This document shows positions 1 through 35,323 of a stretch of 35,323 nt of DNA, in pieces. The stretch is taken from the NCBI GenBank assembly GCA_950097035.1, contig CATNDT010000009.1, positions 1 through 35,323 on the forward strand. Reading direction: 5' to 3'. Each line of letters begins with the position of its first letter. Within the stretch, counting starts at the first letter, position 1. This stretch comes from an uncultured Oscillibacter sp. Its GTDB lineage: Bacteria > Bacillota > Clostridia > Oscillospirales > Oscillospiraceae. The notes under the pieces were generated by a model that was given only the letters and a program-made list of their open reading frames with translations, was not told where the DNA came from and did not search any database. Made by a program: the position numbers and the translations under genes.

Positions 1-536
1 CGCCGCAGTAGTGCAGACGGTTTTGCCGTTAAAATGGAGCGGACGAAAGCGGGGGGCAGGGTTGTCAAATCCTGTTCCCCGTTTTCGGCGGCGAAATGGC
101 AACGACAAAAATCCAGACAGTCAAGGGGGGAGAGCAATGTCATTAAGTTAAGCCCCAGCCCCCACCGCTAAGGGTCAAATTTCCCGGCGACTTTCTTGAC
201 ATTTCAAAAATCCTTCGTGACGACCTGAAAAATGGGGGGTACGTACCCGTCCCCTCTGTCGCCATGTTTTTTGAAAAAGCCCGTTTTGGCAGCTCAAAAT
301 GGCCTTTTCCCCAAAAAGAAATGCCCGCTTAACTTAACGGGGCAGAAAACAGGTCGAATAGCAAATGATGTCTTGAAAATTCAACAAGCCTTGCCTACGT
401 GTGAAAAAACAAGATAATTCCTCATTTTAAGTGATAACACAGACTGCCCTAGAATCTCAACTTGTCCGGCCTATGTATTAAAAACCAATCCTGCGAATTT
501 TTCGCGATGGGTATTTCTTGAAAATTTCCGCATTTT
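1..536. other. Left-edge stretch with no supportable gene
   Basis: Two overlapping forward frames stay open from the left edge to about 150 and 171. Neither gives a recognisable protein, so they could be the tail of a gene cut by the window or chance. An 11-bp inverted repeat, TTAAGTTAAGC at 143-153 and GCTTAACTTAA at 327-337, brackets a non-coding stretch. Composition drops to clearly AT-rich after about 400, unlike the rest of the window, which fits an acquired or mobile-element-flanking segment. A 61-codon frame at 232-417 lacks a ribosome binding site and recognisable features and is not called. Confidence 0.4.
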
Positions 537-863
537 ATGTATCGGTATGAAGTCTTTGATGTGATTGTTGATCTTCTAATTTCCCAGGGAGGGCGCGTAA
601 AAAAAGGCAACGGACGTAATTTCAAGTTAGGAGAGCCAGGCTGTAATGAAACAACAGTTGTCGAAACTATTGTCGGAACTATTGGGTATAACTATTTTCA
701 TAAAGAAACGGGAACATCAGTTTTTGATCCCGTGTTTGCATTAGCGGCGATTTTAGAATGGGCTGGAATTGTGAATAACGAGCGAGGAGAACTAGTTTTG
801 ACAGCTTCATATCAAAAAATCCTGCACTCTCATGATAGAACGGAGGTAACAAGGTTATGGTGA
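537..863 (+). CDS. Hypothetical 108-aa protein, AT-rich
   Basis: I do not recognise this gene. It encodes 108 residues with a soluble, mixed alpha/beta look and no membrane segment. The C-terminal part (LAAILEWAGIVN, then a short charged turn and ELVLT) resembles a helix-turn-strand pattern as in winged-helix domains, but this is only an impression. An in-frame TGA at 519-521 bounds the ORF upstream, and there is no convincing ribosome binding site, so it may be the 3' part of a decayed longer gene. Base use is much more AT-rich than the rest of the window, suggesting transfer. Its stop codon overlaps the start of the 36-aa peptide at 857 (ATGGTGA), consistent with coupled translation. Confidence 0.5.
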   Translation: MYRYEVFDVIVDLLISQGGRVKKGNGRNFKLGEPGCNETTVVETIVGTIGYNYFHKETGTSVFDPVFALAAILEWAGIVNNERGELVLTASYQKILHSHDRTEVTRLW

Positions 864-967
864 AGATGATTAAGTCGCTTTTGTTCTTTTCCCTTTTTTC
901 TCTTTTGGTTTTATCCGGGGTTTACTCAAGAATAATTTTTAATCTCATATGCACTTACATGGTTTGA
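857..967 (+). CDS. Small hydrophobic peptide, 36 aa
   Basis: This short frame starts at an ATG inside the last codons of the preceding ORF and is preceded by GGAGG at 842-846 with good spacing. The product begins MVKMIKSLLFF and is dominated by Leu, Phe, Ser and Val up to about residue 32. That is one membrane-spanning helix after a short basic N-terminus. Overlap with the 108-aa ORF suggests the two are translated as a pair. Single-pass peptides of this size include type I toxin-like peptides, small membrane regulators and leader peptides, and the sequence alone does not say which. No antitoxin RNA was identified. Confidence 0.4.
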   Translation: MVKMIKSLLFFSLFSLLVLSGVYSRIIFNLICTYMV

Positions 968-987
968 TACTACAATAATCCGTAAGC

Positions 988-1135
988 TGTAAAAAAGTAC
1001 CCACCCCGTAAAATGAACCGGTCCAGATAGTGCGGACAGCACAAAAAAGGGACCACAGGTAGGAAGAATTAAGTTTTATGCGGAGTGGCGCAGCGCAAGC
1101 GGCGCCACTCCAGTCTTTAACTGAATACGCTCATG
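988..1135 (-). mobile_element. IS3-family transposase tail and IS end (remnant)
   Basis: The last 19 codons of the leftward frame ending at 1076 read HERIQLKTGVAPLALRHSA. This matches the YNxERxQ..L...P...R tail typical of IS3-family rve/DDE transposases and does not look like the DUF4340 protein it is fused to. Beyond the stop lies about 85 bp of non-coding sequence ending near TGTAAAAAAGTACCC at 988, which starts with the TG dinucleotide common at IS3 termini. Only the transposase 3' end and one terminus remain; the catalytic domain and other end are absent. The exact terminus is inferred. Confidence 0.5.
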
Positions 1136-1499
1136 ATAGGTGATGCTGTATGTCTCAGCGCCCGCAAATTGAATTTGGGTCACATGGTCAAAGGAAGGAA
1201 TTTCATCGTGCTCTATCATATCCTTGAGAACGGCGTCATACTCGTCCAACAGATCATACTTGACCAGATAGACGTTTCCATCCCCGATAGAGACATACCT
1301 CGTCCTTGTGGAAAGACAGAGCTTCGCCATTGTACTCCCAGGAGAGGGATTGCACGAATTCGCCGGACGGCTCCAGAATGATTTCATCGCTGTTTTTGAT
1401 CCGCTCCTTCCGCTCCTCCATCTGCATGAGCGCAAACGTAGCGATACAGGCCACAGCCAGAACACCCAGAAGAACAAAGGGCTTTTTAGACCGGTTCAT
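1136..1499 (-). pseudogene. DUF4340-domain protein, internally deleted and truncated
   Basis: The frame beginning at 1499 encodes an N-terminal membrane anchor (KKPFVLLGVLAVACIATFAL) followed by residues typical of a DUF4340 protein (SLSWEYNGEALSFHKDE). At about 1300 the homologous sequence jumps to another frame, where YVSIGDGNVYLVKYDLLDEY continues a later part of the same family fold. The intervening stretch and reading frame are therefore lost, and the 3' end is replaced by the IS3-type tail at 1135. DUF4340 proteins accompany GldG/ABC-2 type exporters, which fits the adjacent GldG remnant. Not expected to be functional. Confidence 0.65.
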
Positions 1500-2325
1500 T
1501 TTGCAGCCTCCTTCTTCTCACTACCACCCAGATGCCGGCGCCCAGATGCCGGCGCCCAGATGCCGGCGCCCAGATACAGCAACGGAAACACGCCGGTCAA
1601 GGTCACCTTCAGCAACGAGGCAGCAGAATCACTGATGGTCAGATTCAGCGACTTGCTGCGGATTGCCATAGCCTCTGTCTCACCGATCAACGAGGACAGG
1701 GCATTCATCCCCAATTCCTCTTGAGAGATGTCGCTCTCCGGGGCGTAGATCATGACACAGTCCGCGTCCTCCGGTATCGCATCCACCGTCAGCAAAGAGA
1801 GGGTGCCGGTTTCAAAATTCTCTTTTTCCAGCTGTTCCCGGAAGGAGGCCGGGAGACCGGCCTCTCCGTGGCCCTCCAGAATGTAAATCCGGGGGCAACG
1901 TTTCGCTGACCACATAGTCAATGGCGGAAGTAATCGCACCCTCGCCGTCAAAGGACGTGCTGTAAGAATAGGAGTAAATGTCCGGGTTTTTCTTCACCAC
2001 CCGGATATGGCCGGAGAGGCTGTCGTATTTTTCCAGCAGGTTTTCGATCACTTTATCTTCCTGGCCAGACTGCACCACCCAATAGATGGTCACATCCTGT
2101 TCCAGGGCGTTGACCACCACCCTGGTATTGCCGGTGATGGAATAGAGCCTGGAGGCGCTGATGTCGTATCTGGTCATCGTGACGGGCAAGGCGGAGACAA
2201 AAATGTTGACCACAACCAAAATCGCCAGTACCACCGCAGAGATCGCCAGAGAGTAGGAGCCTCCGCGCAGGGCGTTCCAGCTCTCTGCTCTGCCGGACTT
2301 TTGGAAGTTCCGTTATGCCACCACA
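1500..2325 (-). pseudogene. GldG-family ABC transporter auxiliary protein, decayed
   Basis: Reading leftward from about 2325, a frame encodes WNALRGGSYS, a membrane helix (LAISAVVLAILVVVNIFVSALP) and a GldG-like extracytoplasmic region (YSITGNTRVVVNALEQDVTIYWVV). A single-base shift in a CCCCC run near 1893 moves homology to the next frame (RIYILEGHGEAGLP). At about 1714 the text jumps from SDISQEEL to NALSSLIGETEAMAIRSKSL, near the usual C-terminus, so a large internal part is missing. The final membrane helix (LLKVTLTGVFPLLYLGAGIW) is followed by a 14-bp tandem repeat that shifts the frame. The start codon is also lost, since an in-frame stop lies just upstream. Confidence 0.7.
1527..1575. 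repeat. 14-bp tandem repeat, 3.5 copies
   Basis: Three exact copies of CCCAGATGCCGGCG lie at 1527-1540, 1541-1554 and 1555-1568, followed by a half copy CCCAGAT. It sits in the last codons of the GldG remnant. Removing two units (28 bp) would restore a frame encoding a short basic C-terminus whose stop overlaps the start of the DUF4340 gene, as expected for coupled genes. The expansion therefore probably caused the terminal frameshift. Confidence 0.85.
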
Positions 2326-2936
2326 AACCGGATGGACAGGGCTATTTTTATTCTTCACCAGAATGGAGGAACCTTCCTCCCGGTTCTCATCTTGATCCCT
2401 CCGATTTCAATTTTCAGGTTACACCGGAAACCGCCTTTGAAATCCGGTATTTCATCGTGGAGCTGACAGCGCAAAAAGAAATGGCGTCCGTTGATCTGGA
2501 TCATATTGCCGCACTGGACCGCCAGATAGTGGTGGATACTGTCAGCCGGATTATAGACGCCGGAATAGCACATGGGTATGCGGACCATTATCGTTTCGGC
2601 GTCTTTCCAAATGAGGATGGCGGAAGCACCGTTATCGTGCCGGACTGTTTTCTCCAGCTTCAGGCGGTTAATAATATGCTGTGCATCACAGTTTTCATGT
2701 TTCTTGCCTGTATCCTTATCGTTTTTATCCTGATGCTGTTTTTGTCCAAACGTGCCATTCGTCCTTTTGTTGATAATCTGGAACGGCAGCGGCAGTTTGT
2801 CGCCGACGCCTCCCATGAGCTGAAAACGCCGCTGGCCGAAGCGGACGGGAAATCAATGACAGCGGAAATTGTGGACGGGGTAATTACCTTTACCGCGGTG
2901 ATCCCGCAGGCAGGCCGACGCCAATGCCGGAGATGA
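2316..2936 (+). pseudogene. Sensor histidine kinase fragment with catalytic domain deleted
   Basis: From about 2390 the frame encodes a kinase sensor region (FQVTPETAFEIRYFIVEL), a membrane helix (LCITVFMFLACILIVFILMLFL), and the dimerisation/phospho-acceptor segment RQFVADASHELKTPL with the H-box His. Directly after ELKTPLA it jumps to EADGKSMTAEIVDGVITFTAVIP, which looks like the last strands of a HATPase_c domain. Nearly all of the DHp second helix and ATP-binding core are missing. Upstream, similar text (MDRAIFILHQNGGTF) lies in another frame, implying a frameshift near 2380, and the N-terminus with the first membrane helix is absent. No response regulator is nearby. Confidence 0.65.
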
Positions 2937-3047
2937 ACAATCCGTTTTTTACCCGGGCAAAAGCGGCCGCAAGCTATGCACACCACTCTGACAGGGCGCG
3001 GCCACGCCGGTGATCCGAAACGCCTGCTCCGGCGTCTCCCTCTCCCG

Positions 3048-3920
3048 TCAGCCCTTCTCCATCCGCTCCTTGACGCTCTTTCCAAAGGGCGTGGCGGCAA
3101 GGCCGCCCAGAGCGGTCTCCCGCAGCTCCACCGGCAGGCGGCGGCCCACGTCGCCCATGCAGTCGATGACCTCGTCCACCGGGACCCGGCTGACAACCCC
3201 TGCCAGGGCCATGTCCGCACAGCTTACGGCATTCACCGCGCCAATGACGTTTCGCTTCACGCAGGGCACCTCCACCAGGCCCGCAACCGGGTCACAGACC
3301 AGACCCATCAGGTTTTTCAGCGCCATGGCCACGGCGTGGCCGATCTGGGCGGAATCGCCGCCCCGCAGGGCCGTCAGCGCGCCCGCCGCCATAGCGGAGG
3401 CAGAACCCACCTCCGCCTGGCACCCGCCGGAGGCCCCGGCGATGCTGGCCCGGTAACCAATCACCGCGCCGACGCCGGCGGAAACGTACAGCGCTTTCAC
3501 CAGCTCATCCTCCGCGGCCCGCCCGGCCTTGTAGAGGGGGACCAGCACCGCAGGCAGCACGCCGCAGGCCCCGGCCGTGGGGGCCGCCACAATCTTTCGC
3601 ATGCAGGCGTTGGACTCACCCACGCACAGCGCCGTGGCGATCACCTCCCGCAGGTAGGGGCCGCACAGTGTCTCCCCCGCCGCGGCGTACTCCCGCATCC
3701 GCTGCCCGTCGCCTCCCACCAGGCCGCTTAAGGACCTCCGGTCCCCCTGGTAGGCCTCCACCGAGTCCAGCATGGCCCGCCATGTGGCCCGCATCTTCTC
3801 AAAGGAGGCCTCTGCGGTCACCTCCCGCTCCTCCACGTCGGTGTCCAGCACCACCTGCCAAAAGGGCTTTTGGCCGCTCTCCGCCGCGTCAAAGATCTCC
3901 TGCATGGAATCCAGCGCCAT
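3048..3920 (-). CDS. sdaAA: L-serine dehydratase, iron-sulfur-dependent, alpha subunit
   Basis: This is the catalytic subunit of the oxygen-sensitive two-subunit enzyme that converts L-serine to pyruvate and ammonia. It is 290 residues, normal for the family. The three cluster-ligand cysteines are visible as C167 (ASGGCQAE), C209 (MGLVCDP) and C220 (VEVPC). Their spacing of 42 and 11 matches that in known bacterial L-serine dehydratases. The C-terminal LGGLAATPFG segment is also typical. The ATG follows the sdaAB stop by one base (TGAGATG on the coding strand), so the two are translated as a pair. Cytoplasmic; feeds serine carbon to pyruvate in fermentation. Confidence 0.96.
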   Translation of the reverse strand: MALDSMQEIFDAAESGQKPFWQVVLDTDVEEREVTAEASFEKMRATWRAMLDSVEAYQGDRRSLSGLVGGDGQRMREYAAAGETLCGPYLREVIATALCVGESNACMRKIVAAPTAGACGVLPAVLVPLYKAGRAAEDELVKALYVSAGVGAVIGYRASIAGASGGCQAEVGSASAMAAGALTALRGGDSAQIGHAVAMALKNLMGLVCDPVAGLVEVPCVKRNVIGAVNAVSCADMALAGVVSRVPVDEVIDCMGDVGRRLPVELRETALGGLAATPFGKSVKERMEKG

Positions 3921-3921
3921 C

Positions 3922-4590
3922 TCAGTCCGCCTCCTTCTCGTAATAAGTCACCCGTTCCACACCGGGCACCTCCGCGACCATCTCCCGGGCCACCGGCGAG
4001 ACGGGCTGGTCCGTCTCCAGCACCATCAGCGCCTCGCCGCCCCGCCGGTCCCGGCAGAGGCTCATATTGGCCACATTGGCCCGGAATTTTGAGAGCTCTT
4101 TGGTAATGGCCGCCAGCGTCCCCGGAATATCCCGGTGCCGGACGATCAGGGTGTTAAAATCGCCGGTAAAGCCCACGTCCACGCCGTCCACCTGCTCCAC
4201 ACGAATGCGCCCGCCGCCGGTAGACACCGCGCGCAGCACCAGCCGCCGCCCGTCCTCCGCCGTCACCTCCAGCACCGCCGTGTTGGGGTGGGCCTCCCGC
4301 AGCTGGATGACCTTAAATAAAAATTCCAGCCCCCGCTCCTTCGCGATTTCAAAGCTGTTGGGCACGTCCAGGTCGTCCGGCGCCATCCCCAAAAGTCCCG
4401 CCACCAGAGCCCGGTCTGTGCCGTGTCCCCGTCCGGTCTCCGCAAAGGAGCCGTAAAGCCCGATCTCCGCCCTGACCGGTTCGCCGCCCAGCAGCGTTCG
4501 CGCCATTCTTCCGATGCGCACCGCTCCCGCCGTGTGGGAGCTGGAGGGCCCCACCATCACAGGGCCCAGAATATCAAAAATATCAATCAT
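3922..4590 (-). CDS. sdaAB: L-serine dehydratase, iron-sulfur-dependent, beta subunit
   Basis: This 222-residue subunit begins MIDIFDILGPVMVGPSSSHTAGA, the hallmark N-terminus of SdaAB; the SSSHT segment takes part in substrate binding. The C-terminal 75 or so residues (TLIVRHRDIPGTLAAITKEL) form an ACT domain, the regulatory module of the family. I chose the ATG at 4590 over an upstream in-frame start at 4707 because the family starts here and AAAGGA precedes it with good spacing. It is first in a two-gene operon with sdaAA. Confidence 0.95.
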   Translation of the reverse strand: MIDIFDILGPVMVGPSSSHTAGAVRIGRMARTLLGGEPVRAEIGLYGSFAETGRGHGTDRALVAGLLGMAPDDLDVPNSFEIAKERGLEFLFKVIQLREAHPNTAVLEVTAEDGRRLVLRAVSTGGGRIRVEQVDGVDVGFTGDFNTLIVRHRDIPGTLAAITKELSKFRANVANMSLCRDRRGGEALMVLETDQPVSPVAREMVAEVPGVERVTYYEKEAD

Positions 4591-4608
4591 TGCCAGCGTT
4601 CCTTTCCC

Positions 4609-4625
4609 GCGCCGGGTCCCGGCGC
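4609..4625 (-). promoter_or_regulatory. Perfect GC-rich hairpin in sdaAB leader
   Basis: GCGCCGGG and CCCGGCGC flank a single base immediately upstream of the sdaAB ribosome binding site. With a realistic hairpin loop it would form a strong stem next to the ribosome landing site and could lower or gate translation. Farther upstream a TTGTGA / TACGCT pair with 17-bp spacing on the reverse strand (about 4642-4670) is a possible sdaAB promoter. Confidence 0.35.
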
Positions 4626-4710
4626 CGCTTATCGTTTTACAGCGTACCACACCGTTCCCCATTTCACAAGAGGGCATTTCATGCCGCTGTGCTATTGTCA
4701 AATCCACCCC

Positions 4711-4738
4711 TTTTCAATCTCCGGAAACATGGTATAAT
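4711..4738 (+). promoter_or_regulatory. SigA-type promoter for the 4,830 gene
   Basis: TTTTCA (4711-4716) and a perfect TATAAT (4733-4738) are separated by 16 bp. Transcription would begin near 4745, giving a leader of about 85 nt before the next rightward gene. Confidence 0.6.
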
Positions 4739-4829
4739 GAATCTATCCCAAATCCTCCGCCGCTAAACCCACCGAAGAAGACTCACCGCCACAAAAGGGA
4801 AAGGAGGTGTACAAGCCATTGCAAAAAAA

Positions 4830-5522
4830 ATGATCGCAGCCTACCTCGACATGCTGGGAACCACCGATATGATCCAATCCGCGGGCAGCGCGGAGGCCTG
4901 CCGGAATCTGCACGCTCTGTATCAAAGAGCATACGCGCTGGGGACAGGCCAGACCTTTGGTGAAATCAATATCAAGATTTTCTCAGACAACCTGATTTTG
5001 GCGCAGGCGCTGGACGGCAAAAACGACAAGGCCATTATCTCCTCATTTATCCAGGTCATCGCGGCGCTTCAGTTCGACTCCCTCAGTACATACGACTGGC
5101 TGCTGCGGGGCGGAATCACGATAGGCGACCTCTTTATGGACGACATCATGGTCTGGGGCGAGGCGCTGGTGCGGAGCTATCAGCTGGAAGATCATGTCGC
5201 CGTTTTTCCCAGGGTTGTCATCGATCCGACGCCGGATATCTACGCCGCCCTGTCCAGGGCGGGAATCCACGGAAACTCGTGGCTCCAGTATGATGCGGAC
5301 GGACTGTATTTTCTGCACTATCTCTACAGCAGATGGAATTACCGGGATCTGGCACAAAGCATGTGCAGGTCATTTGACCACATTCTGGAGAGAACCCGGA
5401 AGAGCGGCGGAACCATCTCTCCGGGAATCCTTCAAAAGCTCTCCTGGCACAAGCGGTATGTAAACCGCTTTCTCCGCACCCTTGAAAATCCCAGCGCCCT
5501 CCTGCGCCTCCCCTCCATTTGA
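4830..5522 (+). CDS. Uncharacterised protein, possible nucleotide-cyclase-like fold
   Basis: A 230-residue soluble protein that I cannot name. Three patterns recall the class III nucleotidyl-cyclase/GGDEF-type palm fold: IAAYLDMLG (Asp at the end of a first strand), INIKIFSDNLIL (Asp in a strand turn), and LRGGITIGDLFMDD followed by GEALVRSYQLED and PRVVID. Similar FLDxLG / FSD / RGGIxxG proteins are scattered singly in bacteria. Whether catalysis is retained is unknown. The ATG at 4830 is 22 bp from the AAGGAGG at 4801-4807; an in-frame ATT at 4818 has better spacing, so a rare ATT start adding four residues is possible. It is preceded by its own good promoter and is apparently monocistronic. 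Confidence 0.6.
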   Translation: MIAAYLDMLGTTDMIQSAGSAEACRNLHALYQRAYALGTGQTFGEINIKIFSDNLILAQALDGKNDKAIISSFIQVIAALQFDSLSTYDWLLRGGITIGDLFMDDIMVWGEALVRSYQLEDHVAVFPRVVIDPTPDIYAALSRAGIHGNSWLQYDADGLYFLHYLYSRWNYRDLAQSMCRSFDHILERTRKSGGTISPGILQKLSWHKRYVNRFLRTLENPSALLRLPSI

Positions 5523-5602
5523 CGATCTGAAACGGGCGGGCGGCAAAGGCGCCGGATATCCCCGTTTCCCCATGCCATTTTCTAATAAGGAGCGTGCGCC
5601 CC

Positions 5603-6961
5603 ATGTCTACCCTTCTGCTGAAAAACCTCCACACCCTGGTGACCTGTGACGACCGGGATGCCGTACTGCACCATGTGGACCTCTACTGTGAGGACGGCGT
5701 GATCCGCGCCATCGGCCCCAATCTCCCCCAGTCTGCCGCCGATGTGATCGACGGCAGCCATTACTGGTGCTATCCGGGCCTTGTGAATACCCACCACCAC
5801 CTGTATCAGGTCTTCTCCCGGAATCTGCCCCAGGTGCAGAATCTGGAGCTGTTCGACTGGCTCACCGCCCTGTATGAGATCTGGAAGGGCCTGGATGAGA
5901 CGGTGGTCCGCCTCTCCTCCCTCACCGGCATGGGCGAGCTGTTAAAGCACGGCTGCACCACCTGCTTCGACCACCACTATGTCTTCCCCGCCGGGGCTGG
6001 CGACCTGCTGGGGGCCCAGTTTGCCGCCGCGGAGGAGCTGGGCATCCGGATGTTCGCCTCCCGGGGCAGCATGGATCTAAGCCGCAAGGACGGCGGCCTT
6101 CCGCCGGACAGCGTGGTGCAGACGGTGGATGAGATCATGCGGGACTCCGTACGGGCCATTGAAACCTGGCACGACCCCGCTCCCGGCTCCATGCGCCAGG
6201 TGGCTCTGGCCCCCTGCTCCCCCTTCTCCGTGTCGGCTGAGCTGCTGCGGCAGAGCGCCCTTCTGGCCCGGCAGTACGGTGTGCGCCTCCACACCCATCT
6301 GTGCGAGACAAAGGACGAGGAGGCCTTTATGCTCCGCACCCGCCACATGCGCCCCCTGGAGTTTATGGACTCCCTGGGCTGGACCGGCCCGGACGTGTGG
6401 TATGCCCACGGCATCCACTTTAACGACGATGAACTGCGCCGGCTGGCAAAAACCGGCACCGGCGTGGCCCACTGCCCCATCAGCAATATGAAGCTCTCCT
6501 CCGGCGTGGCCCGGGTGCCCGAGATGCTGGAGCTGGGGGTCCCCGTGGGTCTGGCCGTGGACGGCTCCGCCTCCAACGACGGCTCGTCGCTGCTGGAGGA
6601 ACTCCGCGTATGCTATCTGCTCCACCGCCTCCACGCCAGCGACAGGGCCCCCTCGGGCTATCAGGTGCTGAAAATGGCCACCCGGGGCAGCGCCCGCCTG
6701 CTGGGCCGAACGGACATCGGCTCTCTGGAGAGCGGCAAATGCGCGGACCTGTTCTTGGTGGATTCCCGCCGGCTGGAGCTGGTGGGCGGCGAGTATGGCC
6801 CCGCCGACGTGCTGGCCACCGTGGGGCTCCGGGGAGCGGTGGACTACACCGTGGTAAACGGCCGCGTGGTAGTGCGGGAGGGGCGCCTGGTCACCGTGGA
6901 CGAGGCAAAGACCGCCCGCGACGCCCGGCAGGCCTGCCGGCGCTACCTGGACGGCGTATAA
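5603..6961 (+). CDS. 8-oxoguanine deaminase / amidohydrolase
   Basis: A 452-residue amidohydrolase-superfamily enzyme, probably deaminating 8-oxoguanine to urate or a related purine or triazine. Metal-site motifs are visible in order: NTHHHLYQ (HxH), HTHLCE, YAHGIHF and DGSASND. The NLPQVQNLELFDWLTALYEIW segment is characteristic of the 8-oxoguanine deaminase/AtzB-like branch. The C-terminal LLGRTDIGSLESGKCADLFLVD returns to the small beta-sandwich domain. I chose ATG 5603, ten bases after AAGGAG, over a GTG at 5594 that is too close to it. Cytoplasmic, single gene, followed by a strong hairpin. Atrazine-type substrates are an alternative, but less likely. Confidence 0.88.
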   Translation: MSTLLLKNLHTLVTCDDRDAVLHHVDLYCEDGVIRAIGPNLPQSAADVIDGSHYWCYPGLVNTHHHLYQVFSRNLPQVQNLELFDWLTALYEIWKGLDETVVRLSSLTGMGELLKHGCTTCFDHHYVFPAGAGDLLGAQFAAAEELGIRMFASRGSMDLSRKDGGLPPDSVVQTVDEIMRDSVRAIETWHDPAPGSMRQVALAPCSPFSVSAELLRQSALLARQYGVRLHTHLCETKDEEAFMLRTRHMRPLEFMDSLGWTGPDVWYAHGIHFNDDELRRLAKTGTGVAHCPISNMKLSSGVARVPEMLELGVPVGLAVDGSASNDGSSLLEELRVCYLLHRLHASDRAPSGYQVLKMATRGSARLLGRTDIGSLESGKCADLFLVDSRRLELVGGEYGPADVLATVGLRGAVDYTVVNGRVVVREGRLVTVDEAKTARDARQACRRYLDGV

Positions 6962-6995
6962 TGGGAAAAGGACGCCGACGGCGTCCTTTTCCCAT
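6961..6995. terminator. Strong hairpin between convergent genes
   Basis: A perfect 17-bp inverted repeat around one base (ATGGGAAAAGGACGCCG and its complement) begins at the deaminase stop codon and lies between it and the convergent DegV gene. The stem carries A- and T-rich runs, so it may work in both directions, although no long T tract follows. Confidence 0.65.
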
Positions 6996-7023
6996 TATCG
7001 CTCATGCTGTTTTACTGTCAAAA

Positions 7024-7890
7024 TCAGTCCAGCACCTGCACGGCGGCGCCCAGCACACCGTCCCCGATGTAGACGCTCAGCGTGCCGTCGATCTCACCGT
7101 CCCAGATGTGGTCATAGTCCGGCAGAGCCGTCATCAGCTTTTGCCGGACGGTCTCCATCTCCTCCGCCGCGCCGCCGTTGGCCACTGCCAGATTATACCG
7201 GCGGTGGCTTCCGCAGGCGTCCACCGCCATGGCCACCAGCTTATCGATCACCTGGCGGCGGCCCCGCACCTTGGCCACAGACTGCAGCTGCCCGTCCGCG
7301 GCAAAGGTGATGATCGGCTTGATCTGCAGCAGCGTTCCCGCCGTGGCGGTCACCTTGCCGATGCGCCCGCCCCTCATCAGATACTCCAGCGTATCCACCG
7401 AGAAAAAGGGGTGGGAGCCGGCAATCAGCCGGGGGGCCCGGCGCTCCGTCAGCTCCTCCCAGCCCATGCCGCCGCGGATATCCTCCGCCAGCTGCAGCAG
7501 CGTCATCCCCATGCCCAGAGAGCCGCTGAGAGAGTCGAACACCTTAACCGGCAGCATTCCCCGGCACTCCTCGCCGACGAGCCGCACCAGGTTGTAAGTG
7601 CCGGACAGCCCGCTGGAGAGCATAACGGCGATCACACCGTCATACCCGTCCATTACAATCTGCCGCAGCGTCTTCTCAATATCCTCCCCGGTGGGCAGCG
7701 AGGTCTGCGGCAGCTCCCCGGCCCGCAGGCGGGCATAGATATCCTCTCCAAAGATGTCCACCCCGTCTGAGTACTCCCCGTCGGTGCAGCGAATCCGCAG
7801 CGGCACCCGGTAGATATGGTTCTCCTCCGCCAGGCGGGGCGAGAGATCTGCACAGGAATCGGTCAGCAGGGCAATTTTTTGTGGAATCAT
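7024..7890 (-). CDS. DegV family fatty-acid-binding protein
   Basis: A 288-residue DegV-fold protein of the type that binds a fatty acid (FakB-like) for phosphorylation by a FakA kinase. The N-terminal KIALLTDSCADLSP, the SLPTGEDIEKTL helix, the VMLSSGLSGTYN ligand loop and the RGGRIGKVTATAG motif are all typical. GGAGATG precedes the ATG at 7890. No FakA homologue is in the window. Acts in the cytoplasm in fatty-acid scavenging or lipid supply; the exact ligand is unknown. Confidence 0.92.
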   Translation of the reverse strand: MIPQKIALLTDSCADLSPRLAEENHIYRVPLRIRCTDGEYSDGVDIFGEDIYARLRAGELPQTSLPTGEDIEKTLRQIVMDGYDGVIAVMLSSGLSGTYNLVRLVGEECRGMLPVKVFDSLSGSLGMGMTLLQLAEDIRGGMGWEELTERRAPRLIAGSHPFFSVDTLEYLMRGGRIGKVTATAGTLLQIKPIITFAADGQLQSVAKVRGRRQVIDKLVAMAVDACGSHRRYNLAVANGGAAEEMETVRQKLMTALPDYDHIWDGEIDGTLSVYIGDGVLGAAVQVLD

Positions 7891-7936
7891 AATTCATCTC
7901 CAACTTTTCCAAAAGGGATATTAGCGCATTGGAGCA

Positions 7937-7965
7937 ATTATCGCACAAAAAACAGGAAACCGCAA
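7937..7965 (-). promoter_or_regulatory. Promoter for degV-like gene
   Basis: On the reverse strand TTGCGG (7960-7965) and GATAAT (7937-7942) are separated by 17 bp, about 45 bp upstream of the DegV start. Confidence 0.5.
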
Positions 7966-7990
7966 GAGGGAAACGCTTCTTTCCGACAGG

Positions 7991-8018
7991 AAAAAACAGC
8001 GCCGCAAAGCGCTGTTTT
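7991..8018 (-). terminator. Intrinsic terminator of the XRE/zinc-ribbon gene
   Basis: AAAACAGCGC and GCGCTGTTTT form a 10-bp stem with a 6-nt loop; read leftward it is followed by a run of T. It lies 25 bp downstream of the regulator stop codon. Confidence 0.85.
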
Positions 8019-8042
8019 CTCCGGCACTCCATTCGCATGACT

Positions 8043-8492
8043 CTAACCCCGGTTTTTCCACCGCTCCAGCGTCGGCAGCAGGTTTCGCATATAAGCCCGG
8101 CAGGCCTCCGGGTCCGTTTTTGCCAAAGGCATGTGGGGCAGGCAAATCTCCACCATCTCCTCCAGCGTGCACTCCTGTGTAAACGCGCCGCCGCTCCAGC
8201 ACCACTTGCAATACCGTTCGTTGAAGCTGCCGTCTGCGTCCCGGGCCAGGATGCCGTCCTCCAGAGGCATGCCGCAGCTCTGGCACACCAGCGTTCCGGG
8301 GCTGCCCAGCAGCGTGTTGACCGACACGCCAAACAGCTTGGACAGCGCCAGCAGTGTCTCCGGCTCCGGCACCGTGCCGTCCTGCTCCCAGCGGCTCACC
8401 GCCTGCCGGGTGACAAACAGCCTCTCCGCCACGTCGCTTTGAGAGAGTCCCGCTTTCTTCCGCAAATCTGAAAATACCGCAGAAAAATCCAT
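8043..8492 (-). CDS. XRE-family regulator with C-terminal zinc-ribbon domain
   Basis: A 149-residue two-part protein. Residues 1-65 are a helix-turn-helix of the XRE/Cro type (LRKKAGLSQSDVAERLFVTRQAVSRWEQ). Residues 70-149 carry a zinc-ribbon module with CQSCGMPL and YCKWCW cysteine pairs, followed by an EEMVEICLPHM helix, as in the putative zinc-ribbon domain attached to small regulators. I chose ATG 8492 over GTG 8501 because AGAGGTG is then correctly spaced. It runs divergently from the SDR gene, which could be its target or unrelated. Confidence 0.88.
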   Translation of the reverse strand: MDFSAVFSDLRKKAGLSQSDVAERLFVTRQAVSRWEQDGTVPEPETLLALSKLFGVSVNTLLGSPGTLVCQSCGMPLEDGILARDADGSFNERYCKWCWSGGAFTQECTLEEMVEICLPHMPLAKTDPEACRAYMRNLLPTLERWKNRG

Positions 8493-8521
8493 ATCAATCA
8501 CCTCTTGTTTAGCATACCACT

Positions 8522-8550
8522 AACATAGCACGGCGAACCGCCGCTGTAAA
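8522..8550 (-). promoter_or_regulatory. Promoter for XRE regulator
   Basis: Reverse-strand TTTACA (8545-8550) and TATGTT (8522-8527) with 17-bp spacing. The spacer includes a CGGCG-AAC-CGCCG dyad that could be an operator. Confidence 0.5.
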
Positions 8551-8603
8551 GCAATTGTCAGTTGCCCCCACACCATACGGGGCGACAGGCACAAAATTTC
8601 CTG

Positions 8604-8632
8604 TTTCCAGCGGCGGCACAGGCTGGTATACT
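8604..8632 (+). promoter_or_regulatory. Promoter for SDR gene
   Basis: TTTCCA (8604-8609) and TATACT (8627-8632) with 17-bp spacing, about 50 bp upstream of the SDR start; the -35 match is weak. Confidence 0.45.
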
Positions 8633-8683
8633 ATTGGCGATCTAAAAGATCTCATCTTTTTTGAATTGGAAAGGACGGTTTTT

Positions 8684-9418
8684 ATGAGACGATCCGCACT
8701 GGTCACCGGCTCCTCCCGAGGCATCGGGCGGGCCGTGGCGCTGGAGCTGGCCCGGGCGGGCTGGCCCGTTTTAATCAACTATCTGGAGCACCGGGAGGCC
8801 GCCGAGGCTCTGGCCGGCCTCCTCCGGGCCGAAGGTCTGCAGGCCATGACCTTCCGGGCCGATGTGGCCGACAGGCAGGCCGTAAACCACATGGTGCGGG
8901 CCGCCGAAGAGACCCTGGGCCCCGTGGAGCTGCTGGTGAATAACGCCGGCGTAGCGGGACAATCTCTGTTTCAGGATATCTCAGACGAGCTCTGGAACCG
9001 GTATCTGGGCGTCAATCTGGGGGGAGCGCGAAACGCCATTCAGGCGGTTCTGCCCCATATGATCGGCGAAAAGCGGGGCTGCATCGTCAATGTCTCCTCC
9101 ATGTGGGGGCTGCGGGGCGCCTCCTGCGAGGTGGCCTACGCCTGCACAAAGGCCGCCCTCATCGCCCTGACCCGCTCCCTGGCCCTGGAGCTGGCGCCCT
9201 CCCGCATTCGGGTGAACTGCGTGGCCCCCGGCGTAATCAACACGGACATGGTGCAGGTGCTGGGCCAGGACACCCTGGAGGACCTGGCCCGCCAGACCCC
9301 CCTGGGCCGCCTGGGCACGCCGGAGGACATCGCCCACGCCGTGGCCTTCTTTGCCTCGGACCAGTCCTCCTTTATCACCGGTCAGGTCCTCACCGCCGAC
9401 GGCGGCTTCACCGTTTAA
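8684..9418 (+). CDS. Short-chain dehydrogenase/reductase, FabG-like
   Basis: A 244-residue classical SDR. It has the NAD(P) glycine motif TGSSRGIG near the N-terminus, NNAGVAG, the catalytic Ser in NVSSMWG, the YACTK active-site Tyr/Lys, and APGVINTDM. The closing SSFITGQVLTADGGFTV matches 3-oxoacyl-ACP reductase-like enzymes. I chose ATG 8684 with AAAGGA upstream; the longer frame to 8555 would have no ribosome site. It is not in a fatty-acid synthesis cluster, so it could act on other keto substrates. Confidence 0.9.
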   Translation: MRRSALVTGSSRGIGRAVALELARAGWPVLINYLEHREAAEALAGLLRAEGLQAMTFRADVADRQAVNHMVRAAEETLGPVELLVNNAGVAGQSLFQDISDELWNRYLGVNLGGARNAIQAVLPHMIGEKRGCIVNVSSMWGLRGASCEVAYACTKAALIALTRSLALELAPSRIRVNCVAPGVINTDMVQVLGQDTLEDLARQTPLGRLGTPEDIAHAVAFFASDQSSFITGQVLTADGGFTV

Positions 9419-9500
9419 ATCTCAAAACAGCATATTTCACCCTCCCGCGGGAAATACTGACAGTGCTCACGATATCACGCAAACCACGGGAGGCACGACA

Positions 9501-9857
9501 ATGGACTATCTCAACGCGTTTCTCTGCGGCGGCGCCCTCTGCGCCATCGGCCAGATCTTTATCGACAAGACCCAGCTGACCCCCGCCCGCATCCTCACAG
9601 GCTATGTGGTGGCGGGCGTGCTGCTCAGCGCCCTGGGGCTGTATCAGCCCCTGGCAGACTGGGGCGGCGCCGGGGCCACCGTGCCCCTCACCGGCTTTGG
9701 CCACGCCCTGGCCAAAGGCGTCCGGAAGGCCACAGGCGAGCAGGGCTGGCTGGGCATCCTCACCGGCGGCCTCACCGCTACCGCCGGGGGCATCACCATG
9801 GCGGTAGCGGCCGGGGTGGTCATGGCAATGCTCTTTAAACCGGGGGATAAACGCTAA
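9501..9857 (+). CDS. spoVAE: Stage V sporulation protein AE
   Basis: A 118-residue very hydrophobic protein starting MDYLNAFLCGGALCAIGQIF. The family features IDKTQLTPARILTGYVVAGV and PLTGFGHALAKGVRKA are present. SpoVA proteins form the inner-spore-membrane channel that moves calcium-dipicolinate during sporulation and germination. The start is fixed by GGGAGG at 9488-9493. The usual partners SpoVAC and SpoVAD are not adjacent, so this is an isolated copy. It follows the SDR gene by 82 bp and is closed by a terminator. Confidence 0.9.
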   Translation: MDYLNAFLCGGALCAIGQIFIDKTQLTPARILTGYVVAGVLLSALGLYQPLADWGGAGATVPLTGFGHALAKGVRKATGEQGWLGILTGGLTATAGGITMAVAAGVVMAMLFKPGDKR

Positions 9858-9875
9858 CACCTTTTTGCATGGGGA

Positions 9876-9912
9876 AAATCTGGGCAGTTGTTAACAAAAC
9901 TGCCCAGATTTT
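9876..9912 (+). terminator. Intrinsic terminator after spoVAE
   Basis: AAAATCTGGGCAGTT and AACTGCCCAGATTTT form a 15-bp perfect stem with a 7-nt loop, followed by GTCTCTTTTTTG. Confidence 0.9.
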
Positions 9913-9942
9913 GTCTCTTTTTTGTCACTCTTTTGTGGTTCT

Positions 9943-9992
9943 TTTCTGTCGAAAATCTGTCATACTGTATCTATCAGAAAATTCGACAGAAA
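9943..9992 (+). promoter_or_regulatory. Long inverted repeat flanking a -10-like element
   Basis: TTTCTGTCGAA (9943-9953) and TTCGACAGAAA (9982-9992) are perfect 11-bp complements separated by 28 bp. The space between contains a possible -10, CATACT (9961-9966). The right arm overlaps the start of the AGAAAGGA ribosome site of the lipoprotein gene at 10006. It could be a two-site operator or an RNA hairpin that hides the ribosome site. Confidence 0.5.
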
Positions 9993-10005
9993 GGACGTTT
10001 TTTCG

Positions 10006-11265
10006 ATGCACCGTTTCACCGCACTGCTCCTGCTCTTCGCGCTGATCCTGACCTTTAGCGCCTGCGGGCAGGCCCCCGCCGCACCGCCGCCTGAGAGCGG
10101 CAGCACAGTCTCCGGCCAGGACCCGGCCCCGCCGGACGAACCGGAGCCCGAGCCGGAACCGGAGCCGGAACCCTATGACATTTACGATCCCACCGTTATG
10201 CCCGCGGGCGGCAGCCGGAACGGCGTTACCTACGCCGCCTGGGACGGCCTTGTGGAGCACCTGTTCTTCCACCCGGTCATCGCCTATCCGGAGCTGGCCT
10301 TTGACGGAGACGACCAGGCCAACGGGCTGGACGATTTCATGGTCACGGTGGATGAATACAACAAGATCCTCCAGAGCGTTTACGACAGGGGTTACGTTTT
10401 GGTGGACATCGGCGACGTGTGGAGCGAAGTCTCCGGCGAGGACGGCCAGCCGAAAATGGTGAGAAACACCCTGTATCTGCCGGAGGGCAAAAAGCCCCTG
10501 ATCCTCTCCTTTGACGACACCAATTACTACCCCTATATGCTGGAAAACGGCCTTACCTATAAACTGGTGATCGGCGACGATCTGAAAATCGCCTCCTGGG
10601 GGCTGGATCCGGATGGAAATGAAGTCACCAGCCGGGAGCTGGACGCCATCCCCATTCTGGATAAATTTGTAGAGGAACATCCGGACTTCTCTCCCTTTGG
10701 CGCCAAGGGCTGCTTGAGCCTGACAGGCTATGAGGGAATCTTAGGCTACCGCACCTCTAAGGACACCCGGGAGTGGGACGGCGTGAAAGAGGCGGCGCGG
10801 CAAAAGGAGCGGGAGGCGGTGGCCCCCATCGTAGAGGAGCTGAAACGCACCGGGTGGACCTTTGGCAGCCACACATGGGGCCATATCCGCCTCAGCGGCG
10901 CAAAAAAGACCCTGGAGGACATTCAGGCCGACACCCAGCGCTGGTATGACGAGGTGGGCACCCTGGTGGGAGAGACTGCGATTTTGTTCTATCCCCACGG
11001 CGAGCGGCCCGACGGCAACGACTGGACCCAGACGGGCCCCATCTTCCAGTATCTCCAGGGCACCGGTTTTCGGGTGTTCTGCTCAGTGGGCATCGAGAGC
11101 TTCAGCTTTATCAAAAAGGACATCTGCGCCGTCATCTGCGACCGCCTCCACCCCGACGGCACCACCCTGCGCCACTCCCGGGAGCGGTACTTGCAATTTT
11201 ACGACGCAAAGGATATTATGGATGTAGACGTGCGCCCCCAGCGGGAGATCAGCTGGGGGGAGTGA
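10006..11265 (+). CDS. Polysaccharide deacetylase-like lipoprotein
   Basis: A 419-residue exported protein. The signal peptide ends in a lipobox (LTFSAC, Cys20), followed by a Pro/Glu-rich spacer (PEPEPEPEP) that would hold it off the membrane. The body resembles the NodB/CE4 family: LILSFDD supplies the metal-binding Asp pair and GSHTWGH the His pair, with YPHGE in the later part. These enzymes remove N-acetyl groups from peptidoglycan or other glycans, or serve as catalytically weak relatives. The fold match is partial, so substrate and activity are uncertain. I chose ATG 10006 because it gives a proper signal peptide and GAAAGGA lies upstream. Confidence 0.78.
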   Translation: MHRFTALLLLFALILTFSACGQAPAAPPPESGSTVSGQDPAPPDEPEPEPEPEPEPYDIYDPTVMPAGGSRNGVTYAAWDGLVEHLFFHPVIAYPELAFDGDDQANGLDDFMVTVDEYNKILQSVYDRGYVLVDIGDVWSEVSGEDGQPKMVRNTLYLPEGKKPLILSFDDTNYYPYMLENGLTYKLVIGDDLKIASWGLDPDGNEVTSRELDAIPILDKFVEEHPDFSPFGAKGCLSLTGYEGILGYRTSKDTREWDGVKEAARQKEREAVAPIVEELKRTGWTFGSHTWGHIRLSGAKKTLEDIQADTQRWYDEVGTLVGETAILFYPHGERPDGNDWTQTGPIFQYLQGTGFRVFCSVGIESFSFIKKDICAVICDRLHPDGTTLRHSRERYLQFYDAKDIMDVDVRPQREISWGE

Positions 11266-11287
11266 CGATCACAAGGAGGGCTTCACC

Positions 11288-11680
11288 GTGACACGAGAGG
11301 AATTGAAAGCCGCGGCCATCGCCATGCTGGACCGGGCCTACTGTCCCTATTCCCACTTTCCCGTAGGCGCCGCGCTGGAGTGTGACGACGGCACGGTGTT
11401 CACCGGCTGTAATGTGGAAAACGCCGCCTATCCCGCCGGGCTCTGCGCTGAGCGAAACGCAATTTTCCACGCTGTGGCGGAGGGGTACACCCGCTTCCGC
11501 CGCATCGTGGTGGCCGGGCGGGGCACAGACTACTGCGTGCCTTGCGGCATCTGCCGCCAGGTAATGCGGGAGTTTGCCCCGGACCTGGAGATCATTTGCC
11601 TTAACGGCGGCGGCGAGGAGCAGAGCTTCACGCTTTCGCAGCTGCTGCCCCATAGCTTTGGGCCGGAGCATCTCTCTTGA
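11288..11680 (+). CDS. cdd: Cytidine deaminase
   Basis: A 130-residue homotetramer-type cytidine deaminase that converts cytidine or deoxycytidine to uridine in pyrimidine salvage. Zinc and catalytic residues are visible in LCAERNA (Cys and the proton-shuttling Glu) and PCGICRQ (two further Cys ligands). CNVENAAYPAG is the family substrate loop. The start is GTG, set by AAGGAGGG ending at 11280. The gene begins 22 bp after the deacetylase-like lipoprotein stop and may be co-transcribed with it. Confidence 0.95.
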   Translation: MTREELKAAAIAMLDRAYCPYSHFPVGAALECDDGTVFTGCNVENAAYPAGLCAERNAIFHAVAEGYTRFRRIVVAGRGTDYCVPCGICRQVMREFAPDLEIICLNGGGEEQSFTLSQLLPHSFGPEHLS

Positions 11681-11715
11681 AACCGGCGAAGGCTCCCACA
11701 ATACATAAATATAAA

Positions 11716-11741
11716 CAGTGCGCCGGAAAACCGGCGCACTG
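11716..11741 (-). terminator. Terminator between cdd and the PfkB kinase
   Basis: CAGTGCGCCGG and CCGGCGCACTG form an 11-bp stem with an AAAA loop. Read leftward it is followed by TTTATATTT, so it best serves the leftward kinase operon; it may also stop cdd transcripts. Confidence 0.8.
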
Positions 11742-11747
11742 CGCTTC

Positions 11748-12626
11748 TCAATAGAATTCTTTTATGTACGCCTCCACGTCGGCCCGCGTCCCCATATAGG
11801 GACCGGGCGTCTCCATCTTTAAGGAGACCAGGGCCGTGGCGGTGCGGAGGGCCGTGGGGATATCCTGCGTCAGCCGCTCATTGATATAGCCCGCAAAAGT
11901 GGTGTCGCCCCGCCCGGTGCGGCCAGAGAGATTCCTGGCCCGGATGGGGCAGGTATGGATCTCTTTGCCGTCGTAAACCAGCACCTCGGTGTTATGGGTG
12001 ATCAGCACCTCTCTCGCACCCCAACTATAGAGCGTTCTGGCGGCCTCCGCCCGGTCTGTGAGGCCGGTGAGAATCTCCGCCTCCGCCGCGTCTGTCTTCA
12101 AAAAGCGGATATAGGGCAGCATCTCCCGCTTCTCCGCCCAGTCACGGTACACCATGCCGCCGTTTTCCACCCAGCGGAGCATACACTGCACATCGATGGC
12201 CACCATGGCCCGCTCCGCCGCAAAGGGAATGAGGTCGTTGGGAATATCGCCGCCCACAAGGCCCGCCAGATGCCAGATTGTGGCATCAATGGCGGGGATC
12301 TCCTCTGTGCGGTAGGGGTCGATCACGCTGTCTACCGTGGAGGTGCGCCGCTCCCGGTCCGGGGTGTGGTACACGTTTTTGGTCACAAAGGACCTCTTGC
12401 TGGGCAGGGCATACACCGTGGCGTTGGGCGCTTTGGCAAAGGCCTGGGCCAGCTCCTCCGCCGTCATGGCCGCCTTGGGCAGCACAGCGGTTTTGTGCCC
12501 CATATTGGCGGCGGCAAAGCCGGAATAGTACACCGCGCCGCCGATGGCCTGCACCGTGGTGCCGTCATAGTCCACGTTGGTGTCCCGGGCCACCTCTCCG
12601 ATAATCAGGGAATCAAACCGGCTCAT
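11748..12626 (-). CDS. PfkB-family carbohydrate kinase
   Basis: A 292-residue ribokinase-fold kinase. It has the N-terminal GGAVYYSGFAAANMG region for substrate binding and the C-terminal TGRGDTTFAGYI motif with the catalytic Asp and anion hole. The substrate cannot be read from sequence. Its start overlaps the stop of the PHP gene by four bases (ATGA), so the two are translationally coupled. The pair lies downstream of the LacI regulator and runs opposite to the HAD/phosphoglycerate-mutase-like operon, which suggests a role in the same sugar or sugar-acid pathway. Confidence 0.9.
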   Translation of the reverse strand: MSRFDSLIIGEVARDTNVDYDGTTVQAIGGAVYYSGFAAANMGHKTAVLPKAAMTAEELAQAFAKAPNATVYALPSKRSFVTKNVYHTPDRERRTSTVDSVIDPYRTEEIPAIDATIWHLAGLVGGDIPNDLIPFAAERAMVAIDVQCMLRWVENGGMVYRDWAEKREMLPYIRFLKTDAAEAEILTGLTDRAEAARTLYSWGAREVLITHNTEVLVYDGKEIHTCPIRARNLSGRTGRGDTTFAGYINERLTQDIPTALRTATALVSLKMETPGPYMGTRADVEAYIKEFY

Positions 12627-13354
12627 CTCAGCTCCCCCTTTCTGATCTTCTCATCCTCTTCAACAAAAAACTGAAATTCCGGACTCCACAAACGGAAGTT
12701 TCCGCTCTCGATCGCAGCTTTATAGGCAAAGGAGTCCTTTACCCGTTCCGGCAGAATCACACCGGTGCGGGCCTCGTCCCCGTCCCGATGAGTGTCGGAC
12801 CCGGCCAGCCGGTAATAGTCCGGATGCCGCAGGCACATGGCCAGGGCCTTATCGTTGTTGTTTTCGTGGCGGGGATTGCCGTTGATGATCTCAGCGCCAT
12901 GGACCGCGGTCTCCCGCACCGGGGCGCTTCCCTTTCGGAAGGGGTGGGCGTGGATAATCAGCACCTGATCGTGGTATTTATCAAAAAACTCCTGGGCGCT
13001 CATACAGCATATATAGGGATTGGACCGAAGCCACTGCTCATCAATGCCATACACCAGATAGTCGTTGTCGTTTTCCGGAAACCGCAGCTCCGCGCCCAGA
13101 ATCACGTCCAGCCCCACCTCATCGCCCCGCTTTTTGGAGGCGTGATAGCCGGTGAGATAGTGGTCCATCACGGCGTCCCAGCTGTGCTGCGTGTCGATCC
13201 GCGAGAGATACTCCGGGTGAAGATGGTCTGTGACCACCAGGCCGGAAAAGCCGTGGCGGATATAGCGGTCCACCACATCCGCCGCCGGCAGATGACCGCA
13301 CCTGCTGGTCTCCGCCGTGTGGGTGTGGGGGTCGTAGAGATAGCCGTTTGTCAT
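12623..13354 (-). CDS. PHP-domain phosphoesterase
   Basis: A 243-residue PHP-superfamily protein. Metal ligands are visible as DPHTHT, the CGH at 24-26, TDH, GAELRF, HAHPFR and GSDTHR, so the trinuclear metal site appears complete. Relatives hydrolyse phosphoesters such as histidinol phosphate, cyclic phosphates or nucleotides. I chose ATG 13354, preceded by AAAGGGAG, over an upstream in-frame ATG at 13447 that has no family support. Coupled to the PfkB kinase by a 4-bp overlap and placed just after the LacI gene. Confidence 0.88.
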   Translation of the reverse strand: MTNGYLYDPHTHTAETSRCGHLPAADVVDRYIRHGFSGLVVTDHLHPEYLSRIDTQHSWDAVMDHYLTGYHASKKRGDEVGLDVILGAELRFPENDNDYLVYGIDEQWLRSNPYICCMSAQEFFDKYHDQVLIIHAHPFRKGSAPVRETAVHGAEIINGNPRHENNNDKALAMCLRHPDYYRLAGSDTHRDGDEARTGVILPERVKDSFAYKAAIESGNFRLWSPEFQFFVEEDEKIRKGELR

Positions 13355-13373
13355 GGTTCTCGCTCCCTTTCTG

Positions 13374-13406
13374 AAAAAAAGGGGGGATCCGGCGGGCTGC
13401 CGCCGG
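13374..13406 (-). terminator. Terminator-like hairpin between lacI and the PHP gene
   Basis: CCGGCGG and CCGCCGG form a stem with a 4-nt loop; read leftward it is followed by CCCCCCTTTTTTT. It would end or attenuate lacI transcripts before the PHP-kinase pair. Confidence 0.7.
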
Positions 13407-13428
13407 GCCTCCCTGTATGATTTTTGAT

Positions 13429-14433
13429 TCAATCCAGCTTCCGGCAAGTGCCCCGCTTCACAAGGCTTGGCAGCAGAATCTGGTGAACATAGCCCTGGGT
13501 GCCGTGCTCGATCTTGTCCCGCAGCATATCCACGGCCTGAATCGCCATCTCCCGCAGGGGCTGCTCAATGGTGGTCAGCTCGATGCGGGGCAGCTCCGCA
13601 GAGGGAATATTGTCAAAACCAATGAGGCTCAGCCGCCCGGGAATATCGATCCGCTGCTCGTCCGCCGCCCGCATAAAGCCCAGTGCGTGGGAATCCGTGG
13701 AGGCGAAGACCGCGGTGTAGTCGATTGGCCTGGAGAAGAGCTCCCTTGCCATCTGATAGCCGTTGTTGATGGAAGAGCGGCCGTATTCGCTGTTGAAAAA
13801 GCGCTGCTGCAGCCCCAGCTCCTGACAGGCCCGCATATATCCCTCCGCCCGCAGCTGATGGGTCGTGGTGTGGCGGCGGCCAAAATATAAAATATCCCGG
13901 TGGCCCAGCTCATAGAGATACCTGGTGCCGATATAGGTGCCCCGGCTGTTATCCACCGTAACATAACTCTGGGGCTGATCCCGCAGGTTTTCGCTGACGA
14001 ACACCGTGGGCACCTGGTCTGTGTAGGCACGGATATTCTCATAGGTCTTTGCCCCCTGCGGCACAATGAGGATGCCATCCACCTGGCGGCCCAGCAGCAG
14101 CTTCACCACGGTCTTCTCCCGCTTCAGGTCCGGGCCGGAATTGCACAGCATGATGTTATACCCGTGGGCCCGGGCGCTCATCTCCGCGTGATAGGCCAGC
14201 TCTGACATGAACTGGTTGTCCACCGAGGGGACCACCAGGCCGATCAGATCCGTCTTTTTCATCACCATAGAGCGGGCCACATAGTTTGTGGTGTAGCCCA
14301 TTTCGTCGCAGAGCTTAATGATACGCTCCCGTGTGTCGCTGCCGATCTGCGGGCTTCCGGACAGGGCCCGGGACACCGTGGCATAGGAGACGCCGGCGGC
14401 TTTTGCCACATCCTTTAAGGTCACACTCTTCAC
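13429..14433 (-). CDS. LacI-family transcriptional regulator
   Basis: A 334-residue regulator of normal LacI length. Residues 4-25 are the DNA-reading helix-turn-helix (TLKDVAKAAGVSYATVSRAL). A hinge helix region (VARSMVMKKT) follows, then a periplasmic-binding-protein-like effector domain (IGLVVPSVDNQFMSELAYHA ... VTVDNSRGTYIGTRYL ... LSLIGFDN). The ligand is probably a sugar or sugar acid. A perfect operator lies in its own leader and another overlaps the divergent HAD-operon promoter region, so it likely represses both directions. It heads the leftward lacI-PHP-PfkB group. Confidence 0.94.
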   Translation of the reverse strand: MKSVTLKDVAKAAGVSYATVSRALSGSPQIGSDTRERIIKLCDEMGYTTNYVARSMVMKKTDLIGLVVPSVDNQFMSELAYHAEMSARAHGYNIMLCNSGPDLKREKTVVKLLLGRQVDGILIVPQGAKTYENIRAYTDQVPTVFVSENLRDQPQSYVTVDNSRGTYIGTRYLYELGHRDILYFGRRHTTTHQLRAEGYMRACQELGLQQRFFNSEYGRSSINNGYQMARELFSRPIDYTAVFASTDSHALGFMRAADEQRIDIPGRLSLIGFDNIPSAELPRIELTTIEQPLREMAIQAVDMLRDKIEHGTQGYVHQILLPSLVKRGTCRKLD

Positions 14434-14464
14434 GATTCATCGTCCCCTTTCACCCCGAAAAATC

Positions 14465-14482
14465 GCAAACGTTTCCGTTTGC
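14465..14482. promoter_or_regulatory. LacI-type operator in lacI leader
   Basis: GCAAACGTTTCCGTTTGC is a perfect dyad (GCAAACG / CGTTTGC) with the CG-centred half-sites typical of LacI/CcpA-family boxes. It lies 32 bp upstream of the lacI ATG and downstream of its promoter, indicating autoregulation. Confidence 0.8.
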
Positions 14483-14529
14483 TTTTTCACAGCCTGCAGT
14501 ATTCCTCGCACTCTGTCAGTCACAGTAAA

Positions 14530-14558
14530 AGCATATATGATTTCACCGGTATTGTCAA
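14530..14558 (-). promoter_or_regulatory. Promoter for lacI
   Basis: Reverse-strand TTGACA (14553-14558) and TATGCT (14530-14535) with 17-bp spacing. Transcription would begin near 14523 and cross the operator at 14465-14482. Confidence 0.75.
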
Positions 14559-14630
14559 CAACATTCTGATTTTTTTCGCCCTTTGGTCATAAAAACGAAA
14601 AAACCGCCTCACTCTTTGGCATTTGAGATA

Positions 14631-14659
14631 TTGACAAAGATGCCGCTCTTATTTAGAAT
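14631..14659 (+). promoter_or_regulatory. Promoter for the HAD/PGM-like operon
   Basis: Perfect -35 TTGACA (14631-14636) and -10 TAGAAT (14654-14659) separated by 17 bp. The predicted start near 14666 lies just before the operator at 14676-14689. Confidence 0.8.
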
Positions 14660-14675
14660 AAAACTGTAAAAGGCC

Positions 14676-14689
14676 GCAAACGTTTACAA
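14676..14689. promoter_or_regulatory. LacI-type operator at the HAD-operon start
   Basis: GCAAACGTTTACAA shares the left half and centre of the lacI-leader operator (GCAAACGTTT). It sits about 10 bp after the predicted transcription start of the rightward operon, a position where a bound repressor blocks initiation or early elongation. Confidence 0.7.
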
Positions 14690-14784
14690 ATCTGCCTCCC
14701 CATTTATCAGGCGAGGTCAGAAAACGGTTTTGGCATGATCTCGCGCAGATATCAGTTTACATATATTTGAAGGAGGACTATGGA

Positions 14785-15519
14785 ATGACCCCTGACATTC
14801 AGACGATTTTCTTCGACGTAGGCAATACCCTCCGCATTGTGCTCAAGGAGCAGGACTTTATCGACCGGGCCGAGGCCGGGCTTATGGAGCTGATCGGAAC
14901 CCACGAGAGTCACGACGAGCTCTTTGCCGGGCTGGAAGAGCGCTGGAAGAAATACCGCAAGATGTCCAAAGAGACGCTGCTGGACGCCTCAGAGGGCGAG
15001 CTGTGGACCCAGTATATGCTGCCCGAATACGACCCCAACATGATCTTTGCCAACGCCCCCAGGCTCACCCGGCTGTGGCGGGATCACGACGGCCGCCGGG
15101 TGGCACGCCCCGACGCGGTGTCCACCATCCGCGAGCTGCACGCCCGGGGCTATACCCTGGGTATCATCGCAAATACCGTCACCGAAACCGAGATTCCCGA
15201 CTGGATGGCTGCCGACGGCGTAGCCCAGTGCTTTAAAACCACGATTCTCTCCTCCAAGGTGCGGCTCCGCAAACCCAATCCTGAGATCTATCACCTGGCA
15301 TGCCGCTGCATCGGCACGCCGGAGGCCAACTGCGCCTATGTGGGCGACAACCCCGTCCGGGACGTGGAGGGCACCCAGGCCGCAGGCTTCGGCATGATGA
15401 TCCGCATCGACGAGCCGGACACGCTGAACACCGAGAAGGCCACCGGCAAGGAGTTTACCCCCGACCACGTTATCACAAAGCTGGGCGAGCTGCTGGATAT
15501 CTTCCCAGCCCGTACTTAA
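14785..15519 (+). CDS. HAD-superfamily hydrolase, paralogue 1
   Basis: A 244-residue HAD protein and first gene of the LacI-controlled operon. Motif I is FFDVGNT with the nucleophile Asp11; the second Asp of the usual DxDxT is Gly13. Motif II lies in LGIIANTVTE, motif III Lys in SSKVRLRKPNPEIY, and motif IV is YVGDNPVRD. An alpha-helical cap lies between motifs I and II. I chose ATG 14785, eight bases after AGGAGG; the TTG at 14767 lies over the ribosome site. It is followed 24 bp later by a close relative. Phosphatase activity on a small phosphorylated metabolite is the default inference but is weakened by the missing Asp. Confidence 0.88.
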   Translation: MTPDIQTIFFDVGNTLRIVLKEQDFIDRAEAGLMELIGTHESHDELFAGLEERWKKYRKMSKETLLDASEGELWTQYMLPEYDPNMIFANAPRLTRLWRDHDGRRVARPDAVSTIRELHARGYTLGIIANTVTETEIPDWMAADGVAQCFKTTILSSKVRLRKPNPEIYHLACRCIGTPEANCAYVGDNPVRDVEGTQAAGFGMMIRIDEPDTLNTEKATGKEFTPDHVITKLGELLDIFPART

Positions 15520-15543
15520 AGCTGTCAGGAGGTCCTCTTTTTT

Positions 15544-16281
15544 ATGGATCAGAACAAACGCTATAAGGCCGTCTTCTTTGATTTGGGCGGCACTCTCCGC
15601 ATTGCGCTGCTGGAGGAGCCCTGGATGCGCCATGCCCGGCGGAAGATGGCGGAGATCGCCGGCTCTCCCGTCCCCTATGAGGAATTTTACCGGATGGTGG
15701 AGGCGCGGTATGAGCCCTACCGCAAGTGGGCGCTGGATGAAAATAAAGAGTCGGGCGACGAGGAGCTGTGGTGCAAGTGGCTGCTGCCGGATTATGACCA
15801 GGCCCGCATCAAACAGATCTGCCATGAGCTGAGCTTCCAGTACCGCCAGTGCAAAGGCCGCCGGGTGGTGGTAGACGGCGGCGCGGAGGTCATCCGCGGC
15901 CTGCATGAGCGGGGCTATAAACTGGGCATCATCTCCAACCTTATCGGCGAAAACGAGGTGCCCGACTGGCTGGAGGAAGACGGTTTGGCCCAGTACTTTG
16001 ACGCTGTGGTGCTCTCCTCCGTCTGCCACATGAGAAAACCCTGCTTTGAGATCTACCAGCTGGCCGCCGCCAAAATGGGCGTGGAGCTTGGCGAGTGCGT
16101 ATCCGTTGCCGACAATATCAAGCGGGATATTCCAGGCGCCAAAAAGGCCGGCGTGGGCTGCAACATCATCTTTTCCTCTCCGGAGAAGAAACACCCTGTG
16201 GAGTTTACCGAGGAGAACCGCCCCGACGCGGTGATTGAGGATTTCCGGGAGATTTTGAATCTGCTGCCGGATCTGCGCTGA
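15544..16281 (+). CDS. HAD-superfamily hydrolase, paralogue 2
   Basis: A 245-residue HAD protein clearly related to its two neighbours along its full length (PYRKWALDE, CKGRRVVVDGGAEVI, LGIISNLIGENEVPDWLEEDGL). Motif I is FFDLGGT with nucleophile Asp13 and Gly in place of the second Asp. Motif III Lys is in MRKPCFEIYQ. Motif IV reads SVADNIKRD, so the usual Gly before Asp is Ala here. AGGAGG at 15526-15531 supports the ATG. Its place between two paralogues points to tandem duplication, perhaps with different substrate preferences or a hetero-oligomer. Confidence 0.88.
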   Translation: MDQNKRYKAVFFDLGGTLRIALLEEPWMRHARRKMAEIAGSPVPYEEFYRMVEARYEPYRKWALDENKESGDEELWCKWLLPDYDQARIKQICHELSFQYRQCKGRRVVVDGGAEVIRGLHERGYKLGIISNLIGENEVPDWLEEDGLAQYFDAVVLSSVCHMRKPCFEIYQLAAAKMGVELGECVSVADNIKRDIPGAKKAGVGCNIIFSSPEKKHPVEFTEENRPDAVIEDFREILNLLPDLR

Positions 16282-16340
16282 ATTGACCGGGGACCCCCCG
16301 GGAACACCGGGCGCGGCCCCACATTCTGGAGGGAACTACT

Positions 16341-17117
16341 ATGAACACCGACATCCGTTACATCTTTCTGGACCTGGGCGGCACCTTCCGGGTAATTGAC
16401 GAGGACCCCGCCTACCTCTCTGCCGCCAGGGCCAAAATCGCCGAACTCTGCGGCGTGGAGACCGGCGACCCCAACCAGTGGTTTGCCGGCGTGATCGAAA
16501 CGCGCTATGACAAATACCGGGAGTGGGCTCTGAAATTCATGTGCGAGGCGCCGGAGGAGGTCCTGTGGACCCGGTGGCTGGCCTATGACATGGACCGGGA
16601 GCGCATTTTGAAAAACGCGGCGGAGCTGACGTATCAATACCGCCAGACCAAGGGCCGCCGCACAGTGGTGGCGGGCGGCGCAGAGACCGTAAAGGAGCTC
16701 TGCGCCCGGGGCTACACCCTGGGCATTATCAGCGACCTTGTGGGTAAGCGGGAGGTGGACGAGTGGCTGGACAACGACGGCCTGCGGCCCTACTTCAAAA
16801 CGGTCCAGCAGTCCTCCATCACCTACGTCCGCAAGCCCGGCCCCGCCATCTATTACTACGCCATGGAGGAAGTGGGCGCACAGCCGGAAAACTGCTGCTA
16901 CGTGGGCGACAATCTGAACCGGGACATTGTGGGCGCCAAGGCCTGCGATTTCGGCATGACCGTTACGGTGCAGTACAATAAAAACAAGCCCCTGAAGCTG
17001 ACGGAGGAGAACATGCCCGACGCCAAGGTCTATGCCTTCCCCCAGCTTCTGGACATCTTCCCCGCCTGCGGCCGGGTGGATACCGAAAAGCTGATTCTCC
17101 CCACCGACGGGCAGTGA
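16341..17117 (+). CDS. HAD-superfamily hydrolase, paralogue 3
   Basis: A 258-residue HAD protein, slightly longer than its neighbours at the C-terminus. Motif I is FLDLGGT (Asp11, again no second Asp). The shared block TYQYRQTKGRRTVVAGGAET matches paralogue 2 closely. Motif III Lys lies in YVRKPGPAIYYY and motif IV is YVGDNLNRD. GGAGGG precedes the ATG with normal spacing. The permuted phosphoglycerate-mutase-like gene starts 42 bp downstream, so all four genes form one operon. Confidence 0.88.
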   Translation: MNTDIRYIFLDLGGTFRVIDEDPAYLSAARAKIAELCGVETGDPNQWFAGVIETRYDKYREWALKFMCEAPEEVLWTRWLAYDMDRERILKNAAELTYQYRQTKGRRTVVAGGAETVKELCARGYTLGIISDLVGKREVDEWLDNDGLRPYFKTVQQSSITYVRKPGPAIYYYAMEEVGAQPENCCYVGDNLNRDIVGAKACDFGMTVTVQYNKNKPLKLTEENMPDAKVYAFPQLLDIFPACGRVDTEKLILPTDGQ

Positions 17118-17159
17118 GGCATTTTTTGATGCAATCTATCGAAAACTGGAGGTTTGATT

Positions 17160-18728
17160 ATGGCTGATTTCAAACGCGGCGGCGCACAGCTGGCAGAGGC
17201 CGTAAAAAAGGCGTATACACTGGGTCAGGACGACTATCATCTGGAGCCCATGGTCCTGACGGAGGGCGGCAGGCCCGTTGGCAAAATCTCAGACGGGGAC
17301 GCCGTCATCTTCTGCTGCCGCCGGGGCGAGCGGGAGATCGAGCTCACTGAGATGTTTACCGAAGAGGGCTTTGACAAAGCGGAGCGGCGCAGGCTGAACG
17401 ACCTGGATTTTGTCATTATGACCATGTACCACGACAAATTCAAGGACCTGCCCATCGCCTTTGCCCCCTCCCATGTGGTAAAGCCCCTGGCCCAGGTGTT
17501 GAGCGAGGCGGGCAAAACCCAGTTCCACTGCGCCGAGAGCGAGAAGTTTGCCCATGTGACGTTCTTCTTCAACGGCGGCGAGAACAACCCCTTCCCCGGC
17601 GAAGACGATGTGTGCATCCCCTCCCCCAAGGGCATTGATTTTGACCAGCAGCCGGAGCTTTCCCTGCCCAAGGTGGCGGACACGGTGATGGACGCCCTGG
17701 GCAAATACGACTTTGTGGTGACCAACTTTGCCAACGGCGATGTCATCGGCCACACCCAGAACACCGAGGCCAAGATCAAGGCCTGCGGCTATGTGAGCCG
17801 GTATCTGGACAAAGTGGTAAACGACGCGCTGGGCAAGGGCTATGTGGTGGCCGTCACGGCCGACCACGGCAACATTGAAAAACTCTATACCGCCGCCGGC
17901 AAGCCCGACGGCGCCCACACTACAAATCTGGTTCCCTTTATTATGATCGACCCCGCCGACGCCGGCCCCATCCGCCTTCGGGACGGCTCTCTGGGCGACG
18001 TGGCCCCCACGGTGCTGGACGTGATGGGCATTCCCCAGCCCGCTGAGATGGACGGCAAATCCCTGGCCGAGGGCAAGGCCTGGGGCGACGGGCGGAAAAT
18101 GCTGCTCATCATCTGCGACGGCTGGGGACTTGGCACCGGCGACGAGGGCGACGCCATCCATATTGCCGAAACCCCCTATTGGGACGCTCTGCTTGCAAAC
18201 CAGTCCTGGTCCAAACTCCACGCCTCCGGCGAGCATGTGGGCCTTGGCGGCGGAAAGGCCGGCAACTCCGAGGCGGGCCACTCCAACCTGGGCGCAGGCC
18301 GCTGTGTGATGCAGGATGACGTCCGGCTGGACACCGCTGTAAAGGACGGCACCTTTAAGGAGAACCCCATCTTCCTGGAGGCCATTGAGCACGCCAAAAA
18401 GAACGGGACATCTCTGCACCTGCTGGCCTATCTCACCTACAAGTCCTCTCACGGCTGCATCGACTATCCCCTGAACATCTGCGAGATGGCCAAGGAGCAC
18501 GAACTGGACCGGGTCTATTTCCACATCATTTTCGACGGCCGCTCCACCGAGCCCGGTTCCGCTCCGGCACTGCTGGCCGAACTGGACCAGCGGCTGGAGG
18601 CCATTGGAGCAGGCCGCGTGGTAGACGGCGTGGGCCGCGGCGTAGTGCTGGACAGGGACAAGAACTACGACAAGGTCAAGCGGGCCTATGACGCTATGGT
18701 AGAGGGCGCCGGCACACAGTATGAATAA
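17160..18728 (+). CDS. iPGM-like protein with circularly permuted halves
   Basis: A 522-residue relative of 2,3-bisphosphoglycerate-independent phosphoglycerate mutase whose sequence order is swapped. Residues 1-305 correspond to the usual second half: DGDAVIFCCRRGER, ESEKFAHVTFFFNGG, NFANGDVIGH, TADHGN, AHTTN, DVAPTVLDVMG. Residues 313-522 correspond to the usual N-terminus: MLLIICDGWGLG, GNSEAGHSNLGAGR, DGRST, VLDRDKNYDKV. Metal and phosphoserine residues are kept: D194, H198, D235, H236, H253, D320 and S370. Substrate residues R55, R58, K129, H431, R493 and R499 are also kept. The Asp of DGRD is Ser462, and the usual LSDGGVH loop reads LTYKSSH. The ATG at 17160 follows GGAGG. A mutase or phosphatase on a changed substrate is my inference. 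Confidence 0.85.
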   Translation: MADFKRGGAQLAEAVKKAYTLGQDDYHLEPMVLTEGGRPVGKISDGDAVIFCCRRGEREIELTEMFTEEGFDKAERRRLNDLDFVIMTMYHDKFKDLPIAFAPSHVVKPLAQVLSEAGKTQFHCAESEKFAHVTFFFNGGENNPFPGEDDVCIPSPKGIDFDQQPELSLPKVADTVMDALGKYDFVVTNFANGDVIGHTQNTEAKIKACGYVSRYLDKVVNDALGKGYVVAVTADHGNIEKLYTAAGKPDGAHTTNLVPFIMIDPADAGPIRLRDGSLGDVAPTVLDVMGIPQPAEMDGKSLAEGKAWGDGRKMLLIICDGWGLGTGDEGDAIHIAETPYWDALLANQSWSKLHASGEHVGLGGGKAGNSEAGHSNLGAGRCVMQDDVRLDTAVKDGTFKENPIFLEAIEHAKKNGTSLHLLAYLTYKSSHGCIDYPLNICEMAKEHELDRVYFHIIFDGRSTEPGSAPALLAELDQRLEAIGAGRVVDGVGRGVVLDRDKNYDKVKRAYDAMVEGAGTQYE

Positions 18729-18736
18729 TCGCTGAT

Positions 18737-18770
18737 GACAGGCGGCGCGGCAAACGCCGCGCCGCCTGTC
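18737..18770 (+). terminator. Strong hairpin after the PGM-like gene
   Basis: GACAGGCGGCGCGGC and GCCGCGCCGCCTGTC form a 15-bp perfect stem with an AAAC loop. No T run follows, so it may be a partial terminator or an mRNA stability element that separates the expression of the PGM-like and transketolase parts. Confidence 0.6.
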
Positions 18771-18832
18771 TCGTCCCCACGGCGATATCTTCGTATATTC
18801 CGCCGAATTGCTTGTGAAAATCCAAACAGTTA

Positions 18833-18862
18833 TTGACGGACCCGCCGGATGTGGAGTAAAAT
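18833..18862 (+). promoter_or_regulatory. Possible internal promoter for transketolase genes
   Basis: TTGACG (18833-18838) and TAAAAT (18857-18862) with 18-bp spacing lie in the 281-bp gap before the transketolase genes. A GTGTG-AACG-CACAC dyad at 18904-18917 lies in the predicted leader. Confidence 0.5.
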
Positions 18863-19009
18863 ATAGCCGCAGCGAGCAAAACCCGGTTTGGGGGTTTCGC
18901 AAAATGTGTGAACGCACACAGCTTCAAGATCCCCTGCTTTGGCCGGTTCAGCGCCTATGCAAAAGTCCGGTGCGGAAAGCATTACGACATGGAAAGGAAG
19001 AGAGACCCA

Positions 19010-19843
19010 ATGAACGAGAAAAAACTCAAGGTTTTGGCGGCCGAGATCCGGCTGGAGACTTTGAAAGTCATCCACAGCCGGGGCTTTGGTCACGTGGGCG
19101 GCTCCATCGATCTGGCGGATCTGATGGCCGTGCTGTACGGCGAGGTCATGAAGTTCGACCCCAAAAATCCCCGCTGGGAGGACCGGGACTGGCTGGTGCT
19201 CTCCAAAGGCCACGCCGGCCCGGTGGCCTACGCCACCTTTGGCCTCATGGGCTTCTATCCCATGGAGGAGGCCTATACCCTCAACCAGCCCGGCACCAAA
19301 TTCCCCAGCCACACCGACCGCAAGCTCACTCCCGGTGTGGATCTCACCACCGGCTCGCTGGGCCAGGGCGTGTCTACCGCCACCGGCGCGGCCCTGGGCA
19401 ACAGGATCGACGGCCGGGATAACACCGTTTACTGCGTCATCGGCGACGGAGAGGCCGACGAGGGCCAGGTATGGGAGGGCTTCCACTTTGCCTATGCCCA
19501 CAAGCTGGACAATATCATCTATTTCATTGACAATAACGGCTATCAGCTGGACGGCCCCACCAGGGACATTCTGGAGCACGCCGACATTGCGAAAAAGGCG
19601 GAGAGCTTCGGCCTTTACACCCAGGAAATCGACGGCCACGATGTGATCGCCATCTACAACGCCATCCAAAACGCCAAGGCCCGCAAGGGCGTGCCCAGCT
19701 GCATCGTGCTGGATACCTGCAAGGGCAAGGGCGCGACATTTGCCGAGCCCAAGCACGACCACTCCTCTCAGCCCAAGGAGGAGCAGTGGCTGGAGGCCAT
19801 CGCCGCTTCTGAAAAAGAGCTGGAAGATGCGAAGAACGCTTAA
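19010..19843 (+). CDS. Transketolase, N-terminal (TPP-binding) subunit
   Basis: A 277-residue protein covering the thiamine-diphosphate-binding half of transketolase. It has GHVGGSIDLADLMAVLYG at the N-terminus, LSKGHAGPVAYA, GSLGQGVSTATGAALGNR, and the TPP/Mg motif GDGEADEGQVWEG ending in DNNGYQLDG. Split transketolases with N and C subunits are common in Firmicutes and archaea. The next gene starts 15 bp downstream and encodes the other half. The ATG at 19010 follows GGAAAGGAAG. Transfers two-carbon ketol units between sugar phosphates; a dedicated donor or acceptor in this cluster is likely but not known. Confidence 0.93.
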   Translation: MNEKKLKVLAAEIRLETLKVIHSRGFGHVGGSIDLADLMAVLYGEVMKFDPKNPRWEDRDWLVLSKGHAGPVAYATFGLMGFYPMEEAYTLNQPGTKFPSHTDRKLTPGVDLTTGSLGQGVSTATGAALGNRIDGRDNTVYCVIGDGEADEGQVWEGFHFAYAHKLDNIIYFIDNNGYQLDGPTRDILEHADIAKKAESFGLYTQEIDGHDVIAIYNAIQNAKARKGVPSCIVLDTCKGKGATFAEPKHDHSSQPKEEQWLEAIAASEKELEDAKNA

Positions 19844-19858
19844 AGGAGGGTGAGAGAG

Positions 19859-20830
19859 ATGAATGTGAAACTGATCGGTAAACACGAAAAGGATACCCGG
19901 GCCTGCCGGGACGGCCTGGCTCTGACCCTGAATGAGCTGATGGCCAAAGACCAAAGCATCTGCTATGTAGACTGCGACCTGATGGGCTGCATCAACACCA
20001 AGCAGCTGCGGCAGAATTACCCGGACCGGGCCTTTGAGGCCGGTATTGCCGAGGGCAACGCCGCCGGCATCTCCGCGGGCCTGGCCGCCACAGGCAAGAA
20101 GGTGTTCTTCCACTCCTTCGGCACATTTTCCTCCCGCCGCTGTTATGACCAGATTTATATGTCCGCCGCCTACGCGGGCCTTAGCGTGCGGGTTCTGGGC
20201 AGCGACGCAGGCGTGACGGCCGCTTTCAACGGCGGCACCCACATGCCCCTGGAGGACGCGGCCATGTACCTCTCCATCCCCGAGTCCACCGTGCTGGACC
20301 CCGCCGACTACGACCAGCTGGCCAGCATCACAAGGGGCCTTGTGAACGTGGAGGGCGTGAGCTTCACCCGCTTTGTCCGCAAGGATGTGATCCAGGTCTA
20401 CGGCGAGGGCAGCGAGTTTGAGATCGGCAAGGGCGTGGTTCTCCACGAGAGCGACGAGGACCAGGCCTCCATCATCACCTCCGGCATCATGGTGGACGAG
20501 AGCCTGAAAGCCTACGAGGCCCTTCAGGCTGAGGGCATCCACGTCCGCGTCATCGACATGTTCACCTGGAAGCCCCTGGACGAGGCGCTGGTGATCAAAG
20601 CCTCCAGGGAGACCGGGGCCATCGTCACGGCAGAAAACCACAACACCACCTGCGGCCTTGGCAGCGTAGTGGCCAACTGCCTGGTGAAAAACTGCCCCAC
20701 CCCGCAGGAGTTTGTGGGCGTGCAGGACCAGTTCGGTCAGGTAGGTCCCCAGGCCTTTCTGATGGACACCTACGGCCTCCGCGCCGCCAACATTGTGGAG
20801 GCCGTCAAAAAGGCAATTTCCCGTAAATAA
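19859..20830 (+). CDS. Transketolase, C-terminal subunit
   Basis: A 323-residue partner of the preceding subunit, with the pyrimidine-binding domain (DCDLMGCINTKQLRQNYPDRAF then EAGIAEGNAAGISAGLA, containing the catalytic Glu). It also has the central FHSFGTFSSRRCYDQIYMSAAYA, and a C-terminal domain with VRVIDMFTWKPLDE and TAENHNTTCGLGS. The ribosome site AAAGGAGGG overlaps the upstream stop codon, indicating coupled translation and 1:1 assembly. The ATG at 19859 is preferred to a GTG at 19850 inside that site. Confidence 0.93.
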   Translation: MNVKLIGKHEKDTRACRDGLALTLNELMAKDQSICYVDCDLMGCINTKQLRQNYPDRAFEAGIAEGNAAGISAGLAATGKKVFFHSFGTFSSRRCYDQIYMSAAYAGLSVRVLGSDAGVTAAFNGGTHMPLEDAAMYLSIPESTVLDPADYDQLASITRGLVNVEGVSFTRFVRKDVIQVYGEGSEFEIGKGVVLHESDEDQASIITSGIMVDESLKAYEALQAEGIHVRVIDMFTWKPLDEALVIKASRETGAIVTAENHNTTCGLGSVVANCLVKNCPTPQEFVGVQDQFGQVGPQAFLMDTYGLRAANIVEAVKKAISRK

Positions 20831-20871
20831 TTTTGGTTGACCCAGCAAAATTTTAAAGGAGATTGATTATT

Positions 20872-22059
20872 ATGGCTCAGAAAATGGACGCTTTTTCCGC
20901 CTCTCTGATGGCCGACAAGCGGGAGATCATCTTCGCCCCCACCGTATATAAGTTTGATACCTTCGCCGCCATGGCAGAGGAGTTCAAGCTGAACGAGCGG
21001 GACGTGGTGCTGACCAACGAATTTATCTACACCCCCTTTATGAAGGACCTGAATCTCAAGTGCCAGTATGTGTTCCAGGAGAAGTTCGGCGCCGGCGAGC
21101 CCAGCGAGGAAATGATCCAGATCATGTACGACGCCATTCCCTACGACAGCTATGACCGGGTTATCGCCGTGGGCGGCGGCGCTATCATGGACCTGTGCAA
21201 GCTGCTGGGCTGCAAGCGGCCTGACACCGTGCACAACCTGTATTTCAAGCGCTTCCCCGTGCAGCATGAGAAGGACGTGATCGCCATCCCCACCACCTGC
21301 GGCACCGGCAGTGAGTGCACCAACATCTCCGTTGCCATCGTAAAGGATGAGAAGGACGGTCAGCTCACCGGCGGCGAGACCAAGCTGGGCCTGGTCAGCG
21401 ACGACATCATCCCCAACAAGGTCTGCCTGATCCCGGACCTTATCAAGACGCTGCCCTACAAGCCCTTCGCCTGCTCCGCCATCGACGCGCTGGTCCACGC
21501 CACCGAATCCTTCCTGAGCCCCCACCGCAAGACCATGACAAGCGAGCTGTTCAGTGAAAAGGCCATGGATATGATCCTCAAGGGCTTTAAGCTGATTGAC
21601 GAGAAGGGTCAGGACGCCCGGTTTGAATATCTCGACGAGTTCGTCACGGCCAGCTTTTACGCCGGCATTGCATTTTTGAAAGCCGGCTGCGGCCCTGTGC
21701 ACGGCATGAGCTTCCCTCTGGGCGGCACGTATCACGTGGCCCACGGCGAGAGCAACTATATGCTCTTTGGCGCCATTCTGGACTACTATGACGAGAAGAA
21801 CCCCGACGGTGAGATCATGCGCTTTAAGGAGCTGGTGGCCGGCATCCTGGGCTGCGGAGCCAGGGACGCCATCCCCACTCTCAACGCCCTGCTTCAGCGC
21901 ATCCTGCCCCTGCGCCCCCTGCGGGACTGCGGGTTCACCGAGGCGGACTTCAAGGCCTTCCCCCTCTCTGTGGAGGCCAACCAGCAGCGCCTCATGACAA
22001 ACGCCTACTACCCCTTCGACCTGGACGCCGAAGAGGCCATTTACAGAAAGTGCTTCTGA
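20872..22059 (+). CDS. Iron-containing alcohol dehydrogenase, 4-hydroxybutyrate dehydrogenase-like
   Basis: A 395-residue group III alcohol dehydrogenase. It has the NAD-binding AVGGGAIMDLCKLL, the IPTTCGTGSECTN motif, and metal residues in SAIDALVHATES, GPVHGMSFPLGG and HVAHGESN. The start (PTVYKFDTFAAMAEEF, LTNEFIYTPF, FQEKFGAGEPSEEMI) resembles the 4-hydroxybutyrate dehydrogenase of Clostridium kluyveri, as I remember that sequence. It would interconvert an omega-hydroxy acid or small polyol with its aldehyde, using NAD(H). AAAGGAG at 20856-20862 supports ATG 20872. It is last in the cluster and may reduce an aldehyde produced by the upstream enzymes. Confidence 0.9.
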   Translation: MAQKMDAFSASLMADKREIIFAPTVYKFDTFAAMAEEFKLNERDVVLTNEFIYTPFMKDLNLKCQYVFQEKFGAGEPSEEMIQIMYDAIPYDSYDRVIAVGGGAIMDLCKLLGCKRPDTVHNLYFKRFPVQHEKDVIAIPTTCGTGSECTNISVAIVKDEKDGQLTGGETKLGLVSDDIIPNKVCLIPDLIKTLPYKPFACSAIDALVHATESFLSPHRKTMTSELFSEKAMDMILKGFKLIDEKGQDARFEYLDEFVTASFYAGIAFLKAGCGPVHGMSFPLGGTYHVAHGESNYMLFGAILDYYDEKNPDGEIMRFKELVAGILGCGARDAIPTLNALLQRILPLRPLRDCGFTEADFKAFPLSVEANQQRLMTNAYYPFDLDAEEAIYRKCF

Positions 22060-22081
22060 CCGATATCTGTTTTCTCTATCA

Positions 22082-22116
22082 AGAGCCGTGCCGGAATTCT
22101 CCGGCGCGGCTCTTTT
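22082..22116 (+). terminator. Terminator after the alcohol dehydrogenase
   Basis: AGAGCCGTGCCGGA and TCCGGCGCGGCTCT form a stem with one mismatch around ATTC and are followed by TTTTC. It closes the HAD-PGM-transketolase-ADH cluster. Confidence 0.8.
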
Positions 22117-22127
22117 CGGCTCCCGAT

Positions 22128-22943
22128 TCAAAGCTCCACAATGTTCAGCACCGCCCGCTCTACGCAAAGGGCCTTTTTGCTGCCCAGCACAAGGGAAAGC
22201 TCCGCCTCACTGCCGCCCATCTGCGGATAGAGAACGGCTGTGTACTGCAGTGTTTGCGGTTTACCCTCAAAACACTTTGTGGAGAAGTTCAGCGGCGGCG
22301 TGTCTGTAAACGCACCACAGGGCGTCTGCCGCAGAAGAATGGTCCCCTGCTCCTCTGCCGGGTGCATGCTGCAGACATTCAGCGTATACTGAACCGCATA
22401 GGCCCCGGATGGGGCCAGCCGGATCAGCGCGGGCTCCTGTTCGCTCCACCGGATACTCTCTCCCCGCTGAGCACGCCGCCGCCAGGGCAGACGACAGCCC
22501 TGATTCCACAACAGGCCGTCTCGCTGAAGCGCCAGTTGGATACTGCTTTTCGGGCAGGGGCATGGATGACCACACAGAGGCGGACGGGGATTTTCCTCGC
22601 AGGGCGGCGGGCAAGGCGGCGGACATACGGGACAGGGGACAGGCTTTGGCGGCGGGGATGCCCCCAGCACCCGCTCCAGTTTGCCTTTCAGCAGCATTTG
22701 ATTCTGCATCACCACTTCCAGCAATGCGGTGACACTCTGGTTGACCTCCAGAATCTCCTGGGGTCCGGCGCAGGGTTTGGCTCCGCCAGGTAAGGTTCCA
22801 AGGATATACTGCAGCTTCTCACCCTCGGCGTTGAGAATATGGCTGAGCGCAAGCTCCTCCATGGCGATAGACGCAACGATCATCGTCAGCGCCTCTTCCC
22901 TGGTCATATCCGCTCCATGCGCGGGAAAGGATGGCATAGACAT
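22128..22943 (-). CDS. Exosporium-type protein, Pro/Cys-rich
   Basis: A 271-residue protein. Residues 15-60 ([20 protein letters not shown], then [12 protein letters not shown]) match the N-terminal module of the divergent collagen-like protein, which in spore formers is an exosporium-targeting or anchor region. A Pro/Cys-rich linker follows (PPPKPVPCPVCPPPCPPPC) in place of collagen repeats, then a beta-rich C-terminal domain with alternating hydrophobic strands. GGAG precedes ATG 22943. Expected on the spore surface, made in the mother cell; the cysteines may cross-link it. Specific role unknown. Confidence 0.75.
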   Translation of the reverse strand: MSMPSFPAHGADMTREEALTMIVASIAMEELALSHILNAEGEKLQYILGTLPGGAKPCAGPQEILEVNQSVTALLEVVMQNQMLLKGKLERVLGASPPPKPVPCPVCPPPCPPPCEENPRPPLCGHPCPCPKSSIQLALQRDGLLWNQGCRLPWRRRAQRGESIRWSEQEPALIRLAPSGAYAVQYTLNVCSMHPAEEQGTILLRQTPCGAFTDTPPLNFSTKCFEGKPQTLQYTAVLYPQMGGSEAELSLVLGSKKALCVERAVLNIVEL

Positions 22944-23021
22944 ATTACATACTCCATAGCGAAGTGCGGCAGGAACTCCATACCGCCATCCCATCATATG
23001 CAAAACGCCCGGCGCCTGTTT

Positions 23022-23040
23022 CACAGCGGAACCCGCTGTG
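23022..23040 (+). promoter_or_regulatory. Hairpin in the exosporium divergent intergenic region
   Basis: CACAGCGG and CCGCTGTG form a perfect 8-bp stem with a 3-nt loop in the 208-bp gap between the two divergent exosporium genes. The gap also holds several CATA-rich elements that could be SigE/SigK -10 regions, but none is clear enough to place. Confidence 0.35.
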
Positions 23041-23151
23041 TGCCGGCGGCATAGGATATCACGGGCCCGCTGCTTGCAGCATATCCCATACCCCGCACCG
23101 TTTCGCGGCATACGCGCAGGCAGCCCCCAATTTGAAAGGAGATTCTCTCTT

Positions 23152-24123
<972 letters not shown>

Positions 24124-24130
24124 TCTCATT

Positions 24131-24160
24131 GGAGGAGACGCCCTTTCGGGCGTCTCCTCC
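24131..24160 (+). terminator. Hairpin after the collagen-like gene
   Basis: GGAGGAGACGCCC and GGGCGTCTCCTCC form a 13-bp stem with a TTTC loop. There is no T run, and the glycosyltransferase ATG follows 20 bp later, so it may allow partial read-through. Confidence 0.65.
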
Positions 24161-24179
24161 ACCCATGGAGTGAACTACT

Positions 24180-25286
24180 ATGAACGCATCAACACCGGTT
24201 TCCCCAATAACTGTCAGCCTGTGTATGATTGTAAAGGATGAGGAGGAGGCTCTGACCCGGTGCCTGGAGAGCGTCTCCGGTCTTGTGGAGGAAATTGTGA
24301 TCGTAGACACCGGTTCCACGGATAAGACCAGAGATATCGCCGCCGGATTCACCGACAAGGTTTATTCCTTTACATGGATAGACGACTTCGCGGCGGCCCG
24401 CAACGAGGCATTTTCCCATGCCACAATGGACTACTGCATGTGGCTGGACGCAGACGATGTGCTTCTGGAGTCAGACCGGGAGGCCTTTCGGACCCTGAAA
24501 GAGACGCTGGACCCCGCTGTATCCGTGGTAATGGCCCCCTATCACACCGGATTTGATCAGGAGGGCCGTGTCACCTTCTCCTATTATCGGGAGCGGCTCA
24601 TCAAAAACCACGCCGGCATGCGCTGGGAGGGGGCGGTGCACGAGGCCATTACCCCTTCGGGACAGGTCGTTTACGCAGAGTTTGCCGTCACCCACCGCAA
24701 GCTCCGCCCCTCAGACCCGGACCGAAACCTGCAGATCTACGAAAAGCAGCTGGCCGCCGGAGCGGTGCTGGACCCCCGGCAGGAGTTTTACTATGGCCGG
24801 GAGCTCTACTATCACCGGCGCTACGCGGAGGCCCGCGCGGTCTTTGAGCGTTTTCTCTCAGGCGGCCGGGGCTGGGTGGAAAACAACATCGACGCCTGCT
24901 GCCACTGCGCCTATTGCTGCGAGCAGCTGGACGAACCGGAAAAGGCCATGGAGGCGCTGCTTCGCAGCTTTCTCTTTGACCGCCCCCGGGCCGAAGTCTG
25001 CTGTGAGCTGGGCCGCTGCTTTTTTCAGCAGGAGCGGTTCAGCCAGGCCGCCTACTGGTACGCCCTGGCGCTTACCTGCCCCCGTGACGACCAGCGGGGC
25101 GGCTTTGTCTGTCCGGACTGCTACGGCTATCTCCCCTGTATTCAGCTCTGCGTTTGCTGCAGCCGCCTGGGCAACCAAAAACAGGCGGAGCACTTTAATG
25201 AGCTGGCCGCCTCCTACAAGCCGGAGTCCCCGGCGGTCCTTCACAACCGGATCTATTTTCAAGGTCTCGCCGAGAAAGCAAATTAG
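24180..25286 (+). CDS. GT2 glycosyltransferase with TPR-like C-terminus
   Basis: A 368-residue protein. Residues 12-110 are a GT-A fold family 2 transferase (SLCMIVKDEEEALTRCLESV, IVDTGSTDKT, and the DxD-type metal site in WLDADD). Residues 180-360 are helical, TPR-like repeats (YYGRELYYHRRYAEARAVFE, AYWYALAL). They are rich in cysteine (CCHCAYCCEQL). Its place directly after the collagen-like gene mirrors the bclA3-sgtA arrangement of Clostridioides difficile, so the Thr-rich collagen repeats are the likely acceptor. GGAG precedes the ATG. The sugar donor is unknown. Confidence 0.88.
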   Translation: MNASTPVSPITVSLCMIVKDEEEALTRCLESVSGLVEEIVIVDTGSTDKTRDIAAGFTDKVYSFTWIDDFAAARNEAFSHATMDYCMWLDADDVLLESDREAFRTLKETLDPAVSVVMAPYHTGFDQEGRVTFSYYRERLIKNHAGMRWEGAVHEAITPSGQVVYAEFAVTHRKLRPSDPDRNLQIYEKQLAAGAVLDPRQEFYYGRELYYHRRYAEARAVFERFLSGGRGWVENNIDACCHCAYCCEQLDEPEKAMEALLRSFLFDRPRAEVCCELGRCFFQQERFSQAAYWYALALTCPRDDQRGGFVCPDCYGYLPCIQLCVCCSRLGNQKQAEHFNELAASYKPESPAVLHNRIYFQGLAEKAN

Positions 25287-25292
25287 CGCCAG

Positions 25293-25321
25293 CCGCCCCG
25301 CCCGTTCAACAGGCGGGGCGG
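25293..25321. terminator. Terminator between convergent genes
   Basis: CCGCCCCGCC and GGCGGGGCGG form a 10-bp stem with a 9-nt loop, followed rightward by TTCTC. It lies just after the glycosyltransferase and just before the stop of the convergent gene. Confidence 0.75.
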
Positions 25322-25324
25322 TTC

Positions 25325-25678
25325 TCAGTACTCCGCCCCCTGCAGCTCTAAAATCTCCACCGCCTCCTGTCCCATAGCGGTGAGCGCCGCGCTGCCTTGT
25401 ATGGGATAGTCCCGATAAGCGGCATAGTCAAAATTTTTCAGAGGCATGTCGTAATCCAGACTGACCAGCCCCTTGCACTGCAGCCAGGCCAGAGCCTCGC
25501 CATATTCCGCCGGAGACCTGCCCATCTCCTCCAGATAAACCGGCGTTTCTTCATCGCGGCGGCGGGCTACCGGCAAAAACGCCAATTCGCCCAACCGCAG
25601 CAGCAGCTCAGCCTCCGGCGGCGTTAAAACGATCTCCCGCCGTCCACAGCCGCCGCAGCCGCCTTTTCCACAGTCCAT
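25325..25678 (-). CDS. Small protein with N-terminal Cys cluster
   Basis: A 117-residue protein that I cannot name. It starts MDCGKGGCGGCGRRE, with Cys 3, 8 and 11 in a Gly-rich segment that could bind a metal. It continues with helices (PPEAELLLRLGELAFLP) and a segment EALAWLQCKGLVSLDYD, resembling the recognition part of a winged helix. It ends in another helix (LTAMGQEAVEILELQG). Its size and layout would fit a small metal-sensing regulator or a metal carrier. GGAGGAG precedes the ATG. It is monocistronic and lies near the iron-uptake genes, though not in their operon. Confidence 0.7.
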   Translation of the reverse strand: MDCGKGGCGGCGRREIVLTPPEAELLLRLGELAFLPVARRRDEETPVYLEEMGRSPAEYGEALAWLQCKGLVSLDYDMPLKNFDYAAYRDYPIQGSAALTAMGQEAVEILELQGAEY

Positions 25679-25796
25679 TCCGTCTCCTCCTCCGCGCTCC
25701 GTTTTCCACAGCCTGCCCCAAACGCTGTTTTTTCAATCATACCACAAAGACAAACCGGTCACAATACAAACAGCCGTCTCGAAGACGCCGTTTTAT

Positions 25797-25825
25797 TTGA
25801 CACAGAGCCGCAGGCGTGGTAATCT
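25797..25825 (+). promoter_or_regulatory. Promoter for the aminotransferase gene
   Basis: Perfect TTGACA (25797-25802) and TAATCT (25820-25825) separated by 17 bp. The predicted start near 25832 leaves a leader of about 25 nt. Confidence 0.75.
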
Positions 25826-25856
25826 TTTTTTATTCTAATTGAGGAGCGTGATCTCC

Positions 25857-27038
25857 ATGATCTGCGAAACCATGTACTCCCTTGGCTCCAAGCGGTCCTG
25901 CATCCGGGAGCTGTTTGAATACGGTTTGCAGCAGGCTGCTGTGGTTGGAAAAGAAAATGTGTTTGATTACTCCCTCGGCAACCCCTCCATCCCCTCTCCG
26001 CCGGAGGTGAACGAGGCCTTTACGTCTATCATTCAAAACCGTGACAGCCTGACCGTCCACGGCTACACTCCCGCCGGCGGCTGTGGGGAGGCCCGCTCCG
26101 CCGTGGCAGAGGACCTGAACCGGCGCTATAACGCCGCCATCCGACCTGAGAATATTTTTCTCACCTGCGGCGCGGCCCCGGCATTGATCGCGGCCATCCG
26201 GGCCCTGGCCGTGGCTGACGCAGAAATTATGGCCATTGCCCCTTATTTCGCAGAGTACCGCCCCTTTGTAGAGGCCAACGGCCCCAAATTTGTGCCGGTT
26301 TCCGCCGACACGGTCTCCTTTCAGATTCGTTTTGACCTGCTGGAATCTCTCATTACCCCGTATACCCAGGCCATTATTGTCAACTCCCCCTGCAACCCCT
26401 CCGGCGTGGTGTACACCCGGGAGACCCTGGAGCGGCTTGCCGCCCTTCTCACCCGGAAATCCCGGGAGACAGGGCACCCCATCTACATTCTGGCGGACGA
26501 GCCGTACCGGGAACTGGCCTACGACGGCGCAGAGGTCCCCTTTATCCCCAACATCTATCCCAACACCGTGGTGTGCTACTCTTACTCCAAGTCCCTCTCC
26601 CTGCCGGGTGAGCGCATCGGCTATGTCTGCGTTCCCGACCGGGCGGAAGACAGCCAGCGGCTCTACGCCGCCATCGCCGGGGCGGCCCGGGTTCTGGGAC
26701 ACGTCTGCGCGCCTTCTTTGCAGCAGCTGGTAGTGGCTCGGTGCGCCGCTGTGCGGCCCGATCTTGCCGCCTATGACCGCAATCGCACCGCTCTCTACGA
26801 TGCGCTGACCTCCTACGGCTATCAGTGCGCCAAGCCCACCGGTGCATTCTACATGTTTGTAAAAGCTCCCGGCGGCGACGCCCTGGCCTTTTCCAACCGG
26901 GCCAAGGAGAAAAATCTGCTGGTGGTTCCCGGCGGCGATTTTGGCTGCCCTGACTTTTTCCGTATCAGCACCTGCGTTTCCTTCGACATGATCCAAAGAA
27001 GTCTGCCGGTGTTCAAGACTCTGATAGAAAACCCGTAA
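25857..27038 (+). CDS. PLP-dependent aminotransferase, class I/II
   Basis: A 393-residue fold-type I aminotransferase. The PLP Lys lies in SYSKSLSLPGERIGY. NSPCNPSGVVY and ILADEPYREL supply the cofactor-binding Asn and Asp, and FFRISTCVSFDMIQRSLP carries the Arg for the substrate carboxylate. It starts MICETMYSLGSKRS, a N-terminus common to a set of clostridial aminotransferases of unassigned substrate. I chose ATG 25857, ten bases after GAGGAG. Monocistronic between its own promoter and a strong terminator. Aspartate- or aromatic-type amino acids are possible substrates. Confidence 0.92.
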   Translation: MICETMYSLGSKRSCIRELFEYGLQQAAVVGKENVFDYSLGNPSIPSPPEVNEAFTSIIQNRDSLTVHGYTPAGGCGEARSAVAEDLNRRYNAAIRPENIFLTCGAAPALIAAIRALAVADAEIMAIAPYFAEYRPFVEANGPKFVPVSADTVSFQIRFDLLESLITPYTQAIIVNSPCNPSGVVYTRETLERLAALLTRKSRETGHPIYILADEPYRELAYDGAEVPFIPNIYPNTVVCYSYSKSLSLPGERIGYVCVPDRAEDSQRLYAAIAGAARVLGHVCAPSLQQLVVARCAAVRPDLAAYDRNRTALYDALTSYGYQCAKPTGAFYMFVKAPGGDALAFSNRAKEKNLLVVPGGDFGCPDFFRISTCVSFDMIQRSLPVFKTLIENP

Positions 27039-27050
27039 AATACTGCTATG

Positions 27051-27085
27051 AAAACGCAGGGGATGTCTGCCATCCCCTGCGTTTT
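27051..27085. terminator. Bidirectional terminator
   Basis: AAAACGCAGGGGATG and CATCCCCTGCGTTTT form a 15-bp perfect stem with a 5-nt loop. A-rich and T-rich ends allow it to act for the rightward aminotransferase and the leftward feo operon. Confidence 0.88.
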
Positions 27086-27140
27086 CTCCGCTATATGGAA
27101 GGGCACGGACAGCTTCCCTTTGCCCGCGCCTCCCCCGTCT

Positions 27141-27290
27141 TTACTTACAGTGATGACATCCGCCGCAGCCGGAGCAGTCGCCGTTACAGTGGCCGCCCGC
27201 CTTATGGGACCTCCACAGAGAGCGGATCGCCAGGAACACCGCCGCCGCCAGAACCAGCAGCACAATACCGTTTCCCACAAGCTCTGTCAT
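27141..27290 (-). CDS. FeoB-associated Cys-rich membrane protein
   Basis: A 49-residue peptide with one membrane helix (NGIVLLVLAAAVFLAIRSLW) and a C-terminal Cys cluster, C-x3-C-x2-C-x2-C-x2-C (HCNGDCSGCGGCHHC). Such peptides follow feoB in many Firmicutes and are thought to play a FeoC-like accessory part in ferrous iron uptake. GGAGG precedes ATG 27290, 16 bp after the feoB stop; the longer frame to 27356 overlaps feoB and is not needed. Last gene of the leftward feo operon. Confidence 0.9.
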   Translation of the reverse strand: MTELVGNGIVLLVLAAAVFLAIRSLWRSHKAGGHCNGDCSGCGGCHHCK

Positions 27291-27306
27291 TGCCGCAGCC
27301 TCCAAA

Positions 27307-29511
27307 TCAGATCTGCGTGGCGGCCACAGAGGTGAGCCGGTGATGCTCCGCCTCACCCTGATAGCCCTTGCGGAACAGCAGATAAAGAATGCCGGCCAGC
27401 AGGATCAGCGCCACAACGGTGCCGATTCCGAATGCCGCCTCGCCGGTGAAGAGTCCGCCGATCTGGAACACGATCAGGCTCGCCACATAGGCAAAGCCGC
27501 ACATATAGCCGATGGCTGCCGCCGTCCACTTTGCGTTGTTCATCTCCCGCTTGATGGCGCCCATGGCGGCAAAGCAGGGGGCGCAGAGGAGGTTGAAAAT
27601 CATGAAGGAGTAGGCGGCCATGGCGCCGAAGTCCGCGCCGATGGCGGCATAGATTCCGGAGGCGTCATCCATCAGGTCCGCCTCACCGGCATACTGGTAC
27701 AGCACGCCGAAGGTGTTGACCACTTCCTCCTTGGCAATCAGCCCGGTGACTGTGGCCACGGTGGCCTTCCAGGCCATATCGCCCACCCAGCCGATGGGCG
27801 CGAAGATCCAGGCAATGCCGCTGCCAATCACGGCCAGCAGAGAGTCGTTGTTGTCCTCCACTGCCTGGAACATTCCGTCCACAAAGCCGTAGCCCTGGAG
27901 GAACCAGAGGACGATGGAGCTTAAGAGGATGATGGTTCCCGCCCGCTTGATGAAGGACCAGCCCCGTTCCCAGGTGGCCCGCAAAACATTGCCGGCGGAG
28001 GGTGCGTGGTAGGCAGGCAGCTCCATGACAAAGGGGGCGGGCTCTCCGGCGAAGGCCTTGAACTTTTTGAGCATGATGCCGGAAATCACCACGGCGGCGA
28101 TGCCGATGAAGAAGGCGGACACGGCCACCAGGGCGGACTCGCCGAACACCGCCCCGGCAAACAGGCCGATGATGGGCATCTTGGCCCCGCAGGGGATGAA
28201 GCCGGTGGTCATAATGGTCATCTTCCGGTCCCGGTCCTGCTCAATGGTCCGGGAGGCCATGATGCCGGGCACGCCGCAGCCGGTGGCCACCAGCATGGGG
28301 ATGAAACTCTTGCCCGAGAGGCCGAAGCGGCGGAAAATCCGGTCCATGATGAACGCCACACGGGCCATATAACCCACGTCCTCCAAAATGGCCAACAGCA
28401 AAAACAGCACCAGCATCTGGGGCACAAAGCCCAGCACCGCGCCCACGCCGGCCACGATGCCGTCCTGAATCAGCCCGTAAAGCCAGCCGCCCTCGGCCAC
28501 GTGCAGCGCGCCCAGAACGCTGTCAAAAAGACCGGGAACCATCTCGCCAAAGAGCACGTCATTGGCCCAGTCGGTACCCATGGTGCCGATGGAGACAGCC
28601 CAGCCGCCCATGGCGATGGCATAGATGCAGAACATGATAACCGCAAAGATGGGCAGGGCCAGAATGCGGTTGGTGACGATCTGGTCGATCCTGTCGGAGA
28701 CGGAGAGGCTGTGCTTCGCCGCCTTTTTCCGCACCGCTTTGGTCACCACACCGTTGATGTAAGCGTAGCGCTGGTTGGTGATAATGCTCTCCGCGTCGTC
28801 GTCCAACTCTTTTTCGCAGTCGGCAATGTGCTGCTCCAGGTGGGCTTTCAGGTGGCCGTCCAGCCCCAGCTCCTCCAGCACCTTCTCGTCCCGCTCAAAG
28901 ATCTTGATGGCGTACCAGCGGAGATAGCCCTCCGCCACCCTGCCCTGAACGGACTCCTCAATATGGGCCAGGGCGTGCTCCACACTGCCGGTGAATACGT
29001 GGGGCAGTTCTTCACTCTGATGGGTCCGGGCCAGCGCCACCGCCGCCCCGGCGGCCTCCAGACCGCCCTCGTTTTTCAGTGCGGACATCTCCACCACCTG
29101 GCAGCCCAGGGCGGCGCCCAGCTTCGCAAGGTCGATGGCGTCGCCGTTTTTCCGCACCAGGTCGATCATGTTCACAGCCACTACCACAGGCAAGCCCAGC
29201 TCGATAAGCTGAGTGGTAAGATACAGGTTCCGTTCAATATTGGTGCCGTCTACAATATTCAGGATAACATCCGGCCGCTCTCTCACCAGGTAATTTCGGG
29301 CCACGACCTCCTCCAGGGTATAGGGGGACAGGGAGTAAATACCGGGCAGGTCCTGAATGACCACATCCCTGTGCCCTTTCAGCTTGCCCTCCTTTTTCTC
29401 CACAGTGACACCGGGCCAGTTGCCCACATACTGGCTGGACCCGGTCAGCGCGTTAAACAGCGTGGTCTTTCCGCAGTTGGGATTGCCCGCCAGCGCAATT
29501 TTGATATCCAT
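27307..29511 (-). CDS. feoB: Ferrous iron transport protein B (copy 1)
   Basis: A 734-residue Fe2+ transporter with an N-terminal G-protein domain: G1 GNPNCGKT (9-16), G3 DLPG (54-57), G4 NMID (114-117) and G5 in MSALKNE. A helical linker of about 100 residues follows, then polytopic membrane domains with the paired Gate motifs. FeoB moves ferrous iron inward across the cytoplasmic membrane. It lies downstream of two feoA genes and upstream of the Cys-rich peptide. Slightly longer than copy 2 (668 residues). Confidence 0.97.
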   Translation of the reverse strand: MDIKIALAGNPNCGKTTLFNALTGSSQYVGNWPGVTVEKKEGKLKGHRDVVIQDLPGIYSLSPYTLEEVVARNYLVRERPDVILNIVDGTNIERNLYLTTQLIELGLPVVVAVNMIDLVRKNGDAIDLAKLGAALGCQVVEMSALKNEGGLEAAGAAVALARTHQSEELPHVFTGSVEHALAHIEESVQGRVAEGYLRWYAIKIFERDEKVLEELGLDGHLKAHLEQHIADCEKELDDDAESIITNQRYAYINGVVTKAVRKKAAKHSLSVSDRIDQIVTNRILALPIFAVIMFCIYAIAMGGWAVSIGTMGTDWANDVLFGEMVPGLFDSVLGALHVAEGGWLYGLIQDGIVAGVGAVLGFVPQMLVLFLLLAILEDVGYMARVAFIMDRIFRRFGLSGKSFIPMLVATGCGVPGIMASRTIEQDRDRKMTIMTTGFIPCGAKMPIIGLFAGAVFGESALVAVSAFFIGIAAVVISGIMLKKFKAFAGEPAPFVMELPAYHAPSAGNVLRATWERGWSFIKRAGTIILLSSIVLWFLQGYGFVDGMFQAVEDNNDSLLAVIGSGIAWIFAPIGWVGDMAWKATVATVTGLIAKEEVVNTFGVLYQYAGEADLMDDASGIYAAIGADFGAMAAYSFMIFNLLCAPCFAAMGAIKREMNNAKWTAAAIGYMCGFAYVASLIVFQIGGLFTGEAAFGIGTVVALILLAGILYLLFRKGYQGEAEHHRLTSVAATQI

Positions 29512-29584
29512 AGCGCATTCTCCTCTTCAAAGCAGTTATTTATAGCTAACCAATTGTCCTGAAAAAAGCGGTCAGCCGCCGCCT

Positions 29585-29806
29585 CTAGACAACCTCGATC
29601 ATCTCCGCGTCCCCCTTGCGGACGGACAGCTCATACCCCCGCACGTTCAGCTCCATAGGATCTCCCAGGGGCGCGACCTTGCGCACAAATATCTCCACGC
29701 CCTTTGTGATGCCCATGTCCATAATGCGCCGCTTCACGGGGCCCTCCCCGTGGAGCCTTGCCACCGTTGCCGTTTCGCCGACCTTTACATCCTTAAGTGT
29801 TTTCAC
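29585..29806 (-). CDS. feoA: Ferrous iron transport protein A (copy 1a)
   Basis: A 73-residue SH3-like FeoA protein (RRIMDMGITKGVEIFVRKVA and PLGDPMELNVRGYELSVRK are the family core). Starting at GTG 29806 puts AGGAGGAG at normal spacing; the ATG at 29827 lies over that site. FeoA binds FeoB and supports transport. 73 bp upstream of feoB. Confidence 0.93.
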   Translation of the reverse strand: MKTLKDVKVGETATVARLHGEGPVKRRIMDMGITKGVEIFVRKVAPLGDPMELNVRGYELSVRKGDAEMIEVV

Positions 29807-29823
29807 GCCGCTCTCCTCCTGTC

Positions 29824-30036
29824 TCAAATCATGATCCGATTTGCCAGCTGGCGGTCCAGCGCCACGCGGCTGCCCTTCACCTGTAAAATCAGATTTCCGG
29901 CGATCTCATTGACCACCGTCACCGTGCTGTCCACCACAAAGCCCAATTCCGCCAGATGCTGGCGGGTCTCATCCTTCCCGCTGATTTTGCGGATCGTTAC
30001 AGTCTCGCCCGCTTTTGCCATTGTCAACGGCATCAT
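29824..30036 (-). CDS. FeoA-domain protein (copy 1b)
   Basis: A 70-residue second FeoA-like protein (ETVTIRKISGKDETRQHLAE, LGFVVDSTVTVVNEIAGNLI), less like classic FeoA than the next gene, without the PLGDP loop. It is the first gene of the operon, and its stop is 17 bp upstream of the chosen start of feoA 1a, so they are probably co-translated. Two different FeoA proteins per FeoB is a known arrangement in clostridia and may give a hetero-partner. GGAGGG precedes the ATG. Confidence 0.88.
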   Translation of the reverse strand: MMPLTMAKAGETVTIRKISGKDETRQHLAELGFVVDSTVTVVNEIAGNLILQVKGSRVALDRQLANRIMI

Positions 30037-30062
30037 AACCGCCCTCCTCTAACTCTCCAAAA

Positions 30063-30076
30063 TTAGTAATAACTAA
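30063..30076. promoter_or_regulatory. Short dyad in feo leader
   Basis: TTAGT-AATA-ACTAA is a perfect 5-bp dyad between the feo promoter and the first feoA, sharing the TTAG half-site with the larger operator at 30095. It might be a second, weaker regulator site. Confidence 0.35.
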
Positions 30077-30094
30077 CCACTTTCCGAAAAAGCA

Positions 30095-30114
30095 GGGTTA
30101 GACACCTCTAACCC
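30095..30114. promoter_or_regulatory. DtxR/IdeR-like operator of the feo operon
   Basis: GGGTTAGA and TCTAACCC form a perfect 8-bp dyad with a 4-bp spacer. It shares the TTAG/CTAA halves of DtxR-family iron boxes. It sits just downstream of the predicted transcription start of the leftward feo operon, so a metal-loaded repressor would block transcription. Confidence 0.65.
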
Positions 30115-30127
30115 ACGTCTCGTTGAG

Positions 30128-30156
30128 AGTTTAACATGACAAACTCTTTTTGTCAA
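30128..30156 (-). promoter_or_regulatory. Promoter of the leftward feo operon
   Basis: Reverse-strand TTGACA (30151-30156) and TAAACT (30128-30133), 17-bp spacing. Predicted start near 30121, directly before the dyad operator. Confidence 0.75.
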
Positions 30157-30268
30157 GGGAAAAGCCCCACTTTCCTGTCTCTCCGGTTTGTTTTGGCTAA
30201 CTCTCCAATTCACAGCCGCTCTGCTCCCGCCCCATTTGGGAGAAACATACAAATCAAAAACAAAACGG

Positions 30269-30297
30269 CCCCGCACGGAAAACATCTCCGTGCGGGG
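30269..30297 (-). terminator. Terminator after the DUF4352-like lipoprotein
   Basis: CCCCGCACGGA and TCCGTGCGGGG form an 11-bp stem with a 7-nt loop; read leftward a T-rich run (GTTTTGTTTTTG) follows. Confidence 0.88.
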
Positions 30298-30326
30298 ATC
30301 CGTCATCGTCTTTCGGAACCGGTTAT

Positions 30327-30959
30327 TCAGGCACTGGCGGCGCTGCCATCGCTCTCGGCGGTAAAAAACACAAAGAACACGTCGCCCTCGTCCCCATCCT
30401 CAAAGGCCTCCAGATAGGAGATGGAGAAATCCTTCAGGCCTGCGGGCACCTCGTATACCAGCAAACCTGTGCGCTCCGCATTTACACCCAGATCATATGT
30501 ACCGGGCAGCTGGTCGTCCGTAAGGGGGTCCAGCTCCTCATAGCTCTCCGGGTCGGTGGTGATGGGAAAGCGGAAATCCTCGTCGCTCTCCCCTTGCCAT
30601 TGGGCCTGAAAATCTGTGTCATACATTTCAACACTGGATGTCACAGTATTTTTCACCGTGGCATCCACAACCAGCAGCTGGTTGCCGGCGGCAGGGGTAT
30701 ACCCCGCAAACTCGCCGCAGGTATAGGCGCTGTTAATTGTGAAATTAAAGAAATAGGTGTGCATCGTGTCGCCCAGGCGGCCCTCGCCATATCCGTCCTC
30801 GGCATAGACATCGCCGCCGCCGGAGCCGATATTGTCCCCGCTCTTATTGCTGCTGTCTCCGCTCTTACCGCCGCCGGACTGCCCGGAATCCTTGCCGCCG
30901 CAGCCCACCAGAACCAAAATCATGAGCATTGCCAGCAGCGCCGGTAACAATCTTTTCAT
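30327..30959 (-). CDS. Lipoprotein with DUF4352-like domain
   Basis: A 210-residue exported lipoprotein. The signal peptide MKRLLPALLAMLMILVLV is followed by the lipobox Cys20 in VGCGG. A Gly/Ser/Asp-rich linker follows to about residue 50, then an immunoglobulin-like beta domain (NQLLVVDATVKNT, MYDTDFQAQW, TGLLVYEVPAGLKDFSISYL) resembling DUF4352. Such domains occur on many surface lipoproteins with no known enzymatic role. I chose ATG 30959, because the ATG at 30974 overlaps the GGAGG site. Confidence 0.8.
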   Translation of the reverse strand: MKRLLPALLAMLMILVLVGCGGKDSGQSGGGKSGDSSNKSGDNIGSGGGDVYAEDGYGEGRLGDTMHTYFFNFTINSAYTCGEFAGYTPAAGNQLLVVDATVKNTVTSSVEMYDTDFQAQWQGESDEDFRFPITTDPESYEELDPLTDDQLPGTYDLGVNAERTGLLVYEVPAGLKDFSISYLEAFEDGDEGDVFFVFFTAESDGSAASA

Positions 30960-31057
30960 CTGACATTCCTCCATACTCTTAATTCACAGGCGATGGCGTT
31001 TTACCGCAAACGCCCGGCCAGTGGATATTGTAGCACAGCGCCATACAGAAGTCAATT

Positions 31058-31423
31058 CTATCTGGTGGGAATCACCTCGATCCAATACCCGTCCGGATCG
31101 CTGATAAAATAGATCCCCATGGCCGGATTTTCAAAGCAGATGCAGCCCATTTCCCCGTGCTTTTTGTGAGCGGCCTCGTAGTCCTCCGCCCTCAGTGCCA
31201 GGTGAAATTCACACTCTCCCAAATCGTATTTTTGAGGATGATCCCGCAGCCACGTCAGCTCCAGACGGAAGTCCGTTTTCCCGTCTCCCAGAAACACAAT
31301 GACAAAGCTGCCGTCCTCCGCCTCCTTGCGGCGCACAGGCTCCAATCCCAAAGCCTCACGGTAGAAAGCAATCGACTTTTCCAGATCCGACACATTGAAA
31401 TTAAAGTGGTTAAACGTTAACAT
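31058..31423 (-). CDS. VOC-family (glyoxalase I-like) protein
   Basis: A 121-residue vicinal-oxygen-chelate protein. It has paired beta-alpha-beta-beta-beta modules (FNHFNFNVSDLEKSIAFYRE and the second half ending SDPDGYWIEVIP), with possible metal ligands His6, Glu in LELTW, His in CEFHLAL and Glu in WIEVIP. It could be lactoylglutathione lyase-like or a related enzyme. The frame is open far upstream, but the family starts at MLTFNHFN and GAGGTG precedes this ATG. Confidence 0.9.
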   Translation of the reverse strand: MLTFNHFNFNVSDLEKSIAFYREALGLEPVRRKEAEDGSFVIVFLGDGKTDFRLELTWLRDHPQKYDLGECEFHLALRAEDYEAAHKKHGEMGCICFENPAMGIYFISDPDGYWIEVIPTR

Positions 31424-31554
31424 ATTTTTATCACCTCGTAAACAGTATAACACGCGCCCTCTTCCGGTGCAAGCAACGTTTCTCCGCCTCCCGGATCCGC
31501 GCCCCTCTTCAGTGCCATCGAAGTAGCCAAAAAAACCGTCAACTTTCTCTGTTT

Positions 31555-31614
31555 TTCCGACAATTCCGCATTTGATGTTTCTCCCCTTCCGTGATACTCT
31601 AGGAGTGGTCGGAA
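31555..31614 (+). promoter_or_regulatory. Possible control region of the rightward feo operon
   Basis: A TTCCGAC (31555-31561) and GTCGGAA (31608-31614) repeat pair flanks a possible -10, GATACT (31593-31598). No DtxR-like dyad of the kind seen at the other feo operon is present, so this operon may be controlled differently. Confidence 0.3.
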
Positions 31615-31639
31615 TGTCTATTTTTATGGAGGGGTACGT

Positions 31640-31870
31640 ATGACCTTGGATCTGCTGCCGCTGACTCAGGAAGCCGTAATCACCAGAGTGGGCGGCGAGG
31701 GTGCGCTGCGCTGCCGCCTGCTGGATATGGGGCTGATTCCCAAAACCGTGGTGCGGGTGGAAAAAGTGGCGCCCCTGGGCGATCCCATTGAACTGCGGGT
31801 GCGGGGATACGCCCTGTCTCTGCGGAAGGAGGACGCCCGCAATATCGAGGTGGAGGTGCGGGCTGTATGA
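31640..31870 (+). CDS. feoA: Ferrous iron transport protein A (copy 2)
   Basis: A 76-residue FeoA (LRCRLLDMGLIPKTVVRVEK, VAPLGDPIELRVRGYALSLR). Its TGA overlaps the feoB start in ATGA, the normal coupled layout. GGAGGG precedes the ATG. First gene of the second feo operon. Confidence 0.93.
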   Translation: MTLDLLPLTQEAVITRVGGEGALRCRLLDMGLIPKTVVRVEKVAPLGDPIELRVRGYALSLRKEDARNIEVEVRAV

Positions 31871-33873
31871 TCTTCGCGCTGGCCGGCAACCAAAACTGCG
31901 GCAAAACCACACTGTTCAATCAGCTTACCGGCTCTAACCAGCATGTGGGCAATTTCCCCGGCGTGACGGTGGATCAGAAGTCCGGTGCCGTTCGGGGGCA
32001 GCGGGACTGCACCGTGGTGGACCTGCCGGGTATTTACTCTATCCGGCCCTACACCCCGGAGGAGATCGTCACCAGGGACTTTATCATCCATCAAAAGCCG
32101 GACGGCATTATCAACATTGTAGATGCCACCAACATCGAGCGCAACCTGTATCTGACATTACAGCTGCTGGAAATGCGGACTCCCATGGTGCTGGCCCTGA
32201 ACATGATGGATGAGGTCACCGCCGGCGGCGGCACCGTGGATGTAAAGGGTATGTCCGCCGCCCTGGGCATTCCTGTGGTGCCCATCTCCGCCGTGAAGAA
32301 CGAGGGTGTGGAGGAGCTGATCCGCACCGCCGTGGCCACGGCCCGGAGCAGAACCCTTCCCGCCGTCTATGACTTCTGCTCTCCCGGCCCGGTACACCGC
32401 TGCATCCACGCGGTGGTCCACCAGATCGAGGACCACGCAGAGGCCGCAGGGCTGCCGGTCCGCTTTGCCGCCACCAAGGTCATTGAGGACGACGCGGACA
32501 TTCGGGACCGCCTGAAGCTGGACCAGAACGAACTGGAACTCATTGAGCACAGCGTGCAGGAGATGGAGGCCGAACACGGCATGGACCGCAACGCCGCCCT
32601 GGCGGACATGCGGTATGACTTTATTGAAGGCGTATGCCGGGAGACGGTGGTAAAATGCCGGGAGTCCCGAGAACGCCGCCGCAGCGAGGCTATTGACCGG
32701 ATTGTCACCAATAAATATCTGGCCCTCCCGCTGTTTTTCGGCATTATCCTGGCCATTTTCTTTCTCACCTTCAACGTTATCGGCGCCTTTCTCTCCAGTC
32801 TGCTGGCCGCCGGGATCGACGCTCTGGCTGCCGCAGTGGACGCCGGGCTCACCGCCTATGGCCTGAATCCGGTGGTTCACAGTCTGGTGGTGGACGGGGT
32901 TTTTGCCGGGGTAGGCAGTGTTTTGAGCTTCCTGCCCCTGATCGTGGTGCTGTTTTTCTTTCTCTCCATTCTGGAGGACACCGGTTATATGGCCCGCGTG
33001 GCCTTTGTCATGGACCAGCTGCTGCGAAAGATCGGTCTCTCAGGCCGCAGTATCGTGCCCATGCTCATCGGCTTTGGCTGCTCTGTCCCCGCCATCATGT
33101 CCACCCGGACGCTGGCCTCTGAGCGGGATCGGCGGATGACTATTTTACTCACGCCGTTTATGAGCTGCTCCGCCAAAATCCCCATCTACTCGGTCTTCGC
33201 CGCCGCCTTTTTCCCCCGCCACACCGCCCTGGTGATGATCGGTTTGTATCTGGGGGGCATTCTGGTGGGCGTGCTTGCCGCCAGGGTGTTAGGCGCCACG
33301 GCCTTTCGCGGCAATCCCGTCCCCTTTGTCATGGAACTGCCCAACTACCGCTTTCCCTCTGCCAGGAGTGTGGGGCAGTTGTGCTGGGATAAGGCCAAAG
33401 ACTTTTTGACACGGGCCTTTACCGTCATCTTTGTCGCCACCATCATTGTCTGGTTTCTCCAGACCTTTGACGCCCGTTTCAACGTGGTGGCCGACAGCGC
33501 GGACAGTCTTCTGGCGGCCCTTGGCGCATGGATCGCTCCGCTGTTCCACCCCCTGGGCTTTGGCGACTGGCGGGTGTCCACCGCCCTTATCACCGGCTTT
33601 ATCGCAAAGGAGTCCGTCGTCTCTACGCTGGGTATTCTTACCGGCGCGGGGACGGATGTCTCCGCAGCTGCCCTGGGCGGTCTCTTCTCCCCGATAAGCG
33701 CTGTGAGCTTTTTGACCTTCACCCTGCTGTATACCCCATGTGTAGCTGCCATCTCCGCTGTGGGACGGGAGCTGCGCTCCGGCTGGAAGGCTGCCGGCGT
33801 GGCCTCTCTCCAGTGTGCGGTGGCCTGGGCTGCGGCCTGGGCGGTGTATCACATTGCGCTGCTGGTGATGTAG
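31867..33873 (+). CDS. feoB: Ferrous iron transport protein B (copy 2)
   Basis: A 668-residue FeoB with the G-protein motifs GNQNCGKT (7-14), DLPG (52-55), NMMD and ISAVKNE, then a polytopic membrane domain. It differs from copy 1 in G1 (GNQN rather than GNPN) and is about 65 residues shorter, chiefly in the middle and C-terminal parts. Two diverged FeoB copies may differ in affinity, metal preference or regulation. Confidence 0.97.
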   Translation: MIFALAGNQNCGKTTLFNQLTGSNQHVGNFPGVTVDQKSGAVRGQRDCTVVDLPGIYSIRPYTPEEIVTRDFIIHQKPDGIINIVDATNIERNLYLTLQLLEMRTPMVLALNMMDEVTAGGGTVDVKGMSAALGIPVVPISAVKNEGVEELIRTAVATARSRTLPAVYDFCSPGPVHRCIHAVVHQIEDHAEAAGLPVRFAATKVIEDDADIRDRLKLDQNELELIEHSVQEMEAEHGMDRNAALADMRYDFIEGVCRETVVKCRESRERRRSEAIDRIVTNKYLALPLFFGIILAIFFLTFNVIGAFLSSLLAAGIDALAAAVDAGLTAYGLNPVVHSLVVDGVFAGVGSVLSFLPLIVVLFFFLSILEDTGYMARVAFVMDQLLRKIGLSGRSIVPMLIGFGCSVPAIMSTRTLASERDRRMTILLTPFMSCSAKIPIYSVFAAAFFPRHTALVMIGLYLGGILVGVLAARVLGATAFRGNPVPFVMELPNYRFPSARSVGQLCWDKAKDFLTRAFTVIFVATIIVWFLQTFDARFNVVADSADSLLAALGAWIAPLFHPLGFGDWRVSTALITGFIAKESVVSTLGILTGAGTDVSAAALGGLFSPISAVSFLTFTLLYTPCVAAISAVGRELRSGWKAAGVASLQCAVAWAAAWAVYHIALLVM

Positions 33874-33886
33874 GGAGGGCCCTGCC

Positions 33887-34018
33887 GTGTTAGAGCTTGT
33901 TATTCTGGCGTTTCTCGGCGTCTGGCTGGTTCTGGCCCTGCGCTCCTGCCGCCGCTGCGGCGGTGGCTGCCCGGGCTGCAGCCGGAACTGTAAAGGCCGC
34001 AGCCGGACGAAAAAATAG
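33887..34018 (+). CDS. FeoB-associated Cys-rich membrane peptide (copy 2)
   Basis: A 43-residue peptide starting at GTG 33887, with GGGAGGG directly upstream and overlapping the feoB stop region. One membrane helix (LELVILAFLGVWLVLALRS) precedes a basic Cys-rich tail with Cys 21, 24, 28, 31 and 35 (SCRRCGGGCPGCSRNC). Same layout as the peptide after the other feoB, so both operons carry this accessory subunit. Confidence 0.82.
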   Translation: MLELVILAFLGVWLVLALRSCRRCGGGCPGCSRNCKGRSRTKK

Positions 34019-34020
34019 CA

Positions 34021-34054
34021 AAGACCGCTCTCCCAAGGCCGGGAGAGCGGTCTT
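34021..34054. terminator. Bidirectional terminator
   Basis: AAGACCGCTCTCCC and GGGAGAGCGGTCTT form a 14-bp stem with a 6-nt loop; read leftward a run of T (from the AAAAAA before it) follows. It separates the second feo operon from the convergent HAD gene. Confidence 0.88.
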
Positions 34055-34066
34055 CTGCTTACGGTA

Positions 34067-34834
34067 TCAAACGGCCTTATGGCCCTCCTTCATCAAATCC
34101 CGCAGGATGGTGTACACCTCATAGATCTCCCCGATCTCATAGGTGGCCCGGATCTCCCGGGGTACGTCCACATCCTTGGATTTGGTCAGCTTTGAGTTGA
34201 TGTGGAACGTCATGCCGAACCCCATCCTCTGGGGGCCGATCACATCCCGGGAAACTGTGTCGCCCACATAGGCGCAGGCGGCGGGGTCAGACCGCATCTG
34301 ATACAGCGAGACCTTGAAAATATTCTCATGGGGCTTGCGGTAGCCGGTGACAGAGGAGAGCGTGACATCCTGAAAATAGTCCCGGATACCATACTCCTCT
34401 AAAATCTCAAACACCTGATAAAGGCTGGCGGTGTTGCTGATAACCCCCAGCTTCAGCCCCAGGCTCTTCAATCCCTCCAGCATCTCCGCCACGTGGGGCC
34501 GCAGTGTGCGGTGGTAATAGGTGACCTCCCACATGTGGGCCAGCTCCTCGGCAAAGGGGGCCACCGTCTCCTCATCCAGTCCAAACTCCGTGAGGACATA
34601 CCTGCCCCAGATCTCTTCCGGCTTCAGCTCCCGGTCCGTGGGACCACGGTAGGCGGCGTAGCGGTCCCAACCATCCGCCAGCTTTTTTTGGGCCGCGGCG
34701 ACATCGTCCGCCACAGCGATGCCCTTTTCCTTTAAAATACGCAGAACTTCCCGGGCGGAGGCCTCGCGGCTGACATCATCCGTAAAGATATCCTCCAGCG
34801 TTCCACCCATATCAAACAATACGGTATCGATCAT
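34067..34834 (-). CDS. HAD-superfamily hydrolase, fourth paralogue
   Basis: A 255-residue HAD protein, similar to the three tandem copies at 14785-17117. Motif I is LFDMGGT (Asp8, Gly instead of the second Asp). LGVISNTASLYQ, the motif III Lys in GYRKPHENIF and YVGDTVSRDV follow, with the family's GFGMTFHINSK ending. It starts at ATG 34834, 5 bp after the stop of the upstream membrane protein, so the two are likely co-translated. The signals for a separate ribosome site are weak. Confidence 0.88.
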   Translation of the reverse strand: MIDTVLFDMGGTLEDIFTDDVSREASAREVLRILKEKGIAVADDVAAAQKKLADGWDRYAAYRGPTDRELKPEEIWGRYVLTEFGLDEETVAPFAEELAHMWEVTYYHRTLRPHVAEMLEGLKSLGLKLGVISNTASLYQVFEILEEYGIRDYFQDVTLSSVTGYRKPHENIFKVSLYQMRSDPAACAYVGDTVSRDVIGPQRMGFGMTFHINSKLTKSKDVDVPREIRATYEIGEIYEVYTILRDLMKEGHKAV

Positions 34835-34838
34835 ACTC

Positions 34839-35323
34839 TCACAGCCTTTTCCCAAACACTGCCGGCTCTGTAGCCGGAGGCTTGTTTTTCCAGTATCGAT
34901 AGTACAGGAGGATCGACGAACCGCCGCCCAAGAGAACGGGGAACAGCACGAACATCCCGAAAAATTGCAAAACCAAAACAGGGGCCGATCCCTCACCCCG
35001 GAGATAGATCATCAGTGTGATAAAGCAGGCCAGCATCAGCAAAACCAGCCAGAGATAGGCCGCAGGCAGCAGCCGCTTATCGCCGGGCAGCAGCCAAAAT
35101 GCGCTGCACACTGCCGCGCCAAGGGCCGCGGGCACCAAAGCGCCCACCAGATTTTCCACAAGGAGGGGCATCCCGGCAGTCATGGCGTGCAGCGGATCGA
35201 TCAAAACGGCAAACAGCCCTCCGTAAACGGCGATCAGCACCCAGCAAAGACAAAAGGAATACAGCAGCAGCGTGCTTTTCACCCTGCCGTTCTCCATCAT
35301 CTGGAAGGCGGACCAGAAGCTGT
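34839..35323 (-). CDS. Membrane protein, N-terminus outside the window
   Basis: At least 153 residues with four or so membrane helices (LLLYSFCLCWVLIAVYGGLF, VENLVGALVPAALGAAVCSA, AYLWLVLLMLACFITLMIYL, LVLQFFGMFVLFPVLLGG). An ATG pair exists at 35298-35300, but the frame stays open to the window edge and reads SFWSAFQ just before it, which looks like continuing protein. I therefore treat it as 5'-partial. Function unknown; it precedes the HAD gene in one operon. Confidence 0.75.
   Translation of the reverse strand, partial: SFWSAFQMMENGRVKSTLLLYSFCLCWVLIAVYGGLFAVLIDPLHAMTAGMPLLVENLVGALVPAALGAAVCSAFWLLPGDKRLLPAAYLWLVLLMLACFITLMIYLRGEGSAPVLVLQFFGMFVLFPVLLGGGSSILLYYRYWKNKPPATEPAVFGKRL

Follow-up and report, generated by a model that had tools for sequence, protein, structure and literature searches.

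The gene at positions 17160..18728 (+) of an uncultured Oscillibacter sp. contig, analysed as a window of 35,323 nucleotides, encodes a 522-residue protein related to cofactor-independent phosphoglycerate mutase (iPGM), in which the second half of the enzyme comes first. This protein, referred to as cpPGM, is almost certainly a complete iPGM-family protein whose circular permutation is natural. The explanation that best fits the evidence as a whole, and that is considered probable, is a naturally permuted iPGM subfamily that has likely been neofunctionalised.

cpPGM is a single open frame starting at an ATG at 17160, with a GGAGG at 17148-17152, 7 bases ahead. A phmmer search of solved structures identified 1EJJ as the best solved iPGM, and it aligns in two blocks: cpPGM residues 13-302 with 1EJJ 218-508 (222 bits) and residues 314-521 with 1EJJ 6-213 (143 bits). 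As originally predicted, the second half precedes the first, the two blocks lying off the diagonal in swapped order. The iPGM landmarks DGDAVIF (45-51), NFANGDVIGH (189-198), TADHGN (233-238), AHTTN (252-256), LLIICDGWGLG (315-325) and GNSEAGH (368-374) occupy the places that had been read for them from the sequence. The cut falls at about 1EJJ 214-217, mid transferase domain, and a new linker of ~11 residues (about 303-313) connects the former C- and N-termini. With just four residues of 1EJJ between the blocks and a linker joining the old ends, the permutation appears clean and duplicated remnants are not visible.

The domain limits that we assume for 1EJJ divide cpPGM into three parts. Residues 1-103 (17160..17468, +) place the transferase domain's second half at the N-terminus, with R55 and R58 in the stretch FCCRRGERE. 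Residues 104-384, approximately (17469..18311, +), form an uninterrupted phosphatase core that includes the linker, the metal ligands D194, H198, D235, H236, H253 and D320, the nucleophile S370, and K129. Residues 385-522 (18312..18725, +) carry that domain's first half at the C-terminus, with H431, R461, S462, R493 and R499. The 1EJJ alignment thus bears out the proposal that a cut inside the transferase domain made the phosphatase core continuous and left the two halves of the transferase terminal. Both iPGM domains are found by sequence. The NCBIfam profile TIGR01307 matches in two stretches, the whole protein scoring 465 bits against a cut-off of 330.65, and PF01676 (195 bits against 24.3) identifies the alkaline phosphatase superfamily metalloenzyme core with its two-metal site. 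The co-linear GpmI order, in which the transferase domain interrupts the phosphatase domain, is absent; the transferase halves are at both ends.

Rotation of the sequence restores co-linearity. With every one of the 43 canonical proteins, native cpPGM gave two HSPs (median 204 bits for the best, over 295 columns) and cpPGM rotated at residue 313 gave a single HSP (median 350 bits, 516 columns). A rotation scan in steps of 10 against L041 alone peaked at 310 with 370 bits, compared with 223 for the native order. These are the features of a natural circular permutation: the domains are kept, a single rotation makes the protein co-linear, and there are same-order homologues with a common cut. The predicted structure of cpPGM has pLDDT values below 50 at residues 103-106, 128-141, 247-253, 359-373 and 375-385 and is therefore weak at the active site. 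Foldseek and VIA-align showed one of the two blocks; both aligners work in sequence order, so the missing half is no counter-evidence. Matches of the model to FtsZ and ketoreductases look like common Rossmann-like arrangements and were rejected.

Scanning 84,980 species genomes with exact peptide patterns taken from cpPGM, a procedure biased to near relatives, gave 94 confirmed loci. The 80 that were kept comprise 35 complete and two contig-truncated genes of the same order and 43 canonical genes. The complete homologues are 64-91% identical to cpPGM, and strain-titled (non-MAG) records among the carriers include Oscillibacter sp. 1-3 and O. valericigenes An860 and An890. The homologues of the same order that the original prediction had called for are thus present in separate named assemblies, isolates included. 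The window's genome is a fragmented draft of 339 contigs, but an assembly or gene-fusion artefact has a negligible chance of being the explanation, because 35 complete same-order homologues elsewhere have one cut point and strong conservation; the possibility of misjoined fragments, raised at the outset, was thereby disposed of.

Whole-genome searches of 25 genomes from the window's genus found the permuted gene in 11, the window's own among them. At order and phylum level, permuted and canonical proteins were told apart by an E-value limit of 1e-90, at which divergent permuted members would be missed. Sampling 394 genomes from the order turned up one carrier besides the window's (G084, 64% identity). 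Another 11 came from a sample of 398 genomes of the phylum (38-41% identity, four families). The 301 genomes searched from the phylum of G043 (Flexilinea, Chloroflexota) contained one carrier besides G043 itself, G826, at 41% identity. Twelve further permuted members (38-64% identity) have the same cut, which is common to all that were read. By record titles, many carriers come from animal guts. A quick tree was built from 48 permuted and 41 canonical sequences; it puts all 48 permuted ones on one side of one branch and needs the order change once (support 99). The repeats L085-L087, the truncated L039, L040 and L110, and two of the 43 canonical rows that have no landmark were left out. The permuted order very probably has a single origin; L112, the G826 member, has a very long branch and its exact placement is unsure.

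The catalytic centre of iPGM is retained throughout. The metal ligands D320, D194, H198, D235, H236 and H253 and the nucleophile S370 are present in 48 of 48 permuted sequences, confirming that the metal ligands and phosphoserine are intact. In 1EJJ we take the phosphoserine to be S62 and the six metal ligands to be D12, D403, H407, D444, H445 and H462. The same triads have been named for C. elegans iPGM. K129, H431, R461, R493, R499, R55 and R58 are likewise kept in all 48; R55 is equivalent to 1EJJ R261, R58 to R264, and S462 to Asp154 of ordinary iPGM. The Fig. 4 legend of PMC5382265 lists positions 123, 153, 154, 185, 191, 257 and 260 as the phosphoglycerate-binding set of S. aureus iPGM, which in 1EJJ numbering are 123, 153, 154, 185, 191, 261 and 264; the legend labels 153-154 jointly as Asp, and the assignment of Arg to 153 and Asp to 154 is our own alignment reading. 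Six of these seven positions, plus K336, are kept in every permuted sequence.

The exception is position 154. All 43 canonical sequences have Asp there, and of the 48 permuted ones 47 have Ser and one (L112) has Gly. Asp154 presumably acts as the acid/base in iPGM; a literature search for this residue found nothing. Two further motifs are rebuilt. The H123 loop, GGVHS in canonical proteins, is (x)SSHG in all 48 permuted ones, and the canonical NFRPDRA has become (C/A)CRRG(D/E)RE in all except L112. The residue beside R261 is Arg in 47 of 48 permuted sequences versus Phe (36) or Tyr (7) in the 43 canonical ones, two of which are gapped at D12, S62 and H123. Since the co-linear order and one substrate contact are lost, cpPGM is classified as a permuted subfamily and not as GpmI. 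A changed substrate or reaction is somewhat favoured.

The near members share a characteristic gene neighbourhood. Three HAD-like genes precede cpPGM in the window, at 14785..15519 (+, start codon unsettled), 15544..16281 (+) and, immediately 5' of cpPGM, 16341..17117 (+). Motif I is DVGNT in the first, the second Asp being absent, and DLGGT in the other two. Divergent from these is a LacI-family repressor gene (13429..14433, −), matched in 31 of 37 loci; three of the six loci without it have fewer than 2,600 upstream bases. Beyond it lie a PHP-domain-like gene (12623..13447, −; 24 of 37 loci), whose true start is probably further in and which scores 25.5 bits with PF02811, just below the cut-off of 26.4, and a gene for a PfkB/ribokinase-family kinase like TM0415 that contains RXGRGD, the pyrophosphate-donor motif (11748..12626, −; 20 of 37 loci). 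A HAD gene is immediately upstream of cpPGM, with a gap of 138 bases or less, in 36 of 37 loci, and ~950 bases intervene in L025. In 35 of the 37 loci, the HAD matches between the LacI gene, or the locus start, and cpPGM number three to five and form tandem arrays of paralogues. Motif I is DxGxT in all 135 readable matches of 139, the other four being without the N-terminal part, and is never DxD; the usual acid/base Asp is therefore absent. The DxGxT motif recalls phosphonatases and dehalogenases.

The only solved relatives of the kinase at E 1e-3 are the TM0415 entries and 7E4L. TM0415 is described in PMC5931981 as a pyrophosphate-dependent inositol kinase, with a proposed signature of K171, F221, R229, R232 and M266 together with RXGRGD. 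The window's kinase matches TM0415 along its whole length and has RXGRGD, K171 and M266, but differs in having Ile at the F221 position, where a large hydrophobic residue would be expected of a pyrophosphate-dependent kinase of this family. RXGRGD, K171 and M266 are matched in 14 of the 20 kinase copies, and the other six (147-243 aa) run off the locus start. The neighbouring kinase is predicted from these motifs to be pyrophosphate-dependent.

The distant members have other neighbours. In four loci of families f67, f80 and f92 the order is a GntR/UTRA regulator, a gene designated c6, a binding protein, a permease, an ATPase and cpPGM; in L111 the stretch opens with c6, L110 is truncated, and the transporter genes of L107 are rearranged. 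The transporter genes encode an ABC importer similar to those for phosphate esters. Matches that are all below curated cut-offs liken the regulator to HutC and PhnF, and the binding protein to PhnS2. The best solved relatives of the binding protein are 4R72, which we take to bind sugar phosphates, and the pyridoxal-5-phosphate binder 6WCE. In f86 the importer is absent. There the gene sits between RapZ-like and phosphohexomutase-like genes (named from L105) in L105 and L106, next to the RapZ-like gene only in L103, and next to the phosphohexomutase-like gene only in L108. The neighbourhoods share the theme of small phosphorylated metabolites, and this suggests a dedicated organophosphate pathway.

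These neighbours raise the possibility that cpPGM is a phosphomutase or phosphatase for another organophosphate, such as an inositol phosphate, a sugar-acid phosphate or a phosphonate, in a catabolic operon. The TM0415-like kinase, the PhnS2-like binding protein with its two solved relatives, the HutC- and PhnF-like regulator and the HAD motif would all fit such a role. The phosphoglycerate site nevertheless keeps its full set of His and Arg contacts, which favours a three-carbon acid, and TM0415 relatives may, according to PMC5931981, use other acceptors. This explanation deserves serious consideration but is on the unlikely side.

The original prediction implied a plain iPGM function, which stands as regards the catalytic set and falters on the replaced Asp154, the rebuilt motifs and the presence of other phosphoglycerate mutases in most carriers. 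In this explanation cpPGM would be an ordinary second mutase, permuted yet interconverting 3PG and 2PG, regulated via the LacI-type repressor and using Ser in place of Asp154. The conserved Ser nucleophile, metal ligands, H123, R153, R185, R191, R261, R264 and K336 in 48 of 48 sequences are consistent with it, as is the TIGR01307 score, which passes the equivalog cut-off. In addition, three same-genus carriers (G005 and G012, 71-80% complete, and G015, 91% complete) gave no canonical iPGM and no dPGM match in searches that covered these two types of mutase. Against it, Asp154 is replaced in all 48 permuted sequences and the H123 loop and NFRPDRA are changed family-wide; on this basis housekeeping 3PG/2PG conversion is probably not the job of cpPGM.

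Most carriers examined also hold another phosphoglycerate mutase, which makes a housekeeping-only role unlikely. A canonical-order iPGM occurs in all six carriers reached via named loci (G042 among them is G007 of the genus set), and 13 further carriers have GpmI (nine) or apgM (the other four) above cut-off, G826 having dPGM as well. In the window's genus, canonical iPGM pieces were found in 8 of 11 carriers; that of the window's genome lies at one end of a contig of 4,922 bases and runs to the point at which a canonical protein would finish. A role for cpPGM as the sole mutase was considered for three f80 genomes and G826, which have no GpmI above cut-off, and was ruled out by apgM in all four and dPGM in G826. 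An ordinary second mutase is a rather improbable explanation.

The product of c6 is a homologue of cyclic 2,3-diphosphoglycerate synthetase (cDPGS), matching 8ORK and 8ORU across its length at E ~1e-158. The homologues in bacterial operons are at L101:1916-3256, L102:1364-2707, L104:1143-2522, L109:1067-2398 and L111:140-1504. Full-length homologues were found in six of 44 genomes searched, five inside the cpPGM operon and one on another contig; two further genomes of the 44 gave weak partial hits only. Cyclic 2,3-diphosphoglycerate is said in PMC10690619 to occur exclusively in hyperthermophilic methanogens, and these cDPGS homologues are outside that group. The search gave none in the window's genus (25 genomes) or in the other clades that it covered, nor in G647 (93% complete), where a related transporter is beside cpPGM.

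One possible role, suggested by this branch, is that of a 2,3-diphosphoglycerate phosphotransferase. cpPGM might make this compound, by transfer from the phosphoserine to a second phosphoglycerate, or break it, and so feed or drain a cyclic 2,3-diphosphoglycerate pool. The cDPGS genes within the cpPGM operon point in this direction, as do the six identified genes of that operon, among which there is no 2-phosphoglycerate kinase, and the additional Arg beside R261. The archaeal route (Methanothermus fervidus) is described in PMC12136491 as 2-phosphoglycerate kinase followed by cDPGS, with no cpPGM-like enzyme; the full-length cDPGS homologue is the likeness to that pathway, and both may concern phosphoglycerates. 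cDPGS occurs in few genomes and in none of the window's genus, so that the link may not carry over to the window, and the role as a 2,3-diphosphoglycerate phosphotransferase is doubtful. The reading in terms of di- or cyclic diphosphoglycerate is the most specific hypothesis, drawn from one branch of the family, and any link of cpPGM to these compounds is tentative.

The preferred explanation is stated more broadly, as a permuted and probably neofunctionalised subfamily. cpPGM would have the usual two-domain fold, the phosphatase core (about 104-384) being covered by a transferase lid built from both ends of the chain. The metal-activated Ser370 would accept the phosphoryl group of a small, acidic phosphate ester bound by H431, R461, R493, R499, R55 and R58, and pass it on. 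The substrate would be a related organophosphate with three carbons, or a similar one, whose phosphate the enzyme moves or removes; the setting would be an accessory pathway under regulation, with 2,3-diphosphoglycerate metabolism as one possibility. In its boldest form, which is speculative and improbable as a whole, the subfamily would have turned into a bacterial phosphotransferase of a new type, which produces or turns over 2,3-diphosphoglycerate, its cyclic form or a near analogue. In the HAD/kinase operons it would act within a pyrophosphate-driven pathway, given the predicted pyrophosphate-dependent kinase and, in some loci, an adjacent membrane pyrophosphatase.

Among known enzymes, cpPGM is closest to GpmI (1EJJ/1O98, TIGR01307), sharing both domains, ~34-45% identity per block, the phosphoserine, the two-metal site and nearly all substrate contacts. 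It differs in its swapped order, the Asp154 replacement, the rebuilt motifs, its operon context and in usually being extra beside another mutase. It has the metal-binding phosphatase core in common with archaeal-type apgM, the phosphopentomutase DeoB and other alkaline-phosphatase-superfamily mutases, but those matches are weak, far under the cut-offs, and cover part of the core only. No description of a permuted iPGM was found in the open-access literature, judged by titles and the starts of abstracts, subscription papers not being covered; PMC2876114 is not about iPGM.

In this case nature has opened a discontinuous two-domain enzyme within the domain that is inserted, and the host domain has thereby become continuous. 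cpPGM is a natural experiment on whether catalysis by iPGM depends on the usual chain connections between domains, and on how circular permutation accompanies new function. Because cpPGM passes the TIGR01307 equivalog cut-off, databases probably label such proteins as plain GpmI, and metabolic models may assign them to glycolysis. The conserved operons, which like the wider family could not be seen from the single sequence, suggest an organophosphate pathway that matched none recognised here.

On the 3' side of cpPGM the window has a two-gene transketolase-like pair (18908..20830, +; first start unsettled), whose first gene is matched in 20 of 37 loci and its second in 16, and then an Fe-dependent alcohol dehydrogenase gene (20863-22059, +), closest to Cvir-Hbd2 (30SM) and matched in 16 of 37 loci. 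Some loci end sooner, and at these frequencies the transketolase and dehydrogenase are unlikely to be core partners; the dehydrogenase, by its Cvir-Hbd2 match, probably serves a separate function. Other near loci differ at this end. MgtC-like and membrane-pyrophosphatase genes come after cpPGM in L023, L025, L027 and L028, and a membrane-pyrophosphatase gene does so in L024, L031 and L033 (all named from L025); an ABC transporter follows cpPGM in L026. The MgtC-like and membrane (H+/Na+) pyrophosphatase genes span L025:7628-10384, L023:1896-5024 and L028:7585-10698. Further along, the window has at 23038-25286 (+) a collagen-like repeat protein whose C-terminal domain is that of BclA; a family 2 glycosyltransferase comes after it.
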